Source: Acidobacteriota bacterium
GTDB taxonomy: Bacteria; Acidobacteriota; Blastocatellia; Pyrinomonadales; Pyrinomonadaceae
Reading direction: 5' to 3'
Assembly: GCA_003697135.1 (NCBI GenBank)
Contig: RFGC01000042.1
Coordinates: forward strand, 1-64,000
DNA: 64,000 nucleotides
Notes under the pieces: generated by a model
Seen by the model: only the letters and a program-made list of their open reading frames with translations
Told to the model about the DNA's origin: nothing
Databases searched by the model: none
Translations under genes and position numbers: made by a program
Shown: piece after piece, positions 1 through 64,000 of the stretch
How positions within the stretch are numbered: position 1 is the stretch's first letter
Layout: each line of letters starts with the position of its first letter

Positions 1-578
1 AAAAAATCTTCCGAAACCGAAATGAAAATATCTTGCTTGGGCAAAATCCAATCCCGATTCACTATCCCTCTCATACCCCGTAAACTTCTGCCTAACTGCG
101 TCAGCACCATAACCCAACTGCTCAGTCCTCTGTAGTGTGCGAATCTCCTCTCCAAACGGCATGAAGTCTCTCCTCGAATATACCTTCCCACTCTGCTCCG
201 TCAACACCCGTGGACTCCCCAAATGGTCACTCATCAAATAACTCACCTTCGCTTCTGTTGGCTGTGCAACTTGCGTCGAATACTCTGCTATCAACTTGCC
301 AAATGCATCATACACAAAGATTGTTGTTTCACCCGTCGCAGGCACTTCCTTCTTCACTCTCCGACCTTCGCCATCATAGTAATACCTCCCAACAACTCCA
401 TTTGATGCATCTCTCACCTCTACCTGTTTGTTCTCTCCATCGTAAATAAACCTCCTCCTCTGTGCATCTCTTGTGAGATTGCCTGTTGTATTGTGAAACT
501 TTGCCCCGATGCAACAAGATTCGTCGTCAGGTCAGTTTGCGGATTTGTCATAAAAGCAAATGGCACAACTATGTCGGT
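1..578 (-). pseudogene. RHS core fragment, frameshifted, runs off the left edge
   Basis: Read on the minus strand, bases 487 to 1 encode the end of an RHS/YD-repeat core: TGNLTRDAQ, then RFIYDGENKQVEVRD, GRYYYDGEGRR, SDHLGSPRVLTE, FMPFGEE, KFTGYERDSESGLDF and ARYFHFGFGRF, where the window ends. The variable tip that normally follows this core lies outside. Bases 578 to about 496 encode TNPQTDLTTNLVASGQSFT in a different frame. That is the usual residue pattern just before TGNLT, so one base appears to be missing near 488-497. The reading frame closes upstream at a TAA (579-581), and no N-terminal RHS or export domain is present. It is best read as an orphan or decaying RHS tip module on the same strand as the second copy at 1356-2892. 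Confidence 0.75.
59..487. repeat. Direct repeat, copy 1 (RHS core block)
   Basis: This block is nearly identical to 2209-2632 in the same orientation. It covers the RHS core from TGNLT down to KFTGYERD. Compared with copy 2 it has 5 extra bases near 393, where copy 2 has the deletion that breaks its frame. Similarity stops sharply at both ends, leaving unrelated flanks, as expected for recombination between shared RHS cores with different tips. Confidence 0.85.
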
Positions 579-903
579 TTAACCAAACTTACGTCTGCCA
601 AGACGATCAGACTTAAAGTTTTTTCCACAATTGCATTTGACTGCTGCCTGTGTTTTCTTTTAACGTTTGTTTGGTTGATTAATGCTCTCGCTAAATCCAG
701 CGATGGATGTTATCGAGCGGGCGGTAGCTACGCTGACAGTGTCAGTGGCAGAATTTCTCGGCGGTAAACCAAATACAGCTAAAGCCAAACCCGAACCAGA
801 ATCGCAGATGCAAAAACTTCAAGAGGTTAAGCTGTTTCTAAAAGAAAAACAACTAGTAAAAGCAAAAGACGTAAAAAACTCATGCCTTTTTAATTTGACT
901 GCC
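579..903. other. Spacer between RHS cassettes, no convincing gene
   Basis: No convincing gene is visible here on either strand. A plus-strand frame from ATG 703 begins MDVIERAVATLTVSVAEFL and runs through a Lys/Glu-rich stretch before reading into the antisense of the next gene. It has no Shine-Dalgarno sequence and no recognisable domain, so I do not call it. On the minus strand this is the segment between the immunity-like gene and the first RHS fragment. Confidence 0.5.
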
Positions 904-917
904 CTATTTTTTAGGGC
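901..917. terminator. Weak hairpin at the end of the immunity-like gene
   Basis: GCCCTA and TAGGGC form a 6-bp stem around a five-base T loop. The minus-strand stop codon of the exported small protein (904-906) lies inside the hairpin. No long T tract follows in either direction, so terminator activity is only possible. Confidence 0.3.
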
Positions 918-1359
918 TTTCATCCTTGTTAACCTCGTTAACCTCAACGATTATCACAAAGCGGCCAAACTTCAAATAGTAAATATAAGTTACTTTCTCA
1001 TAACTTCTTTCCGGGTTGATATTCTCTGTCTCAAATGGCTTGTAGTCTACACCGATTTCCCAATCTGACTTAAAGCTATTCACAGGCACTTCGTCAAAGT
1101 ATAGGTCGTATTTGTCAGAGACAAAACGAACACTGACAAACTCATGCCTTTGAATTTCAAGTGGCACAATGAAACTGCTGTCGCACATCTCTGGCTCTAT
1201 AATTGCTCCGTCAACATACAAAAGAACTTTGAACTTTTCCTTAGTTGGCTTTGCATCAACCTCAAAGCTAAACTTCACCCTATTTTGCGCTGTGCTTTTA
1301 TCAGCAAACAGCGCAAAACAAAAAGCTAGTAGAACAACATTCAATAAATAAACTTTCAT
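904..1359 (-). CDS. Small exported protein, candidate immunity protein for the RHS tip
   Basis: This 151-residue protein has a clear N-terminal signal peptide (MKVYLLNVVLLAFCFALFADKS, likely cleaved near AQN). The mature part is soluble and beta-rich with many charged residues, including YDLYFDEVPV and YIYYLKFGRFVIIVEV. Its ATG overlaps the TGA of the upstream RHS tip gene (ATGA, 1356-1359), so translation is probably coupled. A small gene placed directly after an RHS variable tip is the standard position of the cognate immunity gene, and export would place it where a secreted or periplasmic toxin acts. No family was recognised, and the immunity role is inferred only from position, size and export signal. 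Confidence 0.6.
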   Translation of the reverse strand: MKVYLLNVVLLAFCFALFADKSTAQNRVKFSFEVDAKPTKEKFKVLLYVDGAIIEPEMCDSSFIVPLEIQRHEFVSVRFVSDKYDLYFDEVPVNSFKSDWEIGVDYKPFETENINPERSYEKVTYIYYLKFGRFVIIVEVNEVNKDESPKK

Positions 1360-2555
1360 CGTCGTCTCCTTGCTGTAATGGTGATGAACTTCTCAAGTGG
1401 GAAAGTCGCTCTGATACCTGTACCGTCGTAGATATAGACCGTTTTATTTCTTGCACCTACAACAATGTGCATTGTGTTCGGTAAAGCTGCGGCAATCTTT
1501 AAGTCAATGGCTGAGGGTTCTTGCCTAAAACTGATTACTTTTTGACTTCCGCCAATAGTGACAGTTCCTAGCGACGAATTGCTTCCAGTAACAATCTCGC
1601 CTTTTGGATGAACGTGCACCATAACAGTTATATTTGCCAGAATGCCTTCTTCTTTTGGATTGGCTGGAATGGTGGTATCTATGCTTGCCTCATCAGCAGT
1701 GCGCGGGTCAGAGTATGGACCTGAAGCAGCGACAACAATTTTCTCCTGCCATCCATCGAGCGATGGTCCTGCTATAAAGCCTTCCTCGTGAAAACCGCCT
1801 TGTTTATCATCTGCCGTTGGTTTATTGCTTCTCTCAACCGCCGCTCCAACCGCTTGTCTGACTAAAAGACTTGGTAATTCAATTTCTGATGAAATTGCGC
1901 TAGTTGGTGTTGTGCCACCCTTCTTCTCAGTCTTACGAATTTGCTCGACTTCTTTTTCGTCTGTTACAACGTAAAGCTTACCATCTTCTACGCCGTCCCA
2001 ACCTATGTATTCTCCATCTTGATTGTAGTAATCGCCAGGAATCATTCCGTTTGGGTCAGTGAATCGAAGCGGATTGTTGTAAGAATAGCTGTAACGATTC
2101 CAACTTTGCGGATGGAATGGATTTGCGCTTGCGGCTAACGGGTCCGGGCTTGTAAACCGCCCGTGATTGTATGCGAACATCCTTGCTTGAGTAAAGTCTA
2201 GACCTGATTCAACGTCTCTTTCATACCCCGTAAACTTCTGCCTAACCGTATCACCACCATAACCCAACTGCTCAGTCCTTTGAGGCGTGCGAATCTCCTC
2301 TCCAAACGGCATGAAATCTCGCCTCGAATATACCTTCCCACTCTGCTCCGTCAACACCCGTGGACTTCCTAAATGGTCACTCGTCAAATAACTCACCTTC
2401 GCTTCTGACGACGGTGCAACTTGCGTCGAATACTCTGCTGTCAACTTGCCAAATGCATCATACACAAAGATTGTTGTTTCACCCGTCGCAGGCACTTCCT
2501 TCTTCACTCTCCGACCTTCTCCATCATAGTAATACCTTCCAACAAATTGATGCAT
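1356..2555 (-). CDS. RHS core end with variable C-terminal tip (JAMM/MPN-like), 5'-truncated
   Basis: Residues 6-170 form the RHS core end: GRYYYDGEGRR, SDHLGSPRVL, FMPFGEEIRT, KFTGYERDVESG, GRFTSPDPL and the closing NRYSYSYNNPLRFTDPNG. After the core-ending DPNG the sequence is unrelated, as in polymorphic-toxin tips. Residues 171-205 (GDYYNQDGEYIGWDG) are a linker common in RHS tips. The last ~150 residues contain VHVHP (His 314 and 316), EPSAID (Ser348, Asp351) and acidic residues near 257-258. This fits the E...HxHP...SxxD metal-binding pattern of JAB/MPN or DUF4329-type domains. The apparent start (MHQF) is only where the frame opens after a 5-bp deletion; upstream RHS sequence continues in another frame at 2524-2892. 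Whether the tip is still made is uncertain. Confidence 0.7.
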   Translation of the reverse strand: MHQFVGRYYYDGEGRRVKKEVPATGETTIFVYDAFGKLTAEYSTQVAPSSEAKVSYLTSDHLGSPRVLTEQSGKVYSRRDFMPFGEEIRTPQRTEQLGYGGDTVRQKFTGYERDVESGLDFTQARMFAYNHGRFTSPDPLAASANPFHPQSWNRYSYSYNNPLRFTDPNGMIPGDYYNQDGEYIGWDGVEDGKLYVVTDEKEVEQIRKTEKKGGTTPTSAISSEIELPSLLVRQAVGAAVERSNKPTADDKQGGFHEEGFIAGPSLDGWQEKIVVAASGPYSDPRTADEASIDTTIPANPKEEGILANITVMVHVHPKGEIVTGSNSSLGTVTIGGSQKVISFRQEPSAIDLKIAAALPNTMHIVVGARNKTVYIYDGTGIRATFPLEKFITITARRRR

Positions 2556-2632
2556 CTCTCACCTCTACCTGTTTGTTCTCACCATCATAAATAAACCTCC
2601 TCCCTTGCGCATCTCTCGTGAGATTACCTGTT
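2209..2632. repeat. Direct repeat, copy 2 (RHS core block)
   Basis: This is the second copy of the block at 59-487, five bases shorter. The missing bases lie near 2543-2548, between the codons for VEVRDAS and GRYYYDGEG, and shift the minus-strand frame. Confidence 0.85.
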
Positions 2633-2892
2633 TCATCATACTCATACCCTTGCCCATCCATGAACCTATTATTCAAAGGATTAACCATAGGATTGCAAAC
2701 TGCAAGGGTGAAGTTTGAGAAAATCATGGGCGCTTTTCTTAGAAAATCCCTGAAAATTTCAAGGTTCTTGAGAAGTTGTTTGTGCGAATGCAATAAGTCG
2801 TTTCGCATTAGAGAAAGCATCAGCGCATTGTGCTGGGTTGTGTTTATGCTGCTGGTTGTTAGCAGGGAAATTGTTTGACTCCAAAAAAGCAA
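2524..2892 (-). pseudogene. Upstream part of the second RHS fragment, frameshifted
   Basis: From about 2697 downwards the minus strand encodes NPMVNPLNNRF, GYEYDETGNLTRDAQGRR and FIYDGENKQVEVRDAS, a typical RHS/YD repeat. After DAS the frame runs into SICWKVLL and stops, whereas copy 1 continues NGVVGRYYYDGEG. The difference is a 5-bp deletion. Upstream of about 2697 the frame stays open to 2892, but its residues (MLFWSQTISLLTTSS and so on) do not look like RHS, so the RHS homology is truncated there. The fragment faces away from the FG-GAP gene that begins at 2941. Confidence 0.65.
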
Positions 2893-2940
2893 TCGTGTAT
2901 CAAATAAATTGTTCTGCCGAATTTTTGGGAGGGAACGACT

Positions 2941-4815
2941 ATGAGATTTCTGGTTTTGTTGATTTTGTTCACGCTTTTTGAAGTCAGCTTAGGAGCTACC
3001 AGAACGTGGAGTGGCGCGGGCAGTGACAACAATTGGCAAACACCTGCAAATTGGGTCGGTGGGGTTGCCCCATCGGCAGGCGATGACTTAATCTTTCCCG
3101 CTAACGCCTCGCAATTTTCAACCAACAACAATTTCTTCTTCCTAACAACCTTTCGCTCCATAACTTTTGAAGGCGGTAACTACACCATAAGCGGGAATCC
3201 ATTTAGGCTCACAAACGGCTTAATCGTAAACGGCGGTTCGCAAACAATAAACACAGGAATAACCCTTGCATCTTCTCAAACATTCTACTTTGCACAATCA
3301 ACACTCACAACTCTCGGTTTGTTGTCTTTGGGAAATTTCGGATTGACAATAGACGGAAGCGGAAACGTAGTGATAGGGATAATTTCGGGTTCCGGCACTA
3401 TTACTAAATCAGGTCTTGGAGCTGTTGTTTTAGCAGGTGCGAATGGGTTCAACGGTGCTATAAACCATAATGGCGGTATTTTCATAGTAGATGCAAGCAT
3501 TCCGAATAGTCCCGTCACCGTTAACAGCGGGAGTCTCGGCGGGGAGTTCGGTTTCAGTGGTTTTGGTGGAACCGGAACTGTCGGAGCGGTGAACGTTGTT
3601 CGGGGAATTATAAGTGCAGGAACTTTCAACTCACCTACGGGAATCTTGAACACAGGAAATCTTGCGTTTACGTCTGATGGCAATTATCTTTGTAAAATTG
3701 CCGGCACCGTTGCAGGAAGCGGTCATGATCAAATAAACGTTACAGGCACGGTAACGCTTAATAATGCAAGGCTAATCCCGCTTCCACTTAATAACTTTCG
3801 TCCTCCTATCGGCAGTGCATTTATAATCTTGAGAAACGATGGCACTGATCCTGTAAGCGGAAATTTCCTTAACGCGCCTGAAGGGGCAACGTTTGCAGGT
3901 GCTTTGAATACGGCTTTTCGCATAACTTATCAAGGTGGTGACGGCAACGACATAGCCATTACGCGCATTAACAAAGCAATCTCAGATTTCGACGGTGACG
4001 GACGTTCGGATATAGCTGTTTTCAGGCCTTCAAGCGGCACGTGGTATGGGATTTTGTCGAGTAACAACTCATTTTTTGCTAATCAATTCGGAGTCTCGGG
4101 TGATATTCCTGCACCGGCAGATTTCGATGGGGATAATCGCGCTGATATTACGGTATTTCGACCTTCAAACGGCACTTGGTATTTGTTGAGAAGCTCGAAT
4201 AATCTTTTCAGTGCGGTGCAATTTGGCGCGGCAGGCGACTATCCTACGCCCGAAGACTTTGACGGCGATGGAATGAGCGACATCGGGGTTTTCCGTCCTT
4301 CCGATGGCGCATGGTATAGCCTTAGAAGTCTTACCAACCAACTCTCTGTTCAACAATTCGGCTCAGTAAACGATAAACCGGTTTTCGGAGATTTCGACGG
4401 CGACGGGATTGCTGACATCGCCGTATTTAGAAATGACGGGAATTGGTATATCTTGAAAAGTTCAGATAGCACCTTCTACGGGGTTCAATTCGGTATTGGC
4501 GGCGATTTGCCGGTTCCGGCGGATTACGATGGCGACGAACGCACCGACATAGCTGTTTTTCGACCTTCAGATAATCCTTCAGATGCCGATTTCTTCTATT
4601 TGCAAAGTAGCGATAATTCTTTAAGAGCAATCTCTTTCGGTTCGATTGGTGACGTTCCCGTTGTTGCCGATTATGATGGTGACGGGCGCAGTGACATCGG
4701 CGTTTTTCGTCCGACAACCGGAACATGGTATCTTTTGCGAAGTTCAGCAGGCTTTACTTCGGTAAATTTTGGTCTAAATGGAGATATTCCAATACCGAGC
4801 GCTTTTGTCAGGTAA
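2941..4815 (+). CDS. Large exported protein: autotransporter-type beta-strand region plus FG-GAP/VCBS repeats
   Basis: This 624-residue protein starts with a signal peptide (MRFLVLLILFTLFEVSLG). Residues ~20-345 are Gly/Asn/Thr-rich, with WSGAGSDNNWQTPANW and ITKSGLGAVVLAGANGFNG, as in autotransporter-associated beta-strand repeats. Residues ~350-624 hold six tandem FG-GAP-like repeats of the form DFDGDGxSDIAVFRPSxGTWY, each with a DxDxDxxxD calcium-binding loop. Together they should make a beta-propeller. A strong Shine-Dalgarno (GGGAGGG, 2927-2933) sets the start, and a clean terminator follows at 4862-4889. The role is unknown; a cell-surface or secreted structural or adhesive protein is plausible. 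This repeat type is abundant in Blastocatellia-like genomes, which supports the lineage guess. Confidence 0.75.
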   Translation: MRFLVLLILFTLFEVSLGATRTWSGAGSDNNWQTPANWVGGVAPSAGDDLIFPANASQFSTNNNFFFLTTFRSITFEGGNYTISGNPFRLTNGLIVNGGSQTINTGITLASSQTFYFAQSTLTTLGLLSLGNFGLTIDGSGNVVIGIISGSGTITKSGLGAVVLAGANGFNGAINHNGGIFIVDASIPNSPVTVNSGSLGGEFGFSGFGGTGTVGAVNVVRGIISAGTFNSPTGILNTGNLAFTSDGNYLCKIAGTVAGSGHDQINVTGTVTLNNARLIPLPLNNFRPPIGSAFIILRNDGTDPVSGNFLNAPEGATFAGALNTAFRITYQGGDGNDIAITRINKAISDFDGDGRSDIAVFRPSSGTWYGILSSNNSFFANQFGVSGDIPAPADFDGDNRADITVFRPSNGTWYLLRSSNNLFSAVQFGAAGDYPTPEDFDGDGMSDIGVFRPSDGAWYSLRSLTNQLSVQQFGSVNDKPVFGDFDGDGIADIAVFRNDGNWYILKSSDSTFYGVQFGIGGDLPVPADYDGDERTDIAVFRPSDNPSDADFFYLQSSDNSLRAISFGSIGDVPVVADYDGDGRSDIGVFRPTTGTWYLLRSSAGFTSVNFGLNGDIPIPSAFVR

Positions 4816-4861
4816 CTGTTGCAAAACTCTTACAATTCTGCGAGTCAAAACCTGCTACACT

Positions 4862-4889
4862 AAAAATAGCGTGAAAAACGCTATTTTTT
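4862..4889 (+). terminator. Rho-independent terminator after the FG-GAP gene
   Basis: AAAAATAGCG (4862-4871) and CGCTATTTTT (4879-4888) form a perfect 10-bp stem with a 7-base loop, ending in a T tract. It separates the FG-GAP gene from the desaturase gene. Confidence 0.85.
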
Positions 4890-4906
4890 GTTAATGGAGA
4901 GAAGTT

Positions 4907-5740
4907 TTGAAAAAAGTTGAAAGTTTGACAATAAATTGGTCAACCGTCATAGCTGTAGGAATTTTTCATTTGCTTGCGGTGGTTTCATTATTCTTTTTTA
5001 GCTGGCAGAATCTGTTGATAGCCGGTGTTTTGTTTTGGGTTTCGGGGAGCTTGGGAATCGGATTAGGTTATCATCGGCTTCTGACGCATCGCGGTTTCAA
5101 GACTCCGAAATGGTTTGAGTATTTTTTAACTCTTTGTGGAATGTTGGCATTGCAGTCGGGAGCAATAAGCTGGGTTACGACGCATCGGCTCCATCATGCT
5201 TTCACCGAAACCGAAAAAGACCCGCACACAGTTACGAAAGGCTTGTATTGGGCGCATATCGGTTGGATTTTTCAAGGAACAGGACAGGGGCATGATGAAA
5301 CAATCATGAGACGCTATGCACCTGATTTGATGAAAGACAAGGTGCATGTTGCGATGAACAAATACTATTGGCTTCCTTCGGTGATACTCGGACTGGGGCT
5401 TTTGTGGTTCGGCGGCGTCGGAGCAGTGCTGTGGGGAATTTTCTTGCGCACAGTGCTTGTTTGGCAAACAACGTGGCTTGTGAATTCGGCTACTCATGCT
5501 TGGGGTAAAAGACGCTTTGAAACGTCCGATTCTTCAACGAATAATGCAGTCGTTGCGCTTTTAACTTTCGGCGAAGGCTGGCATAATAATCACCACGCTT
5601 TCCCGCGTTCAGCAAGACACGGGCTAACATGGAAAGAAATTGACATCAACTGGCTTCAAATCCTACTACTTGAAAAATTAGGACTTGCAAGAGATGTTTA
5701 CGCATACAAGCTCAACGAAACGACCATAAAGACGACTTGA
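4907..5740 (+). CDS. Acyl-CoA / fatty acid desaturase (delta-9 type)
   Basis: This 277-residue membrane di-iron enzyme introduces a double bond into fatty acyl chains, adjusting membrane fluidity. The three histidine boxes are present in order: HRLLTHR (near residue 50), HRLHH (near 88) and HNNHH (near 226). Paired hydrophobic segments lie at ~12-50 and ~150-190. The conserved WVTTHRLHHAFTE and GEGWHNNHHAFPRSARHG contexts match the stearoyl-CoA desaturase-like bacterial family. The start is a TTG at 4907 with GGAGAG (4895-4900) at good distance; no in-frame ATG fits better. Length is slightly shorter than eukaryotic relatives but normal for bacteria. It is a single-gene unit just downstream of a terminator. 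Confidence 0.88.
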   Translation: MKKVESLTINWSTVIAVGIFHLLAVVSLFFFSWQNLLIAGVLFWVSGSLGIGLGYHRLLTHRGFKTPKWFEYFLTLCGMLALQSGAISWVTTHRLHHAFTETEKDPHTVTKGLYWAHIGWIFQGTGQGHDETIMRRYAPDLMKDKVHVAMNKYYWLPSVILGLGLLWFGGVGAVLWGIFLRTVLVWQTTWLVNSATHAWGKRRFETSDSSTNNAVVALLTFGEGWHNNHHAFPRSARHGLTWKEIDINWLQILLLEKLGLARDVYAYKLNETTIKTT

Positions 5741-5760
5741 AAAAGGCATTAACTCTATGC

Positions 5761-6378
5761 TCATCGGAATTTCTTAACGCTGTGTTCATTAAAGCGATTC
5801 ACGAGTTTATAAACCAGATTTATCGGTAAGCCAACAACGTTCCAGTAATCGCCTTCGATTGATTCTATGAAAAGAGCGGCTTGAGCTTGGACTGCGTAAG
5901 CTCCGGCTTTGTCGAGAGGATTGCCTTCTCGGACTAAAAATTCGATTTCTTCTTCCGACATTTCGTCGAATTTTACTTTTGTTTTTTGAAGTCCTTCTCG
6001 TAGATTTTTGGAGCCATTTCTTTTTTCAATGAGCGCTACGGCGGTCAGAACCTCATGCCATCTGCCAGAGAGCATTTTTAACATTTTGCGGGCTTCGTCT
6101 AAATCTACTGGTTTTCCAATGATTTCACCGTTAATGACAACCGTAGTATCAGCTCCTAAAATGAATGCTTCATCATAATTTCGAGCCACTGCCTCAGCTT
6201 TCATCTTTGCAAGTCTTGCAACGTAGTCTTCAGGTTTTTCATTAGGCAAGGCAGTTTCGTCAACGTTGGCAATGCACTGCTCGAATTCCCAACCGACCGC
6301 TTTCAAAATCTCGGCTCGGCGCGGACTTGCGGAAGCCAAAATCAACTTCGGTAATTTCTTAAGTTTCAGCAATTCCAT
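5761..6378 (-). CDS. maf: Maf family nucleoside triphosphate pyrophosphatase
   Basis: Maf proteins hydrolyse non-canonical or modified nucleoside triphosphates to monophosphates in the cytoplasm and are linked to division arrest. The 205-residue protein carries the N-terminal ASASPRRAEIL loop (near residue 18), GADTTVV with its metal-ligand Asp (near 93), and the C-terminal YAVQ...FIESIEGDYWNVVGLPI signature (near 160-185). Length is typical. It is divergent from the DUF721 gene that starts at 6435. The 56-bp gap between them must hold both promoters, and none is obvious. Confidence 0.9.
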   Translation of the reverse strand: MELLKLKKLPKLILASASPRRAEILKAVGWEFEQCIANVDETALPNEKPEDYVARLAKMKAEAVARNYDEAFILGADTTVVINGEIIGKPVDLDEARKMLKMLSGRWHEVLTAVALIEKRNGSKNLREGLQKTKVKFDEMSEEEIEFLVREGNPLDKAGAYAVQAQAALFIESIEGDYWNVVGLPINLVYKLVNRFNEHSVKKFR

Positions 6379-6434
6379 AGGTTGCAGTGGTTAAATTTTT
6401 AATTTATCATTTTCAAGAAGCGAAATCATAAGTC

Positions 6435-6896
6435 ATGGATGAGCTTTTCGATACACTATGCCGAATGATGGAAGAAAAAGACGCAGATGAAGATTTCCGT
6501 CAAGCAGTCGTATTTGCGGCGTGGGGCAGAGCAGTTGGTGATCTTCAAAAAAAGGCTGTGCCTGTTCGGCTGAATCAAAAAAGCATTCTTGTTGCCGTTG
6601 TCAATGAAGATTGGAAAAAATACCTCGAAAGCATCTCAAGCAAACTTGTTTTCAAGATCAACGCCTTGCTTAAACAACCTTTGATAAACTCGATAGATTT
6701 TTACGTTGATTCAACAAAAGTCACTGGTTTACAAGAACCGAGTTTGCCAGAAGAATCTGCAGAAGCTTGTTTTGATTATGTGAGTGCGGAGATTCGCAAT
6801 GCTGCTGATTGCATAGAAGATGAAACTTTGCGTTATAATTTCTTGCTCGCTGCGGGGGCTTGCCTCAGACGCAAGGAAAGATTAGAAAAGAAATGA
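6435..6896 (+). CDS. DUF721 (DciA-like) protein
   Basis: This 153-residue protein matches the DUF721 pattern in its first 95 residues: a W..AVG core (AAWGRAVGD), charged linker, VPVRLNQKSILVAVVNEDWKKYLES and an LN-rich end (FKINALLKQPLINSIDFYV). DUF721 proteins include DciA, the ancestral bacterial helicase-interacting factor that helps load DnaB at the origin. The C-terminal ~55 residues are acidic and helical and lack a known motif. It sits alone between maf and serA, so the context does not test the replication role. The DciA function is a family inference. Confidence 0.7.
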   Translation: MDELFDTLCRMMEEKDADEDFRQAVVFAAWGRAVGDLQKKAVPVRLNQKSILVAVVNEDWKKYLESISSKLVFKINALLKQPLINSIDFYVDSTKVTGLQEPSLPEESAEACFDYVSAEIRNAADCIEDETLRYNFLLAAGACLRRKERLEKK

Positions 6897-6981
6897 AAAA
6901 ACCTATGAAAGCCTTTTCTACAAAAATCTTTTCCTGAAGGTTTCGCATCGTGGCACCTTAGAAATTATAATTTTCCTTTTT

Positions 6982-8214
6982 ATGAGACAAAAAACCTCAT
7001 ATCCGCGCGAAAAGATAAAAATTTTACTACTTGAAAACATTTCCGATTCTGCCATTGAAGAGTTTAAGCGCAGTGGATATACGAATGTTACGAAGCTACA
7101 AGGAGCCTTGGATCAAAAACAGCTAGCTGATTTGATAAAGGATGTTCATATTCTTGGCATAAGATCAAAGACTCAGATAACGAAAGAGATTCTTGAAAAT
7201 GCCTCGAAACTTCTTGCAGTTGGCTGTTTTTGTATTGGAACAAATCAAGTAGATTTGCGTGCAGCGATGAAAAAAGGAGTAGCCGTGTTCAATGCGCCTT
7301 ATTCAAACACGCGCTCGGTAGCAGAATTGGTTATAGGCTTGTGCATCATGCTAATTCGCAAAGTGATTGACAAACAAAATGCCGCTCATCGCGGTATTTG
7401 GCTGAAGGAATCTAAGGGATGCTATGAAATTCGCGGCAAGACGCTCGGCATCGTAGGCTATGGCAACATTGGTTCGCAAGTCTCGGTTCTGGCAGAAGCA
7501 ATGGGAATGAATGTGATCTACTACGACATAGCTCCGAAACTTCCTCATGGTAACGCGAAACCGGTTCGCACTTTGAAGGAATTATTAGAACAATCTCATA
7601 TTGTCACGCTTCATGTTCCATCGAATCCAACGACGAAAAACATGATAAACGAAGAGACGTTAGGATATTTCAAAAAAGGTGCGATTTTGCTCAATTATTC
7701 TCGCGGCGATGTTGTTGATTTAGATGCTCTAAAAAAACGGCTTGAAGATGGCACTCTTTCAGGCGCAGCGATTGACGTTTTCCCAGAAGAACCTGAAAAA
7801 TACGGTGATCCATTCAGTTGCGTTTTGCAAGGAATGCCAAATGTGATTTTAACTCCTCATATTGGCGGTTCAACGGAAGAAGCACAAGCTAATATCGGTG
7901 TTGATGTTGCCACAAAGCTCATAAAATACCTCGAGCTAGGTTCTTCCGATGGATCGCACACAATACCTTCGGTTAATCTTCCACCACAGGCAGGCACTCA
8001 TCGAATTTTGCATATTCACGAGAACATTCCGGGCGTTCTTTCCGAAATCAACTCGAATCTTTCTAAACGCAATATAAACATACTCGGACAATATCTGAAA
8101 ACCAATGAAGAAATCGGATACGTTATTTTGGACGTTGATACGAGTATTTCAAAAGAAGCATTTGAGCTATTGAAAAAAGTTAAAGGCACGATAAAAACAA
8201 GAATTGTTTATTGA
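6982..8214 (+). CDS. serA: D-3-phosphoglycerate dehydrogenase
   Basis: It catalyses the first committed step of serine synthesis, oxidising 3-phosphoglycerate with NAD. Substrate-binding segments flank a Rossmann domain with GYGNIG at 159-164. The catalytic Arg is in SRGDVVD (near 240), the Glu in PEEPEKY (near 270) and the His in TPHIGGST (near 293). Residues ~335-410 form a C-terminal ACT domain ([15 protein letters not shown]), the serine-feedback site. At 410 residues it has the size and motif details of the short E. coli-type enzyme rather than the long form. The start ATG lacks a strong Shine-Dalgarno. Confidence 0.93.
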
Positions 8215-8311
8215 ACTTCAAGCAGTTTCAACCGAAAATGGATTCGGATTTTACAGATTTCAAAATAAACAATCTTCGACCCAAATTCACAGTTTTGGAG
8301 ATTTAGGGCTT

Positions 8312-9709
8312 ATGAATCAAGAATCGGTAAAAACGAGAATCGAAAAAGATTCGATGGGAGAGATTGAAGTTCCATCGAACGTTTATTGGGGAGCGCAAAC
8401 TCAAAGGAGTTTACATCATTTCAATATCGGTTTTGATACGATGCCACGCGAGATGATTCGCGCTTTTGGGATTTTGAAAAAAGCGTGTGCAATCGTTAAT
8501 TGTGAGCTTGGGAAATTGCCGGAAGAAAAAATGCGCTTGATCGTGCAAGCGGCAGATGAGGTGATAGAAGGGAAGTTGGACGAGCAATTTCCGTTGAGAG
8601 TTTGGCAAACTGGCTCAGGCACGCAAACGAATATGAACGTTAACGAAGTTATATCGAATCGTGCCATAGAGCTTGCCGGTGGAGTTTTGGGAAGTAAAAA
8701 GCCAATTCATCCAAACGATGATGTGAACATGTCTCAATCTTCAAATGATACTTTCCCAACCGCAATGTATATCGCCGCCGCAGAACAGATGAATAAACTT
8801 ATACCTGTAATCGAAGAACTTGCCAACACGATAAACGCAAAAGCGAGAGAATTCTGGGATGTTGTCAAAATCGGAAGAACTCATCTTCAAGATGCAACAC
8901 CGCTAACGGTTGGGCAAGAGTTCAGCGGTTGGGCAAGTCTTTTGGAAAGAAACATAGATCGTTTGAAGATGGCTCTTGATGGCTTGTATGACCTGGCTAT
9001 TGGCGGAACAGCCGTTGGAACGGGGCTTAATTCGCATCCTGAATTTGCCGAAAGAGTTGCAAAGAAGATAGCAGAACTAACTGGGCTTCCTTTTCGGTCT
9101 CATCCTAACAAATTTGCCGCTCTGTCGGCTCATGATGAGTTGGTATTTGCTTCTGGAGCTTTGAGAACGCTGGCTTGTAGCTTGATGAAAATTGCAAACG
9201 ATATTCGCTGGCTTGCTTCGGGACCACGATGCGGTATAGGCGAACTCATATTGCCCGAAAACGAACCCGGTTCTTCGATTATGCCGGGCAAAGTTAACCC
9301 GACTCAGTGCGAAGCGATCACAATGGTTGCAGTGCAAGTCATGGGCAATGATGCCGCTATAGGTTTTGCTGGCTCGCAAGGAAATTTTGAGCTTAATGTT
9401 TTCAAGCCCGTGATGATTCATAACTTTTTGCATTCAGTCAGGCTTCTTCACGATTCCTGCCGTAGCTTCAACGAATTCTGCGTTTCCGGAATTCAACTAA
9501 ATCGCAAGCAAATTGAAAAATACGTCAACGAATCGTTGATGCTCGTTACGGCGTTAAATCCTCATATTGGATATGACAACGCAGCGAAAATAGCTAAAAA
9601 TGCTTATCAAAAAGGCATAACTTTACGTGAATCTGCTATCGAGCTTGGAATTCTTGATGGTGAAACTTTTGATAAATTAGTTAGACCTGAAGAAATGGTG
9701 CATCCATAG
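8312..9709 (+). CDS. fumC: Class II fumarate hydratase
   Basis: This cytoplasmic TCA-cycle enzyme interconverts fumarate and malate without an iron-sulfur cluster. The fumarase/aspartase signature [11 protein letters not shown] lies at about residue 320, [14 protein letters not shown] near 95, and [12 protein letters not shown] near 185. The open frame extends upstream to 8204 inside serA, but those 36 residues are unlike the family. ATG 8312 follows TTGGAG and gives 465 residues, the normal length. It is ended by the strong hairpin at 9744-9776 and is probably transcribed with or just after serA. Confidence 0.94.
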
Positions 9710-9743
9710 CTGGAAAATGCTGTAAGGTAGATGGTTTCTAAAT

Positions 9744-9780
9744 GAGAAAGGAACGGCTAAAAACCGTTCCTTTCTCGCTT
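9744..9780. terminator. Bidirectional terminator between fumC and the S9 peptidase gene
   Basis: GAGAAAGGAACGG (9744-9756) and CCGTTCCTTTCTC (9764-9776) form a perfect 13-bp stem with a 7-base loop. A T-rich run follows on the plus strand. Position between convergent genes suggests it serves both. Confidence 0.88.
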
Positions 9781-9787
9781 TGTTTTA

Positions 9788-12148
9788 TTATGGAGTTTCT
9801 TTTGTTGCGGTAAAGCTAACTGGCGGTAGTCCTGCACCTTCAAAAGTTCCCGTCATTTTTCCCTTTTCATCAATGCTTCCTTCCATGCGGAATTCAAACG
9901 ATTGGCCCTGCATCTCTGTTTTAAGCACGGCAGAAAAACTCTTTCCACTTACTTTTCCGTTTTCTATAACGCCGCTTCCAAGTGCAGAAGTCATTTTTCC
10001 ATTGAAGGTTGCGCCTGTTTGCGTTATCTCAACCACAACGCCGAGAGTTTGTCCACCTGCGTTCAGTTCCATATTCCATTTTCCACTGATGTTGACTGCA
10101 GGTGCTTCGTTCATATCAGGCTTTTTCTCAATAGCAACGGTCTTAACATCAACGGTGATTTCCTTGAGTCTTTGCATCACTTCGGGCGAACCGCCTTGTT
10201 GATAACGCCCGCCGAGATATTTCGCCAAAAATTCTTCAGCGCGAGCAAACATAGCCATATTGTTAACAGGCCGCAGGAAACCGTGCCCTTCATCGGGCGC
10301 AAGAATATACTCAACCGGATAGCCTCTATCACGCAAAGCAACGACGATTTGATCGGCTTCTCGTTTTTTGACTCTCGGATCGTTTGCTCCATGCACTATA
10401 AGGAGCGGCGTTTTGATCTTTTCAACGTGAGTCAACGGTGATTGCCTTATCAATTGAGCCTTGCCTTCGGGAGTCGAAGGATCACCCATTCTCTCATGGA
10501 AAATAGTTCTTACAGCTTCCCAATAAGGCGGAATTGATTCGAGAAGAGTTATCAAATTTGAAGGAGCGACGATTGCAACTGCTGCTGCATAAAGATCAGG
10601 CGTGAACGTAACGCCTGCCAGTGTTGCATACCCACCGTAGCTTCCGCCCATTATGCCAACTCTTTTGGCATCGGCAATTCCTTGTTCAATCAGATATTTT
10701 ACGCCCCAAGTTATGTCATCTTGCATCAAGTCGCCCCATTGTTTGTTTCCTGCATTCAAAAACTTTTTGCCGTAGCCGGTCGAACCTCTGAAGTTCGGTT
10801 GCAAAACGGCATAGCCGCGATTTGCCAAAAATTGAGCAATGCTGTTGTAGCCCCAAACATCACGCGACCAAGGCCCACCGTGCGGAACTACCACCAACGG
10901 CAACCTTTTAGGCTCGACACCTTTTGGCAGTGTCAGATATGCCGGAATTTCAAGCCCATCAGAAGACTTGTAGCGAATAACCTTCATCGGCGCTAAAGCT
11001 TCGCGCGGCAGTCGCTCACGAATTTTGTAAAGTGTTGTAACAGATTTCTTTTGTCTATCAAAAAGCGCAGTTATTCCCGGTTCAGTGTCACTGAAGGCAT
11101 TTACTATCCAGATATTTTCATCTTTCGTGCTTGAAACGAAGGAAATTTCCTTGTCTTCACCAAAGTTCTTTTTGAGAAACTTGTAGTCATTTTCATAGTT
11201 TTTGTCCTTGAAGTAAACTCTGGGTTTGTCATCCAAGTAGGTTGTCGAAATTATCTCTTTTGTTTTTTCTGAAATGAGAATTCCACTTAAATCAACCTTA
11301 CCGAGCGGGTCTCTTTCGACAACTTCTTCTTTACCGGTCTCTGGATCGAATAAAACTAGCCCGATGAGATCAACATTATCGCCTTTGTTGGTTTGAAAAT
11401 AAATTCTTTTGTCGTCTTTGTGAAAGGCAATCGGGTTGCAAGTTTCAAAGACGTTGCAGGAATAAACCTTCCTCATTTTGCCGTCCGTGCCGATATAAAG
11501 AAACTCGGTTGTGCCTTTTTCGTCTATTCTGGTCGCACCTCGCAATTTGTCTTTGTTGTCGAAAAAGTAGCCTGTGATTCGATCTTTGTTTTCGTAGATT
11601 AAAGTTTTCTCGCCGGTTGAGATTTTAACTTTGTAAAGATCGTGCCATGCCGGATCGCGCAAATTTAAGCCAACATAGATTGCATCAGGTTCTGTTTCGG
11701 GTAGATTGTAAATAATTGCTCTTGCCTTTTGTGCTTCGGTGATATTTCTGGCTACAGGAATCTTGCCTTCAGAAGCCTCTGCGGGATTGACTGCATACAC
11801 ATTGAAATTCTCGTCGCCATCGTTATCTCGGACGAAAAGAATGTATTTGCCATCTCGACTCCAAAAATAATTCGTAATCGGGCGCTTTGTTTCAGCAGTC
11901 ACAACACGGGCTTTCTCAAAGGGTTCATTGATACCTTTGACCCAAATGTTTCTTACATCTTTGTAGGGTTTGATAAAGGAAATGTATTTTCCATCAGGCG
12001 AGATTTGGGCACTTGCGATTTCCGGGTTTCCAAAGAAAATTTCTCTATCAATCAAAGGCGGTAGCTGAGCTGTGGCTTCCGCTTTGAAAAACGTCAAAAA
12101 TAGCGAAAATAAAAGAATCGTAGCAAACTTTTTCACCATAGTTTTCAC
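9788..12148 (-). CDS. Exported S9 family prolyl oligopeptidase-like peptidase with extra C-terminal beta domain
   Basis: This 786-residue serine peptidase is predicted to act outside the cytoplasm, since it begins with a signal peptide (KKFATILLFSLFLTFF...ATAQ). Residues ~30-390 look like a beta-propeller with repeats such as ISPDGKYISFI and WSRDGKYILFV. Residues ~395-665 are the alpha/beta-hydrolase domain with nucleophile Ser503 in GGSYGGY, Asp in ANDPRV and His in DEGHGF. Beyond the usual family end, residues ~675-786 add a Gly-rich beta domain (NISGKWNMEL, GSGVIENGKVSG, GTFEGAGLPPVSF). The domain order suggests peptide scavenging with a separate binding module. An alternative ATG lies three codons downstream. 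Confidence 0.9.
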   Translation of the reverse strand: MKTMVKKFATILLFSLFLTFFKAEATAQLPPLIDREIFFGNPEIASAQISPDGKYISFIKPYKDVRNIWVKGINEPFEKARVVTAETKRPITNYFWSRDGKYILFVRDNDGDENFNVYAVNPAEASEGKIPVARNITEAQKARAIIYNLPETEPDAIYVGLNLRDPAWHDLYKVKISTGEKTLIYENKDRITGYFFDNKDKLRGATRIDEKGTTEFLYIGTDGKMRKVYSCNVFETCNPIAFHKDDKRIYFQTNKGDNVDLIGLVLFDPETGKEEVVERDPLGKVDLSGILISEKTKEIISTTYLDDKPRVYFKDKNYENDYKFLKKNFGEDKEISFVSSTKDENIWIVNAFSDTEPGITALFDRQKKSVTTLYKIRERLPREALAPMKVIRYKSSDGLEIPAYLTLPKGVEPKRLPLVVVPHGGPWSRDVWGYNSIAQFLANRGYAVLQPNFRGSTGYGKKFLNAGNKQWGDLMQDDITWGVKYLIEQGIADAKRVGIMGGSYGGYATLAGVTFTPDLYAAAVAIVAPSNLITLLESIPPYWEAVRTIFHERMGDPSTPEGKAQLIRQSPLTHVEKIKTPLLIVHGANDPRVKKREADQIVVALRDRGYPVEYILAPDEGHGFLRPVNNMAMFARAEEFLAKYLGGRYQQGGSPEVMQRLKEITVDVKTVAIEKKPDMNEAPAVNISGKWNMELNAGGQTLGVVVEITQTGATFNGKMTSALGSGVIENGKVSGKSFSAVLKTEMQGQSFEFRMEGSIDEKGKMTGTFEGAGLPPVSFTATKETP

Positions 12149-12196
12149 CTCGTTTATTAGATTTTTTGCAGGTTCGTTCTCTTGATACGATAAGAC

Positions 12197-12652
12197 TCAA
12201 AAGTAAGTTTCAGGAAAAATCCACCGTTTTTGTTTGAATTTTTCCTCAGTAAAAAAATTCTTGAAGAGTTTTATTTGAGGCTTATCCGCTTGTAAGATTA
12301 CTCCGATAGCATCGTAGCGAAAAGGTGGGTTTTGAAGATAGAAGATTCTTCTATAAACTCTTGCGGTTCTAATTATCTGCCGTTGTTTTCTGAGATCAAC
12401 AGCGGAAAGTGGCGAAGCGAAGCTATCAGAAGACCGTGTTTTGACTTCGATAAAGCAGAGAGTGTTTTCATCATAAGCCACAATGTCAATCTCGCCCGTA
12501 ATTTCTGCGCCTCTACGGTTTCTGCCTATCGGAGCTTTGAAATTTGTGCAAACTATTCTGTAACCTTTTGCTTGCAAATACTTATAGGCTATCTCTTCGC
12601 CAATCTTGCCTATGTTGATTTCGGTTTTGAGACTGAGAAACTCTTGGCTCAT
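12197..12652 (-). CDS. yraN: YraN / UPF0102 family endonuclease-like protein
   Basis: This 151-residue protein has the UPF0102 pattern: GKIGEEIAYKYLQAKGYRIV (near residue 15), GEIDIVAYDENTLCFIEVKTR (near 54-74, with the E...D...ExK nuclease-like residues), then FASPLSAVDLRKQRQIIRTARVY. Its function is not settled; the fold is nuclease-like and similar to Holliday-junction resolvases. A basic, Arg-rich insertion (IGRNRRGAEITG) sits before the catalytic core. It is divergent from the haem-binding gene at 12691. Confidence 0.88.
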   Translation of the reverse strand: MSQEFLSLKTEINIGKIGEEIAYKYLQAKGYRIVCTNFKAPIGRNRRGAEITGEIDIVAYDENTLCFIEVKTRSSDSFASPLSAVDLRKQRQIIRTARVYRRIFYLQNPPFRYDAIGVILQADKPQIKLFKNFFTEEKFKQKRWIFPETYF

Positions 12653-12690
12653 TTTGTAAACAACGACTCAGATATAAGATAATCAAAATC

Positions 12691-13155
12691 GTGAAAGGAA
12701 GTCTAAAACTTGTGGTGATAGTTCTGTTTTTGGTATTTGCAACTTTGCAGGTTTTCCGTCCTGATTTTACTAATCCGCCGGTTGTTGAATCGAAAACGCT
12801 TGAAAGCGAATTAAACGTTCCCGAAGAAATAGCCTCAATTTTGGAAAGGTCTTGTAGAGATTGCCACACAAACAGAACTGTTTATCCGTGGTATGCGAAT
12901 ATCCAGCCAGTTGGATGGTATTTGATGAATCATATTCGAGAAGGCAGGCGAGAGTTGAATTTCTCAGAATGGGGCAGTTTCTCTAATCAGAAAAAAAGGC
13001 GCAAACTTAGGGAAATCTGCGAACAAGTTGAATCAAGAGAAATGCCTCTACCTTCGTATTTGCTTATTCATCGTGAAGCTGTGCTTTCCGATGAAGATAT
13101 AAAACTTTTATGCCAATGGACTGAAACAGAGATTGAAAAAATCCCTGAGGAGTAA
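12691..13155 (+). CDS. Membrane-anchored haem-binding-domain protein (CxxCH)
   Basis: This 154-residue protein starts at a GTG and has one N-terminal hydrophobic anchor (LVVIVLFLVFATLQVF). After it comes CRDCH near residue 55, a c-type haem attachment motif, in the setting IASILERSCRDCHTNRTVYPWYANIQPVGW. That context is typical of the short haem-binding domain family (PF14376-like). The following segment carries the usual HIREGRRELNFSEW and a late LCQWTE helix. It probably faces the periplasm as a small cytochrome-like protein. The guanine deaminase gene starts 34 bp later on the same strand; no functional link is apparent. Confidence 0.8.
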   Translation: MKGSLKLVVIVLFLVFATLQVFRPDFTNPPVVESKTLESELNVPEEIASILERSCRDCHTNRTVYPWYANIQPVGWYLMNHIREGRRELNFSEWGSFSNQKKRRKLREICEQVESREMPLPSYLLIHREAVLSDEDIKLLCQWTETEIEKIPEE

Positions 13156-13189
13156 TTTTCGAGTTTCGTTTGAATTTTGATTTAGGCTT

Positions 13190-13684
13190 ATGTCTGATAA
13201 ACGAGAAATTGCGTCTTTTGATGAAAGTTTCATGCTCCACGCCATAGAGCTTGCAAAAAGGGGAGTTGCCTCGAATGCTGGAGGACCTTTTGGTGCTGTC
13301 ATAGTTAGAGATGGCGAGATCGTGGGTGAAGGATGGAATCAAGTAACATCAACGAACGATCCAACTGCACATGCCGAAATCGTGGCTATCAGAGATGCTT
13401 GCAGAAGATTGGGCAGGTTTCATCTCGATGATTGCGTTATTTATACTTCCTGCGAGCCTTGCCCGATGTGTTTAGGAGCGATTTATTGGGCAAGACTAAA
13501 AAAAATCTTCTACGCTTGCGACAGAAAAGATGCGGCAAATATAGGCTTTAGTGATGATCTGATTTACAAAGAGATAAACATTTCGCCACAAGATAGGCTA
13601 ATCCCAGCCGTAAATTTCCTGCGTGAAAAGGGATTAGAAGCTTTTCAAGCATGGGCAGAAAAGCAAGACAAAGTGCCTTACTGA
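13190..13684 (+). CDS. guaD: Guanine deaminase (CDA-fold)
   Basis: This 164-residue zinc enzyme converts guanine to xanthine in purine salvage and nitrogen recovery. The zinc motifs are HAEIVAIRDA (near residue 63) and PCPMCLGAIYWA (near 92). GGPFGAVIVRDG near residue 30, TSTNDPTAHAE and the C-terminal AANIGFSDDLIYKEI and FQAWAEK match the Bacillus GuaD subgroup rather than tRNA adenosine deaminase. Its length fits that subgroup. Confidence 0.88.
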   Translation: MSDKREIASFDESFMLHAIELAKRGVASNAGGPFGAVIVRDGEIVGEGWNQVTSTNDPTAHAEIVAIRDACRRLGRFHLDDCVIYTSCEPCPMCLGAIYWARLKKIFYACDRKDAANIGFSDDLIYKEINISPQDRLIPAVNFLREKGLEAFQAWAEKQDKVPY

Positions 13685-13730
13685 AAAGCTGAAATCTTTA
13701 TCTTTGAAAAGCCTGTTGAATCTTGAAACT

Positions 13731-15644
13731 TCAAGTTTCACCCTTTGCAGGTTCGGCTTTCGGATTTGCTTTTAGTCTTTCTTTGAATTCATCAAGCACT
13801 TCAAAAACTTGCAGTGCATATTTCACATTTCCGAAAGGCGCTGAGACTTGCACGCCTTGAATCAGATCGCGAATTTCTAGCAAACACTCACGCGCAATTT
13901 TCAAACCTTCTTCCCGTGCCGCTTCTTTCGATATGTCAGATGCTTTTCTCATCCTTTCCAGTATCTCGGGAGTTACGTTTACGCCGGGAACTTCATTGTG
14001 CATGAATTCAGCGTTTCTATAGCTTACCAAGGGGAAAATGCCTGCGACTATGGGTATTCTGCAATGTTCGATTCTTTTCAAAAAATCACGCAGTTGTTTT
14101 GTGTCGTAAACAGGTTGCGTTATTGCGTATTCTGCGCCTGCTTCAACTTTCCATTCAAAACGTCGAATCTCTTCGTCTATGTTAATCGCTCCGGGATTGA
14201 CTCCAACGCCGATGGAAAAGCGGGTAGGCTTACCTATCGGATTGTTTCCTAAATCCAAGCCGTGATTGAGTTTGTTAACCATGTTCGTCAAGCCTATTGA
14301 ATCTATGTCAAACACTGCCGTTGCATCGGGGTAAGGTCCCATTTTTGGCGGATCGCCGGTTATTATCAAAAGATTGTTTACGCCAAGAGCCGCTGCGCCG
14401 AGTAAATCGGACATCATGCCTAGAAGGTTTCTATCGCGACAGCAATAATGCAAAATTGCTTCGATTCCGACTTTCTGCTGAACCAGAACGGCTGTTGCAA
14501 GTGCGCTCATTCTGGTTTGAGCGCGAGGCCCATCGGGAATGTTAACCGCATCAACGCCTGCATCAACTAAAAGCCTTATTGCATCGAGCGTTTTGCTTGC
14601 ATCAATTCCTTTTGGTGGTAATACTTCAACTGAAGTAACGAATTCGCCAAGAGCTATTTTCCTAGCCCAATTTGACCGTTCTTCAGGAGGCACAACTTGA
14701 ACATCGGGTGGAGTCAAGTCTTCCACTCTAACGGTTTCTTCGCGTTTTACGTAGAATTTCTGGGTGCGCGGGCTTAATGCTCGGACTACGTCGCAAATCA
14801 TCTTTATATGCTTCGGAGTTGTGCCACAACAGCCACCTATAAACGACGCACCTGCTTGGATAAATCTTTTTGCGAATTTTGACATGTATTCGGGCGAGCA
14901 CATATAAAACTGCCTGCCTTGAATATCACGAGGCAGACCAGCGTTTGGTTGAGCCGATAGTTTCTTGTCGGTTACCGGACGCATTTTCTCTATTGCGCTC
15001 AAAATGTGGGTTGGGCCAACTCCGCAATTTAAGCCGATTACGTCAGCGCCATATTCTTCAAGTCGCCTTGCTATCATTTCTGCGTCCGCTCCGAAAACGG
15101 TTTTGCCATCGGTTTGAATTGTCATTTGAGCAACTATCGGCAGATCACATACTTCTTTGACGGCTCTTATTGCTTGTTTTATCTCGCTCAAATCCGAGAA
15201 AGTTTCGATTACGAATAGGTCAACTCCGCCTTCCAGCAAAGCCTCGACTTGCTCTTTGAACATATCTTTGGCTTCGTCAAACGAAGTTGGGCCGTAAGGT
15301 TCTATTCTCAAGCCGAGCGGGCCGATTGCGCCTGCAACGTAAACTTTGTCGCCTGCCGCTTTTCTTGCTATACGCGCCGCCGCAATGTTGATTTCACGCA
15401 GTTTATTTTCGAGGCTGAAAAGCTGGAGTTTGTGTCTAGTAGCGCCGTAAGTATTGGTTTCAATGATTTCAGCTCCTGCTTTGACATACTCTTGATGCAC
15501 TTCAAGAACAAGCTCAGGAGCGCTTAAACAAAGCTCATCAAAGTTTCGGTTTATGTAAACGCCTTTTTCGTAAAGCCTTGTGCCGATGGCACCGTCAAAA
15601 ACGTGAATACCGTCTTCTTCCAAAAGTTCTCTGAAAGGTTTCAT
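13731..15644 (-). CDS. Bifunctional homocysteine S-methyltransferase / methylenetetrahydrofolate reductase
   Basis: This 637-residue protein fuses two steps of methyl-group metabolism, as in Bacillus YitJ. Residues 1-~290 are the homocysteine methyltransferase barrel: DGAIGTRLYEKG, ETNTYGATR, GLNCGVGP and the zinc-binding GGCCGTTPKHI with two Cys near 272-273. Residues ~325-620 are the MTHFR barrel: VEVLPPKGIDAS, LHYCCRDRN, ITGDPPKMG, GVGVNPGA and EYAITQPVYD. It would make 5-methyl-THF and use a methyl donor to form methionine. No SAM-riboswitch pattern was found in the 230 bp upstream. Confidence 0.92.
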   Translation of the reverse strand: MKPFRELLEEDGIHVFDGAIGTRLYEKGVYINRNFDELCLSAPELVLEVHQEYVKAGAEIIETNTYGATRHKLQLFSLENKLREINIAAARIARKAAGDKVYVAGAIGPLGLRIEPYGPTSFDEAKDMFKEQVEALLEGGVDLFVIETFSDLSEIKQAIRAVKEVCDLPIVAQMTIQTDGKTVFGADAEMIARRLEEYGADVIGLNCGVGPTHILSAIEKMRPVTDKKLSAQPNAGLPRDIQGRQFYMCSPEYMSKFAKRFIQAGASFIGGCCGTTPKHIKMICDVVRALSPRTQKFYVKREETVRVEDLTPPDVQVVPPEERSNWARKIALGEFVTSVEVLPPKGIDASKTLDAIRLLVDAGVDAVNIPDGPRAQTRMSALATAVLVQQKVGIEAILHYCCRDRNLLGMMSDLLGAAALGVNNLLIITGDPPKMGPYPDATAVFDIDSIGLTNMVNKLNHGLDLGNNPIGKPTRFSIGVGVNPGAINIDEEIRRFEWKVEAGAEYAITQPVYDTKQLRDFLKRIEHCRIPIVAGIFPLVSYRNAEFMHNEVPGVNVTPEILERMRKASDISKEAAREEGLKIARECLLEIRDLIQGVQVSAPFGNVKYALQVFEVLDEFKERLKANPKAEPAKGET

Positions 15645-15875
15645 CTTTTGCTTGAATAAAAAATTAGTCTGTCTTTAGTTTCTAATGATAGCAAAAAGAC
15701 GGCAGAAAGTAATCACAAAACTGCTTTTGAAAATAGGCTTTTCTCGACAAAAGGCAAGTGAATTTTTGCCGGTATCAAGAGTAAGGCTAGAACTATTTAG
15801 GTTTTGTGCGTTAGAATGATTCGTTTGATAGCTTTCGGGCAGGATTTGTGATTTAAGACCAATTTTGATGGAAAG

Positions 15876-16277
15876 ATGCAAAAAGATTTTTCAGAGTTAA
15901 TCCGTTTAGCAACTCGTGCAAGAGAATATGCGCATTCATCTTTTTCAGGTTTCAAAGTTGGGGCGGCTATCTTGACGAAAAAAGGGAAGACTTACACGGG
16001 CTGTAACATTGAATCGGCTAGCTACGGTTTGACCGTGTGCGCAGAAAGAGTTGCCATTTGGAAGGCAATTTCCGAAGGCGAAAGAGATTTTTCAGCGATT
16101 GCCGTCGTAGCCGATACAAACGAGTTGACACCACCTTGCGGAGCTTGCAGGCAGATAATTTGGGAATTCTGCGGTGATATTGTAGTTGTTTTAGCGAATT
16201 TACAAGGGAAAACAAAAGTTTTCAAAATGTCGAAACTCCTGCCAAATCCTTTCGACTCAAAATTTCTAAATTCGTAG
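15876..16277 (+). CDS. cdd: Cytidine deaminase
   Basis: This 133-residue homotetrameric-type enzyme deaminates cytidine and deoxycytidine to uridines in pyrimidine salvage. The zinc site is CAERVAIWKA (Cys ligand near residue 53, catalytic Glu two residues later) with PPCGACRQIIWEF near 88. FKVGAAILTKKGKTYTGCNIESASYG is typical of the family. ATG 15876 follows a short GGAAAG. It is convergent with dnaJ; no clear terminator was seen in the 46-bp gap. Confidence 0.92.
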   Translation: MQKDFSELIRLATRAREYAHSSFSGFKVGAAILTKKGKTYTGCNIESASYGLTVCAERVAIWKAISEGERDFSAIAVVADTNELTPPCGACRQIIWEFCGDIVVVLANLQGKTKVFKMSKLLPNPFDSKFLNS

Positions 16278-16323
16278 TTTTCAATAATCGCCGATTTTAG
16301 ATTTTGGGCATTAAGACAAAAAG

Positions 16324-17442
16324 CTATTTTCCGAAGATATTGCGTATCTTTTTGGTAAATGAAGATTCTTCTTGACTTTCTATTTCTGCCAATCGCTCAA
16401 ATAGCTGTCTTTGTTCTTTCGTGAGATTTTTAGGAGTTACTAAAGTAACTCCCACGAAGAGATCGCCTCTTCCTTTTCCGCCGAGAATCGGCATTCCTTT
16501 GTTTTCTATGCGGAAAATTGTTCCGGTTTGAGTGCCTGCAGGAATTTTCAAGGTTGCCTCTCCGTCTAAAGTCTCGATTTTCAATTCTGCTCCAAGGGCG
16601 GCTTGGGCAAATGAGATGGGAATTGAAACATAGAGATCGCTACCTTGTCGTTTGAAGGTCTCATGTTCAGCAACATGAATGACCACGAAGAGGTCACCCG
16701 GAGCGCCGCCGTATTTTCCTGCTTCACCTTCTCCAGCAATTCTTATCCGTGAGCCAGTATCAACGCCTGCTGGGATTTTAACGTGCAGAGTTTTTTCTTT
16801 CTCGATTTGGCCTGTTCCTCTGCATGACTTGCAGGGAGTTCTTATGAATTGTCCGGTTCCTCTGCAATTCATGCAAGTTCTGCTGACGGAAAAGAATCCT
16901 TGCCTGTAAGTTACTTGTCCTGTTCCTCTGCATGTTATGCAGGTTTCGGGCCTAGTGCCTTTTTCCGTGCCGATACCACCGCATTCTTCGCATGTTTCTA
17001 AGCGTGGTATTTTGATTTTCTTTTCTACACCGGCGAATGCTTCCTCTAGCGAAATTTCTAAATCGTAACGAAGATCGGCTCCTCGTTGAGGATTTCTAGC
17101 GCTTCTGGAGCGTCTTCTGTGGCTACTCCCAAAGGGATCGCTATCGAAAAAGCTAAAGAGAATATCTTCGAGATCATTGAGCGGAATGTCGCTAAATCCG
17201 CCACCGAATCCCTGTCCGCCTATTCCTTCTGCATGTCCAAATCGGTCATAATAGGCTCTTTTTTCCGGGTTAGATAGCACCGAATAAGCTTCTTGAATTT
17301 CTTTGAACTTTTCTTCTGCTTCCTTATTGCCGGGATTTTTGTCGGGGTGATATTTAATAGCCAATTTTCTGTATGCGCTCTTTATCTCGCTATCGGTTGC
17401 GTTTCGTGAGACCCCTAAAATCTCGTAATAGTCTCGTTTCAT
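16324..17442 (-). CDS. dnaJ: Chaperone DnaJ (type I Hsp40)
   Basis: This 372-residue co-chaperone stimulates DnaK ATPase and delivers unfolded clients. The J domain (1-70) has HPD at 32-34. A Gly/Phe-rich linker follows ([13 protein letters not shown]). The zinc-finger region (~140-215) holds four CxxCxGxG repeats: [24 protein letters not shown] and CKSCRGTG. The C-terminal substrate-binding domains run to about 345. All four zinc motifs are intact. dnaK and grpE are not adjacent. Confidence 0.95.
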
Positions 17443-17656
17443 AGGGCATTTAGGCTTTTTCGTTATTTTTCAGCAAGTTTCTATTTTGCGACAATGCAAG
17501 CGCATCTTCAAGCAAGGTGACCTTGGAAAATTGGCAGATTAGTTAGAGCTTGAATTTCTGCGAAATCTTGCTTGATGCCTAAATTTTGCTTTGGGAAGTG
17601 TTGATTTTTCTTTTCAAATATGCTTGATTTATGATTTACACCGCTCAAGCTTTGCT

Positions 17657-18022
17657 ATGCAGGAAAAACGATTCAGGGAGAGATATGCGATTGTCTTTCC
17701 TGTTGAAGTTAGGTGGAAAGACGAAGATGATAGAGAAGTAATCGAGAAAGGGCAAACCGAACATATTGGTCGCACTGGGGTTTTAGTTCACTTGAACCGC
17801 AGACTTCCAGAAGTCGGTAGTGAAGTTGGGCTGACTGTTTTTGAAGATATGGATAAGCTGGTAGAAGTCAAAGCCCAAGTTTTAAGACTTGAGAGAAATG
17901 CTGCTCATCCGCAGTGCATGTTGCTACTAACGGAAGAGACAGAAGAATGGGAACAAAAGGTTTGGCGACGTGCCGCTGAATTGGCTTCTCTAGCTGAAGA
18001 AGGCTTGGAAGAAGATTGGTAA
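17657..18022 (+). CDS. PilZ-like domain protein
   Basis: This 121-residue cytoplasmic protein has a PilZ-like layout: an N-terminal basic RFRERYAIVFPVEVRW, then a conserved turn (EHIGRTGVLVHLNRRLPEVGSEVGLTV) and a beta-strand VKAQVLRLER. PilZ domains bind cyclic di-GMP. The start residues RFRxR resemble the RxxxR half of the site, but the D/NxSxxG half appears as HIGRTG, so c-di-GMP binding is not assured. The open frame extends upstream to a TTG at 17591; ATG 17657 is preferred because the extra 22 residues look unrelated. It could act with the GGDEF-EAL protein or type IV pili encoded further along. Confidence 0.6.
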   Translation: MQEKRFRERYAIVFPVEVRWKDEDDREVIEKGQTEHIGRTGVLVHLNRRLPEVGSEVGLTVFEDMDKLVEVKAQVLRLERNAAHPQCMLLLTEETEEWEQKVWRRAAELASLAEEGLEEDW

Positions 18023-18102
18023 GTTGAAACTTGCAGATTCAATCATTTTGAAAGCAGCAGAAAGAAGGGAAATTTATTCGATTCCCGCAGTTCATCTTTT
18101 AA

Positions 18103-19176
18103 TCAAAGTCGGTAGCGGACATTTCTTCGTAATGTTTCATCTTCGACTTCGTAGTTTTGGAGTTTCATCATTGGATTAGCGGTTATCGAGAAATCTGCTC
18201 TCTCACCACGTTCGAGATGAAATGTTCCCGCTGCTGCAATCATGGCTGCATTGTCTGTGGAAAGATGACGCGACGGAAAATAAATCGGGACTCCGATTCT
18301 TTCAGCTACTTTCGCAGATTCTTTGCGAAGAAGCATATTGCAAGCCACTCCGCCTGCTACAATCAGAGTTTTCGGTTTCAGTTCGAGAGCAAGCCTTTGC
18401 ATTGGTTCAACGAGGGAACGGATTGCAGTTAACTGAAAGCCTGCACACAAATCCTTTACTTCTTGCGGAATCTCTTGACCATGAGTTACGGGATTGATGC
18501 CTTTTTCTTTGATATATCTCGCTACGGCTGTTTTTAGACCGCTAAAGCTGAAATCCGGTTTTCCATCTGAAATTTTTGGTATCGTGAATTTAGCTTTTTG
18601 GGGATCACCTTCGAGTGCGATTTTCTCGATTATAGGTCCACCCGGATAACCTAGTCCAAGCATTTTAGCTACCTTATCGAAAGCTTCGCCTGCCGCATCA
18701 TCGCGGGTGCGCGCAACAATCTTGTATTTCCCCGGTTCTGGAACAAAAAATAGATTCGTATGTCCACCAGAAACAACCAGTGCAAGAGCAGGATATTCGA
18801 TTGGTGGGTTATCAAAAACTACCGAAAAAATATGGCCTTCGATATGATTAACACCGATGAAGGGTTTATTTAGAGAGAATGCAAGTCCCTTAGCGAAACA
18901 AATCCCAACTACTAAAGAACCTATCAGTCCCGGTCCTTGAGTGACTGCTATTGCGTCAATCTCTTCTAGATTTATTTTCGCTCTGTCTATTGCTTCTTGA
19001 ACTATAGGTTCTATTTTCTTCAGGTGTTCTCTTGACGCAAGCTCAGGCACAACACCACCGTATGGCTTGTGAAGCTCTACTTGTGAAGAGATCACCGAAG
19101 AAAGAATTTCTTTGCCATTGCGAACCACTGCTGCGGCTGTTTCATCGCACGAAGTTTCTATTCCTAAAACTATCAT
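18103..19176 (-). CDS. tsaD: tRNA N6-adenosine threonylcarbamoyltransferase
   Basis: TsaD transfers the threonylcarbamoyl group to A37 of ANN-reading tRNAs. The 357-residue protein starts GIETSCDETAAAVV. HIEGH near residue 113 supplies two metal-ligand His, and VSGGHTNLF, GEAFDKVAKMLGLGYPGG and DNAAMIAAAG follow in the usual order. Its ATG overlaps the stop of the upstream MscS gene by 4 bp, so the two are co-translated. The linkage to a channel gene has no obvious functional meaning. Confidence 0.95.
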   Translation of the reverse strand: MIVLGIETSCDETAAAVVRNGKEILSSVISSQVELHKPYGGVVPELASREHLKKIEPIVQEAIDRAKINLEEIDAIAVTQGPGLIGSLVVGICFAKGLAFSLNKPFIGVNHIEGHIFSVVFDNPPIEYPALALVVSGGHTNLFFVPEPGKYKIVARTRDDAAGEAFDKVAKMLGLGYPGGPIIEKIALEGDPQKAKFTIPKISDGKPDFSFSGLKTAVARYIKEKGINPVTHGQEIPQEVKDLCAGFQLTAIRSLVEPMQRLALELKPKTLIVAGGVACNMLLRKESAKVAERIGVPIYFPSRHLSTDNAAMIAAAGTFHLERGERADFSITANPMMKLQNYEVEDETLRRNVRYRL

Positions 19177-20012
19177 TGCTTTTTGCTCCCAAAAATTTCT
19201 ATACCAGCGGATTCTAAATTTTCCTTGACTTTCAGAGCCACCTCGTCAAAGACTTCCAATGGATTATGCAAATCGGTTTTCACCCAAAAAAACGCAGAAA
19301 TAATTGCTCCGCTTGTTGATAAATCGGTTATGAAAACTTTGGGCTTTTTTTCTTTTGAGACGCCTGAAACTTGGGAAATGGTTTCTTCAAGAATCTTTTT
19401 TGCTTTGATTAGATCAGTGTCATGCTTTACGTCCAACTTCAAGGACATTCGTCTTTCTGAGCCGGAACCTCGAATGGTTAGGGCTGTTGAATACATATCG
19501 CTGTTTGGCACAAGCACTATCTCGCCATCGTCTTTGCGTAGTTGAGTTACTCTGATACCGATATGTTCGACTAGACCTTGGTTGCCGCCTACAAACACAT
19601 AATCTCCGATCTTGAAAGGTTGACGCCACAAAATTAAAACTCCCGAAAGAAGATTATTCAGGATGTCTTTTGTGGCAAAGCCTACAATGAAAGAAGTAAA
19701 GCCAAGCCCTGCCACTAAATCACCGAATCTGAAGTTTGGAATTATCACCATCATTGTGGCAAAGATTCCAATAATGAAAGTCGAAATGAAAAGCATTCGA
19801 CTAAAAAGCAATCGCAAGCGATAATCGAGTTTTGTCTTTGCAGAAACTGTCCAGAAGAGATGTTTGACTCCTTTGGAAAGAAGCCAAAATATCAGTAAAA
19901 CAAGAGTCCCTGCAAGAACGTAAGGCAAACGTTCGTTTATGGCTTCCAAAATTTTGTTAATCGTTCGCCAGGTTATGTCGCTAACTGTCCAAACACTTTC
20001 GGCAAGCTTCAT
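19173..20012 (-). CDS. MscS-family mechanosensitive channel
   Basis: This 279-residue inner-membrane protein has three hydrophobic segments (near residues 30-50, 70-95 and 100-120). The pore-lining helix region is LVAGLGFTSFIVGFATKDILNNLLSGVLIL, the Gly/Ala-rich MscS signature. The cytosolic beta domain follows (PFKIGDYVFVGGNQGLVEHIGIRVTQLRKDDGEIVLVPNSD). The channel opens under membrane tension to release solutes after osmotic downshock. Length is close to the small E. coli MscS type. Promoter elements may lie in the 118 bp shared with the divergent dps gene. Confidence 0.9.
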   Translation of the reverse strand: MKLAESVWTVSDITWRTINKILEAINERLPYVLAGTLVLLIFWLLSKGVKHLFWTVSAKTKLDYRLRLLFSRMLFISTFIIGIFATMMVIIPNFRFGDLVAGLGFTSFIVGFATKDILNNLLSGVLILWRQPFKIGDYVFVGGNQGLVEHIGIRVTQLRKDDGEIVLVPNSDMYSTALTIRGSGSERRMSLKLDVKHDTDLIKAKKILEETISQVSGVSKEKKPKVFITDLSTSGAIISAFFWVKTDLHNPLEVFDEVALKVKENLESAGIEIFGSKKQ

Positions 20013-20074
20013 AAATTAACTTCGAGCTTTGAAATCCTCATTTTAACACGGCTAGAATACTTTCAAAATCTAAC

Positions 20075-20103
20075 TTGACTTTGACAGATTTTAGAATTAG
20101 AAT
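20075..20103 (+). promoter_or_regulatory. Promoter of dps
   Basis: TTGACT (20075-20080) and TAGAAT (20098-20103) are separated by 17 bp, a good sigma-70-like promoter. The -10 hexamer lies within the palindromic operator, which fits a repressor blocking polymerase. The predicted start of transcription is near 20110. Confidence 0.6.
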
Positions 20104-20115
20104 AATTCTAAAATC
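20087..20115. promoter_or_regulatory. Palindromic operator upstream of dps (Fur/PerR-like)
   Basis: The arms GATTTTAGAATTA (20087-20099) and TAATTCTAAAATC (20103-20115) are perfect inverted repeats with a 3-base spacer. Size, AT-richness and position over the -10 box are those of Fur-family operators, and the TAATTCTAA half resembles PerR boxes. PerR or Fur control of dps is known in several bacteria. The regulator here is not identified. Confidence 0.6.
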
Positions 20116-20130
20116 GGAGGTGAAGAAATT

Positions 20131-20613
20131 ATGAAATTGCATCAAACAAAGAATGATTTACCACAGGAAAAACGTGAGAAAGTTATAGAGATATTGAATC
20201 AACGGCTTGCTGATGCGATTGACTTAAGATCGCAAGCTAAGCAAGCACATTGGAACGTTAAGGGAATGAGCTTTATAGCTCTTCATGAACTTTTCGATCA
20301 AGTTGCGACTGAAATTGAAACGCACGTTGACAACATTGCGGAAAGGGTAACTTCTTTGGGCGGGACTGCTCTAGGAACGGTTCGAGTAGCGGCGCAAAAA
20401 TCTTCGCTCAATGAATATCCGCTTGAAATAACCGAAGGTCCCGCTCATGTTGAAGCGCTTTCAACTGTGCTGGCGGACTTCGGTGCGAAGGTGAGAAAAA
20501 ACATTGACGAAACTGCGGAGATTGGCGATGCTGATACAGCCGATCTTTTGACAGAGGTTTCCCGTTCCGTTGATAAACTTCTTTGGCTTGTTGAGGCTCA
20601 TATGCAATCCTAA
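20131..20613 (+). CDS. dps: Dps-like DNA-binding ferritin
   Basis: This 160-residue ferritin-fold protein oxidises and stores iron using peroxide and shields DNA under stress. The ferroxidase site appears in AKQAHWNVKGMSFIALHELFDQVATEIETHVDNIAERV (residues ~36-75; His, Asp and Glu ligands). An extended N-terminus with Lys residues (MKLHQTKNDL) could bind DNA. A strong Shine-Dalgarno (GGAGGTG, 20116-20122) precedes the ATG. Transcription is probably controlled by the palindrome over its promoter, which would link it to iron or peroxide. Confidence 0.9.
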   Translation: MKLHQTKNDLPQEKREKVIEILNQRLADAIDLRSQAKQAHWNVKGMSFIALHELFDQVATEIETHVDNIAERVTSLGGTALGTVRVAAQKSSLNEYPLEITEGPAHVEALSTVLADFGAKVRKNIDETAEIGDADTADLLTEVSRSVDKLLWLVEAHMQS

Positions 20614-20623
20614 AAGAGAAGAG

Positions 20624-20731
20624 GCGAGCGGCGAAACAACGGCTGAATTCGGTTTAATCTTTATAAACTTTGTGAACAGCGTAGGAGGCTATTCTTTGTG
20701 CTTTCTGCCGAAAAGCGCGCCGCTCGCTTTT
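20624..20731. repeat. Long-range inverted repeat between dps and the RNase J gene
   Basis: GCGAGCGGCG (20624-20633) pairs exactly with CGCCGCTCGC (20718-20727). Outside the stem, AAAGAGAAG before it and TTTTCTTTT after it allow further pairing. The loop is about 84 bases. The T-rich 3' flank on the plus strand and the A/G-rich flank on the other suggest a bidirectional terminator between convergent genes. A small structured RNA is an alternative. Confidence 0.5.
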
Positions 20732-20735
20732 CTTT

Positions 20736-22394
20736 TCAGACTTCAATAATGGTGGGAACTATCATTGGTTTTGAGCCGATTTCTTGATAGAAAAACCGTC
20801 TAAGCTCATTGCTTAAAATCGCTTTAAGCGAATTCTTATCTATTGTTTTCCCCCTTGTTAGGTTTCGCAAAGCGTCGGTAATTTGTTGGCGTGCGGTTTC
20901 CAACATGCCATTTGTATAGTCAATGCCTGCAACGCCTTGGAAATTTATTTGTGGGTCTGTTTTCAATTCACCATTCTGCTTGTCAAGAACCACAACCAAA
21001 GTTACGACACCGCCGTAGGCAAGCTGTTTGCGCTCTCTAACGATGTCGTAGCCGATTTCTGTTGATGTTTCTTCGTTTATGAAAATCTTTTCGAGTTCTC
21101 GATGTGCGATTATGCTTGCTCCGTCTGAGCGTAGCTCCAAAATATCGCCGTTTTCGATCAGAATAATTCTTTCTGGGTCGTATCCAAGATGATTTTTGAC
21201 AAACTCTTCTTGTCGGAAAAGCATTCTGTGTTCGCCGTGAATTGGAATTACGAATTTCGGTCTAGCGGTTTCGATTAGAATTCGCATGTCTTCTTGTGAA
21301 GCATGGCCTGAAACATGAATCAAGCGTCTTTTTTCTTCGATGATATTAGCACCGCGCTTATAAAGATGCCCGATGAGCCTTGAGATAGCCTTTTCATTCC
21401 CCGGTATGATTCTTGCCGAAATGACCACCGTATCACCGTTTTCTATTTTCAATCCTTTATGATTCGCAGTTGCCATTTGCCACAACACAGCTTTTGTTTC
21501 AGCTTGCGAGCCTGTTACTAAATAAACAATCTCATCGTAAGGAAGGCGTCTTGAGTCATTGATTGCTACTAGAGTGTTGTAAGGAATTCTTAAAAGTCCA
21601 AGTTCTTCGGCAATCTCGACATTTGTTTGCATCGAGCGTCCCAAGACACAAACTTTTTTGCCGAACTCATAAGCTAAGTCGAAAATTATCTGTATTCGGT
21701 GAATTGAAGATGAAAACGTTGAGATTATTATTCTCCCTTTTGCTTGGGCGAAGATTTCTCTCAATGCTGGGATTACGGCGCGCTCTGATGGAGTTCTGCC
21801 GGGAACGGTAGCATTCGTGGAATCCGAAAGAAGTGCTAAAACGCCTGCATCGCCGTATTTTTTTAACGTTTTCAAGTCGTAGGGCTTTCCGATAACTGGA
21901 GTTTCGTCAATTTTGTAATCGCCACTGTGGATTATAGTTCCGACAGGCGTTTGAATTGCTAGCGAAAAACAGTCAACCAGTGAATGTGAAGCGTGAATGA
22001 ATTCAATCTTGAAGCTACCGATTTCGATTATGTCGTTTGGGTAAACCAGATTGAGAATAGCTTTGTTGAGCATTTGTTTCTCATAGAGCCTGCGTTCTGC
22101 TAGTGCTAAGGTAAAGCGTGAGCCATAAACGGGAATGTTAAACTTTTCAAGCAAATACGGCAAAGCCCCGATGTGGTCTTCATGGCCGTGAGTTAGAATC
22201 AGTGCTTTCAGAAACGGGCGATATTCTTCAAGGAAACTAAAGTCAGGAACGGAAAAATCAACTCCGTAGGCAGTTTCTTCTGGGAAGCCCATTCCGGCAT
22301 CAACCAAAATCATGCAGTCGGCATGGCGAATTCCCATGCAGTTCATTCCGAATTCGCCAACACCACCAAGAGGAATTATCTCAACTCTGTTCAT
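20736..22394 (-). CDS. rnj: Ribonuclease J
   Basis: This 552-residue cytoplasmic metallo-beta-lactamase/beta-CASP nuclease has 5'-3' exo- and endonuclease activity in mRNA decay and rRNA maturation. HGHEDHIGALP at 69-79 is the metal-binding motif, with further ligands in HSLVDC and HSGDYKID. The beta-CASP segments include LLSDSTNA, STFSSSIHR and the C-terminal HVSGHA and PIHGEHRM. All expected motifs are present and length is normal. It is convergent with dps. Confidence 0.93.
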   Translation of the reverse strand: MNRVEIIPLGGVGEFGMNCMGIRHADCMILVDAGMGFPEETAYGVDFSVPDFSFLEEYRPFLKALILTHGHEDHIGALPYLLEKFNIPVYGSRFTLALAERRLYEKQMLNKAILNLVYPNDIIEIGSFKIEFIHASHSLVDCFSLAIQTPVGTIIHSGDYKIDETPVIGKPYDLKTLKKYGDAGVLALLSDSTNATVPGRTPSERAVIPALREIFAQAKGRIIISTFSSSIHRIQIIFDLAYEFGKKVCVLGRSMQTNVEIAEELGLLRIPYNTLVAINDSRRLPYDEIVYLVTGSQAETKAVLWQMATANHKGLKIENGDTVVISARIIPGNEKAISRLIGHLYKRGANIIEEKRRLIHVSGHASQEDMRILIETARPKFVIPIHGEHRMLFRQEEFVKNHLGYDPERIILIENGDILELRSDGASIIAHRELEKIFINEETSTEIGYDIVRERKQLAYGGVVTLVVVLDKQNGELKTDPQINFQGVAGIDYTNGMLETARQQITDALRNLTRGKTIDKNSLKAILSNELRRFFYQEIGSKPMIVPTIIEV

Positions 22395-22465
22395 TCAGCG
22401 GGCTTTTGAATTTAGCAAACTTCGGGTAAAACACAGACTTTGTATAAGCCTAACAAAAATAAAAT

Positions 22466-22539
22466 TGCTCCCGATTGGACTCGAACCAACGACCTACCGC
22501 TTAGGAGGCGGTCGCTCTATCCATCTGAGCTACGGGAGC
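22466..22539 (-). tRNA. tRNA-Arg (anticodon CCT)
   Basis: The 74-nt minus-strand cloverleaf has acceptor arms GCTCCCG and CGGGAGC with discriminator A, a D arm in TAGCTCAGATGGATAGAGC and a T arm with GGTTCGAGTCC. The anticodon stem ACCGC/GCGGT encloses the loop CTCCTAA, giving anticodon CCT, which reads the arginine codon AGG. CCA is not encoded. Confidence 0.95.
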
Positions 22540-22655
22540 GCATCCTTTACCGATTTTAACCTTCGATTTGTCAATTTGTCCAGTGAGCTAGATGCTCTCG
22601 GTGAGCAGGGTTGTTTTATGTTATTTTTTAGCTAGAACTTTGGAGGAAATTTTTA

Positions 22656-23051
22656 ATGAACACGTTAACTGAAGAAACAAGAAGACGTTTGAAAAACTTA
22701 AGCCGTGCAATGATCAGGTTTCATAAGATTCTACTCGACGATGCGAAGGCTGAATATGAAACCAGAAACGGCAAGATCGAAAATGTTTACGTTTATTATC
22801 AACTTGTCTTGGAAGATAAACACTTTGCATGGCTTCGCAGGATTTCATACATGATTGCTTTGATTGATGAAGCCACATCTTCGAGGCATCCGGCTACAGA
22901 ATCGGAAGCTCAAGAGCTTTTCAACAAAACGCGCTTGCTTTTGAGTTTTGAGGACGAAGATGAAGATTTTAACGATAAGCTTCAAGCGGCGCTAACGAGA
23001 AATTATCTTGCTGTTTTAAGCCATAACGAGATTTTAAGGCTTTTTGAGTAA
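22656..23051 (+). CDS. Conserved-looking hypothetical protein
   Basis: This 131-residue soluble, mainly helical protein was not recognised. It has a basic N-terminal half (RRRLKNLSRAMIRFHKILLDDAKAEYE), an aromatic stretch (VYVYYQLVLEDKHFAWLRRISYMIALIDEA) and an acidic patch (FEDEDEDFNDKL). No signal peptide or membrane segment is seen. A good Shine-Dalgarno (GGAGG) precedes the ATG, and a GNAT acetyltransferase gene starts 3 bases after its stop codon, so the pair is probably one transcript. Confidence 0.7.
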   Translation: MNTLTEETRRRLKNLSRAMIRFHKILLDDAKAEYETRNGKIENVYVYYQLVLEDKHFAWLRRISYMIALIDEATSSRHPATESEAQELFNKTRLLLSFEDEDEDFNDKLQAALTRNYLAVLSHNEILRLFE

Positions 23052-23053
23052 CA

Positions 23054-23581
23054 ATGGGCGGTTTTGTCATCAGGAAAGCTGTTTTGAGTGATGCGACAGT
23101 GATTGCTGATATTGCACGTTTGGCTTTTTATCAGGCATTTGCAGGGCATCCTGCGAATTCACCTGAAGATATGAAAGCTTACACCGAAAAAGCATTTGCG
23201 GTCGAGACAATTTCCGAAGATTTGAAAAACGAGCTTGTGCATTATTTCATTGCGGAGCTTGACGGAAAACCTGTAGGTTATGCAAAGGTCAAGCAAAATT
23301 CGCAGATCGAATGTGTGAAGGCAAAAAAGCCTATAGAGCTTTGCCGATTGTATTTGCTCGAAGAATATATCGGCAAAGGATTTGGTGGAAAGCTGATGCG
23401 TCATTGCTTGGAATTTGCAATTGAAAACGGACACGATGTTATGTGGCTCGGTGTTTGGGAGTATAACTACAGGGCGCAAGGGTTTTATAAAAAATTTGGA
23501 TTTAGAAGAGTCGGAGAGCATATTTTTCAACTCGGTAGCGACCCACAAATTGATTGGGTTTTACAAAAAGAGCTTTCCTAG
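23054..23581 (+). CDS. GNAT family N-acetyltransferase
   Basis: This 175-residue acetyl-CoA-dependent acetyltransferase has motif A as CRLYLLEEYIGKGFGGKLMRHCLEFA (R/QxxGxG/A acetyl-CoA loop near residue 111). The C-terminal WLGVWEYNYRAQGFYKKFGFRRVGEH is motif B with its Tyr. The substrate is unknown. It is immediately downstream of a helical hypothetical gene with a tight 2-base gap, hinting that the two work together. Confidence 0.85.
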   Translation: MGGFVIRKAVLSDATVIADIARLAFYQAFAGHPANSPEDMKAYTEKAFAVETISEDLKNELVHYFIAELDGKPVGYAKVKQNSQIECVKAKKPIELCRLYLLEEYIGKGFGGKLMRHCLEFAIENGHDVMWLGVWEYNYRAQGFYKKFGFRRVGEHIFQLGSDPQIDWVLQKELS

Positions 23582-23596
23582 CAAGAAGTTGGATTT

Positions 23597-24412
23597 TCAG
23601 AACTGAATCCATTCTGTAGGTTGATGCGGATGTGAAACGATAATTTTAGTATCAATTCTCGACAGATGATTTTTGCTTAAAAGAGCTTCCTGAGCCATCA
23701 GTAAAGCAAGGTTTGGTTCGTTGGCACGTTGCGAAAGATGTGCAAGCACGATGTGGCTCGCATTTCCGTCAAAATCTTCTTTGAGCCACTTGCAAAGGTC
23801 TTCGTTTGAAAGATGTCCTGTTTTTGACATGATTCGTTGTTTAAGTGTCCAGCTATAAAGAGAGCAAGCTTTGAGCATATCCAAACTGTGGTTTGATTCG
23901 ATTATGATTCCATCGCATCCTTTCAGATTCTGTTTTATCGAATTCGTAATGTATCCAAAATCCATTAAGGAGGCTATTCTCACGCCTTTTGATTCTGCAA
24001 CGAAACCAAAGTTATCAACTGCGTCGTGAGGAATTGAGAATGGGTAGAAATCAATTTGGCCAATACAGAAATGACTACCTGTTTCTATTTTGATGACTCG
24101 ATTTTTGAGAGTTTCACGGCGTCGCTCTGATTCTTTGGAGTTTTGAATGTTAAAGTAAGCTTCAAGCGTTAGCTCAGAGATAAATACGGGACATCGAAGA
24201 GTTTGGAGCAGAACGCGAAGTCCGCCTGCATGGTCAGTGTGTTCGTGCGTTATCAAAACTGCATCAATTTTTTCATAATCCACTCCGACAAGACTAAGTC
24301 TTTTGAGAACTTGAGTTGCACTGAGTCCAGCATCAATCAGCACATTTGTTTTGTCGTTTGAGATTAAAATTGCATTTCCGCTCGATCCACTTCCTAAAAC
24401 CGTAAATTTCAT
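23597..24412 (-). CDS. MBL-fold hydrolase, YycJ/WalJ-type
   Basis: This 271-residue cytoplasmic metallo-beta-lactamase-fold protein starts MKFTVLGSGSSGNAI. It has the metal motif THEHTDHAGG near residue 55 and later ligands in IPHDAVDNFGF, DFGYI and SNHSLDML, ending in AHLSQRANEP. This matches the YycJ subgroup, a probable 5'-exonuclease that accompanies WalKR in Firmicutes; here no WalKR genes are adjacent. Exact substrate is unknown. Confidence 0.85.
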   Translation of the reverse strand: MKFTVLGSGSSGNAILISNDKTNVLIDAGLSATQVLKRLSLVGVDYEKIDAVLITHEHTDHAGGLRVLLQTLRCPVFISELTLEAYFNIQNSKESERRRETLKNRVIKIETGSHFCIGQIDFYPFSIPHDAVDNFGFVAESKGVRIASLMDFGYITNSIKQNLKGCDGIIIESNHSLDMLKACSLYSWTLKQRIMSKTGHLSNEDLCKWLKEDFDGNASHIVLAHLSQRANEPNLALLMAQEALLSKNHLSRIDTKIIVSHPHQPTEWIQF

Positions 24413-24551
24413 AAGCTGCCTTCGTTTTAGATTTTGCGTTATTTCTGCAAAATTGAAAAGTCAGGTTTAATTTTTCTTGGATGTCGGCTAAAATCTTTAT
24501 GAAACCTAGCTTAAAATTTTTACATCTCTGAAAGTTTGGAGGAATCTGAAA

Positions 24552-25862
24552 ATGAATACTCGAAGATTTTTCTTTCTTGTTGTTTTAGCATTATTGATGG
24601 CTAATTCGGTTTTGGCTCAGACTCTTCCAGTGCGCGGAAAAGTGGTTTTGAGAAAAGCTGATGGCACAACTGTTCCGGTAGCAGATGCCTTGGTTGAACC
24701 TTACAGGACTGACATATCGAAAGGCAAACTTCCTTCAGCAAAAACTGACAAAAAAGGAAACTTTGCATTTGCGGGTTTGCCGCTTGGTCAAACGTTTGCG
24801 CTTGTGGTCAGTGCCCCCGGCATCAAGCCCGAAATTTTCCCGAACGTTAAAGCAGGAATGGAGGACATAACAATAACCGTTTTTGAGGGCGATGGCAAAA
24901 GATATACGGAAGAAGAAGTCCGTGAAGCTTTGAGTAAAGGATTGACGGCTACGCCAGTTACCGGCCAGATGAGTGAGGAAGAGAAAAAGAGGCTCGAAGA
25001 GGAAGCAAAAAGAAGAGCTGAGTATGAAGAAAAAAAGAAAAAAGTTGAAGAGGCAAACGCCGCTATAAAGAGAGCATTAGACGAAGGCGTGAAAGCTTTT
25101 GAAGCGCAAAACTATGATTTAGCGATAGCAAAATTTGAAGAAGGAATAATGGTTGATCCGGAGTTTGAAGGTTCGGCGCCGATTCTCTATAACAATAAAG
25201 CTCAGGCTTTGATAAGAAGAGCGGTTGGCAAATATAATCAATCTCTTTCTGAGAAAAACCCGAGTGCCAAAGCAGAAATTCTGGCACAGGTAAAGCAAGA
25301 TTTGCTAAATGCGCTTGATTCTTCGGAGAAAGCCATTCAGATTCTCAGCAAGGCGACTTCAACAGATGCAAACGTGCAAAAAAGTTATGAGCAAAGCAAG
25401 GCAAAAGCCATTTCTACACGCGTTGAGGTTTACAGACTTCTTTTCAAGACCAACACAGACACTACCAAAACAGAGCAAGCAATAGCGGCCTTACAAGAAT
25501 ACGAAGCAATTGAAAAAGACCCAGCTCAAATCTTGAAAACAAGACTTGGTTTGGCCGATGCTATAAGAGAGTCTGGCGAATCGCAAACACCGATAGCAAT
25601 TTACAGAAAGATTCTGGAAACGAACCCAGATAACTTTGATGCTATGGCCGGATTGGGTTTGTGTTTGGTGAACCAGGGTGTTATTTCCCAAGACAAAAAC
25701 ATGATGCAAGAAGGGCTAAATATACTACAGCAATTTGCCGATAGCGCTCCAGAAAACCATCCCCTAAAACCAAGCGTTAAAAGTGCAGTTGAGTATTTGA
25801 AAACAGAAGAGAAACTTACACCGCAAAAGACTACAAGACCTACTAGAAGACGCGGTCAGTAA
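24552..25862 (+). CDS. Exported TPR protein with carboxypeptidase-regulatory-like domain
   Basis: This 436-residue protein begins with a signal peptide (RFFFLVVLALLMANSVLAQ). Residues ~25-115 form an Ig-like carboxypeptidase-regulatory domain (VRGKVVLRKADGTTVPVADALVEP, TDKKGNFAFAGLPLGQTFALVV). A charged coiled-coil segment (~140-175, rich in EEEKKRLEEE) follows. The C-terminal half has TPR-like helices (AIAKFEEGIMVDPEF, PIAIYRKILETNPDNFDAMAGLGLCLV). It is probably periplasmic or surface-attached and works as an assembly scaffold; its partners are unknown. A hairpin terminator follows at 25879. Confidence 0.8.
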   Translation: MNTRRFFFLVVLALLMANSVLAQTLPVRGKVVLRKADGTTVPVADALVEPYRTDISKGKLPSAKTDKKGNFAFAGLPLGQTFALVVSAPGIKPEIFPNVKAGMEDITITVFEGDGKRYTEEEVREALSKGLTATPVTGQMSEEEKKRLEEEAKRRAEYEEKKKKVEEANAAIKRALDEGVKAFEAQNYDLAIAKFEEGIMVDPEFEGSAPILYNNKAQALIRRAVGKYNQSLSEKNPSAKAEILAQVKQDLLNALDSSEKAIQILSKATSTDANVQKSYEQSKAKAISTRVEVYRLLFKTNTDTTKTEQAIAALQEYEAIEKDPAQILKTRLGLADAIRESGESQTPIAIYRKILETNPDNFDAMAGLGLCLVNQGVISQDKNMMQEGLNILQQFADSAPENHPLKPSVKSAVEYLKTEEKLTPQKTTRPTRRRGQ

Positions 25863-25878
25863 CTTCTTCTTACTTTTG

Positions 25879-25928
25879 GAAAAGGCCGTTGAGCTTACAA
25901 TTTATGAAGATACGGCCTTTTCTTTTTT
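25879..25928 (+). terminator. Terminator after the TPR gene
   Basis: AAAAGGCCGT (25880-25889) pairs with ACGGCCTTTT (25912-25921), loop 22 bases, followed by CTTTTTT. The T-tract lies on the plus strand. Confidence 0.75.
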
Positions 25929-26064
25929 AAGTTCTTTCGGAGTTAACTTTCAGCAGTGGAAAGCTTGCATTTGACGAAATTTTTATTTGTGCAGGCAAGT
26001 TGCCCAAATGAGGATGGTGAATTCCCGTTTTGTAGCTCGATAAACCTTAAGGTCTCTTATTGCC

Positions 26065-26940
26065 TCAAATTATCAGTCTTTTAATCGCTCCATAAAAAAT
26101 CCGCTGCTTCAAAATTTTCGGTGAATGACAAATGGCTTTGAACAGATGTTTCAAAGCGTCAATTCGATCGGTCTTTGCTAAAGCTAAATGTAGGGCGATA
26201 TAAGCATCGTTATAGGCTTTAATGCGAGGAAAATCCTTTCCAAAAACTTTCATAAACTCTTCGTCTTTTGCTAGGGATTCTTCCAAGATTCCTATCTGTG
26301 AAATTAACTTCTCTTTGTTTACTTTAGTCACACTTCTTGAATCGTGTTGAACGAGAACTGAAGTAACTTTGTTATCACAATACAAAGGATAACGGCTGGC
26401 AAGTCTCAGCCATAGTTCGTAATCTTCTGAACTAGAAAGCTTAGGGTTAAAGGGATTTTTAAGTGCAATATCCTTTCTAATGAAAACACCACGACAAGAA
26501 AGATGATTTCCTTCGATCAACTTCGAGTTAGCGATTTCAGGTAAAAAATTTATCTTCTTACACGTTCCGTCAGCTAGATTTTTAATCTCATATCCTAGGT
26601 GGAACCATTCGGGTTGGTTGTATTTCTCGACCATTTCAAGGGCTGTTTGCAGGTGGTTTTCGTAAAGCAAGTCGTCCGAATCGAGGAAGGTCACATATTC
26701 TCCACGTGCCAACTTGACACCGGTATTTCTGGCAACTGAACGTTCTTCGTTTCTTTTGTAGTGATAAACGATTCTTTCATCCTTAATACTTTCAACGACT
26801 TCTTTCGTATTGTCAGTGCTACCATCATCAACGACTATGATTTCAAAGTCGGTGAAGGTTTGGTTTAACACGGATTCGATTGTTTGTTTGATAAATTGTG
26901 CCCGGTTGTAGGTTGGAATTATGACTGAGAAATATGGCAT
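26065..26940 (-). CDS. Family 2 glycosyltransferase
   Basis: This 291-residue GT-A enzyme opens with FSVIIPTYNRAQFIKQTIESVLNQ and carries VVDDGSTDNT near residue 40 and the metal-binding LDSDD near 90. SCRGVFIRKD and SEDYELWLRLA are the usual acceptor-side motifs. It would add a sugar from a nucleotide-sugar to a lipid- or polysaccharide-linked acceptor at the inner membrane face. It lies downstream of the GT4 gene on the same strand, separated by about 57 bp, so the two likely serve one cell-surface glycan. Confidence 0.88.
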   Translation of the reverse strand: MPYFSVIIPTYNRAQFIKQTIESVLNQTFTDFEIIVVDDGSTDNTKEVVESIKDERIVYHYKRNEERSVARNTGVKLARGEYVTFLDSDDLLYENHLQTALEMVEKYNQPEWFHLGYEIKNLADGTCKKINFLPEIANSKLIEGNHLSCRGVFIRKDIALKNPFNPKLSSSEDYELWLRLASRYPLYCDNKVTSVLVQHDSRSVTKVNKEKLISQIGILEESLAKDEEFMKVFGKDFPRIKAYNDAYIALHLALAKTDRIDALKHLFKAICHSPKILKQRIFYGAIKRLII

Positions 26941-26997
26941 AACAAAACCTTTTTCCTTGTCCGATACTTGATGAAATGCACTTGATTTTTTGGATTT

Positions 26998-28125
26998 TTA
27001 GCTGTTCATTAGCTTTTGGTAGCATTTAGTATATTGTTCAGCAACCTTTTTTGCATCCATATACTCCATGATATGTTTTCTACCACCCTTAGCTTTTTCT
27101 CTAGCTACGTCAAGATTTTTGATTGTTTCTTCTAGTGCGGCTCGAAATGCGTTGGCATCGGCTGGTGGAACTATAGTGCCATAATCGCCGTTATGTAGTG
27201 AATCTCTAACACCGCTGATGTCTGTTGCGATAATCGGTTTTTCAAGCATTAACGATTCGATTACGGCCGATGAAAGTGCATCTTCCAAAGAAGGATGAAC
27301 AATAATATCTGCACATGCCATTATTTCCAAAGCATCGTCACGCCAGCCTAGGAAGTAAACATAATCGCTAATTTGCAAGTCTTTTGCCATCTTTTCTAGC
27401 TCAGCTTTGTAGGTTCCTTCGCCAACTAAGAAGAGTTTTATTTTCAAGCCGTTTTTGGTCAAGGGAGCAATCGCTTCAAAAAGGTATTTGTGTCCTTTTC
27501 TATGATAAAGCCGAGAGTTACAAACAAGCGTTAGATGGTCTTCTCTGATGTTAAGAGCCTTTTTGGTTTCGTTTATTTTCTCAGGAGTGACTCGGTCGAA
27601 CCGCTCCATTGTTTGCCCATACGGAATTACTGCAATTTTATTTTCAGGCACATTTTCCCATTTGACCAAGATATCCCGAACCATTTGTGACGGTGCAATG
27701 ATGAAGTCAACGTTTTTGTTAATGTAGTTTTCAAGCATCAAGTAAAATCTCTTTTTCATTGGTGGAAGTTGATGAATAGCATCTGAGTGATGGCGTGTCA
27801 AGATGGTTTTGCGTTTTTGAAGCTTGGCTAAGGTTAAACCGATAACCGTCGGATCAAAAAGATGCAGGTGAACAATATCGGGATTTTCAATCTTTAGAAT
27901 CTTCCAAAGTTTTTTTATTGCCTTAGGGTACTTGCTTCGTTCCATTGCATCAAGTGCATAAGAATTACACCCGCGTTTTTCTAAATCTTCAACAAAACCT
28001 GCTCGCTTGGCAAAAGTCACGAATGAAAAATTTATAAGCTTCCGATCAGTGAAATCACAGAGATTGTTGAGGTAGTAGTTTGATTTTTCAATGTTTGAGA
28101 TGTGCATGACTTTTATTGGTTTCAT
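26998..28125 (-). CDS. Family 4 glycosyltransferase
   Basis: This 375-residue GT-B enzyme has an N-terminal Rossmann half (VMHISNIEKSNYYLNNL, VHLHLFDPTVIG) and the C-terminal nucleotide-sugar half (LVCNSRLYHRKGHKYLFEAI, LVGEGTYKAELEKMA, HPSLEDALSSAVIESLMLEKPIIATDISG). The E-x7-E retaining signature lies in the last stretch. A TTG at 28146 opens the frame, but ATG 28125 is the more natural start. Its sugar and acceptor are unknown. Confidence 0.85.
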   Translation of the reverse strand: MKPIKVMHISNIEKSNYYLNNLCDFTDRKLINFSFVTFAKRAGFVEDLEKRGCNSYALDAMERSKYPKAIKKLWKILKIENPDIVHLHLFDPTVIGLTLAKLQKRKTILTRHHSDAIHQLPPMKKRFYLMLENYINKNVDFIIAPSQMVRDILVKWENVPENKIAVIPYGQTMERFDRVTPEKINETKKALNIREDHLTLVCNSRLYHRKGHKYLFEAIAPLTKNGLKIKLFLVGEGTYKAELEKMAKDLQISDYVYFLGWRDDALEIMACADIIVHPSLEDALSSAVIESLMLEKPIIATDISGVRDSLHNGDYGTIVPPADANAFRAALEETIKNLDVAREKAKGGRKHIMEYMDAKKVAEQYTKCYQKLMNS

Positions 28126-28416
28126 CTTTTCTTTATCTACACGCAAAAATTCAACGAAAAAGCTAGATTATAACCTTTTTAACCTAACAAATTCGACCGT
28201 GTGGATCAAGCTCTTGTTTTTCCTAGAGTTTCAGAGACCCTCTTTTGAAAGTTCTTGAAGGTGCTCTTCAAACTACTCACTAGTTAATTTCAACGATAAG
28301 CAATCGGAAGACCTTCGTCTGATTGTGAGTTTTCTGGGGCAAAGATACAAGCTTGGGGTTTTGAGCAACCTTCGATCATTGAAGTAGGAATAAAACGAAT
28401 ACTTCTAAAAATAATC
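28126..28416. other. Intergenic region upstream of the pilus operon
   Basis: No gene, tRNA or repeat is visible. On the minus strand TATAAT (28172-28167) could be the -10 box of the glycosyltransferase pair, but no convincing -35 hexamer was found at the right distance. Confidence 0.5.
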
Positions 28417-28445
28417 TTGACACAGAGGGTGTTTCCGATTATATT
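28417..28445 (+). promoter_or_regulatory. Promoter of the pilB-pilT-pilC operon
   Basis: A consensus TTGACA (28417-28422) is followed 17 bp later by TATATT (28440-28445). It is the best sigma-70-like promoter in the window and lies about 55 bp before the pilB start. Confidence 0.75.
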
Positions 28446-28451
28446 TTATAC

Positions 28452-28472
28452 AACGGGCGGGTCGTTCCCGTT
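28452..28472 (+). promoter_or_regulatory. 5' UTR hairpin in front of pilB
   Basis: AACGGG (28452-28457) and CCCGTT (28467-28472) form a 6-bp stem with a 9-base loop just after the predicted transcription start. It could protect the 5' end of the mRNA or regulate translation; it matches no riboswitch I know. Confidence 0.4.
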
Positions 28473-28500
28473 ATAAACAAAGGAAATTTGAATTTGAGAG

Positions 28501-30330
28501 ATGTCGTTGAAGTTAGGAGAGATTTTAGTTCGTGAAAAGCTTATAACACCGCAACAATTGCAAGAAGCGATCGAGCATCAGCGCAAGAACGGTGGGAGAT
28601 TAGGAACAAGTTTGGTTAGGTTGGGGTTTGTATCTGAGGAAGTTATAGCTGATGTTTTATCACGTCAATACGGTGTTCAGACTATCAACCTTGACCTCTA
28701 CGAGATAGAAGAAGATGTTCTTCGGCTAGTTCCTTACGAAGTTGCGAAGAAGTTCATGGTTATCCCGGTTAGCAGAAAAGGGGCGACACTGGTTTTGGCA
28801 ATGGCCGATCCTACAAATGTTTTTGCTTTAGATGACATAAAGTTTATGACAGGCTTGAATATAGAGCCTGTTATAGCTATGGAGGCTTCTATAAATAAGG
28901 CTATTGAGCGATATTACGTTTCAAAAGAAATCCAGCGTATTGAAGAGTTTGAACTCGAAAAATTTGATTTCAAACCAACTGAGGCTTTAGATGTCAGCCC
29001 TAGAGGAAATGGAGCGAAGGAAAGCGGAATTTCCGAAGAAGAGCTAGGAGTATCTGTTGACATACTTAGATTTGAAGGTCAGGAAAAAGAAAGTCTTGAA
29101 TTTGTGAGTGATGAGAACGAGGAAATAGATGTAACGAAGCTCATGGAGGAAAGTGAAGATTCCTCAATCGTCAAGTTGGCAAATGTATTGATAGTTGACG
29201 CAGTCAGAAGAGGAGCTTCGGATATACACATTGAGCCTTATGAGAAAGATTTAAGAATTCGCTTTCGCATTGATGGCGTTTTGCATGACATAATGCATCC
29301 GCCACTAAAGGTTAGAGACGCTTTGGTTTCAAGATTGAAGATAATGGCTAAGCTCGACATATCTGAAAAGCGGTTACCTCAGGATGGAAGAATCAAAATA
29401 AGAATGAAAATTGATAATCGTTCTCGAGAGCTAGATTTGCGCGTCTCTACCCTTCCAACTCTTTTCGGTGAAAAAGTAGTGATGAGACTACTTGATAAGA
29501 GTAAGTTGATGTTAGACATGACTAAATTGGGGTTTGAGCCGCAGAGCCTAGAGATTTTCAAGAGAAACATACAAAAGCCTTACGGAATGGTACTCGTAAC
29601 AGGGCCCACCGGGTCGGGAAAGACAAATACTCTTTATTCAGCTTTGCAAGCTCTAAATACGCCAGAAACTAACATAATGACAGCAGAAGACCCTGTTGAG
29701 TTTAATTTGCCCGGAATAAATCAGGTGCAGATAAAGGAACAGATAGGGTTAACCTTTGCATCTGCTCTAAGAGCGTTTTTGCGTCAAGACCCAAACATTA
29801 TATTGGTTGGTGAAATCCGTGATTTTGAAACTGCTGAAATAGCGATTAAAGCCGCGTTAACAGGCCATCTAGTTCTTTCAACTTTGCACACGAATGATGC
29901 GCCTTCGACTATTTCTCGACTTGTTAACATGGGTATCGAACCTTATCTGGTGGCGACTTCTATAAACGTAATTCAAGCCCAGCGTCTTGTCCGAAGAATT
30001 TGCACAAATTGTAAAGAAGAAGCTAAAGTTACACCTGAAGTTTTAATGAGTATTGGATTTTCCGAAGAAGAAGCACATACCATAAAAGTTTATCATGGCG
30101 TAGGATGCAAGGTTTGTAACGGAACGGGTTACAAGGGACGTATAGGACTTTACGAAGTGATGGAAATGAACGACGAGCTTAGAGAGTTGGTGGTTATTGG
30201 TGCTACTGCTATGGAACTGAAGCGCAAAGCTATCGAGAATGGGATGATAACTCTGCGTGAATCGGGGCTTTACAAAATAAGAGAAGGCATCACAACTATA
30301 GAGGAAGTTGTGCGTGAAACTGTTCTTTAA
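28501..30330 (+). CDS. pilB: Type IV pilus extension ATPase PilB
   Basis: This 609-residue hexameric motor drives pilin polymerisation. Residues ~1-150 are the MshEN/GspE N-terminal domain (LGEILVREKLITPQQLQEAI, DVLSRQYGVQ). The ATPase core has Walker A GPTGSGKT at 368-375, an Asp box (MTAEDPVEF), Walker B (IILVGEIRDFETAEIA) and a His box (LSTLHTNDAP). The zinc-binding CTNC...CKVCNG occurs near 500-540. A Glu/Asp-rich linker at ~160-220 is longer than usual. MshEN domains of PilB can bind c-di-GMP, so the GGDEF-EAL protein in this window is a possible input. Confidence 0.94.
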   Translation: MSLKLGEILVREKLITPQQLQEAIEHQRKNGGRLGTSLVRLGFVSEEVIADVLSRQYGVQTINLDLYEIEEDVLRLVPYEVAKKFMVIPVSRKGATLVLAMADPTNVFALDDIKFMTGLNIEPVIAMEASINKAIERYYVSKEIQRIEEFELEKFDFKPTEALDVSPRGNGAKESGISEEELGVSVDILRFEGQEKESLEFVSDENEEIDVTKLMEESEDSSIVKLANVLIVDAVRRGASDIHIEPYEKDLRIRFRIDGVLHDIMHPPLKVRDALVSRLKIMAKLDISEKRLPQDGRIKIRMKIDNRSRELDLRVSTLPTLFGEKVVMRLLDKSKLMLDMTKLGFEPQSLEIFKRNIQKPYGMVLVTGPTGSGKTNTLYSALQALNTPETNIMTAEDPVEFNLPGINQVQIKEQIGLTFASALRAFLRQDPNIILVGEIRDFETAEIAIKAALTGHLVLSTLHTNDAPSTISRLVNMGIEPYLVATSINVIQAQRLVRRICTNCKEEAKVTPEVLMSIGFSEEEAHTIKVYHGVGCKVCNGTGYKGRIGLYEVMEMNDELRELVVIGATAMELKRKAIENGMITLRESGLYKIREGITTIEEVVRETVL

Positions 30331-30356
30331 AAACAAATCTCAAAGGAGGCGTTGGT

Positions 30357-31163
30357 ATGTTACTAAGAGCAATTATTTTGTCATTAGCCCTGCTTGTGTC
30401 AATGGGAAGTGTAATTTCCTTGACCACAGAATTTGCAGAGGCAGGACCTAAGAAAGGTTATTACAAGAAGAAAAAGAAGAAAAAGAAAGTGAAAAAGTAT
30501 TCAAAGGCTTGGTGGAAGTGGTATAAACAAAAGCAAAAACGTCAACGTCAACTTGCTTTGCGTAAGAAAGCCCTTAAGGCTAGACAGGCAAAGCTAGCAA
30601 AAGCGAGGAAACAGAGAACCGTTGCGAAAGTTTCTAGTGGCACAATAAACTCAAAATCCACGCCTACAAATTTTGCTGTTGTTCCACAGCTTCTGCCGAA
30701 TGGTGATCCTCTGCCAAGAGGATGGCAAAGAACTGTGTCTAGCAACAACAATGAGATTGTCTATATCGTGGGTGATGAGACAGGAAGCAATTTCGGAACG
30801 GCATCTTTCACCTTAGTGGGATTTGCTAAACCGGAAAATGGTTGGAAAAGAAACAAAACCTTGGCAGGAGTTGAACTGAGCGCTTTGAGAAGGATAGTAA
30901 TCGACCGAATGATGCGTGAACAAGGCTGGATAGTCAATGACTACCAGAAAGAAATAAATGGTAGGAAAGTTTTTGTAGTGGTGGCACAATCTGAAAATTC
31001 CAAAGGAGCATCTTTCTCAAGAATGTTTTACTTTACTGAAGTTGATGGAAAAATTTACCAACTAGCTACTACTTCACCTCTTGAAACTTCGGATAAGATA
31101 GCCGAAGCAACTGAAAAGGTTCTGGCGAACTTTGGTAGATCAGAAAGGGCAGGGTTGAGATAA
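30357..31163 (+). CDS. Exported polylysine-rich protein of the pilus operon, unknown family
   Basis: This 268-residue protein was not recognised. A signal peptide (residues 1-~29) ends near EAG. Residues 31-90 are extremely basic, with a run of eight Lys, then YSKAWWKWYKQKQKRQRQ and LARKKALKARQAKLAKARKQR-like repeats. Residues ~105-268 look like a folded domain (PLPRGWQRTVSSNN, FTLVGFAKPENGWKR, MREQGWIVNDYQKEINGRKVFVVVA, FYFTEVDGKIYQLATTSP), similar in layout to short stress- or lipid-binding beta-alpha domains. It has a strong Shine-Dalgarno (AAAGGAGG) and sits between pilB and pilT, so it is probably co-transcribed. Binding of peptidoglycan, polyanionic polymers or DNA is an inference from charge. 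Confidence 0.75.
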   Translation: MLLRAIILSLALLVSMGSVISLTTEFAEAGPKKGYYKKKKKKKKVKKYSKAWWKWYKQKQKRQRQLALRKKALKARQAKLAKARKQRTVAKVSSGTINSKSTPTNFAVVPQLLPNGDPLPRGWQRTVSSNNNEIVYIVGDETGSNFGTASFTLVGFAKPENGWKRNKTLAGVELSALRRIVIDRMMREQGWIVNDYQKEINGRKVFVVVAQSENSKGASFSRMFYFTEVDGKIYQLATTSPLETSDKIAEATEKVLANFGRSERAGLR

Positions 31164-31291
31164 TTCTGCTCCAGAAGAAAGTTTCTTGCAGCATGCCGAG
31201 ATGTTGATCGGAAGCATCGGATAAACTGTGGGTTTGCAATTAAAGCCAGTTTCGTAAAAATTCAAAAGATTCTTTAAGTTGAGGTAGTGTT

Positions 31292-32488
31292 ATGATTGAA
31301 AACAAAACAGATGTGAAAGTGTCGGTGGAAAGCCAGGTTACCTTGCCTGAGCTTTTGAAGAAATTGCTGGAAATGGGAGGCTCAGACCTTCATATAACAA
31401 CGAACTCACCACCGCAGGTTAGGGTGCATGGTTCTTTGAAGCCTCTTACCGAGTATCCACCCTTGACTGCGGCTCAAACAAAGGCACTAGCTTATTCTGT
31501 TCTAACAGACGCTCAGAAGCACAAGTTTGAAGAAAACCTCGAGCTAGACTTTTCATTTGGTTTAAGAGGGCTTTCAAGATTTAGGGTCAATTTGTTTAAT
31601 CAGAAAGGCGCAGTAGGTGCTGTTTTTCGTGCCATACCTTATGAAATTAAATCGTTTGAAGAGTTAGGACTTCCGCCTGTTGTAGCAGACCTTTGCAAGA
31701 AACCGAGAGGGTTAATTCTCGTAACAGGACCGACTGGCTCTGGTAAATCAACAACTCTGGCGACCATGATTGACAAGATAAATCGTGAGCGCCATGAGCA
31801 CATTTTGACAATCGAAGACCCAATAGAGTTTTTGCATACACACAAAAATTGTATAGTCAATCAACGTGAAGTAGGTTCTGATACGAAAAGCTTTGCAAAT
31901 GCCTTGCGTTCAGCTCTTAGAGAAGACCCGGACGTGGTTCTCGTTGGCGAAATGCGTGATCTTGAAACTATCGAGCTTGCATTGAGGATTGCAGAAACCG
32001 GGCATCTTACCTTTGCCACTCTACACACAAACAGTGCCGCTTCTACAATCAACCGTATTATTGATGTTTTCCCAGCCGAACAGCAAGCGCAAATCCGAGT
32101 TCAGCTTTCAATGGTTCTGGAAGGTATTTTATGTCAGACGTTGCTGCCGAAGGCGAGTGGTGATGGGCGAGTTCTTGCTCTTGAAATACTTGTGCCTAAT
32201 TCCGCTATTCGCAACCTTATCCGTGAAGATAAAATCCACCAGATTTACTCCATGATGCAAGCCGGACAAGAAAAATACGGCATGCAGACTCTCAATCAAT
32301 CTTTAGCGACACTTTATCACAAACGACTCATTACATTAGAGACAGCCATGTCGCGTTCATCAAATCCAGATGAACTTAAAGAGCTTATAGAGCGTGGTGT
32401 TGGTGTGGTTCAATCTTACGGAACGCATCCTTCACCATACGCCCAACCCCGGCCTATTGGCGTGCGTCCACCTATAAACAAAACATAA
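31292..32488 (+). CDS. pilT: Type IV pilus retraction ATPase PilT
   Basis: This 398-residue motor depolymerises pili and powers twitching. LLEMGGSDLHITTNSPPQVRVHG is the N-terminal PAS-like part. Walker A GPTGSGKST is at 146-154, the Asp box is LTIEDPIEF, Walker B is DVVLVGEMRDLETIELALRIAETGH, and TLHTNSAASTINRIID follows. The conserved C-terminal ALEILVPNSAIRNLIREDKIHQIYSMMQ is present (AIRNLIRE motif). The extra ~30-residue Pro-rich tail is unremarkable. It has a GAGG Shine-Dalgarno at 31281-31286. Confidence 0.95.
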   Translation: MIENKTDVKVSVESQVTLPELLKKLLEMGGSDLHITTNSPPQVRVHGSLKPLTEYPPLTAAQTKALAYSVLTDAQKHKFEENLELDFSFGLRGLSRFRVNLFNQKGAVGAVFRAIPYEIKSFEELGLPPVVADLCKKPRGLILVTGPTGSGKSTTLATMIDKINRERHEHILTIEDPIEFLHTHKNCIVNQREVGSDTKSFANALRSALREDPDVVLVGEMRDLETIELALRIAETGHLTFATLHTNSAASTINRIIDVFPAEQQAQIRVQLSMVLEGILCQTLLPKASGDGRVLALEILVPNSAIRNLIREDKIHQIYSMMQAGQEKYGMQTLNQSLATLYHKRLITLETAMSRSSNPDELKELIERGVGVVQSYGTHPSPYAQPRPIGVRPPINKT

Positions 32489-32500
32489 GGGAGGAGAAAC

Positions 32501-33742
32501 ATGCCTACATACGTCTATAAAGGTCGAAATCGCTTAAATGAATTAGTCACTGGTGAAAGAGAAGCGCGAGATCAAAATGAACTCCGAGCTATTCTTCGTA
32601 GAGAGCAAATAATCGTAACACAGGTTTCAGAAAAGGGACGTGAATTTAGCATTCCGAAACTTGGCACAAAAAAGAAAGTAAAAGGAAAAGAGTTAGCGGT
32701 ATTTACAAGGCAGTTTTCAGTGATGATTGATGCTGGACTTCCACTGAATCAGTGCTTGGAGACTCTAGCAACACAACAAAAGAATCCGTTTTTCAAAGAA
32801 GTTATAAGTCAAGTTCGGCAAAGCGTAGAGGAAGGTTCAACGCTTTATGCCGCAATGGAGAAACACCCCAGAGTTTTCGATCAGCTTTATACTTCGATGA
32901 TAAAAGCGGGCGAAACAGGCGGTGTTCTAGACATAATTTTGCAACGCTTAGCAACGCTGATCGAAAAGGTCGTAAAGCTGAAAAGAAGCATTATTTCGGC
33001 TCTGGTTTATCCTGCGGCAGTAGTGGTTATAGCAATCGTGGCAGTTGCTATAATCATGATCTTTGTCATACCGCAATTCGAGCAAATCTTTCTCGGCTTG
33101 TTAGGACCTGGTGAAATGCTTCCCCTACCAACCAGAATAGTTATAGGCATAAGTCGCTTTCTAGCTGGTTGGGGCGGTTTAGCTTTGCTACTTTTGTTGA
33201 TTGCTAGCGTCGTAGGTATTCGCTATTACTACAAAACCCCAAAAGGACGCTGGAATATTGACTCACTCCTTTTGAAACTTCCCATTTTTGGCGAGGTTTT
33301 AAGGAAAATAGCCGTAGCAAGGTTTTCAAGAATTCTTTCGACACTTCTAGCTTCCGGTGTGCCTATCCTTCAAGCACTTGACATAACTGCAAGGACAACG
33401 GGAAACGTTGTGATAGAAGATGCAGTTATGAAAATCCGTAGCGGCGTAGAGCGGGGTGAAACATTTACCGATCCCATGAGAGCTTCTGGGGTTTTCCCGC
33501 ACATGGTAGTTCAAATGACAGAAGTTGGCGAAAAGACAGGTGCTTTGGATGCAATGCTGACGAAGGTAGCAGATTTCTACGAAGAAGAAGTTGACGCCGC
33601 TATAGCTGATATGCTTTCTTTGATTGAACCGCTTTTGATAGTATTTTTGGGTGTTACGATTGGCGGAATAGTTATCGCAATGTATTTACCATTGTTTACA
33701 TTGATCGGCAAACTTGCTGCGGGAATAAGCGGACAAAGGTAA
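32501..33742 (+). CDS. pilC: Type IV pilus inner-membrane platform protein PilC
   Basis: This 413-residue polytopic protein connects the PilB/PilT motors to the pilin fibre. Two cytoplasmic GspF domains (~70-190 and ~275-390) carry FTRQFSVMIDAGLPLNQCLETL and FSRILSTLLASGVPILQALDI. Three transmembrane segments lie near 170-195, 220-240 and 380-400. It follows pilT by 12 bp with AGGGAGGAG. pilM-N-O-P-Q and pilin genes are not in the window, so assembly genes must lie elsewhere. Confidence 0.94.
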   Translation: MPTYVYKGRNRLNELVTGEREARDQNELRAILRREQIIVTQVSEKGREFSIPKLGTKKKVKGKELAVFTRQFSVMIDAGLPLNQCLETLATQQKNPFFKEVISQVRQSVEEGSTLYAAMEKHPRVFDQLYTSMIKAGETGGVLDIILQRLATLIEKVVKLKRSIISALVYPAAVVVIAIVAVAIIMIFVIPQFEQIFLGLLGPGEMLPLPTRIVIGISRFLAGWGGLALLLLLIASVVGIRYYYKTPKGRWNIDSLLLKLPIFGEVLRKIAVARFSRILSTLLASGVPILQALDITARTTGNVVIEDAVMKIRSGVERGETFTDPMRASGVFPHMVVQMTEVGEKTGALDAMLTKVADFYEEEVDAAIADMLSLIEPLLIVFLGVTIGGIVIAMYLPLFTLIGKLAAGISGQR

Positions 33743-33756
33743 AATCCCACCTGAAA

Positions 33757-33817
33757 GACTGCCGTTTTTGGAAGTTTGCGATCCTTCATCTCCGAAAACG
33801 GCAGTCCTTTTATTTTT
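33757..33817 (+). terminator. Terminator at the end of the pilus operon
   Basis: GACTGCCGTTTT (33757-33768) pairs exactly with AAAACGGCAGTC (33795-33806), loop 26 bases, then CTTTTATTTTTG. It ends the pilB-pilT-pilC transcript. Confidence 0.8.
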
Positions 33818-33968
33818 GTTTGAGCTTTCAGTAAAAGATTTCTCTTCAGATAAAGCCCAACGTCTTCAGATAATTCACTGAGCAATGTGTCAAAGAGTTT
33901 TTCTGGTTGAACACCAGGCAAAAGTATCGGCTTGCAAGAATTGATGATACAATCAAGGTTTTAGAAAG

Positions 33969-34481
33969 ATGCTAGACAGAAAAGTTTTTCTCTGGAAATT
34001 GGCGTATCTTTTTGTGGCGTTTGCTGTATTCATGCTCGATCAGACGACGAAGGCATGGGCTGTTCGCAGGCTTCGTTTTGGTGGTGACATGGAGGTTATT
34101 CCGGGGTTTCTAAATTTTAGTTATGCTCAAAATACCGGGATTGCTTTTTCCATGCTTGATGATTATGGCGAGACGGGAAGGTGGGCGCTTTCGTCGGTGG
34201 GCGTTCTAGCCGCTACTTTGGTTTTGTATTACTTTTGGCGCGTTCCTCGTTCAAATGATCGTTTACTCGGTGCTTTGGCGTTAATTCTGGGCGGAATCGC
34301 TGGCAACGTAACCGATCGAATTAGATTCGGTTTTGTGATAGATTTCATTGATTTCTACATCGGCTCGTGGCATTATCCAACTTTCAATGTTGCCGATACT
34401 GCTATCGTTGCGGGAGTGATACTTCTAATGATAGACACAATCTTTTCTAACAGGCAGGAGCTTAAAAACAATGTATCCTGA
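33969..34481 (+). CDS. lspA: Lipoprotein signal peptidase
   Basis: This 170-residue aspartic protease of the inner membrane removes signal peptides from diacylated prolipoproteins. It shows four hydrophobic segments. NTGIAFSML and the two catalytic-Asp motifs AGNVTDR and FNVADTAI are intact, with VIDFIDFYIGSWHYPTFN between them. It overlaps lgt by 11 bp, giving an operon for successive lipoprotein maturation steps, though Lgt acts first. Confidence 0.94.
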   Translation: MLDRKVFLWKLAYLFVAFAVFMLDQTTKAWAVRRLRFGGDMEVIPGFLNFSYAQNTGIAFSMLDDYGETGRWALSSVGVLAATLVLYYFWRVPRSNDRLLGALALILGGIAGNVTDRIRFGFVIDFIDFYIGSWHYPTFNVADTAIVAGVILLMIDTIFSNRQELKNNVS

Positions 34482-35280
34482 ATTGATTCGCATTGGGAAT
34501 TTCCCAATTCACACTTACGGAGTTTTGCTTGCTGTAGGTATTTTACTTGCGCTTTTTGTAGCGGCACGGCTTGCTTCAAAAGACGGTTTACCACGTGAAA
34601 GAATTTACGACTTAGGGCTTTGGACGGTAATCGGTGGTCTGCTTGGCTCAAAGATTCTAATGATATTTGTTGATGAAAACTTCAGCCGTGATTTTTCTTC
34701 AATATTTTCGCTTGATTTTTTGCGTTCTGGCGGGGTTTACTACGGAGGTTTTATTGGTGGCGTATTAACTTTAATCTTTTTGATACAACTTTACAAACTG
34801 TCGTTTTGGAAAGTTGCCGATGCTTTTGCACCTGCTGTTGCGCTTGGGCAGGCAGTTGGGCGACAAGGATGCTTTGCGGCTGGTTGCTGTTGGGGAAAAG
34901 CTACAAACCTTCCTTGGGGAGTTCACTTCGGCGAAAAAGCTCACGAATACACGGGAGTTCCAATTTATGGCCCTGATGGTTCTGATTTGTATTTGCATCC
35001 TACACAGCTCTATGAATCTTTCGCAATGCTTTTAGTTTTTCTGTTTTTGCTATGGCTTCATCGAAGGAAAAAATTTGATGGCCAAATCCTTATTGCTTAC
35101 GCAATCCTCTATCCGATTGTTCGATTCACAATAGAATTCTTCAGAGACGATCCACGCGGCGATCTTTTCGGATTGACTACTCTGACTGGTCTTTCGACTT
35201 CGCAAATCATAAGTCTTATTGTTGCTTTAGTAGCGATTGCCTTTATGATTATCAAGATAAAGTCATCTGAAGCAAGATGA
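34471..35280 (+). CDS. lgt: Prolipoprotein diacylglyceryl transferase
   Basis: This 269-residue polytopic enzyme moves diacylglycerol from phosphatidylglycerol to the lipobox Cys. The signature VGRQGCFAAGCCWGKATNLPWGVHF (near residue 130) includes the conserved Arg and Gly/Cys cluster; HPTQLYES and RFTIEFFRDDPRG complete it. The N-terminus FPIHTYGVLLAVGILLA is typical. It overlaps lspA by 11 bp and rluD by 4 bp, so translation of all three is probably coupled. Confidence 0.94.
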   Translation: MYPELIRIGNFPIHTYGVLLAVGILLALFVAARLASKDGLPRERIYDLGLWTVIGGLLGSKILMIFVDENFSRDFSSIFSLDFLRSGGVYYGGFIGGVLTLIFLIQLYKLSFWKVADAFAPAVALGQAVGRQGCFAAGCCWGKATNLPWGVHFGEKAHEYTGVPIYGPDGSDLYLHPTQLYESFAMLLVFLFLLWLHRRKKFDGQILIAYAILYPIVRFTIEFFRDDPRGDLFGLTTLTGLSTSQIISLIVALVAIAFMIIKIKSSEAR

Positions 35281-36251
35281 GACTTTTGGAAGAAAACCAC
35301 ATCATTCTTAGTCCGGAAGAATCGGATGTAGGAAAACGGCTTGATATTTTTCTGGCTGATAAAATCGAAGGTTGGTCACGAGCGAGACTTAAAAAGCTGA
35401 TAACCGAAGGCGATGTTTTGGTTAATTCGTCTGAGAGTAAGCCTTCTTATAAAATTCGCAAGGATGACGTCATTGAAGTTGAACTAACGGAGCTTCCTGC
35501 TACTTCATTTAAGCCAGAAGCTATACCGATAGAGATTGTTTTTGAAGATGAGTTTCTTGCAGTTGTGAATAAACCTTCAGGAATGGTTGTGCATCCGGGA
35601 GCAGGTGTTCACAGCGGAACGCTTGCAAATGCGATTGCGTGGCATTTCAACCTTGAAAATGTTGATGGTTCAAATAGAGTCGGAATTGTTCATCGTCTCG
35701 ACAAGGAAACATCGGGTCTTATGGTTGTTGCAAAGTCACAGGAAGTGCAGGAAAAACTCTCAGCGCAGTTTCAAAATCGTGAGGTTTTCAAACAATACAT
35801 TGCATTGGTTCACGGAGCGGTTGAGCAGGAATCAGGTAAAATTGATGCGCCGATTGGGCGCGATAGAAAAAATCGGCTAAAGATGAAGGTTACAACACAA
35901 GGTGGTAGAAGTGCTTTATCGTTTTGGAGAGTTTTGAGAAGATATGAGAAATTTACACTTTTGGAGGTTGAGCCTAAAACAGGTAGAACTCACCAAATCA
36001 GAGTTCATCTGGCTTACATTGGGCATCCGATTGTTGGTGATAGGCTCTACAACTCAGGGCGAGATAAAACGGTTGCAAATCAGCAAATAAAACAAGCGAT
36101 TGCAAAGCTCAATCGTTTCTTTTTGCATTCGGCGAGATTAGAATTCAATCATCCTGTAACAGGGCGCAGGTTAAGTTTTAGTTGTGATTTACCAGCAGAA
36201 CTATCCGAATTTCTTTCTTTTTTGCAGAAGGCGACTTTGACGGTTTCGTGA
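35277..36251 (+). CDS. rluD: RluD-type 23S rRNA pseudouridine synthase
   Basis: This 324-residue enzyme has an N-terminal S4 RNA-binding domain (residues 15-75, KRLDIFLADKIEGWSRARLKKLI) and the RsuA/RluA catalytic domain. HRLDKETSG at 139-147 contains the catalytic Asp142. ALVHG, GRTHQIRVHLAYIGHPIVGD and LHSARLEFNHP follow in order. Assignment to RluD rather than another RluA-family member is by general similarity. It ends the lspA-lgt-rluD operon. Confidence 0.88.
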   Translation: MRLLEENHIILSPEESDVGKRLDIFLADKIEGWSRARLKKLITEGDVLVNSSESKPSYKIRKDDVIEVELTELPATSFKPEAIPIEIVFEDEFLAVVNKPSGMVVHPGAGVHSGTLANAIAWHFNLENVDGSNRVGIVHRLDKETSGLMVVAKSQEVQEKLSAQFQNREVFKQYIALVHGAVEQESGKIDAPIGRDRKNRLKMKVTTQGGRSALSFWRVLRRYEKFTLLEVEPKTGRTHQIRVHLAYIGHPIVGDRLYNSGRDKTVANQQIKQAIAKLNRFFLHSARLEFNHPVTGRRLSFSCDLPAELSEFLSFLQKATLTVS

Positions 36252-36280
36252 GGTGTCTTGAAGTTTTATTTCACAGCGCT

Positions 36281-37246
36281 CTACTTTGTTTTCAATAATC
36301 TTTCGTATTCACCGCTTTCAGTCCACTTGAGAATCTCAGAGACACGCCAAACAGGGAATGGATGAGTAAGACCTGCATTGATGACGTCAGCCCAGAATTT
36401 ATCAAGCCATTTTTCGTCGTAGTTTTTCTGAAATTCTCTAGCTTGTTCGAGAAAGAGATCGTAATCAACTTTTGAGGCAAATGTGCCGCCGCAGAGTTTC
36501 ATCATCGTTCGTCCAATTACATGAGGATTTTGAGTGACCAAAAGCGCTGCTCTATCGCATGAAAGCTCTGCTCGTCGCATCCAAGCCAGAAGAGCACCGC
36601 GCATAGCGGCAGTTAGAAGTTCTTTGATAATACCTGCGATTGGAAGCGAAGCTAGCGGTATTTGCGCCGCCGCCATGATTAGTTGAGCGGCTGTTAAGTA
36701 AAGAACGTGCTCAGCGTGTATATGCCCGACTTCGTGAGCAATAACTGCCAGCACTTCTTCGTCGTTCAGTCTTTCGATCAAACTCGAATGAAGCACTATT
36801 ATCGGTTTCTCGACACCACCAGTGAAAGCATTTGCAACAGGATTCTGTTGAATAAAAAGCTCAGGCATCGGAACGCCTAATGTTGTGCAAGCAACTTGCA
36901 ATTTTGCATACAAGTCGGGGCATTGCTTGGGAGTGACTTTGATTGCGCTTGCTGTAAATAAAACCCTGATCGCTGATTCACCTGTAATTTCAAGGAGTTT
37001 TTTTAGCGCTGAATCTATGCCCGGAATTGCGCGCAGGGCGGCGAGAGCGCGGCTATCAAGCGGATGAATGTAATCGTGTTTGCTAAGGTTTGCAAATTTC
37101 TTGTGAGGTTCATTCGACAGAGGCAATCTACAACGCCCGCAAATTGCCTGATTGTTTTTGTAATCTTCACGAACTTGGTTTTTCTGTCCGCAGTAGCGAC
37201 ATCGAACGAAGAATGTTTTTGTTATTTCAGTGCTTTTTTCTTCCAT
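36281..37246 (-). CDS. M48 family metallopeptidase with N-terminal zinc ribbon
   Basis: This 321-residue protein has HEVGH at 171-175 with further His at 177 and 180, and the third zinc ligand (ELSCDRAA) downstream. Residues 16-39 hold a C-x2-C-x16-C-x2-C zinc ribbon (CRYC...CGRC), an unusual addition for M48 peptidases. A Gly/Ala-rich hydrophobic stretch (~185-230) probably sits in the membrane. The long open frame begins at 37345 inside lemA, but ATG 37246 leaves a 4-bp gap and is preferred. lemA lies immediately upstream in the same direction, suggesting one envelope-stress unit. Confidence 0.85.
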   Translation of the reverse strand: MEEKSTEITKTFFVRCRYCGQKNQVREDYKNNQAICGRCRLPLSNEPHKKFANLSKHDYIHPLDSRALAALRAIPGIDSALKKLLEITGESAIRVLFTASAIKVTPKQCPDLYAKLQVACTTLGVPMPELFIQQNPVANAFTGGVEKPIIVLHSSLIERLNDEEVLAVIAHEVGHIHAEHVLYLTAAQLIMAAAQIPLASLPIAGIIKELLTAAMRGALLAWMRRAELSCDRAALLVTQNPHVIGRTMMKLCGGTFASKVDYDLFLEQAREFQKNYDEKWLDKFWADVINAGLTHPFPVWRVSEILKWTESGEYERLLKTK

Positions 37247-37250
37247 AAGT

Positions 37251-37859
37251 CTAATTGCTCTTTCTAAGAGAATTTGGATCAGGTAACGAAGGAACGCTTT
37301 GTGCACCTTCTTGCGCTCGGAAAAGAGGCTCTTCTTTGAACCCAAAAATCTTCGCTGTTATCAAGGTCGGAAACTGGTTTAACGAAGTGTTATATTCTTG
37401 AACCGCGTTATTGTAGTCGGTTCTAGCAACTGCTATTCTGTTTTCTGTTCCTGCAAGCTCATACTGCAAGTTCATGAAGAGTTCATTTGATCTTAGTTGA
37501 GGATACTGTTCTTGAAGCATCAAAAGTCTTCCGATTGTCCCGCCGAAGGTATTTGCCGCTTCGATGACAGCTTGCTTTTGTTCGGGAGTTTTTTCTTCGC
37601 TTGGTGCCGCTTGAAGCGTATTCAGAAGCTTAGAACGTGCTTCTGCTATTTGCCCAAAAACTTCTTGTTCTTGCACAGCCGACATTTGAGCCGCCTTTAC
37701 CAGATTCGGAATTAAATCGGCTCTTCGCTGGAGTTGAACCTCAACATTACTCCATTTAGCCTTAACTTTTTGCTGTTGAGCAACCAGCGTGTTATAGCCA
37801 CAACCACTAAGCACTGAAGCCAAACAAAACAAAGCAATCAGCAAGAATAGTTTCTTCAT
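37251..37859 (-). CDS. lemA: LemA family lipoprotein
   Basis: This 202-residue LemA-family protein has a lipobox at LSGC with Cys20, so it is probably a lipoprotein anchored in the membrane. The long helices (VKAKWSNVEVQLQRRADLIPNLVKAAQMSAVQEQEVF and ELAGTENRIAVARTDYNNAVQEYNTSLNQFP) match the family. The AKAK/ADLIPNLV motif is conserved. LemA often occurs with TPM/YgcG and M48 genes, as here. Its function is still poorly understood. Confidence 0.9.
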   Translation of the reverse strand: MKKLFLLIALFCLASVLSGCGYNTLVAQQQKVKAKWSNVEVQLQRRADLIPNLVKAAQMSAVQEQEVFGQIAEARSKLLNTLQAAPSEEKTPEQKQAVIEAANTFGGTIGRLLMLQEQYPQLRSNELFMNLQYELAGTENRIAVARTDYNNAVQEYNTSLNQFPTLITAKIFGFKEEPLFRAQEGAQSVPSLPDPNSLRKSN

Positions 37860-37925
37860 AAATTGTAACCCTCGAAAACGATTATATCTGTTCGCATGAA
37901 AAAAAAGAAAAAGCTTTTCGATCCT

Positions 37926-38645
37926 TCAGGCTTTGTCAACTAACTCAATGACTTTCTCGATCTCAGCTATGTATTGTGTAAAAAGTTCATTAGCTTTAAT
38001 TGCGTCAAAATTTGATTGGATGCCATTTTCCCTGATTTCAAGAATTTTCATAAACGGATTTGGATTTATTTTGAAATGTTGCGCCATGCTATTGATGACG
38101 GCTGATTTTGTTTGAGGAGTTTCTATTTTGTGGAGAGATAACACGGCGCGAAACAGTGCTATAAAGTTTGAGAAACTCTTAACCATTATCTCGGAGAGTT
38201 TCTCAGCATTGTTGCAAGCGGGTATGTAAAGTCTGCGAAGTCTTATAAGTTTTCCTCTAAGTTCATATTCAATCTGATGTCGTAGGTTTTCATCAGAAAT
38301 TTGAACCTCTGACAAGATGTCTTTGCCGAACAGGACGATATGGGCTTTCTTCATCTGGTAATACTCGATTGGAAAGACGTCCGCCGCATCTTTAAGCTCA
38401 GAAGCGGTTAGATAAACAGGGAGACGATGTCCCATTTTTTGCCATTCTCTTGCCGCTACATAGGCATCTGTTAAATCTTTCGGAGTTATATGGCGCAAAA
38501 CAACAAGAAGATCGTAATCAGATATGTTTTCCTGAAAGTCTCCAGTAGCGGCTGAGCCGTAAAGAATCACGGAAACCAAATTCTCCTTGTGAGCTTTGGT
38601 TAAGTCTTCGATGAAAGATTCAAGTTCTTGTTTTCTTGATGTCAT
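37926..38645 (-). CDS. Nucleotidyltransferase-domain protein
   Basis: This 239-residue protein carries a polymerase-beta-like nucleotidyltransferase domain in its first 110 residues: LYGSAATGDFQENISDYDLLVVL (GS at 30-31, SDxD with Asp43 and Asp45). The C-terminal half is all-helical and HEPN-like in character (RLIRRLYIPACNN-type region, then KSFSNFIALFRAVLSLHKIETPQTK), although no clear HEPN R-x4-H motif was found. Substrate is unknown. It could be a nucleotidylating enzyme or an aminoglycoside-type transferase relative. The TPM gene lies upstream on the same strand. Confidence 0.7.
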   Translation of the reverse strand: MTSRKQELESFIEDLTKAHKENLVSVILYGSAATGDFQENISDYDLLVVLRHITPKDLTDAYVAAREWQKMGHRLPVYLTASELKDAADVFPIEYYQMKKAHIVLFGKDILSEVQISDENLRHQIEYELRGKLIRLRRLYIPACNNAEKLSEIMVKSFSNFIALFRAVLSLHKIETPQTKSAVINSMAQHFKINPNPFMKILEIRENGIQSNFDAIKANELFTQYIAEIEKVIELVDKA

Positions 38646-38685
38646 TTTTGAATGTCCCTGTTTATGATTTTAGAGCTTTGTAAAA

Positions 38686-39543
38686 TCACCAATCACCGCC
38701 GGCACCACCGCCGCCAAAATCACCGCCACCGCCGAATCCGCCCCAATCTCCCCACGAAGAGCCTCCGTCGCTATCGCTCCATGCTGAACCACTTGACGAA
38801 CCACCACCCCAAAAAATTATTGGAAAGGGTGGTAGGTCATCGCTTTTTCTGTAGCCTCGCCTTTTTTTCGAGTAACCTCTGCTTGCGCTGGCAAGCGATA
38901 ATAGAAAGAAAATCAGCGGTAAAAAAGTGCATACAAAAAATGCTATGAGCGAAGGGCTTATCCTGAAGGAAGATTGGTGTTTTTCTTGTTTCCTTTCTTG
39001 GGTTAAGTTTACTTGGCCGCTTTGCTTGGATTTGATAACTGCCATGTAGGCTTCTATTGTGTCAACAATGCCTTTTGAGTAGTTTTGCTGGCGAAAAGCA
39101 GGCACTAACTTTTGGCGCTGAATCTGTCCAACAAGACTGTCGGGAAGTTCATCTTCTAGGTCCCTGCTGATTTGGGTGAAGTATTTACGATCATTGAACG
39201 CAATAAAAAGCAGAAGTGAAGGATTATCATCTTCTTTAGAGCCGATTCCCCAGCCTCTTGCGACTGCTAAAGAGTATTCAAAAATATCGCGACCGCCAGT
39301 TGTAGGAACTATGCAAACAGCTATCTCCACGCTTGGATTTGTGCTGTCTCGGAATTCGATTATGCGTTTTTCTAGTGATTTTTTCGTTGCTTCATCAAGA
39401 ATGCCAACATAATCCATTACAGGCGAAGTCGGTGGTGGTAGTGGCGATTTGTCTATAGAAAAATCCGACTGCGAAAGCGCTGTTCCTACAAGGAGAAGCA
39501 GACAAATTATTTTCAGGCTTAGGATTTTCAGAAATAGCTTCAC
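38686..39543 (-). CDS. TPM-domain (YgcG-type) protein with Gly-rich tail
   Basis: This ~285-residue protein is likely anchored in the inner membrane. The preferred GTG start at 39543 gives an immediate signal sequence (KLFLKILSLKIICLLLLVGTALSQ), whereas the longest frame adds 16 atypical residues. The TPM domain (~35-175) has VMDYVGILDEATKKSLEKRI, VAVARGWGIG and the terminal EAYMAVIKS. A transmembrane segment near 215-235 precedes a Ser/Gly tail (FGGGGDFGGGGAGGDW) typical of YgcG proteins. TPM domains can have phosphatase activity. The LemA-M48-TPM cluster supports an envelope role. Confidence 0.8.
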   Translation of the reverse strand: MKLFLKILSLKIICLLLLVGTALSQSDFSIDKSPLPPPTSPVMDYVGILDEATKKSLEKRIIEFRDSTNPSVEIAVCIVPTTGGRDIFEYSLAVARGWGIGSKEDDNPSLLLFIAFNDRKYFTQISRDLEDELPDSLVGQIQRQKLVPAFRQQNYSKGIVDTIEAYMAVIKSKQSGQVNLTQERKQEKHQSSFRISPSLIAFFVCTFLPLIFFLLSLASASRGYSKKRRGYRKSDDLPPFPIIFWGGGSSSGSAWSDSDGGSSWGDWGGFGGGGDFGGGGAGGDW

Positions 39544-39611
39544 ATAAACATTTTGCCAGATGCCGATATTGAAGAGAAATCTCTGGTTCAAGATAGAGCT
39601 TTGGGAAAAAC

Positions 39612-40361
39612 TTATGTAACGGCGCCACCGTCAATGATGACAACTTCGCCATTCATGAAGGAGTTTCGATCACTTACCAAAAATGCGGCGAATTCAGCTA
39701 GCTCAAACGGATTTCCCATTCTGCCTTTAGAAACCCAGAAATCATGCATTTCCAGCAATCTTTTTGGTAAAGCATGAGCTAATTCCGTATCGAAGATGCC
39801 AGCAGCGATTGCATTAACCGTAATTCCGAAGTTAGCGGCTTCGCGAGCTAGGCATTTCGTAAATCCTATTACTGCCGCCTTCGATGTTGCGTAGTGAACC
39901 GATGTAGGTAGTGATCGAATTGCTCCCACAGAAGTTATGTTCAAAATCGAGCCGACTCTTTCTCGAATCATCTGTTTGTAAAACGGCTTTGTTACGGCAA
40001 AAAGGCTATTAACGTTTGTATCTATGATCCAATCCCACGACTTATCAGTTGTGGTAGCAAAATTGTCTGCTTTGTTAACTGCGGCATTGTTAACCAAAAT
40101 GTTTATCGCTCCCCATGCTTCTTTTATCTCTCTTGCAATTCGTTTCATTCCGACTCTATCGGTAACCGATACCTTAAAAGCCATGGCTCGGCGACCGTAA
40201 GATTCTATCTTCGCTTTTACTTTTGCCGCTAGATCGTCTGAAGAATGATAGTTAAAAGCTACGTCCGCTCCTTCACGTGCAAATACTTCACAAATTGCTG
40301 CGCCTATTCCTCTTGTTCCACCTGATACGAACGCTCTTTTTCCTTCTAACAACAGACTCAC
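39612..40361 (-). CDS. Short-chain dehydrogenase/reductase
   Basis: This 249-residue SDR has a cofactor motif GTRGIG (residues ~15-20, TGxxxGIG variant), NNAA near 90, Ser near 142 (ITSVGAIRS), and the catalytic YATSK at about 156-160. The C-terminal VIIDGGAVT is the FabG-like ending. It reduces an alcohol/ketone of unknown substrate. It lies just upstream of the MGDG-synthase-like gene in the other order on the same strand but with a 90-bp gap, so a functional link is not established. Confidence 0.85.
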   Translation of the reverse strand: MSLLLEGKRAFVSGGTRGIGAAICEVFAREGADVAFNYHSSDDLAAKVKAKIESYGRRAMAFKVSVTDRVGMKRIAREIKEAWGAINILVNNAAVNKADNFATTTDKSWDWIIDTNVNSLFAVTKPFYKQMIRERVGSILNITSVGAIRSLPTSVHYATSKAAVIGFTKCLAREAANFGITVNAIAAGIFDTELAHALPKRLLEMHDFWVSKGRMGNPFELAEFAAFLVSDRNSFMNGEVVIIDGGAVT

Positions 40362-40450
40362 GTTGAAGTCTCCTTCGAGAGAGTTTTAGAGCAAAGAATA
40401 AGGTTAATAAAAATAAGAAAAACAGACAAGTTACGAAATGCGATCTTGCT

Positions 40451-41677
40451 TTAGGAAGCAGTTGCTTTTGTGTTGACTTGAGTAGAGCGATTTTCTGGTA
40501 GAAACGAAACTATTTCCTCGATAATCTTTTGAGTCGAGTTCTGAATAGAAAGTTTTTCAGTTGCAAGTTTCATGGCAGCGTATTTTTTTGAGTCTTCTAG
40601 CAGTGATTTTATTGTCGGGACAATGTCAGAAGCCCTTCGTAGCAAAATCCCAGCACCTTTTTGAGCGATTAGTTTAGCAGTCCCGGCTTCTTGAGGCATC
40701 GGCGGGGTTATTGCATCTGCGATTATCGGAAGGCGACAAGCAAGCGCCTCGAATGTCGTTAAACCGCCGAGCTTGCTTATCATCAAGTCGGCTGCCTGCA
40801 TCAATTTTTCGATTTCATCTGAATAACCAATGACCTTTACTGGAAATTTAGCTTGTTTTGCCAGCTTTTCGGCTTCTTGTTTGAGTTCCTCGTTCTTACC
40901 TGCCAGAAAAACCGCCTGGATGTTCAATTCTCCACGCACAAGCTCTCGAAAAATTTTCGGGATATTGCCGCCACCTATCCAACCAGCGTTTACGAACACC
41001 GTAAACTTGTTTGGGTCTAAACCAAATGTTTTTCTTACTTCTTTTGCTTCTTGTTCGGTGACTTCGTGAAATTTCGGATGAACCGGCATCCCAACGATTT
41101 TTATTTTTTCAGGCTTAATGCCGTAATCAATCAGTTGCTGGCGAGCATCTTCATTGGCGACAAGATAAAGAGATATGTCTTCGCAAGCCCAGCCTTTCCA
41201 AAAACCATAGCACGGATCAGTGACAACCGTTACAATCGGGATTTTATCAATCAAATTGAATTCTTTGAGAAACCTAACCAAAAAATGCTGTGTAAGCGGA
41301 TGAACATTGATAATCAGATGCGGACACCATTTGTCAAAAAGCTGTTTGATGTAATTAAAACAGAGCTTGTAGAAAAAATCTCTCGTTTCAGGACGGATTT
41401 TGTTGACTGCCCAGTAGAGATATTTAACCCAATGCTGTTTGTTTCTTAAAAGCCAATTATAAAGCCTTGCGAGTTTTTCCGTAACATGATGAGCTTCTTC
41501 TAAACCTCTGATTATGCGTATAGCAAAAGATTGGCTATTCCAAAATCTCTCCAAACCATCGGCTATGGCTTTTGCCGCGGAGCGATGCCCGCCACCTGTA
41601 TCTGAAGAAACTATCAGGATTTTAGGTGCTTTCAGCGAATCCATCTCTTCACGCATATTTACGAATGAAGCTAACAT
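40451..41677 (-). CDS. MGDG synthase-like glycosyltransferase (GT28 family)
   Basis: This 408-residue GT-B enzyme has the acceptor-side start ILIVSSDTGGGHRSAAKAIADGLER typical of MGDG synthase/DgdA-type proteins. The middle part carries HPLTQHFLVRFLKEFN and VVTDPCYGFWKGW. The donor-side domain has NAGWIGGGNIPKIF and ISKLGGLTTFEALACRLPII. It probably transfers a hexose to diacylglycerol or a related lipid. Its start overlaps the stop of a radical SAM gene by 7 bp, so the two are translated together. Several ATGs occur in the first 12 residues, so the exact start is uncertain. Confidence 0.8.
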   Translation of the reverse strand: MLASFVNMREEMDSLKAPKILIVSSDTGGGHRSAAKAIADGLERFWNSQSFAIRIIRGLEEAHHVTEKLARLYNWLLRNKQHWVKYLYWAVNKIRPETRDFFYKLCFNYIKQLFDKWCPHLIINVHPLTQHFLVRFLKEFNLIDKIPIVTVVTDPCYGFWKGWACEDISLYLVANEDARQQLIDYGIKPEKIKIVGMPVHPKFHEVTEQEAKEVRKTFGLDPNKFTVFVNAGWIGGGNIPKIFRELVRGELNIQAVFLAGKNEELKQEAEKLAKQAKFPVKVIGYSDEIEKLMQAADLMISKLGGLTTFEALACRLPIIADAITPPMPQEAGTAKLIAQKGAGILLRRASDIVPTIKSLLEDSKKYAAMKLATEKLSIQNSTQKIIEEIVSFLPENRSTQVNTKATAS

Positions 41678-42834
41678 GCCTTAGCCGTAATTGTTTCAAG
41701 CTTATGCTCTTCGAGCTTTGAAGCCGCTTTTTTCATTTGTCTTTCCAGTCTCTTTATTTGAACCAAATGCTTCATGTTGAAAGGTAGGCTTGGATAGTAG
41801 CAATTTGATTCATGAGTGCAGAAGCATCCGTTTGCAACTTCTTTCCGCCGCTCTTTCATCAGTTCAGATTGCCATGCAGCTTGAAAGTCCCAGTCATAGT
41901 CACGCAAGTTCAGCACAACTGATTTATTTTCGCAAGACGAAAGATCGCCATTGTCGTAAATCACAGCTCCTGCGCTTCCCGCGTAACAGCGAAGTTGAGC
42001 TTTGTTTTCTTCTTTTGTTTTGGCTATAAGATCGTGCATGTAAATATCGACAGCCGCTTTGAAAAACCCGGCTTCACCGACGTAGTTATTCTTTATTACT
42101 GCGTTTTTTGTATCTTCCAGAATCATTTTTGCGAGTTTAGCATAGCGTTCATGGTCGAATTCTAATTCGCTTGGATCGGCTGAAGGCGGACGAATGTAGT
42201 TGATATTGATTTTATCGGGTTTTAGCTCATACTTGAGGAAATCATACCACTCGAATATCCGGTCTTGATTTGATCTCATAACGCATGTGCAGGTTTGAAT
42301 ATCAAGCCGCGGGAATTGTTCTCGCTTCATTTGCTGTAGTGTTCGTGCTGTGTGGATTGCCTTATCCCATGAGCCGGGCTTGCGTCGAATTTTTTCATGT
42401 TCTTCCTTCAAACCGTCAATTCCTATTGCAACTGCAACATTCAAGTTCGGACAATCTTCTAGAATTCTCGTAACGTCGGGAAAGATTCTTTGATGAATTT
42501 GTCCGTTGGTCATCAGATAAACTGATTCAAGCCGATTGTTTTCATAAAAAGCACGCACTATTTCGGGCAAATCTTTCCGTGTGAAAGGTTCTCCACCAGC
42601 AATAACTAGCACGCCTAAATTTCCACCTAGAGTTTCGGAAATTTTGATGATTTCTTCGGTTTTCATTTGGAATTTTTTGCGGGCGCGGTCGTCGAGTTCT
42701 TCAGTGAAAAAGCAATGCGTGCATCGCATGTCGCAAACGCTTGTAACGAGAATATTCAAAAATATTGGCGAAATCGGTCTCCCGACAACTAGTTTTGCAT
42801 ATCTTTTCAAAATTTCTTTAGTCGCAAAATCCAT
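41671..42834 (-). CDS. Radical SAM protein with Cys-rich C-terminal region
   Basis: This 387-residue enzyme has the 4Fe-4S site CxxxCxxC at Cys34, Cys38 and Cys41 (SVCDMRCTHC), then GGEP near residue 80. The middle part is the SAM barrel (LESVYLMTNGQ, AVAIGIDGLKEEHEKIRRKPGSWDKA). The C-terminus has the SPASM-like ligands CYAGSAGAVIYDNGDLSSCE and NGCFCTHESNC, suggesting an extra cluster. It overlaps the MGDG-synthase-like gene, so it may modify a lipid or lipid-linked sugar. The substrate is unknown. Confidence 0.82.
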   Translation of the reverse strand: MDFATKEILKRYAKLVVGRPISPIFLNILVTSVCDMRCTHCFFTEELDDRARKKFQMKTEEIIKISETLGGNLGVLVIAGGEPFTRKDLPEIVRAFYENNRLESVYLMTNGQIHQRIFPDVTRILEDCPNLNVAVAIGIDGLKEEHEKIRRKPGSWDKAIHTARTLQQMKREQFPRLDIQTCTCVMRSNQDRIFEWYDFLKYELKPDKININYIRPPSADPSELEFDHERYAKLAKMILEDTKNAVIKNNYVGEAGFFKAAVDIYMHDLIAKTKEENKAQLRCYAGSAGAVIYDNGDLSSCENKSVVLNLRDYDWDFQAAWQSELMKERRKEVANGCFCTHESNCYYPSLPFNMKHLVQIKRLERQMKKAASKLEEHKLETITAKAC

Positions 42835-42967
42835 GACTTTTGCTCCAAATTGGTCTTATTTCCAATTTACTCTGCCTGCAAAGCTTAAGCAAGTCCATAA
42901 AGAAGCTATCTATTTTTCTGGATTTGTGATTTTGAGAAACTATGTTTGGTTGTGCTATAAAACGTTT

Positions 42968-44149
42968 GTGAAGGTCTTAAGGCGTGTTTATCTAGATAAT
43001 TCCGCTACAACTCCCATAGACAAGGAAGTTCTCGAAGCGATGATGCCTTACTTTTGCGAAGATTTTGGAAACGCTTCGAGCATTCATTTTTTCGGACAGA
43101 GAGCAAGGGCAGCGGTTGATCGGGCTAGGCATCAAGTAGCCGAATTGATAAATGCACATCCTGCGGAAATAGTTTTTACATCTGGCGGGACAGAAGCGAA
43201 CAACTTAGCCATTCGTGGTTTTGTTGAAGCCAATCAACAATACGGCAGGCACATAATCACAAGTCAAATTGAGCATCCAGCGGTCAAAGAAGTTTGCATT
43301 GACTTAGAAAGCAGAGGCTACGAAGTAACATATTTGCCGGTTTGCAGTGATGGGATCATTCGGCTGGAAGACCTGAAAGAGGCAGTCCGCAATGACACAA
43401 TTTTGGTAACAATAATGGCGGCAAATAACGAAATCGGGACAATTCAGCCGATTGAGCAAATCGGGAATTTTATAACCGAATTGCGACAAAGAGGACAAAA
43501 AATTTGGTTTCACACAGACGCAGTGCAAGCAGTCGGCAAAATTCCGATTGATGTTGAACAGATAAAGTGTGATTTGCTTTCCATTTCAGCCCATAAAATG
43601 TATGCTCCGAAAGGAGTTGGCGCGCTTTACATTCGGCGCTCGGTGCGGATAAGAAGGCAAAACATAGGCGGGCATCAAGAAAGAGAAAGACGAGGCGGAA
43701 CCGAAAATGTCCCCGGCATAGTCGCTTTAGGCAAGGCTTGTGAAATAGCAAAGCGGGATTTGCCACGCAGTTATTTTCGTCTCAAATCTTTGCGCGATAA
43801 GTTTGAATCGCAGTTAAAGGAGAGAATCCCAGACATAGTTTTCAATGGTTCGAGGGAAAACCGTTTACCACACATTTCAAACATCACTTTTTGCGGAGCT
43901 TTGGGAGAGGGACTTCTGATAAATCTCGATATGCACGGGATAGCTGTTTCTACGGGATCAGCTTGCAGTTCAGGCAGAGTCGAACCGTCACCAGTTCTTC
44001 TAGCTTTAGGTAGAAGTGAAACCGAAGCCCGCGAGTCTTTACGCTTTAGCTTTGGTAAATTCAACACAGAAGAAGACGTAGATTATGTTCTAGAAATTTT
44101 GCCTGAAGCGGTTAAGAGCCTTCGTCACGCTGCGTCGCTGTATAAATAA
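42968..44149 (+). CDS. Cysteine desulfurase, NifS/IscS-type
   Basis: This 393-residue PLP enzyme takes sulfur from cysteine for Fe-S clusters or tRNA thiolation. The start is a GTG at 42968 just before VYLDNSATTPID; the longer open frame to 42581 runs antisense through the radical SAM gene and is rejected. FTSGGTEANNLAI, the PLP-Lys in SISAHKMYAPKG (Lys210) and the loop STGSACSSGRVEPSPVL with the catalytic Cys are intact. No iscU or sufE-like gene is adjacent, and the divergent radical SAM gene (an Fe-S enzyme) may benefit from it. Confidence 0.88.
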   Translation: MKVLRRVYLDNSATTPIDKEVLEAMMPYFCEDFGNASSIHFFGQRARAAVDRARHQVAELINAHPAEIVFTSGGTEANNLAIRGFVEANQQYGRHIITSQIEHPAVKEVCIDLESRGYEVTYLPVCSDGIIRLEDLKEAVRNDTILVTIMAANNEIGTIQPIEQIGNFITELRQRGQKIWFHTDAVQAVGKIPIDVEQIKCDLLSISAHKMYAPKGVGALYIRRSVRIRRQNIGGHQERERRGGTENVPGIVALGKACEIAKRDLPRSYFRLKSLRDKFESQLKERIPDIVFNGSRENRLPHISNITFCGALGEGLLINLDMHGIAVSTGSACSSGRVEPSPVLLALGRSETEARESLRFSFGKFNTEEDVDYVLEILPEAVKSLRHAASLYK

Positions 44150-44313
44150 AAGTCTTTTTTGCTGTTGCTTCAACGTTTCTAGCTTCGTTACGCTACACCA
44201 CTGTAAATAAAAAACTGCTCAACAACGAAAAAATTGGATTTTCTCGCCGCAAGTGGTGTATCATTGTTCAGAGCGACAATCAAAATGCCTTGATTCATGA
44301 GCTTTCGGTTCTT

Positions 44314-46119
44314 ATGCTTCAATCCGAAATCGGAGAAAAGCTACTAAGTTTGTTTTGCTTGATTTGTCTTGTGCTTATAACTGTAAAGTCGTTGTTTACT
44401 TATCCTTTAGTGGATTACATTTTATTTGCTCTTTTATTCCTTCTTTTTTCTAGTTTGGCACTTGTTTTTATAAGTTTGTTTCGGAAAAACAGCAATCTCA
44501 AAGAGGAACGGGATGCAAGACTTAAACTTCAGGAAAATCTTGATGAATTGAAAAAAAAGCTTTCCGCAATCGAGTCGGAAAATAATAAATTGATTTCTGA
44601 AAAGTCCAATTTAATTGCCGAAAAGGCACGTCTTGAGGCAAAATTTTCGGAGTTTCAGAGTGAGATTCATCGGCTTGAGTCGGAAAAAAACGAATTGTCA
44701 AACGAGATAGAATCACTCCAAAAGCTAAATGAGGAAATTCTCATAGAGTCAGACAAATTTCGCAATGCGTCGCTTCATGATCCGCTGACAAACCTTTGCA
44801 ATCGAGCATTTTTAGTCGAGAAATTAGATTTTCTTTTACAGCTTTGCCGAAATAATCCGCGGGCAAAGTTCTATGTTTTGTTCATGGACTTGAAAGATTT
44901 TAAGAAAATCAACGACTATTACGGACACACCGTAGGCGATAAGGTGTTAAGGCTGGTTGCAAGAAGAATAATGAGAGTTGTAAGCCTTGAGGATACGGTT
45001 GTCAGAATTGGTGGTGATGAGTTTGGTGTTATCATCAGTGATATTTTATCGGTTGAAAAGGTAAGAGAAATAGCTCTTAAAATTCACGAAAGCTTAACAC
45101 AATATCCGTTTCGTATTCGTCAAGGACACAAAATACAAACGAAATTACACATAGGTTTTGCGGCATATTCGCCCGATCACCACACGCCTGAAGATATTTT
45201 GCGCGATGCTGATATAGCAATGCACGAAGCTCGTGAAACAGGCGCACCGGTTGTGTTTTTCGATTCAGACCTTAGAGAGAGGTTTTTGAGAGAGGCACAA
45301 ATAGAGAGAGGTCTTAATGTTGCTCTTGAAGAAAACCAGTTTCTTTTGTTTTATCAGCCAATAGTTTCCTTGAAAAGCAAAGAGATAGTGGGCTTTGAGG
45401 TTCTTTTAAGATGGCGTCATCCGAGCGGTTTTATTTCGCCTGCTGAGTTCATCCCGATTGCTGAAAAAACCGGCTTGATAATCCCAATGACGAACTGGAT
45501 TTTGGCGGAAAGTTGCAGTCAGCTCGTTCGATGGCAGGAAAAAGGGTTGGTCAAAAAGAATGTTACGGTTAGCGTTAATCTTTCTGCGATGCACTTTGCG
45601 CTTGAAACCTTACCAGATGAGGTAGCTGAAATACTGAATAAAACCGGTTTGAATCCTTCTAATCTGAGACTGGAAATAACAGAAACAAGCGCCATGGAAA
45701 GCCCGGAAAGTTCAGCATCGGTTTTGAATCGCCTAAAACAGACAGGCGTTTTGCTTGCGATTGATGATTTCGGCACTGGATATTCCAGTCTTAGCCAGCT
45801 TTATCATTTGCCATTTGACAACATAAAAATAGACCGCGCGTTTATAGTCACAGATGCAGAAGATACAGAAAGGTTCCAAATTCTGCGAGCTATCATTGGA
45901 TTGGGTAAGAGTTTGAAAATGAGCTTGACCGCTGAAGGAATCGAGCAGGATTTGCAATTTCTAACCTTGCTTTCTTTAGGTTGTGATTATGGGCAGGGAT
46001 ATTTGATCGCAAAGCCGATGCCAAAAGAAGAAGTAGAAGCCTTTATGCTTCGTTCCGGTGGGATTTTGGAGTTCTTGCCTTCCGCTGAGACTGTTTCACT
46101 ACCGACAACAATTCTGTGA
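44314..46119 (+). CDS. GGDEF-EAL cyclic di-GMP enzyme with membrane and coiled-coil segment
   Basis: This ~601-residue protein has two N-terminal hydrophobic segments (residues ~10-30 and ~37-57), a long coiled coil (~65-155, LKEERDARLKLQENL then repeated ESE/SEK heptads), a GGDEF domain with intact GGDEF (RIGGDEFGV, near 245) and an EAL domain (~330-590). The EAL motif reads EVL (GFEVLLRWRHP), a tolerated variant, and later metal-ligand motifs ITET, DDFGTGYSS and KIDRAFI look complete. It could make or break c-di-GMP; the net direction is uncertain. The TTG at 44290 gives 8 more residues and is a possible start. Confidence 0.9.
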   Translation: MLQSEIGEKLLSLFCLICLVLITVKSLFTYPLVDYILFALLFLLFSSLALVFISLFRKNSNLKEERDARLKLQENLDELKKKLSAIESENNKLISEKSNLIAEKARLEAKFSEFQSEIHRLESEKNELSNEIESLQKLNEEILIESDKFRNASLHDPLTNLCNRAFLVEKLDFLLQLCRNNPRAKFYVLFMDLKDFKKINDYYGHTVGDKVLRLVARRIMRVVSLEDTVVRIGGDEFGVIISDILSVEKVREIALKIHESLTQYPFRIRQGHKIQTKLHIGFAAYSPDHHTPEDILRDADIAMHEARETGAPVVFFDSDLRERFLREAQIERGLNVALEENQFLLFYQPIVSLKSKEIVGFEVLLRWRHPSGFISPAEFIPIAEKTGLIIPMTNWILAESCSQLVRWQEKGLVKKNVTVSVNLSAMHFALETLPDEVAEILNKTGLNPSNLRLEITETSAMESPESSASVLNRLKQTGVLLAIDDFGTGYSSLSQLYHLPFDNIKIDRAFIVTDAEDTERFQILRAIIGLGKSLKMSLTAEGIEQDLQFLTLLSLGCDYGQGYLIAKPMPKEEVEAFMLRSGGILEFLPSAETVSLPTTIL

Positions 46120-46178
46120 ATTTTTCAGTGCTTTTTGATTTTTGTTTTCGTCATTCGTGAGGCTAAAATGCCTTTGAT

Positions 46179-46622
46179 ATGAAGTCATTGAGGTTCATTT
46201 TGCTTTTTGTGTTTGTTTCTACAACTGCCTTTTCTCAAACACAGAATCCCAAAAAGAGTGAAATTTCTAATCCAATAACTTCTTCGCCAGCTTATGCTGA
46301 AGTTCTGCTTCGCAAAGTTGAGCTAGAGTCGTCTTTGGAAGATTTGCTCGTTGAGTTTACCGATGATTCGCCAAAGGTTAAAGAAACTCGCTATGAGCTT
46401 GAGTTGATGAATAAAGAACTCGAAAAAATTCGTGCAATGAACCCGAACGATGCATCTAAATTAACGCTTGCGCTCGGAAAATTGATAATTCGCAAGGTTC
46501 AACTTGAAGTTGACTTATGGCTTTTGTTACAGCGCTACACCGAAGAATACGAAGGTGTTAAAAGAGCTAGGAAGAAACTTGTTGTGTTTGAAAATGCGAT
46601 AAAGGAGATTTTGGGCAAATGA
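46179..46622 (+). CDS. Small exported coiled-coil protein
   Basis: This 147-residue protein was not recognised. It has a signal peptide (MKSLRFILLFVFVSTTAFSQ), a short polar linker and then helices with heptad-like Leu spacing (LRKVELESSLEDLLVEF, ETRYELELMNKELEKI, LIIRKVQLEVDLWLLLQRY). It probably forms a periplasmic helical oligomer. The two repeated blocks, each beginning LRKV/IRKVQLE, suggest an internal duplication. Its stop overlaps the purN start by 4 bp, which is more likely transcriptional economy than a shared function. Confidence 0.7.
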   Translation: MKSLRFILLFVFVSTTAFSQTQNPKKSEISNPITSSPAYAEVLLRKVELESSLEDLLVEFTDDSPKVKETRYELELMNKELEKIRAMNPNDASKLTLALGKLIIRKVQLEVDLWLLLQRYTEEYEGVKRARKKLVVFENAIKEILGK

Positions 46623-47239
46623 GGATTGGCATTTTGATTTCAGGGCGCGGGTCAAACATGGTTGCTATAGTTGAGGCAGTCAAAAGAGGTGAAATACCGA
46701 ATTCAGAAGTAGTGGTCGTAATAAGCGATAAGGCGAATGCGGCAGGAATAGAAAAGGCTAAAGAGCGTGGGATCGAGACTCTGATTATCCCAAAGGCAAA
46801 ACAAACTCGTGAAGAACACGATGCAAGAATCGTGGAAGAATTGAAGAAAAGAGAAGTTGATTTGGTCTGCCTTGCAGGTTACATGCGGCTTTTGTCGAAG
46901 GTTTTTATTGATGCTTTCCCGAATCGGATAGTTAACATTCATCCGAGCTTGCTACCAGCTTTTCCCGGTTTAGAGGCGCAGAAGCAAGCCGTTGAATATG
47001 GAGTTAAAATTTCGGGATGCACAGTTCATTTCGTTGATGAAGAACTTGATCACGGACCTATAATTTTGCAGAGAGCCGTTGAAGTTAAGCAAGACGATAC
47101 ACCCGAAACGCTTGCCGATAGAATACTTCAGTATGAGCATCAACTTTATGTCGAGGCCTTAAAACTTATCGCAGAGAATAAGCTTGAAATCAAAGGCAGA
47201 AGAGTTTTTCTGAGACAAGAATTTCAAAAAAATGCCTGA
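46619..47239 (+). CDS. purN: Phosphoribosylglycinamide formyltransferase
   Basis: This 206-residue enzyme transfers a formyl group from 10-formyl-THF to GAR, the third step of purine synthesis. MRIGILISGRGSNM (phosphate-binding), NIHPSLLPAFPGLEAQKQA with the catalytic Asn-His pair near 105-107, and VHFVDEELDHGPIILQR with the catalytic Asp near 143 are all present. The length is normal. Other pur genes are not adjacent. Confidence 0.94.
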   Translation: MRIGILISGRGSNMVAIVEAVKRGEIPNSEVVVVISDKANAAGIEKAKERGIETLIIPKAKQTREEHDARIVEELKKREVDLVCLAGYMRLLSKVFIDAFPNRIVNIHPSLLPAFPGLEAQKQAVEYGVKISGCTVHFVDEELDHGPIILQRAVEVKQDDTPETLADRILQYEHQLYVEALKLIAENKLEIKGRRVFLRQEFQKNA

Positions 47240-47268
47240 AAAAGCAAAATCAGCTAGAGCCTTTGATG

Positions 47269-48864
47269 TTAACTTGCAAGTATTTGGTCAATTGCTTGTT
47301 TTAAGCATTTCACAGCTTGGTAAGGTGTCATGAGCCTGTCTGAAAACTTTTGTGCCGCTATTTCTGCGGCTAATCCGGCCACGTAGAGAGCTGATGCCAC
47401 GGCTTCAAACATATCTTCGAGGCTCGGAGATTCAACTACTGCGCAAGTTTGCGCTACGAAACTTGCGATTATACCTGTCAGAGTATCGCCTGCACCAGCT
47501 CTTGAAATCCCTGCGTTTCCTGTAGGATTGATAGCTACAACTCCATCAGGACGAGCAATCAAATTGCGCTGACCTTTCAAAACCAAAATAACTTTGTGTT
47601 TTTCGGCAAAATTTGCGGCTGCTTCAATTCGTTCGTTTTCCTGCAAATTTTTCCCGACGAGTCTGCGGAACTCTCCAATATGCGGAGTCAAAATCAAAGG
47701 CAATGTTTCATTGCCTTGAATCTCGAAAGGCGAAAGAAGATTTAATGCTTCAGCGTCCAAAACGACGGGCGTTTTTCGATTTTCTACAAGCTCGATCAAA
47801 AGGTTTTTCGTTTTTTCGTCGTTTTTCAGCCCGCATCCAATGGCTACGCAATCCAACTCTTCCCAAGTGACGGCAGGTTTGAAGCCACTTACTTCTTCCA
47901 GAGTTCTGATTATGACTTCATCTCTTACCTTGGAGGCAATTGTTTCTTTGGTGCTTTTCGGAACCGCAAGCCAGACCATTCCAGCACCGGCCATAAAGCA
48001 AGAATTAGCGGCAAGAGCGGCCGCTCCGGGAAAGTCGTCTGAGCCTGCAACTATAAGGCATCTGCCGCGACTTTTCTTGTATGAATTCGGACGAACTTGT
48101 GTCTTTTCAAGCCATTTTTTAACATCTCTTTTTTCAGTTAAGAAAATTTGCGATTGCGCTGATTGAATCAACTGGCTTGGGCTTCCGATATTTGCTACAT
48201 AAAGCCTTCCGCCGTAATTGCAAGCTGGTGGAAACACATTTGCTAGTTTCGGTGCAGTGAAAGTTACCGTTAGGTCGGCTTTTACGCAATCTCCTATCGG
48301 ATAGTGTTTATCTGCATCCAGTCCTGAAGGTAAATCAACCGAGACAATCAGTTTGTTTTTAAGCGTTCCAGAAGTTTTCGATTCAAGCAAAAAGGAAACT
48401 AGGTTTTTCAAATCGCCTTCCACAGGTCTTGAAAGGCCCGTGCCGAAGAGAGCATCAACGATGACATCAGGTTCATCAAAAAAAATTTTGCTTAATACGG
48501 CTGAGTCATGAAACTCGATTGTGTTTCCAAAGTCATCATTCTTGAGACCTGAAAGTTTTGCTAAAATCTCGAAATTGACTCTAGCATCGCCTTTAGTTTC
48601 TTCGATTTTGCCGAATAGAAACGCCTTGACCGATGCTCCCTTCATCCAGAGAAGTCTTGCGCAAGTTGCACCGTCACCGCCATTATTGCCCTTGCCACAC
48701 AAAATCAAAATTTTTTTGTTTTCGAGCGTATCTAAATTTTCTTCTATCGCTCTGACGACTGATGTGGCGGCATTTTCCATCAGCAGAAGTGAAGGAATGC
48801 CGTATTCAGAAGTTGTGAGCTTGTCAACATTATACATTTCTGCGGCCGATAAAACCTTAAGCAT
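47269..48864 (-). CDS. nnr: Bifunctional NAD(P)H-hydrate repair enzyme
   Basis: This 531-residue protein combines NAD(P)HX epimerase and ADP-dependent dehydratase, which restore hydrated NADH and NADPH. The N-terminal YjeF domain (~1-215) has CGKGNNGGDGATCARLL and VDALFGTGLSRPV. The C-terminal ribokinase-like domain (~240-531) has VAGSDDFPGAAALAANS, VLDAEALN, ILTPHIGEFRRL and NPTGNAGISRAGAGDTLTG. Both halves are full length. Confidence 0.93.
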   Translation of the reverse strand: MLKVLSAAEMYNVDKLTTSEYGIPSLLLMENAATSVVRAIEENLDTLENKKILILCGKGNNGGDGATCARLLWMKGASVKAFLFGKIEETKGDARVNFEILAKLSGLKNDDFGNTIEFHDSAVLSKIFFDEPDVIVDALFGTGLSRPVEGDLKNLVSFLLESKTSGTLKNKLIVSVDLPSGLDADKHYPIGDCVKADLTVTFTAPKLANVFPPACNYGGRLYVANIGSPSQLIQSAQSQIFLTEKRDVKKWLEKTQVRPNSYKKSRGRCLIVAGSDDFPGAAALAANSCFMAGAGMVWLAVPKSTKETIASKVRDEVIIRTLEEVSGFKPAVTWEELDCVAIGCGLKNDEKTKNLLIELVENRKTPVVLDAEALNLLSPFEIQGNETLPLILTPHIGEFRRLVGKNLQENERIEAAANFAEKHKVILVLKGQRNLIARPDGVVAINPTGNAGISRAGAGDTLTGIIASFVAQTCAVVESPSLEDMFEAVASALYVAGLAAEIAAQKFSDRLMTPYQAVKCLKQAIDQILAS

Positions 48865-48933
48865 AGAAAAAATTTTGCCACGAAAGCGTAGAGAGTAGAA
48901 ATTCTAGTGGTTTGTAAAAATCTACCAAAAAGT

Positions 48934-50565
48934 TTAGGAAGTTCTTGCAGAGAGAGACTCTAGGACCTGTTTCGCAGTTCGTGTGCCGTGAAAGAATGCT
49001 TCTTCAAGCAGTGCGACTCCGCTTAAGTCTGAATGGGCAAAATAAATTTCTCGGAAGGGTTTTTGAGCTTGCTTGATAAAGCTAGAGCGCACAAAATTCG
49101 GGTAAGGCGAAATCATTGCATGTCCCCAGCGCATGATGTCAATTCTTTCGACAAGCGAGTAAATATCTTCGTGTGCTCGCGCCATGTCTGTTAAGATTAT
49201 GTCTGCTAATTCTTTCCAATCTAGCGCAAATAATTTGGTTCGTCCGTCTTTTTCACCGCACATCGGGTAGTAGTAAGTTAAAACCGTTGGCCCGTAGTCC
49301 ATGCCTTTTTGGTGAGTTGCGCAGACGTAGCCGAGTGATGGGCTTTCGTAAAAAACATTATCCCAAGCAAGCGGAAAGTCTCTCGGAGAGCGAAGTTTCG
49401 GACGGTCTTTCAAGACCAAGTTAGCGACAAACCAGGCATTGTGCGTGAAATGCCTTAAATACTCAGGCTCGTTCTGTTTGAAGTCGCGAATTAAATACTT
49501 TGCCGTGAAGAGCGGAGAAGAAAATATGACCTTCTTGGCATGAATTCCGCGCAGTTGTTTAAGTTTAGTGTCAAGATATATTACGTCAACGCCGTCTGTT
49601 TTAGGTATTATTTCAACAACGAGCGAATGTAGCCTTACTTTATCGGTAATTTTTGAGTAGAAGTAATCAACGAACCGACCATTGCCTTCTGGGAAAACAA
49701 TGAGAGGTTGTGAGTCGTGTCCGCTTTTGCGGATTCTTGAACAAAAATAAAAAAGCCCTGCCCATGCAGAAGTTTCATCAAGTTTCAAGCCGTAATCATC
49801 TCGACAGGCATAATCGCAATACCAAATCAGTCGTTCTGATGAAAAACCTTTTTTCCTGAGCCATTCGCCGAAGGATATTTTATCCAGATCGTTAACTTCG
49901 GCATCATCTGAACAATCGGCTATCGGAAGCGTGAAAGCTCTTTTTCCTTTTGAGTCGCGCCAGTCAATCCAAAAGTTTATTTCTTGTTGGAATCGTTCAA
50001 GTTCTTGTTTGTCGGTTTCGCTTTCGCCAGCATGTAAATAAAGCCCTTCATACCATCTGCCCATGTAGAAAATGCGTTCTTCAGGTTGACGGCAGAGAAA
50101 CTCTTCCTTGATTAAAATTTCTCCATTTTCATCTCTACCTTCGACTAAATCCATTTCTTCAAGAAGTCCTACAAGTTCTTGGTTTTCTTTGAAAGGAACG
50201 GGTAGATAGTGTGCTCCCCACGGATATTTTATGAAAGAATTTTCACCGCTCTGAGATGTTCCACCAATTTTTCCTTCTAGTTCCAAGAGCAAGAAATCAT
50301 CAAATCCTAACTTTTTCAATTTCCATGCCGCGCTCAAGCCTGCTATGCCACCACCTACTATAACAACGCGCTTTTGCTCCCAGTTTTCTAAAGCTGGATT
50401 AACACCTTTAAGACCTTCAAGAATTAAGTGTCCTGATGAGACATCAGCACCGACGATTTCGCCTTCTATTTTGGATAAGTTTAGTTTCGGACGATTTTCG
50501 CAGGCTCGAAGTGCGAAGGGCAAACCTAAGAACGTTGCAAGAATTTCTCGACGAGTGAATTTCAT
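48934..50565 (-). CDS. Tat-exported flavin amine oxidase-like oxidoreductase
   Basis: This 543-residue protein starts best at ATG 50565; the longer frame begins at 50610. Its N-terminus MKFTRREILATFLGLPFALRAC has the twin-arginine pattern with a following Cys, so export by Tat and possible lipid anchoring are predicted. An FAD-binding Rossmann motif VVIVGGGIAGLSAAWKLKKLG lies near residue 65, and HSDLSGVALLEEAFFHGTRTAKQVL ends the FAD domain. The middle is variable. It resembles NAD(P)/FAD-dependent amine oxidase or desaturase-like enzymes; the substrate is unknown. Confidence 0.78.
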   Translation of the reverse strand: MKFTRREILATFLGLPFALRACENRPKLNLSKIEGEIVGADVSSGHLILEGLKGVNPALENWEQKRVVIVGGGIAGLSAAWKLKKLGFDDFLLLELEGKIGGTSQSGENSFIKYPWGAHYLPVPFKENQELVGLLEEMDLVEGRDENGEILIKEEFLCRQPEERIFYMGRWYEGLYLHAGESETDKQELERFQQEINFWIDWRDSKGKRAFTLPIADCSDDAEVNDLDKISFGEWLRKKGFSSERLIWYCDYACRDDYGLKLDETSAWAGLFYFCSRIRKSGHDSQPLIVFPEGNGRFVDYFYSKITDKVRLHSLVVEIIPKTDGVDVIYLDTKLKQLRGIHAKKVIFSSPLFTAKYLIRDFKQNEPEYLRHFTHNAWFVANLVLKDRPKLRSPRDFPLAWDNVFYESPSLGYVCATHQKGMDYGPTVLTYYYPMCGEKDGRTKLFALDWKELADIILTDMARAHEDIYSLVERIDIMRWGHAMISPYPNFVRSSFIKQAQKPFREIYFAHSDLSGVALLEEAFFHGTRTAKQVLESLSARTS

Positions 50566-50692
50566 CTGAAAGAGACAACTATATTTTCGCTTGAGAGTAC
50601 TATTTTCCAAAATTTATGCTTTACGAGGACAAGAACGCTGTAGAAGAGCTTTGAATTCTGGCTTGATTACTGAGAAAGCTATAATATCGCTT

Positions 50693-51265
50693 GTGGATTA
50701 TCAGAAAACACAAAGTGAAAATTCGCTTGAGAAATTGATTTCAGCAGTGGCTTTTGCGGCGCGCAAGCATAAGAATCAAAAGCGAAAAGACGAAGTAGAG
50801 CCTTACATAAATCATCCCTTAGAAGTGGCAGAAATTTTAGTGAAAATTGGTGGCGTTAAAGACGAAAACATACTCATAGCCGCAATTCTACACGACACGA
50901 TCGAAGACACCGACACAACTGAAGAGGAAATAAGGCGTCTTTTTGGGCAAAAAGTTTGTGATTACGTCAAAGAAGTTACCGACGATAAAGGTTTACCTAA
51001 AGAGTTAAGAAAGAAACTTCAAATCGAGAAGGCATCGAAACTTTCCGTAGGAGCTAAACAAATCAAAATAGCCGATAAGACAAGCAATCTTTGTGCAATC
51101 ATTGAGTCGCCACCGAAAAATTGGACACTCGAAACGAAAATTGAATATGTGAACTGGGCAAAACAAGTTGTTGACGAAATGCGCGGAGTCAACGAAAGTC
51201 TTGAAAAATACTTTGATGAGATTTACGAGAAAGCTAAGGAGAAGCTAGGTTATGGATGTTTTTGA
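50693..51265 (+). CDS. HD domain hydrolase (MESH1/RelA-like)
   Basis: This ~190-residue protein is the HD-hydrolase part of the RelA/SpoT type: ISAVAFAARKHKNQKRKDEVEPYINHPLEVAEIL, LHDTIEDTD and KIADKTSNL. The His, HD and Asp metal ligands are present, so it may hydrolyse (p)ppGpp-like or other pyrophosphorylated nucleotides, as MESH1 does. No synthetase domain is present. The open frame begins at 50591, but GTG 50693 lies just after a TATAAT box (50680-50685) and is taken as the likely start. It overlaps the M20 gene by 14 bp. Confidence 0.75.
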   Translation: MDYQKTQSENSLEKLISAVAFAARKHKNQKRKDEVEPYINHPLEVAEILVKIGGVKDENILIAAILHDTIEDTDTTEEEIRRLFGQKVCDYVKEVTDDKGLPKELRKKLQIEKASKLSVGAKQIKIADKTSNLCAIIESPPKNWTLETKIEYVNWAKQVVDEMRGVNESLEKYFDEIYEKAKEKLGYGCF

Positions 51266-52256
51266 ATTGACGATTGAGTTGATGAAAATACCTTCTGTTT
51301 CGGGACAAGAAGAAAGAATCGGTTATTTTTTGCGGGACTATTTGAAATCATTAGGTTGGCAGGTTGAGCTTCAAAGCGTTTCGGAGACTCAAAACAACGT
51401 GATTGCCTATTTAGACGAATCGCCGAAGATTTTTCTTTCTACTCACATGGACACTGTGCCGCCTTTTATTCCGCCGCAGGAAGATGATGAAAAAATTTAC
51501 GGACGCGGCGCTTGCGATGCTAAAGGAATAATTGCATCTCAGATCATTGCGGCAGAAACTTTGCGAAAAGAAGGCATAAGAGAAATTGGACTTTTGTTCA
51601 CGGTTGATGAAGAACAATCCTCTACGGGAGCTAAAGCGGCAAACCTTCATCCGATAGCGCAAAAATGCGAGTATTTGATTAACGGTGAGCCAACCGACAA
51701 CTATTTGGCTATAGGGTCGAAAGGTTCTCTTAGGCTTTTCATAAAAACAAAAGGCAAAGCGGCTCATTCAGCATATCCCGAAGAGGGTGAATCAGCGATA
51801 GAAAAACTCTTGGATATTTTGCAGACAATTAGAGACACCGAGTTTCCAAGTGATGAATTCTTTGGCGAGACGACCGTTAACATAGGCACGATTTCGGGTG
51901 GCTTGAAAACCAATATCATTGCGCCTTTTGCAGAAGCAGGCTTGCACATTCGTTTAGTGACTGATGAAAAGCCCATTTTGGAGATTCTAGAAAAAGCCGT
52001 TTGTGGACGAGGAGAAATCGAAGTGATGACCGTAGCAAGACCAGTAAAGATGCTTGCTCTAGACGGCTTTAGTCAGAAGGTTGTGCGTTTTACAACCGAC
52101 ATACCGCATCTGACGAATTGGGGAAAGCCCCTGCTCTTAGGACCTGGCTCAATCTTGGTTGCGCATACGGATGGCGAGTATGTCATGAAGAAAGATTTGC
52201 TGGAAGCCGTAGAGCTTTATATCCGTATGGTGAAAAAATTAAGCAATCTCTGCTGA
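51252..52256 (+). CDS. M20 family peptidase/deacetylase
   Basis: This 334-residue zinc hydrolase has the dimetal motifs LSTHMDTVPP (His and Asp near 70-72), GRGACDAKG (Asp bridging, near 95), VDEEQSST (Glu catalytic/ligand near 122) and HTDGE at the C-terminus. AHSAYPEEGESAIEK marks the lid domain. Members include acetylornithine deacetylase, LysW-lysine hydrolase and carboxypeptidases; the substrate cannot be fixed from sequence alone. It overlaps the HD gene and its 3' end overlaps the udk stop by about 18 bp. Confidence 0.82.
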   Translation: MDVFELTIELMKIPSVSGQEERIGYFLRDYLKSLGWQVELQSVSETQNNVIAYLDESPKIFLSTHMDTVPPFIPPQEDDEKIYGRGACDAKGIIASQIIAAETLRKEGIREIGLLFTVDEEQSSTGAKAANLHPIAQKCEYLINGEPTDNYLAIGSKGSLRLFIKTKGKAAHSAYPEEGESAIEKLLDILQTIRDTEFPSDEFFGETTVNIGTISGGLKTNIIAPFAEAGLHIRLVTDEKPILEILEKAVCGRGEIEVMTVARPVKMLALDGFSQKVVRFTTDIPHLTNWGKPLLLGPGSILVAHTDGEYVMKKDLLEAVELYIRMVKKLSNLC

Positions 52257-52889
52257 AGGAGCTATTTGTTTAGCCTGTGTTTCTTCTTCAATTTTCTCTC
52301 TGATTTTGCTACAGATAAGTTCAATTCCTATCTCAGTATTTCCGCCTTCGGGAATTATTATGTCCGCATGTCTTTTTGAAGGTTCGACAAATTCAAAATG
52401 CATCGGGCGAACAGATGCAAAATACTGCTCGATTACAGATTCGACGGTTCTGCCACGCTCTTTTATGTCTCGCTGTAAGCGGCGGATGAATCGAATATCG
52501 TCGGGAGTGTCAACGTAGATTTTCACATCAAGAAGTTTCAGAATTTTCGGCTCGGCGAAAATCAGAATTCCTTCGACTATGATAACTGGTTTTGGTTCGA
52601 TTCTTTCGGTTTTGTCGCTTCTTGTGTGAGTTTTGAAATCGTATATGGGCATTTCTATTGGTTTGCCCATTCTGAGCTTTTTTATGTGATTAGCCAGCAA
52701 TTCACTATCAATTGAATCAGGATGATCGAAATTTACATGATGCCTTTCATCTAGCGGCATGTCGGCAAGATTCCGATAGTATGAGTCTTGAGCTATCAAG
52801 GCGACTTTGTCACGCCCAACTGTTTCTATGATTTTCCTTGCTATGGTCGTTTTTCCCGATCCAGTTCCACCACAGATTCCGATTATCAT
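52239..52889 (-). CDS. udk: Uridine kinase
   Basis: This 216-residue P-loop kinase phosphorylates uridine and cytidine. GICGGTGSGKTTIARKI is the Walker A at residues 4-20. QDSYYRNLADMP, NFDHPDSIDSELL, PIYDFKTHTRS and EGILIF are the udk-specific substrate motifs. Length is typical. It is convergent with the M20 gene, the two reading into each other's stop region. Confidence 0.93.
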   Translation of the reverse strand: MIIGICGGTGSGKTTIARKIIETVGRDKVALIAQDSYYRNLADMPLDERHHVNFDHPDSIDSELLANHIKKLRMGKPIEMPIYDFKTHTRSDKTERIEPKPVIIVEGILIFAEPKILKLLDVKIYVDTPDDIRFIRRLQRDIKERGRTVESVIEQYFASVRPMHFEFVEPSKRHADIIIPEGGNTEIGIELICSKIREKIEEETQAKQIAPSAEIA

Positions 52890-53067
52890 TTTCTTTTCAA
52901 CTCGAATTTAGCCTTGATCGAACAATATTTTTAGATTTCAGATTACCTGTCTTTGGAAATGACAAAATCAGCAGAAAAGCAAAAGGCTTACGCTATTGCT
53001 CAATTATATTTCAGCGCTTTTTCTGAGTCAATGAAATTTCCCTAAAACTACAGCGAGGATTAAGTTT

Positions 53068-53625
53068 TTAACTTTTCTTTAGCAATACTAATTCTGAAGT
53101 ATTTGAGCCTCGCGGTGTTTCCAATTCTCTTTTGATTATCAAGGTTTTGCCGTCTTGAGAAAGTTGCCATGTTTCCTTCAAGGTAATTGTAACTTCTCCC
53201 ATCGGTGAGTTAATCGTTCTTTTTTGGGTAAGTTTCAGTTTTGATTCTTTTTCATCGAATTCGGCTTTTAAGATAACGGGCATAGCGCCGAAAGGAGTTT
53301 CTTGTTGAGTGCTTGTTTCTTTTCCGTCGAGTGAGTAGGTGAAATTCATATCGCTCATTGCTCCGAAACCACCACCTGCACGGTTTCCCATCGGCGCACC
53401 GGGATTGTCAATGGCTTTACGTTTGGTGTTTGTTTCAACTTTCAATTCTTTCTGTGTTTGGGAAACTTTGATTGTCATCGCTTCGATTCTGCTTCTTGCA
53501 TCGAGTTTCGACTTTTGAACGTCCAATTCCCATGTGCCAGAGAAGTCCGGTATTTGCTTTGCTTGCGAGAAAGCAGGAATTATCGAAGTCAAAACCAAAG
53601 CTATTGTAACGAATATTTTTTTCAT
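53068..53625 (-). CDS. Exported beta-rich protein, unknown family
   Basis: This 185-residue protein was not firmly assigned. Its start is ATG 53625 with AAGGAG upstream; the frame to 53661 is longer but unconvincing. A signal peptide (KKIFVTIALVLTSIIPAFSQ) precedes a beta-rich mature protein of about 165 residues. It contains FSGTWELDVQKSKLDAR, a Gly-rich loop (GAPMGNRAGGGFGAM), TYSLDGKETST and LKLTQKRTINSPMGEVTITLKETWQLSQDGKTL. This layout is common in lipocalin-like exported proteins of soil bacteria. Its role is unknown. Confidence 0.7.
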   Translation of the reverse strand: MKKIFVTIALVLTSIIPAFSQAKQIPDFSGTWELDVQKSKLDARSRIEAMTIKVSQTQKELKVETNTKRKAIDNPGAPMGNRAGGGFGAMSDMNFTYSLDGKETSTQQETPFGAMPVILKAEFDEKESKLKLTQKRTINSPMGEVTITLKETWQLSQDGKTLIIKRELETPRGSNTSELVLLKKS

Positions 53626-53710
53626 AAATTTTTGCTCCTTCGATTTCAAACTTACAAACACATAGACGAAACCAGTGCTGGAAAAGTCACATTTTTTGCC
53701 AAGTTTCGGT

Positions 53711-54412
53711 CTATTTTTTTAGCCTGATTCTCAAACTTATTCCAAAGCCGTTTGTTTCCTTTATTTGCCCTGATGAGAGATTTTGCTTTATGTAAAAGAA
53801 ATCAGCGGAGAGCTTTTTGCTGAATGTTGTTGTAATTCCTATGAAAATGTCGTTTCGGAATAATCTTTTCGTGCGGAAGTCGTAATAAACTTCGTCAGTG
53901 ATGAACGGCGCGAAAAGCTCTGATTTGTTTTTTCTGATGGGAAAGGAAAATTGAACTCGGTTTCGCTGAACAATTAGGTTCGAGTTCGATTGGCGGATTT
54001 GATACATCGTCATAAGGCGGTTTCTGAGTGCAAAGTGTTTCCATTTTCTTTCAGCGAGTAAAGCAAAAGTTAAACGATGTTCAAGTTGAGATGGCCTTTC
54101 AGTTGGGCGGGAACGCCTGTAAAGGTATCCGATACTGGTTGAGAAGTGTTTGTTTATTCGATAGTTCAGATTAGCACCTATGCGTTTATCTATTGGACGT
54201 TTTAGATTTCTACCGATTCGTAAAACTCCGCTGAAGGTTATCGAGACTTTATCGGCTTCTTTTTCTTTGATTAACGGCAAGATGAGATTGACGTCATTCC
54301 AATTCACAATATCGTCTGTGTCTCTATTCTGTGCTTGCGAGCATTCCACGAGCAAGACCAAAAGAGCGAGCGAAATGAAAAGAATTTTTAGCGAATTTAT
54401 CGGGGTTTTCAT
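53711..54412 (-). CDS. DUF2490-type outer-membrane protein
   Basis: This 233-residue protein has a signal peptide (INSLKILFISLALLVLLVECSQA). It then shows repeating short strands such as VNWNDVNLILPLIKE, YRINKHFSTSIGYLYRR, EHRLTFALLAERKWKHFALRNRLMTMYQI and ELFAPFITDEVYYDF, ending in FGISLRIRLKK. This matches the DUF2490 beta-barrel type. ATG 54412 is preferred; TTG 54430 lengthens it by six residues. Function is unknown. The next upstream gene, rtcB, is on the same strand but is unlikely to be related. Confidence 0.7.
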   Translation of the reverse strand: MKTPINSLKILFISLALLVLLVECSQAQNRDTDDIVNWNDVNLILPLIKEKEADKVSITFSGVLRIGRNLKRPIDKRIGANLNYRINKHFSTSIGYLYRRSRPTERPSQLEHRLTFALLAERKWKHFALRNRLMTMYQIRQSNSNLIVQRNRVQFSFPIRKNKSELFAPFITDEVYYDFRTKRLFRNDIFIGITTTFSKKLSADFFYIKQNLSSGQIKETNGFGISLRIRLKK

Positions 54413-54544
54413 TTTACAAAAAACTAACAAAAGTGTAAATTCTCTAACATTTTGCCCTATTTGTGCAAGTTCATGGAGTTAGTTTTACTGCATGACTGTG
54501 GACCTGATGACGAGATTCCAGGTTTCGATACGAAACGGCGTGAT

Positions 54545-55723
54545 TCATCCTTTAACACATACAACTTGTTTTAGTTCGGCAACGATTTCCACAAGATCAG
54601 ATTGATTTCGCATTATTTCATCAATATCTTTGTAAGCGGCTGGTATTTCATCTAGAACGCCTTTATCCTTGCGGCATTCAACTCCCAGAGTTTGCATTTC
54701 TAGGTCTTTAACGGAGAATTTCTTTTTTGCTTGAGCGCGTGACATTTTTCTTCCAGCTCCGTGAGAGCAAGAGTTATAGCTTTGCGGATTGCCGAGACCG
54801 CGAACTATGTAGCTTTTTGTTCCCATAGAACCGGGAATTATGCCGAATCGCCCAGCTTCAGCATTTATTGCTCCTTTGCGTGTAATATAAACCTTTTCGC
54901 CGAAGTGTTTTTCTTTTGCACAGTAATTATGATGGCAGTTAACAATTAGCTCGGTTTGAAAAGGCTCGCCTTTGTTTACGACTTTGCTGAAGACTTCTAT
55001 AAGCCTTTTAAGCATGATTTCGCGGTTTTTCATTGCATAGGCTTGTGCCCAATCGAGGTCGTGCCAATAATCTTTGAATTCTTTTGTCCCTTCAATGAAA
55101 TAGGCCAAATTCTTATCGGGTAAGTCACTTAAGCGATGAAGTTGCTTTGCTGTTTGAATATGACGTTCGGCAAGTTCTTTACCGATATTTCTCGAACCGC
55201 TGTGAAGCATTAGCCAAACATTGTCTTCTGTATCGAGGCAAACTTCTATGAAGTGGTTGCCACCGCCCAGAGTGCCGAGCTGTTTCATTGCTTTATCGAA
55301 TCGGTCTTGAACGCCTTTGTGAAGCTTTTTGAAGGCTTTCCAACCTTCCCATTCTTCGGCTTCCTTTTGTGGGCGTTTGTGTTCATCGAAACCTACAGGG
55401 ATTGCATCTTCAATTTCTTCACGGAGTTTTTTCAGTTTGCCTTCTAGCACGATGCTTTTGAAAGGAGTTTTCACAGCCGCCATTCCGCAACCTATATCAA
55501 CTCCGACAGCGGCTGGAATAACAGCTTTTTTGGTTGCTATAACCGAGCCAACCATCGAACCTATGCCTAAATGGGCATCAGGCATGAGCGCAATATGCTT
55601 AAACACGCAAGGCAAGCGCGAAACGTTGCGTAGCATAGCCTTCTCTTCGTCGCTCAATTCATGGCTTACCCAAGACAAAATTTCAGTCTGCGCTCCGGAA
55701 ATGTTCAACCGTTTGTAAGGCAT
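54545..55723 (-). CDS. rtcB: RNA-splicing ligase RtcB
   Basis: This 392-residue ligase joins 2',3'-cyclic phosphate and 5'-OH RNA ends using GTP and Mn(II), acting in tRNA or RNA repair. ALMPDAHLGIG, VGVDIGCGMAAV (Cys metal ligand), GTLGGGNHFIEV and HSGSRNIG are present, and the guanylylation His occurs in the C-terminal SCSHGAGRKMSRAQA. The start is ATG 55723, preceded by AAGG-type sequence; TTG 55729 gives two extra residues. No archease or rtcA gene lies nearby. Confidence 0.94.
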   Translation of the reverse strand: MPYKRLNISGAQTEILSWVSHELSDEEKAMLRNVSRLPCVFKHIALMPDAHLGIGSMVGSVIATKKAVIPAAVGVDIGCGMAAVKTPFKSIVLEGKLKKLREEIEDAIPVGFDEHKRPQKEAEEWEGWKAFKKLHKGVQDRFDKAMKQLGTLGGGNHFIEVCLDTEDNVWLMLHSGSRNIGKELAERHIQTAKQLHRLSDLPDKNLAYFIEGTKEFKDYWHDLDWAQAYAMKNREIMLKRLIEVFSKVVNKGEPFQTELIVNCHHNYCAKEKHFGEKVYITRKGAINAEAGRFGIIPGSMGTKSYIVRGLGNPQSYNSCSHGAGRKMSRAQAKKKFSVKDLEMQTLGVECRKDKGVLDEIPAAYKDIDEIMRNQSDLVEIVAELKQVVCVKG

Positions 55724-55833
55724 ATCCAACCTTAAATTTTAGTTAACAATCTGGAACTCCCCAAATATGCGTCGTTCGTTCTTGCGGTAAGCGTTTTTTG
55801 TATTGGACGTTGGAAGTTGTGGATTTCGTTCAG

Positions 55834-57258
55834 TCAGGCATGTTCTAACAAGGCTTCTTCGGATATTGAAATTTGGTTTGCTTCCTTGATACCTTTTGAA
55901 ACGTCGGTGAATATCAAGATAATTCCGCCTACGACGAAGAAAAATATCAAAGCTAAGATTGCTTGCCTATAAGAACCAGTTGAAGCAACAACAACAGCAA
56001 AAATAAGCTGTCCTAGCCAGGATGTGCCTTTTTCGGAGATTTCATAGAGTCCGAAAAACGATGATTCTTTGCCAAGTGGTATCATTTGAGAATAAACAGA
56101 GCGGGAAAGTGCCTGAGTGCTTCCCAAAACCAATCCTATTGCTACGCTCATTATCCATGCTTGAAATGTGTTTGTCAGAAATCCGTATGCAAAGATCACG
56201 ACTCCGCACCAAATGGACAAACAAACCAAGATAGTTCGTTTTGCTCCTATTTTTCTTGAAACTCTTTCAAACAGAAGTGAACCAACAAGCGCCGCAACTT
56301 GTGCCACGAAGAAAATGGCAAGCAGAAAAGATTGATTCGTTTTCCTTCCTTCTTCATCGAAAAGTTCTTGCGAGAGAAAGACTGAAGAATTCAAAATGAC
56401 AGTTTGAATCCCGTCGTTGTAGAACAGGTAAGCGATCAGAAACATCATTGTCCATTTCAAGCCCTTTAGTTCTTTGCAGGTTTTCCACAGTTCACTAAAG
56501 CCTATAATCAAAAGTGGCTTATTTTTCGGAGCATTTTTGGCGGGTTTGCGTGGTTTTATCAAGTAGAATGTAATCAATGCGAAAACTCCCCACCAAAGTG
56601 AAGCCAGTAGCATTGAAATCCTGACTGCAAGGCTTTTTGTTATTCCGAGTGTTTCTGCATAGCTTATAGTTGCGAAATTGACTATGAGCATGATTATTCC
56701 GCCAATGTAGCCTGAAGCAAATCCGTAGCTGGAGATTTTATCCCTGTTGTCTTCAGTTGTGATGTCAACTAGGAAGGCGTTGTAAAAGACGTTTGCCGCG
56801 GCAAAGCTTATGTTTGCGATCATCATCAGAACGCATCCCCAAATATAGTCGTGTCCTTCGGAGACAAAGAATAAAAGGCTGCTTGCCGTTACACCAAGAT
56901 AGCAAAAAAAAGCCATCATCGGCTTTTTTAGGTGTGTGTAGTCAGCAATTGAGCCGAGAATCGGGAGCAGAAAAACCTGAGCGCCAACGGAAATGGCTAA
57001 AGCTGTAGGCACAAGTGATTCTGCTGTTATGCTACCGAGAAAACCGAGATCAAAGATAACGCCTTGTTCGCCAACATCAGCTTGTGCGAGAGCAGTTAGA
57101 TAGGGACCGAGCAAAACGCTTATAACGGTTGTATAGAAAGCAGAATTTGCCCAATCATACATCAACCAGCCGAAAATTTCCTTGCGATCATTTTTTGGTA
57201 AAGGATTTTTTGATTGCTCGCTGTTTTCCTGTAGGAATTTTTCGCTCCTTTCATTCAT
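55834..57258 (-). CDS. MFS transporter, UMF1/Atg22-like
   Basis: This 474-residue polytopic protein has about 12 hydrophobic segments and the family start IFGWLMYDWANSAFYTTVISVLLGPYL. It contains GSLLFERVSRKIGAKRTIL (MFS-like loop) and QALSRSVYSQMIPLGKESSFFGLYEISEKGTSWLGQ, typical of the UMF1 group. It probably exports or imports small solutes across the inner membrane; substrate unknown. It overlaps the upstream metalloenzyme gene by 8 bp, so the two are co-translated. Confidence 0.85.
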   Translation of the reverse strand: MNERSEKFLQENSEQSKNPLPKNDRKEIFGWLMYDWANSAFYTTVISVLLGPYLTALAQADVGEQGVIFDLGFLGSITAESLVPTALAISVGAQVFLLPILGSIADYTHLKKPMMAFFCYLGVTASSLLFFVSEGHDYIWGCVLMMIANISFAAANVFYNAFLVDITTEDNRDKISSYGFASGYIGGIIMLIVNFATISYAETLGITKSLAVRISMLLASLWWGVFALITFYLIKPRKPAKNAPKNKPLLIIGFSELWKTCKELKGLKWTMMFLIAYLFYNDGIQTVILNSSVFLSQELFDEEGRKTNQSFLLAIFFVAQVAALVGSLLFERVSRKIGAKRTILVCLSIWCGVVIFAYGFLTNTFQAWIMSVAIGLVLGSTQALSRSVYSQMIPLGKESSFFGLYEISEKGTSWLGQLIFAVVVASTGSYRQAILALIFFFVVGGIILIFTDVSKGIKEANQISISEEALLEHA

Positions 57259-58141
57259 CAGTTAATAACTCCAGAATCGTTGGCGTAATATCAGTCAAAT
57301 CCTTGATTTTACTAGCAACTTCGTTTTTCTTCCTGCCCCAGACGATGGTTGGAACATCGTTCAATGTATGGTTGCGGATAGACAAATCTTCTATGTTTCC
57401 GTGATCGCTTGTCAAGATAACGGTTGTTCTTTCGAGATTAACTTTTTGTAAAAGCTCTCTTACTAATTCCGCAAGTTTCGGTAAATGCTCTTGAGCCTTT
57501 TGAAAATCTTGAGCATGTCCGATTTTATCAGTTATAAAATGCTCATAAAGCACAAATTGATGAGATTCAGTTAAATCAGCTAAAATTTGTGCCGCTTCTT
57601 GCACAGAAAAGGCAGGCACTTGAAAGCCTTTTTCTTGCAGTGCTCGATTGGTGAAATCGTGATATAAAGCTTGACGACCGAGAAGGTCTGAGAGTTTTCT
57701 GAAAGGGAGCTTTGCCGCTTCAACGGCGAGAGTGGTTGCTGATTTCCATCTCGGCGTTGACTGAAAGAATTGCGGTGTGTAGGCATTTGCAAAAGTGATT
57801 CTTTCAATTCTTCGATGCAAGAGTTTCAAGAATATAGAGTTGTTTTGTAGAATCTCTCGTAAATCTTCATTTGGAAATCCTTGCTTGTGGTATCCGATTT
57901 TAGCGGGAGCGTTCACACCGGTTAGTATTGTGGTTTGTCCAGACGCGCTTTGAGGTCTTCCTTCCACGCCCAATCGAGCATCTGTCGGAATCATCACTCC
58001 ATCGGCAAAAATCTTTCTATGGTTTTCATTCTTGAAGTAGGCAAGCGGCTCGACTCCGCTAGCTATTGCAAGCGGATTGTGTTCGTTTCGCTCGCCGATT
58101 CCGAGTCCATCTATGAAAAAAAGTAAGACCGAATGCTTCAT
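57251..58141 (-). CDS. Alkaline phosphatase-superfamily metalloenzyme (phosphoglycerate mutase-like)
   Basis: This 296-residue protein has LLFFIDGLGIGERN (metal-ligand Asp near residue 10), the nucleophile region SASGQTTIL with a likely Ser/Thr near 66-69, DKIGHAQDF, and TSDHGNIED near 250. This is the metal set of the iPGM/metalloenzyme superfamily. A cofactor-independent phosphoglycerate mutase would be longer (~510 residues), so this is a shorter relative with an unknown substrate. It lies directly after the HemD-like gene. Confidence 0.78.
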   Translation of the reverse strand: MKHSVLLFFIDGLGIGERNEHNPLAIASGVEPLAYFKNENHRKIFADGVMIPTDARLGVEGRPQSASGQTTILTGVNAPAKIGYHKQGFPNEDLREILQNNSIFLKLLHRRIERITFANAYTPQFFQSTPRWKSATTLAVEAAKLPFRKLSDLLGRQALYHDFTNRALQEKGFQVPAFSVQEAAQILADLTESHQFVLYEHFITDKIGHAQDFQKAQEHLPKLAELVRELLQKVNLERTTVILTSDHGNIEDLSIRNHTLNDVPTIVWGRKKNEVASKIKDLTDITPTILELLTDE

Positions 58142-58143
58142 GG

Positions 58144-58839
58144 TCAAACGAAATATCTTGGACTAAACCCTTCTTCTTCAAGAGTGCGAAAAGTTATTTC
58201 ATCTACTGCAAAAATTCTAGTTTCAGCAAGCGCCTGATGCAAATCGTCCTGAAAAAACCACTTCAAGGCAACAATTTCATGCGGTGAATTCAAAATAAAA
58301 TTATCAACTGCACCGCCTTTTATCAGCGTTTTCAGCATTGTTAAATTTTTGGTTTCATCGAATCTGAACTCGTAAATTTGAATCTCCTTGGCTTCAGCAC
58401 CTTTTTTGCATAGGATTTGTTTCAAGCCGAAATCACCGAATTTTGGAGTAATTATCAAAAAACGCAGATTTTCAAGATCGTTTTTTTGAACATAATCGGC
58501 TATTGAATCAGCTACTTTGTTCGGTGAGGTGATTATATCGCAGTGAATTTCCTCATGCCGCAGTCTTTCAGCCACTGCCTCACCTATGGCGCAAATTTGC
58601 AAGTAGTCTAAATCATAGAAGTCAAAGCCTTCTGAGGCGATTTTTTCTAGAAAAACTTCAGTTGCAATTATGTCATTGAAGATGAGCCAATCGTATAGGG
58701 AAATCTCGAGTTTTTCAGTGAAAGCATCGGTTTTATGCAGTGTGGGTTTCGGCAAGAGAATTACTTTGCTTGCTTTTGAAAGTTTTTCGATTATGTGTTG
58801 ATTTTGTTTATCTTGAAAGATCGCAAAAGTTTCTAGCAT
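58144..58839 (-). CDS. Uroporphyrinogen-III synthase (HemD-like)
   Basis: This 231-residue protein has the HEM4 two-lobe outline: LYDWLIFNDIIATEVFLEKI in the first half, CAIGEAVAERLRHEEI, and SPNKVADSIADYVQ plus the C-terminal SPHEIVALKWF and RIFAVDEITFRTLEEEGFSPRY. HemD cyclises hydroxymethylbilane in haem, sirohaem and B12 synthesis. Sequence conservation in this family is weak, so the call is moderate. hemC, hemB and hemA are not nearby; instead a metalloenzyme gene and an MFS gene follow in overlapping or abutting frames. Confidence 0.7.
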   Translation of the reverse strand: MLETFAIFQDKQNQHIIEKLSKASKVILLPKPTLHKTDAFTEKLEISLYDWLIFNDIIATEVFLEKIASEGFDFYDLDYLQICAIGEAVAERLRHEEIHCDIITSPNKVADSIADYVQKNDLENLRFLIITPKFGDFGLKQILCKKGAEAKEIQIYEFRFDETKNLTMLKTLIKGGAVDNFILNSPHEIVALKWFFQDDLHQALAETRIFAVDEITFRTLEEEGFSPRYFV

Positions 58840-58878
58840 AAAGACAGATTTTAGCTCAATTTTTCGGTTTGAAAAGTT

Positions 58879-59058
58879 TTAATCGCTTTTACAAGCGGGC
58901 GACTTCTCAAGGCTGGCTTCTGACGAACTAGCAGAGAATGCTGTGGAAATGAAGAATTTGCTGGCAGGTAGGGCTATGTAGATGCATCCAAACGCATTTG
59001 CATAAGCTTTCTTCGATTTGCTTTTGCGTGATGAAACTTGTAATTTTGATGATTGCAT
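58879..59058 (-). CDS. Possible small Ser/Ala-rich protein
   Basis: A 59-residue frame opens at ATG 59058 and ends in TAA at 58879. It is Ser-, Ala- and Lys-rich, with a basic stretch SRKSKSKKAYANAF and a hydrophobic middle IYIALPASKFFISTAF. No Shine-Dalgarno precedes it and no family was recognised. It lies in the 234-bp gap between hemD and the nucleotidyltransferase gene. It may be random. Confidence 0.2.
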   Translation of the reverse strand: MQSSKLQVSSRKSKSKKAYANAFGCIYIALPASKFFISTAFSASSSEASLEKSPACKSD

Positions 59059-59073
59059 GTATTTGAAAAGCTT

Positions 59074-60081
59074 ATGAAAGTAATGATTTTGGCAGCAGGT
59101 TTCGGGACTAGGCTTTTTCCTTTGACGATTGATCGCACAAAGCCTGCAATTCCTTTTTTGGGGAAACCATTGATTAGGCATGTTGTTGAATACGTTGCAG
59201 GGTTTGGTTTCAGAGATATAGTCATAAATCTTCATCATCAGCCTGAGTCAATTACAAGGGCATTAGGCGATGGTAGCGATTTGGGCGTGCGGATTCATTA
59301 TACTTTAGAAGAACCACACATTTTAGGAACCGCAGGGGCTTTGGATAATGCAAGGCATCTTTTGGGAGACGAAACTTTTGTTGTGGTGAATGGTAAGATC
59401 ATTACGAAAATTGATATAAGAAAAGCGATAGAAACGCATCGGCAATCGGGAGCGATTGCTACAATGGTGTTAAAGCACAATGTTAAGCGAGAGAGATTTA
59501 CCGAAGTTTATGTTGAGAATGGTTTTTTGAAGGGATTTGGTGGTTTTGCACGCCCGTTAACGATTGAAGAAGTTAAAGATACAACAAGAGACCTTTCCGC
59601 TCCGCTAATGTTTACAGGCATTCAAATACTCGAACCACGCGTTTTTGATTACATACCACGTGGTAAGTATTCAGACATTGTTCCCACATTTTACAATCCT
59701 GCACTTAAAAATGGAGAAAAGATAGCTGTTCACATCACAGATGAGCTTTGGTATGAGCTTTCCACGATTCAGCGGTATCTGGACGTTTCGTTGGAATTGA
59801 TGGACGGAGCAAATATCCAAGCTGGTAAAAACTGTGTTATTTCAGGCATGGCGTTTGTGAAAGATACGATAATGTGGGATAACGTAACGGTTGGTGAAGG
59901 AGCGCATCTTTACCGAACTGTTATAGCTGATAATGTCGTTATTCCGCCGGGCGAGCATTTTGAAAATGCCGCCGTTGTGAGAGCTGATATGGTTAGAAGG
60001 TGCGAGCAAGTTCCGGAAAAAGCGCCCGCAGGTTACATACAGGGTGAAAATTATGTTGTCCCATTGATTGATTATGTCTGA
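59074..60081 (+). CDS. Sugar-phosphate nucleotidylyltransferase
   Basis: This 335-residue NTP transferase starts VMILAAGFGTRLFPLTIDRTKPAIPFLGKPLIRHVVEYV, with the nucleotide-binding GxGTRLxPLT motif and Lys. GTAGALDNARHLLG and FVVVNGKIITKIDI (metal-binding region near 110) follow; the residue before KIIT is Gly where many relatives have Asp. The C-terminus has left-handed beta-helix-like repeats (NVTVGEGAHLYRTVIADNVVIPPG). It makes a nucleotide-sugar for cell-surface glycans, probably GDP-mannose- or UDP/ADP-glucose-type; exact sugar unclear. ATG 59074 is preferred over 59053 by family length. Confidence 0.82.
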   Translation: MKVMILAAGFGTRLFPLTIDRTKPAIPFLGKPLIRHVVEYVAGFGFRDIVINLHHQPESITRALGDGSDLGVRIHYTLEEPHILGTAGALDNARHLLGDETFVVVNGKIITKIDIRKAIETHRQSGAIATMVLKHNVKRERFTEVYVENGFLKGFGGFARPLTIEEVKDTTRDLSAPLMFTGIQILEPRVFDYIPRGKYSDIVPTFYNPALKNGEKIAVHITDELWYELSTIQRYLDVSLELMDGANIQAGKNCVISGMAFVKDTIMWDNVTVGEGAHLYRTVIADNVVIPPGEHFENAAVVRADMVRRCEQVPEKAPAGYIQGENYVVPLIDYV

Positions 60082-60110
60082 AGTCTAAGCATCTGGGTTT
60101 TTTGCAGTGT

Positions 60111-60881
60111 TTATTCTCTGTAGTTTCGGCCAACAACTATCTTATCGTAGAGCCAGGCAGGCATTATTTTCCCAAGTCTTACGAGTGTTGCAAGTTGCCA
60201 CGGGAAGGCATAAAACTTTCTTCGTTTCTCGATTGCTTTGATGATTTTTGAAGTTGCTACGTCTAATTCCATCAAAAAGGGCATTTTTCCTTTTCTTCTG
60301 GCAGTGAGCGGCGTTTTGATGAATCCGGGCTGAATTATCGTAACATCAATTCCGGATTTCAATAGATCAATTCGCATGCTTTCAAAAAAGATTGTCATTG
60401 CGGATTTACTGGCGCAGTATGCGGCAGATTTCGGAAGCCCACGAAAGCCAGCAAGGCTCGAAATTGCTACTAAATGTCCGTTTCTTTTTGCATACATATC
60501 GGGCAAAACAGCCGCAACTGAATTCACTGCACCGATTAAGTTGATTTTTATTACCTTCTCGAAATCATCGGTGTTGATTTCCCATGCGTTGGCAGTTTTT
60601 CCAGCAATGCCCGCATTTGCGATTAACATATCAATTTTGCCGAATTCGTGCCTTAAAGTTTCGGCAGCCGAGCTTACAGCCGCAAAATCCGTCACATCAA
60701 TAGGGAAAATGCGCACCTTTGCGCCATGTGTTTCTGCTTGGTTTTTTACTTTTTCCAGTTCTTCTAATCTTCGGGCAAGCAAGCCTAGAATTGCACCTTT
60801 TTTGGAAATCTGCCTTGCAAGCTCGGCACCAATGCCACTCGAAGCACCTGTTATCAAAACAACCTTATCTTTCCAAAACAT
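60111..60881 (-). CDS. SDR family dehydrogenase/reductase
   Basis: This 256-residue SDR has the cofactor motif GASSGIG near residue 12, NAGIAG near 85, Ser near 137 (AISSLAGFRGLPKSAAY) and catalytic YCASK near 150. FWKDKVVLITGASSGIG at the start matches the family, so ATG 60881 is chosen over the longer frame at 60929. The C-terminal half carries basic, hydrophobic segments typical of membrane-associated SDRs (RKFYAFPWQLATLVRLG). Substrate is unknown. Confidence 0.85.
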   Translation of the reverse strand: MFWKDKVVLITGASSGIGAELARQISKKGAILGLLARRLEELEKVKNQAETHGAKVRIFPIDVTDFAAVSSAAETLRHEFGKIDMLIANAGIAGKTANAWEINTDDFEKVIKINLIGAVNSVAAVLPDMYAKRNGHLVAISSLAGFRGLPKSAAYCASKSAMTIFFESMRIDLLKSGIDVTIIQPGFIKTPLTARRKGKMPFLMELDVATSKIIKAIEKRRKFYAFPWQLATLVRLGKIMPAWLYDKIVVGRNYRE

Positions 60882-61355
60882 AACGCTAATAAAACGGTAG
60901 AAATTATAAAACAGTGAATCATGAATCAAAAAATGCTACTCATCACTACTTCTTAATAGAATTTTTGCGTCTGATAATGTTAGGTTGGTCGGACAACTTC
61001 GCCCACAATTTCATTGCTTCTGATGACATTAGATTGATTCTCAGTGACTCCTTTGCGTCTGATAACGAAATGATTATCACAGCTTTGGTGATAGCTTTGT
61101 TTTTGGGTCTGATAACATTGTAGATTTGTAACTAATTTGGGTCTGATAACGCTATGATCTTGACAATGATTCGATAAGATCCGATAAGATTCAATAAGAT
61201 TCAATAAGATTTGATGATGACTCGATAACAACAGGCATGTTGAGTCTGATATTGTTAGTTGTTTTTTTGATTTTGGGGGTGATGGTGAGTTTTGGGAGCG
61301 TTTGCGTTTTGGTTGCTTTGTGCGAAGCGATTTTTTATGCCTTGCGGTATTGGTG
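60882..61355. other. Non-coding tract with dispersed and tandem repeats
   Basis: No gene is supported here. A minus-strand frame at 60980-61408 is low-complexity and overlaps the heparinase stop. The tract contains about six TCTGATAAC-like motifs (60970, 61019, 61058, 61108, 61142, 61245) and a 10-bp tandem array. Composition differs from the neighbouring genes. Confidence 0.7.
61161..61220. repeat. 10-bp tandem repeat array
   Basis: Four consecutive 10-bp units of the form NNNATAAGAT (TCGATAAGAT, CCGATAAGAT, TCAATAAGAT twice) run from 61171 to 61210, flanked by degenerate units TGACAATGAT and TTGATGATGA. A further CTCGATAAC occurs at 61221. The period equals about one helical turn. Confidence 0.8.
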
Positions 61356-63713
61356 TTAAGAGCTTTGAAAGAATTTTTGTGGTAGAGAGACGGTGAAGAT
61401 AGAATCATCGGTGCGGACGCTTAGTTTATTTGCGATGCGTGTTGCTACTGCGAATTTTAATTTTTGCGGATATTCTATTATTTGTCTGCCGTTTAGCCAA
61501 AGTTTCTTTCCGTCAATGAGAATGTATTCCTGCGGTATTTGGTCGTTTTGCAAACTTCTAGCCCATAAGAATCTAAAGTCTGAAAAGAAAGGTTCGGCAA
61601 ATAAGGGAATTTCGCCATCGCTGTAAATTAGAAAGTCGCTGTAGTTGCGAAATTTTATCCAAAAAGCTCGCCCACCAGTTATTTCAAGCTCTGTTACGTG
61701 CGGTTTTTCTTTATCGTTGTTGAAATCAGGCAGGACAAAAGTAAAAAATTCTTGTGAACCTATACCGATTGAAAGAAACTGAAACACTGGAACTTTTCTT
61801 TTGTTTGCGTAGCAGTCAGAAGCCCAACCTTCGCTGAAATTCCAATCTCCATTATCACCAAAGCAGAAAATTCGCAAAATAGCCGTATCGCTTTTTTCTT
61901 CGATGAAAGGCATTCCTTCTGCGTCTTTCTTGTAAAAAAGAGAATCAGCATCGAAGTTAAAATGAAAGTTTAGTTGATAGTCATGCTTGCCAGCAGTTTG
62001 CACGAAGTCGCGGATAATCCAATAGTCGTTTTTGATAAAAAGAACACTTCTCTTGTGCAGTGCTGGTGGGGTGATTTTCAAATAGCCGTTGTGATGCGCT
62101 TCAAGGAAGTCAAAACGATCTTCGACGATGCAGAGATCAATTTTTGATAAAGCTTTTGTCCGCCAACTAAATTTACTACCGAATTCTGATGAAGACTTTT
62201 CATCAATGGAAAGCGTATTGTGGGCTAAGGTAGAGCGAAAGTAGTTGCGAATAGGTTCTGAGTGAAAATAGCTATAGTTACCTGAGTCAATGAGAGTAGT
62301 TTTTCCTAATGGTGAGAGTTCTATTGAGAGGTTATCTGCATGAGAGTGGGTGTTAGCTGTTTTTCCTGTTGAGCCGATACGAATAAGCATGTAATTACTG
62401 GTTGCATTCCAACCATCGCGCATTATGAAATATCCACCATCTTTGAAGAAAACAGATTTTTGCTTTGGTTCTTGAGCTTGTAAGGAGTGGAAAATTTTTA
62501 TTCCTTCGATGCTCTTAAGCCATAAGATCTCTTCGCCTAATTCTCTTGCGGTGAATTTGTAGTCACCTCTTCGGAAGAGCACAGACGCAACCGAAAGAGT
62601 GCCTCGAAAGTCGTCAGGCTTTCTTTGAGATAGAGGAAGCATCCTGCCACCGTCAAGATCACCAATCAAAGGTGTTGTTCCATCAGGGCGGGTTGAGAAC
62701 ATCAAGAAATCCAAGAGCCCCTGTAGTTTCTTTTGTGTTTTTTCTATCTCTTTCTTGTCTCGGTCAGGTTCGTTTAGTTCGTGTAAAATCAAAAAGTGGA
62801 TATAGAAGTCTGCTGTGTAGCGGGCATACCATGAAGAATTTTCAAAATAGGTTCCATCATTCAAAATTTGAGTTTCCAGTTCCTTAAATAAAGTTTTTTT
62901 GGCTACTTGACGCCATTTTTCTGATTCATTGAAGAAAGGCATTTGAGTGCTGAGATAATAAAGACCTAAAGCCTCGCATGTTGTATTTGGGTTGAAAAGA
63001 AGATAGTTTTCTATTCTTTGAGCGTGTAGATGCAAGAACTTCAAAGCCTTTAGGAAAATTGCATCATTAAAGCTCGGTGAATTTTCAAAAAATCTGAATG
63101 CCCATAACCAAGAGATTGCACGGAGTGATAGCTCGAAATTACTTACCCAGTTAATTCCTAATCCCGGTGGATTCTGCGACATCCAGCTTTCAAGATGATT
63201 GAAGAAAGTTTCTGCAAAAATCTCGTCTTCTGTTATCCAATAAGCTAGTCCCAAAGTAAAGAAATGCTGATGACGGTTGAACTCCCAGATAACCTGAACA
63301 TCTATGTTTTCCAAGGTGCTGAGGTCACTGAATTCATCCCAAGGTTTCAGCTCTAGGCGCTTAGCCGAAAAAGGTTCATAATGCCAGTCTATTGGCGAGC
63401 CAAAATCTAAATTCTCGTGCCCAAACAAGCTTATTTTTCCTGCTAAAACTCTCTCAGCTCTTTCAACGATTGATTTAAGAATTTCCTGACCTAGAAATTC
63501 GTCATAAGCTCTTAAGAACCTTTCTTTATCGGCACAAGAGAAGAAAAATTTCGATTGACTGTAAAATGCCTTTTTGATTTCTTCCGCACTTTGGAGATTT
63601 TTGAGAGTGTATGAAAAAAACTCTTCATCTGGCGGAAGTCGTCTGAAGATATTCTCGGCCTTGTTTGATGATGAATTGTAAGATTTTCTGGTGATTTCAG
63701 AGGATTCAGACAT
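61356..63713 (-). CDS. Heparinase II/III family polysaccharide lyase-like protein
   Basis: This 785-residue protein has an (alpha/alpha)-toroid N-terminal half (~100-400, with YEPFSAKRLELKPWDEFSDL, FNRHQHFFTLGLAYWIT and LRAISWLWAFRFF). A beta-sandwich half follows, with FKDGGYFIMRDGWNATSNYMLIRIG and the conserved NTHSHADNLSIELSPLG (His and Asp near 460). SYFHSEPIRNYFRSTLAHNTLSID fits the family. It lacks an obvious signal peptide. It may act in exopolysaccharide degradation or in building a glycan, as such genes often lie near glycosyltransferases; exact substrate is unknown. Confidence 0.85.
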   Translation of the reverse strand: MSESSEITRKSYNSSSNKAENIFRRLPPDEEFFSYTLKNLQSAEEIKKAFYSQSKFFFSCADKERFLRAYDEFLGQEILKSIVERAERVLAGKISLFGHENLDFGSPIDWHYEPFSAKRLELKPWDEFSDLSTLENIDVQVIWEFNRHQHFFTLGLAYWITEDEIFAETFFNHLESWMSQNPPGLGINWVSNFELSLRAISWLWAFRFFENSPSFNDAIFLKALKFLHLHAQRIENYLLFNPNTTCEALGLYYLSTQMPFFNESEKWRQVAKKTLFKELETQILNDGTYFENSSWYARYTADFYIHFLILHELNEPDRDKKEIEKTQKKLQGLLDFLMFSTRPDGTTPLIGDLDGGRMLPLSQRKPDDFRGTLSVASVLFRRGDYKFTARELGEEILWLKSIEGIKIFHSLQAQEPKQKSVFFKDGGYFIMRDGWNATSNYMLIRIGSTGKTANTHSHADNLSIELSPLGKTTLIDSGNYSYFHSEPIRNYFRSTLAHNTLSIDEKSSSEFGSKFSWRTKALSKIDLCIVEDRFDFLEAHHNGYLKITPPALHKRSVLFIKNDYWIIRDFVQTAGKHDYQLNFHFNFDADSLFYKKDAEGMPFIEEKSDTAILRIFCFGDNGDWNFSEGWASDCYANKRKVPVFQFLSIGIGSQEFFTFVLPDFNNDKEKPHVTELEITGGRAFWIKFRNYSDFLIYSDGEIPLFAEPFFSDFRFLWARSLQNDQIPQEYILIDGKKLWLNGRQIIEYPQKLKFAVATRIANKLSVRTDDSIFTVSLPQKFFQSS

Positions 63714-63835
63714 AGAGAGCTAAATTATTTTATATTACACTCAGCTTTTTTGAAAAAACAGTTGTGGACAGGTTTTTGTGTTTGCCCATGTTAGTTTTCT
63801 CGGTTTGATTGAGGTCTGCTAAAATTGAGTTCGTT

Positions 63836-64000
63836 ATGAAGAAGATAATAGTTTATGAAAAACCTACATGCACGACTTGTAGGAACCTAGCAAAGTGGTT
63901 TGAAGAAAACGGCATTGATTATGAGAAGGTGAATTATTACATCGAACCTTTAACAGAGGAAAAGCTGAAGGAACTCTTGAAGAAGGCGGGACTTCGTGCC
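63836..64000 (+). CDS. ArsC/Spx-family thioredoxin-fold protein, truncated by the right edge
   Basis: The first 55 residues are visible. They start KKIIVYEKPTCTTCRNLAKWFEENGIDYEKVNYY, with CxxC (Cys11, Cys14) in the same place as ArsC/Spx/YffB proteins. An arsenate reductase would normally have a single Cys followed by S/T-x-x-R (CxxS/T); CTTC suggests an Spx- or YffB-like redox or regulatory role. Only the rest of the gene can decide. Confidence 0.75.
   Translation, partial: MKKIIVYEKPTCTTCRNLAKWFEENGIDYEKVNYYIEPLTEEKLKELLKKAGLRA

Follow-up and report, generated by a model that had tools for sequence, protein, structure and literature searches.

The analysed window, a stretch of 64,000 nucleotides from an acidobacterium of the family Pyrinomonadaceae, contained a cassette that was probably an orphan RHS toxin/immunity module, with a JAMM-type metallo-hydrolase toxin that would act at the periplasm or envelope and an exported protein that would block it. 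JAMM-like tips were paired with exported proteins of at least four mutually unrelated families, which suggested the periplasm or the envelope as the site of action. The features of the cassette and of its surroundings were as follows.

1-487, minus strand: second RHS core fragment, which continued past the contig edge (the window began at base 1 of contig C19)
904-1359, minus strand: candidate immunity gene of 151 aa, with a signal peptide at about residues 1-25 and then a predicted beta-rich domain
1356-1359, minus strand: 4-base ATGA overlap between the stop codon of the tip (TGA, 1356-1358) and the start of the small gene (1359)
1356-2555, minus strand: ORF of 399 aa, comprising an RHS core fragment and a C-terminal tip (TIGR03696, 1.3e-15; RHS_repeat PF05593, 4e-5)
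1359-1874, minus strand: JAMM-like domain, tip residues 55-226 (AlphaFold, Foldseek, hhalign)
1503-1517, minus strand: PSAID, tip residues 174-178 (SAID 175-178), at the beginning of a helix, with the candidate Ser and Asp ligand
1605-1616, minus strand: HVHP, tip residues 141-144, candidate metal ligands at a strand end
1782-1790, minus strand: HEE, tip residues 83-85, with the candidate JAMM glutamate at a strand start, invariant in 13/13 sequences
1875-2036, minus strand: linker module (GDYYNQDGEYIGWDG..), found in most relatives and elsewhere without the JAMM part
2046-2555, minus strand: RHS core portion with DPNG at its end (ORF residues 167-170, sequence ...RFTDPNG)
2541-2550, minus strand: 5-base deletion (near 2546) relative to the sister copy, from the alignment with window 32-487
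2556-2703, minus strand: remnant of upstream RHS sequence, out of frame with the ORF (VCNPMVNPLNNRFMDGQGYEYDETGNLTRDAQGRRFIYDGENKQVEVRDAS); the RHS similarity ended at about 2700 in the alignment to contig C45 (locus L017)

The genes were ordered on the minus strand as RHS core, tip and small gene. It had originally been predicted that an RHS core ending in DPNG was followed by an unrelated tip with HxHP and SxxD motifs, and that a small exported gene started inside the stop codon of this tip; all of this was confirmed. Namely, RHS/YD repeats and a core ending in DPxG were followed by a variable tip of 226 residues that started with GDYY directly after RFTDPNG, which was the build of an RHS toxin C-terminal module, and the small gene lay directly downstream, in the position of the immunity gene of such modules. 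DPNG is a conserved border of RHS toxin tips, and a 4-base ATGA overlap is typical of coupled genes. The product of the small gene had a clear signal peptide (MKVYLLNVVLLAFCFALFADKSTAQ) and lacked a lipobox. On the opposite strand, the cassette adjoined a gene (2941-4815, plus strand) for a 624-aa exported protein with FG-GAP repeats.

A point overlooked in the original prediction was that the 399-aa frame represented a 5'-truncated RHS fragment. Its core was 90% identical at the DNA level to the sister fragment at window 32-487, and the 5-base deletion cut the frame off from the upstream RHS frame. The same deletion placed the ATG at 2555 in frame with the tip, and since this codon was preceded by a Shine-Dalgarno-like GAGGTGAG, direct translation was possible. 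A core fragment without its 5' part and with other RHS sequence nearby is the anatomy of the orphan rhs-CT/I modules; judged by its sequence, the cassette was a putative module of this kind, namely a displaced RHS gene end kept among other RHS fragments. The assembly contained no intact parent RHS gene of the matching type, and the end of the contig accounted for the fact that a main RHS gene was not found beside the cassette. The assembly break at the start of contig C19 probably fell on RHS repeats.

The same genome held further RHS sequences. On contig C45, a cassette of similar build (locus L017, 1282-3060, minus strand) had an orphan-like arrangement. Its core end was frameshifted, its tip was weakly similar to NlpC/P60 (E 0.019), and an overlapping gene encoded a small protein with a single membrane helix; the sequence marked this cassette as a putative envelope-directed toxin pair of a different kind. 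Additionally, a long RHS gene on contig C22 was of another type; it ran over more than 1580 aa to the end of the contig, where it was still open, and contained an internal dockerin-like DGQVDDSDLL repeat.

Neither a promoter nor an export signal was evident for the window cassette, and it may be silent. It was possible, if somewhat doubtful, that this copy was a decaying silent remnant, serving as a recombination reservoir or as retained immunity, while the family functioned as toxin and immunity elsewhere. The 5'-truncation, the 5-base frameshift, the RHS repeats at the contig edge and the lack of an intact parent gene in the assembly agreed with such decay, as did a decayed tip with a kept small gene in another genome (G032, see below), indicating that the tip can go first. 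However, the reading frames of the tip and of its partner were both intact, all motif residues were present in the window copy, and the Shine-Dalgarno-like sequence stood ahead of the start codon at 2555. Moreover, the orphan rhs-CT/rhsI modules of Salmonella, which are built alike, had no initiation or export signals and were activated by recombining with the main RHS gene, so that such orphans can be redeployed (PMC3967940).

The reading of the tip as a candidate JAMM enzyme depended on several kinds of evidence. HxHP and SxxD within one protein were, taken alone, a weak indication. The complete E...H-x-H...S-x-x-D pattern was followed through an alignment of 13 rows (the window tip and 12 relatives from Acidobacteriota and Chitinophaga). 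The residues H83, E84, E85, H143, Gly146 (G146), Q172, P174, S175 and D178 were invariant in 13/13, so that HEE and PSxxD were complete throughout, and H141 was kept in 12/13 with Tyr in the one exception. The HxH was mostly HVH or HIH, one tip (L022) had HSHN at the HxHP position, and the loop between HxHP and PSxxD varied from about 10 to 55 residues. The exceptional sequence (L057, 1501-1944, plus strand; the tip of genome G179) read YVHP and thus missed one predicted metal ligand, and its exported partner was intact. The predicted metal site would consist of E84 or E85, H141, H143 and D178 together with S175.

An AlphaFold model built from eight sequences was confident (pLDDT 84.6, pTM 0.83) and placed E84/E85 at a strand start, HVHP at a strand end and SAID at a helix start. 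This is the order of strands and helices found in JAMM enzymes. In the Foldseek comparison with the PDB, AMSH-LP was at the top (E 0.027, probability 0.94), followed by STAMBPL1 (0.93) and Sst2, while RadC, Prp8 Jab1 and BRISC were lower among a few others; in the viral model library the top matches were RadC, JAB and MPN proteins. Since the Foldseek E-values were weak (best 0.012-0.027, with TM of about 0.3-0.4), the fold could be called only at the superfamily level. A profile search of the PDB sequences ranked the Mov34/MPN protein 2kcq first with a non-significant E-value of 0.72, and this match was collinear with the tip profile over HSHP and PSATD. When the tip profile was aligned by hhalign to a profile of Prok-JAB proteins from the same order, the E-value was 3e-5 over HxHP..PSxxD (5e-5 with 13 rows); an unrelated profile used as a control gave 0.18. 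Each of these lines was modest singly, and in combination they made the predicted assignment to the JAMM/MPN superfamily secure. Thus, the JAMM fold that had been proposed from the motifs, with structure prediction named as the way to check it, held up in the confident model, in Foldseek matches that were mainly JAMM, MPN and RadC proteins, and in the controlled profile match to Prok-JAB.

The tip represented an undescribed family. It had no significant match in Pfam, NCBIfam, PHROG or PADLOC, and single-sequence searches of Pfam, NCBIfam and the PDB returned nothing useful; matches to YrbL (E 0.2) and to designed Ig proteins (E 0.02) were dismissed because they covered only the last strands. 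Homologues were found in four Pyrinomonadaceae genomes and in a genome from the second family of the class (genome G146), in other Acidobacteriota (G241, G332, G179, G272 and two contigs labelled Acidiferrales and Terriglobia), and also in Chitinophaga oryziterrae, so that the family spanned two phyla. Its distribution was sparse, with matches in 9/162 genomes of the class, some of them to the linker alone, and the linker module was also present in other RHS genes that lacked the JAMM part. Most of the tips were carried at the end of RHS proteins, no RHS carrier being visible for three (L023, L024 and G179), and one copy (G100) was shortened by another insertion. On the Terriglobia contig (L024, 3730-6426, plus strand) the tip stood at the end of an ORF of 899 aa, followed by a TonB_C-like exported protein; a phage-structural reading of this carrier, which had no RHS, Pfam or PHROG match, was rejected. 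A search of plasmids and viral contigs for a mobile source of the cassette gave nothing convincing.

The genes that followed the tips provided the evidence for immunity. In 12/13 cases the next gene encoded a small exported protein, and in 7/12 it overlapped the frame of the tip by 1-4 bases. By a crude signal-peptide rule, 11/12 partners were exported compared to 14/60 other ORFs of the window (Fisher p=1.4e-5, an optimistic value to be taken as a guide, given the background from one window, the related loci and the crude rule), and the twelfth partner, from Chitinophaga, had a signal peptide by eye. The original prediction had regarded position and coupling as signs of a toxin/immunity pair and had proposed to look for co-occurrence of the two proteins in other genomes. 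Both ideas were strengthened: besides this constant position, homologues of the window partner stood beside tips of other genera, families and orders. In genome G146, from the second family of the class, the partner was 41% identical to the window partner and also had an ATGA overlap; another homologue lay beside the tip in G076 (BLASTP E 8e-14), one more in G046, a truncated copy in G051, and a distant one, recognised by eye, in G272, a distant member of the phylum.

The remaining partners were of other kinds. Those in G241, G332, G179 and L024 were TonB_C-like exported proteins, and those of G049 and Chitinophaga belonged to two further exported families. If immunity has to operate outside the cytoplasm, this position should be filled by exported proteins even where they are unrelated to each other, and their presence at 12/13 tips, in at least four families, supported both the immunity role and an envelope site of action. 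No fold family was claimed for the small protein, the Foldseek matches of which were scattered beta-sandwich proteins.

Homologues of the small protein also occurred without a tip in at least five genomes, namely G002, G111, G076 (contig C65), G045 and G061, the last being a fusion (L048, 4368-5177, plus strand) in which a domain like the window small protein was joined behind another secreted domain. In one more genome (G032; L049, 4776-5190, minus strand), a decayed tip, interrupted by stop codons and with HVHP changed to HVHL, directly preceded an intact small gene, and an RHS fragment lay downstream. The match of this decayed tip was weak alone (tblastn E 2e-4, with values down to 0.002 for shuffled queries when the search was widened), and its position and GRKR ending agreed with those of the other tips. 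The expectation that the small protein would not occur apart from tips and RHS loci was thus only partly upheld: lone homologues did exist far from RHS genes, and at least one copy followed a decayed tip. The lone copies may be orphan immunity genes or members of a wider family from which the immunity was drawn. They would also suit the view that the small protein belonged to a general secreted family and stood downstream of the tip by chance with no role in immunity, a view that we found quite improbable. Against it, the protein was coupled to tips in different genera, in a second family within the class and, judged by eye, in G272, often with overlapping frames, and where it was absent another exported small gene filled the slot. 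Moreover, immunity genes that stand alone are common in such systems (PMC10539506).

We propose that the tip, once joined to a full RHS carrier, would be released into a neighbouring cell, where, as a candidate metallo-hydrolase, it would most likely hydrolyse a periplasmic or envelope substrate; the bond cut would probably be a peptide or isopeptide bond. The small protein would be exported by Sec to the periplasm of the producer and would bind and block the toxin there. The orphan could be put back into use if it recombined with a main RHS gene.

JAB/JAMM toxin tips became known in 2012, and a role as cytoplasmic nucleases was suggested for them on indirect grounds. Zhang et al. 2012, who described Tox-JAB-1 and Tox-JAB-2, argued that JAB toxins may be nucleases since the ubiquitin-tail tunnel was absent (PMC3482391). 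Following this argument, the JAMM-fold tip could be a cytoplasmic toxin, a nuclease as proposed for RadC, which the small protein would intercept during its transit through the periplasm. We considered this unlikely. RadC was indeed among the Foldseek matches, but the best structural matches were AMSH peptidases, and a cytoplasmic toxin would be expected to have cytoplasmic immunity proteins, whereas all recognisable partners, from at least four unrelated families, were exported. The neighbours at four Tox-JAB-1 loci that we retrieved also looked exported and were mostly lipoprotein-like. It may therefore be a general property of JAB toxins that their immunity proteins are exported, which would favour an envelope target.

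Some partners were similar to the C-terminal domain of TonB and might be decoys of the target. On this ground we raise, as a long shot, the idea that the whole group of JAMM-fold RHS toxins acts enzymatically in the periplasm, perhaps by cutting a TonB/TolA-like envelope protein; if true, it would overturn the published guess of cytoplasmic-nuclease JAB toxins. The new tip family makes the target of JAB toxins a directly testable question. It also adds an unannotated candidate toxin/immunity family to the Acidobacteriota, the host being a soil-type acidobacterium, in a phylum whose weapons are, to our knowledge, little studied.

Among the known systems, the orphan rhs-CT/rhsI modules of Salmonella were similar in that a 5'-truncated displaced RHS end and its immunity gene lay beside other RHS sequence (PMC3967940), but the Salmonella toxin was unrelated to the window tip. 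Prok-JAB or bacterial Mov34-MPN proteins (PF14464; 2kcq) and AMSH-type deubiquitinases shared HxHP...PSxxD followed by a helix and a strand. The Prok-JAB model gave no hmmscan match for the tip, although the profile-profile comparison linked both, and the new tips differed in the loop of about 10-55 residues, the HEE motif and the RHS carrier. Prok-JABs that stand alone are enzymes of the cytoplasm.

Tox-JAB-2, or DUF4329 (PF14220), likewise forms JAB-type tips on polymorphic toxins, RHS toxins among them. Its pattern is E, H[ST]H, S and D, whereas HVH or HIH prevailed in the new tips, and its listed immunity protein is NTF2-like. DUF4329 had been suggested for the window tip, and this suggestion failed: there was no Pfam match, and the 9 scanned members gave none to PF14220 at E<=10.

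Tox-JAB-1 (PF15659) with its partner Imm65 came closest: this JAB/JAMM tip also terminates RHS proteins, has HxH and, further downstream, S and D, and is followed by a small immunity protein with a signal peptide. It was reported from Bacteroidetes only and with an NxxxE motif, and Imm65 had a signal peptide and a lipobox (PMC3482391). In contrast, the window tip family had HEE, and Gly took the place of the Asn of NxxxE, four residues before E84, in most members. Membership in Tox-JAB-1 was rejected, with no model match among 9 members and an hhalign probability of 1% to four PF15659 members; the partners of the new tips were not Imm65, and that of the window had no lipobox. JAB-type polymorphic toxins, one of them with exported immunity (Imm65), were thus already known, and the tip family described here was new.
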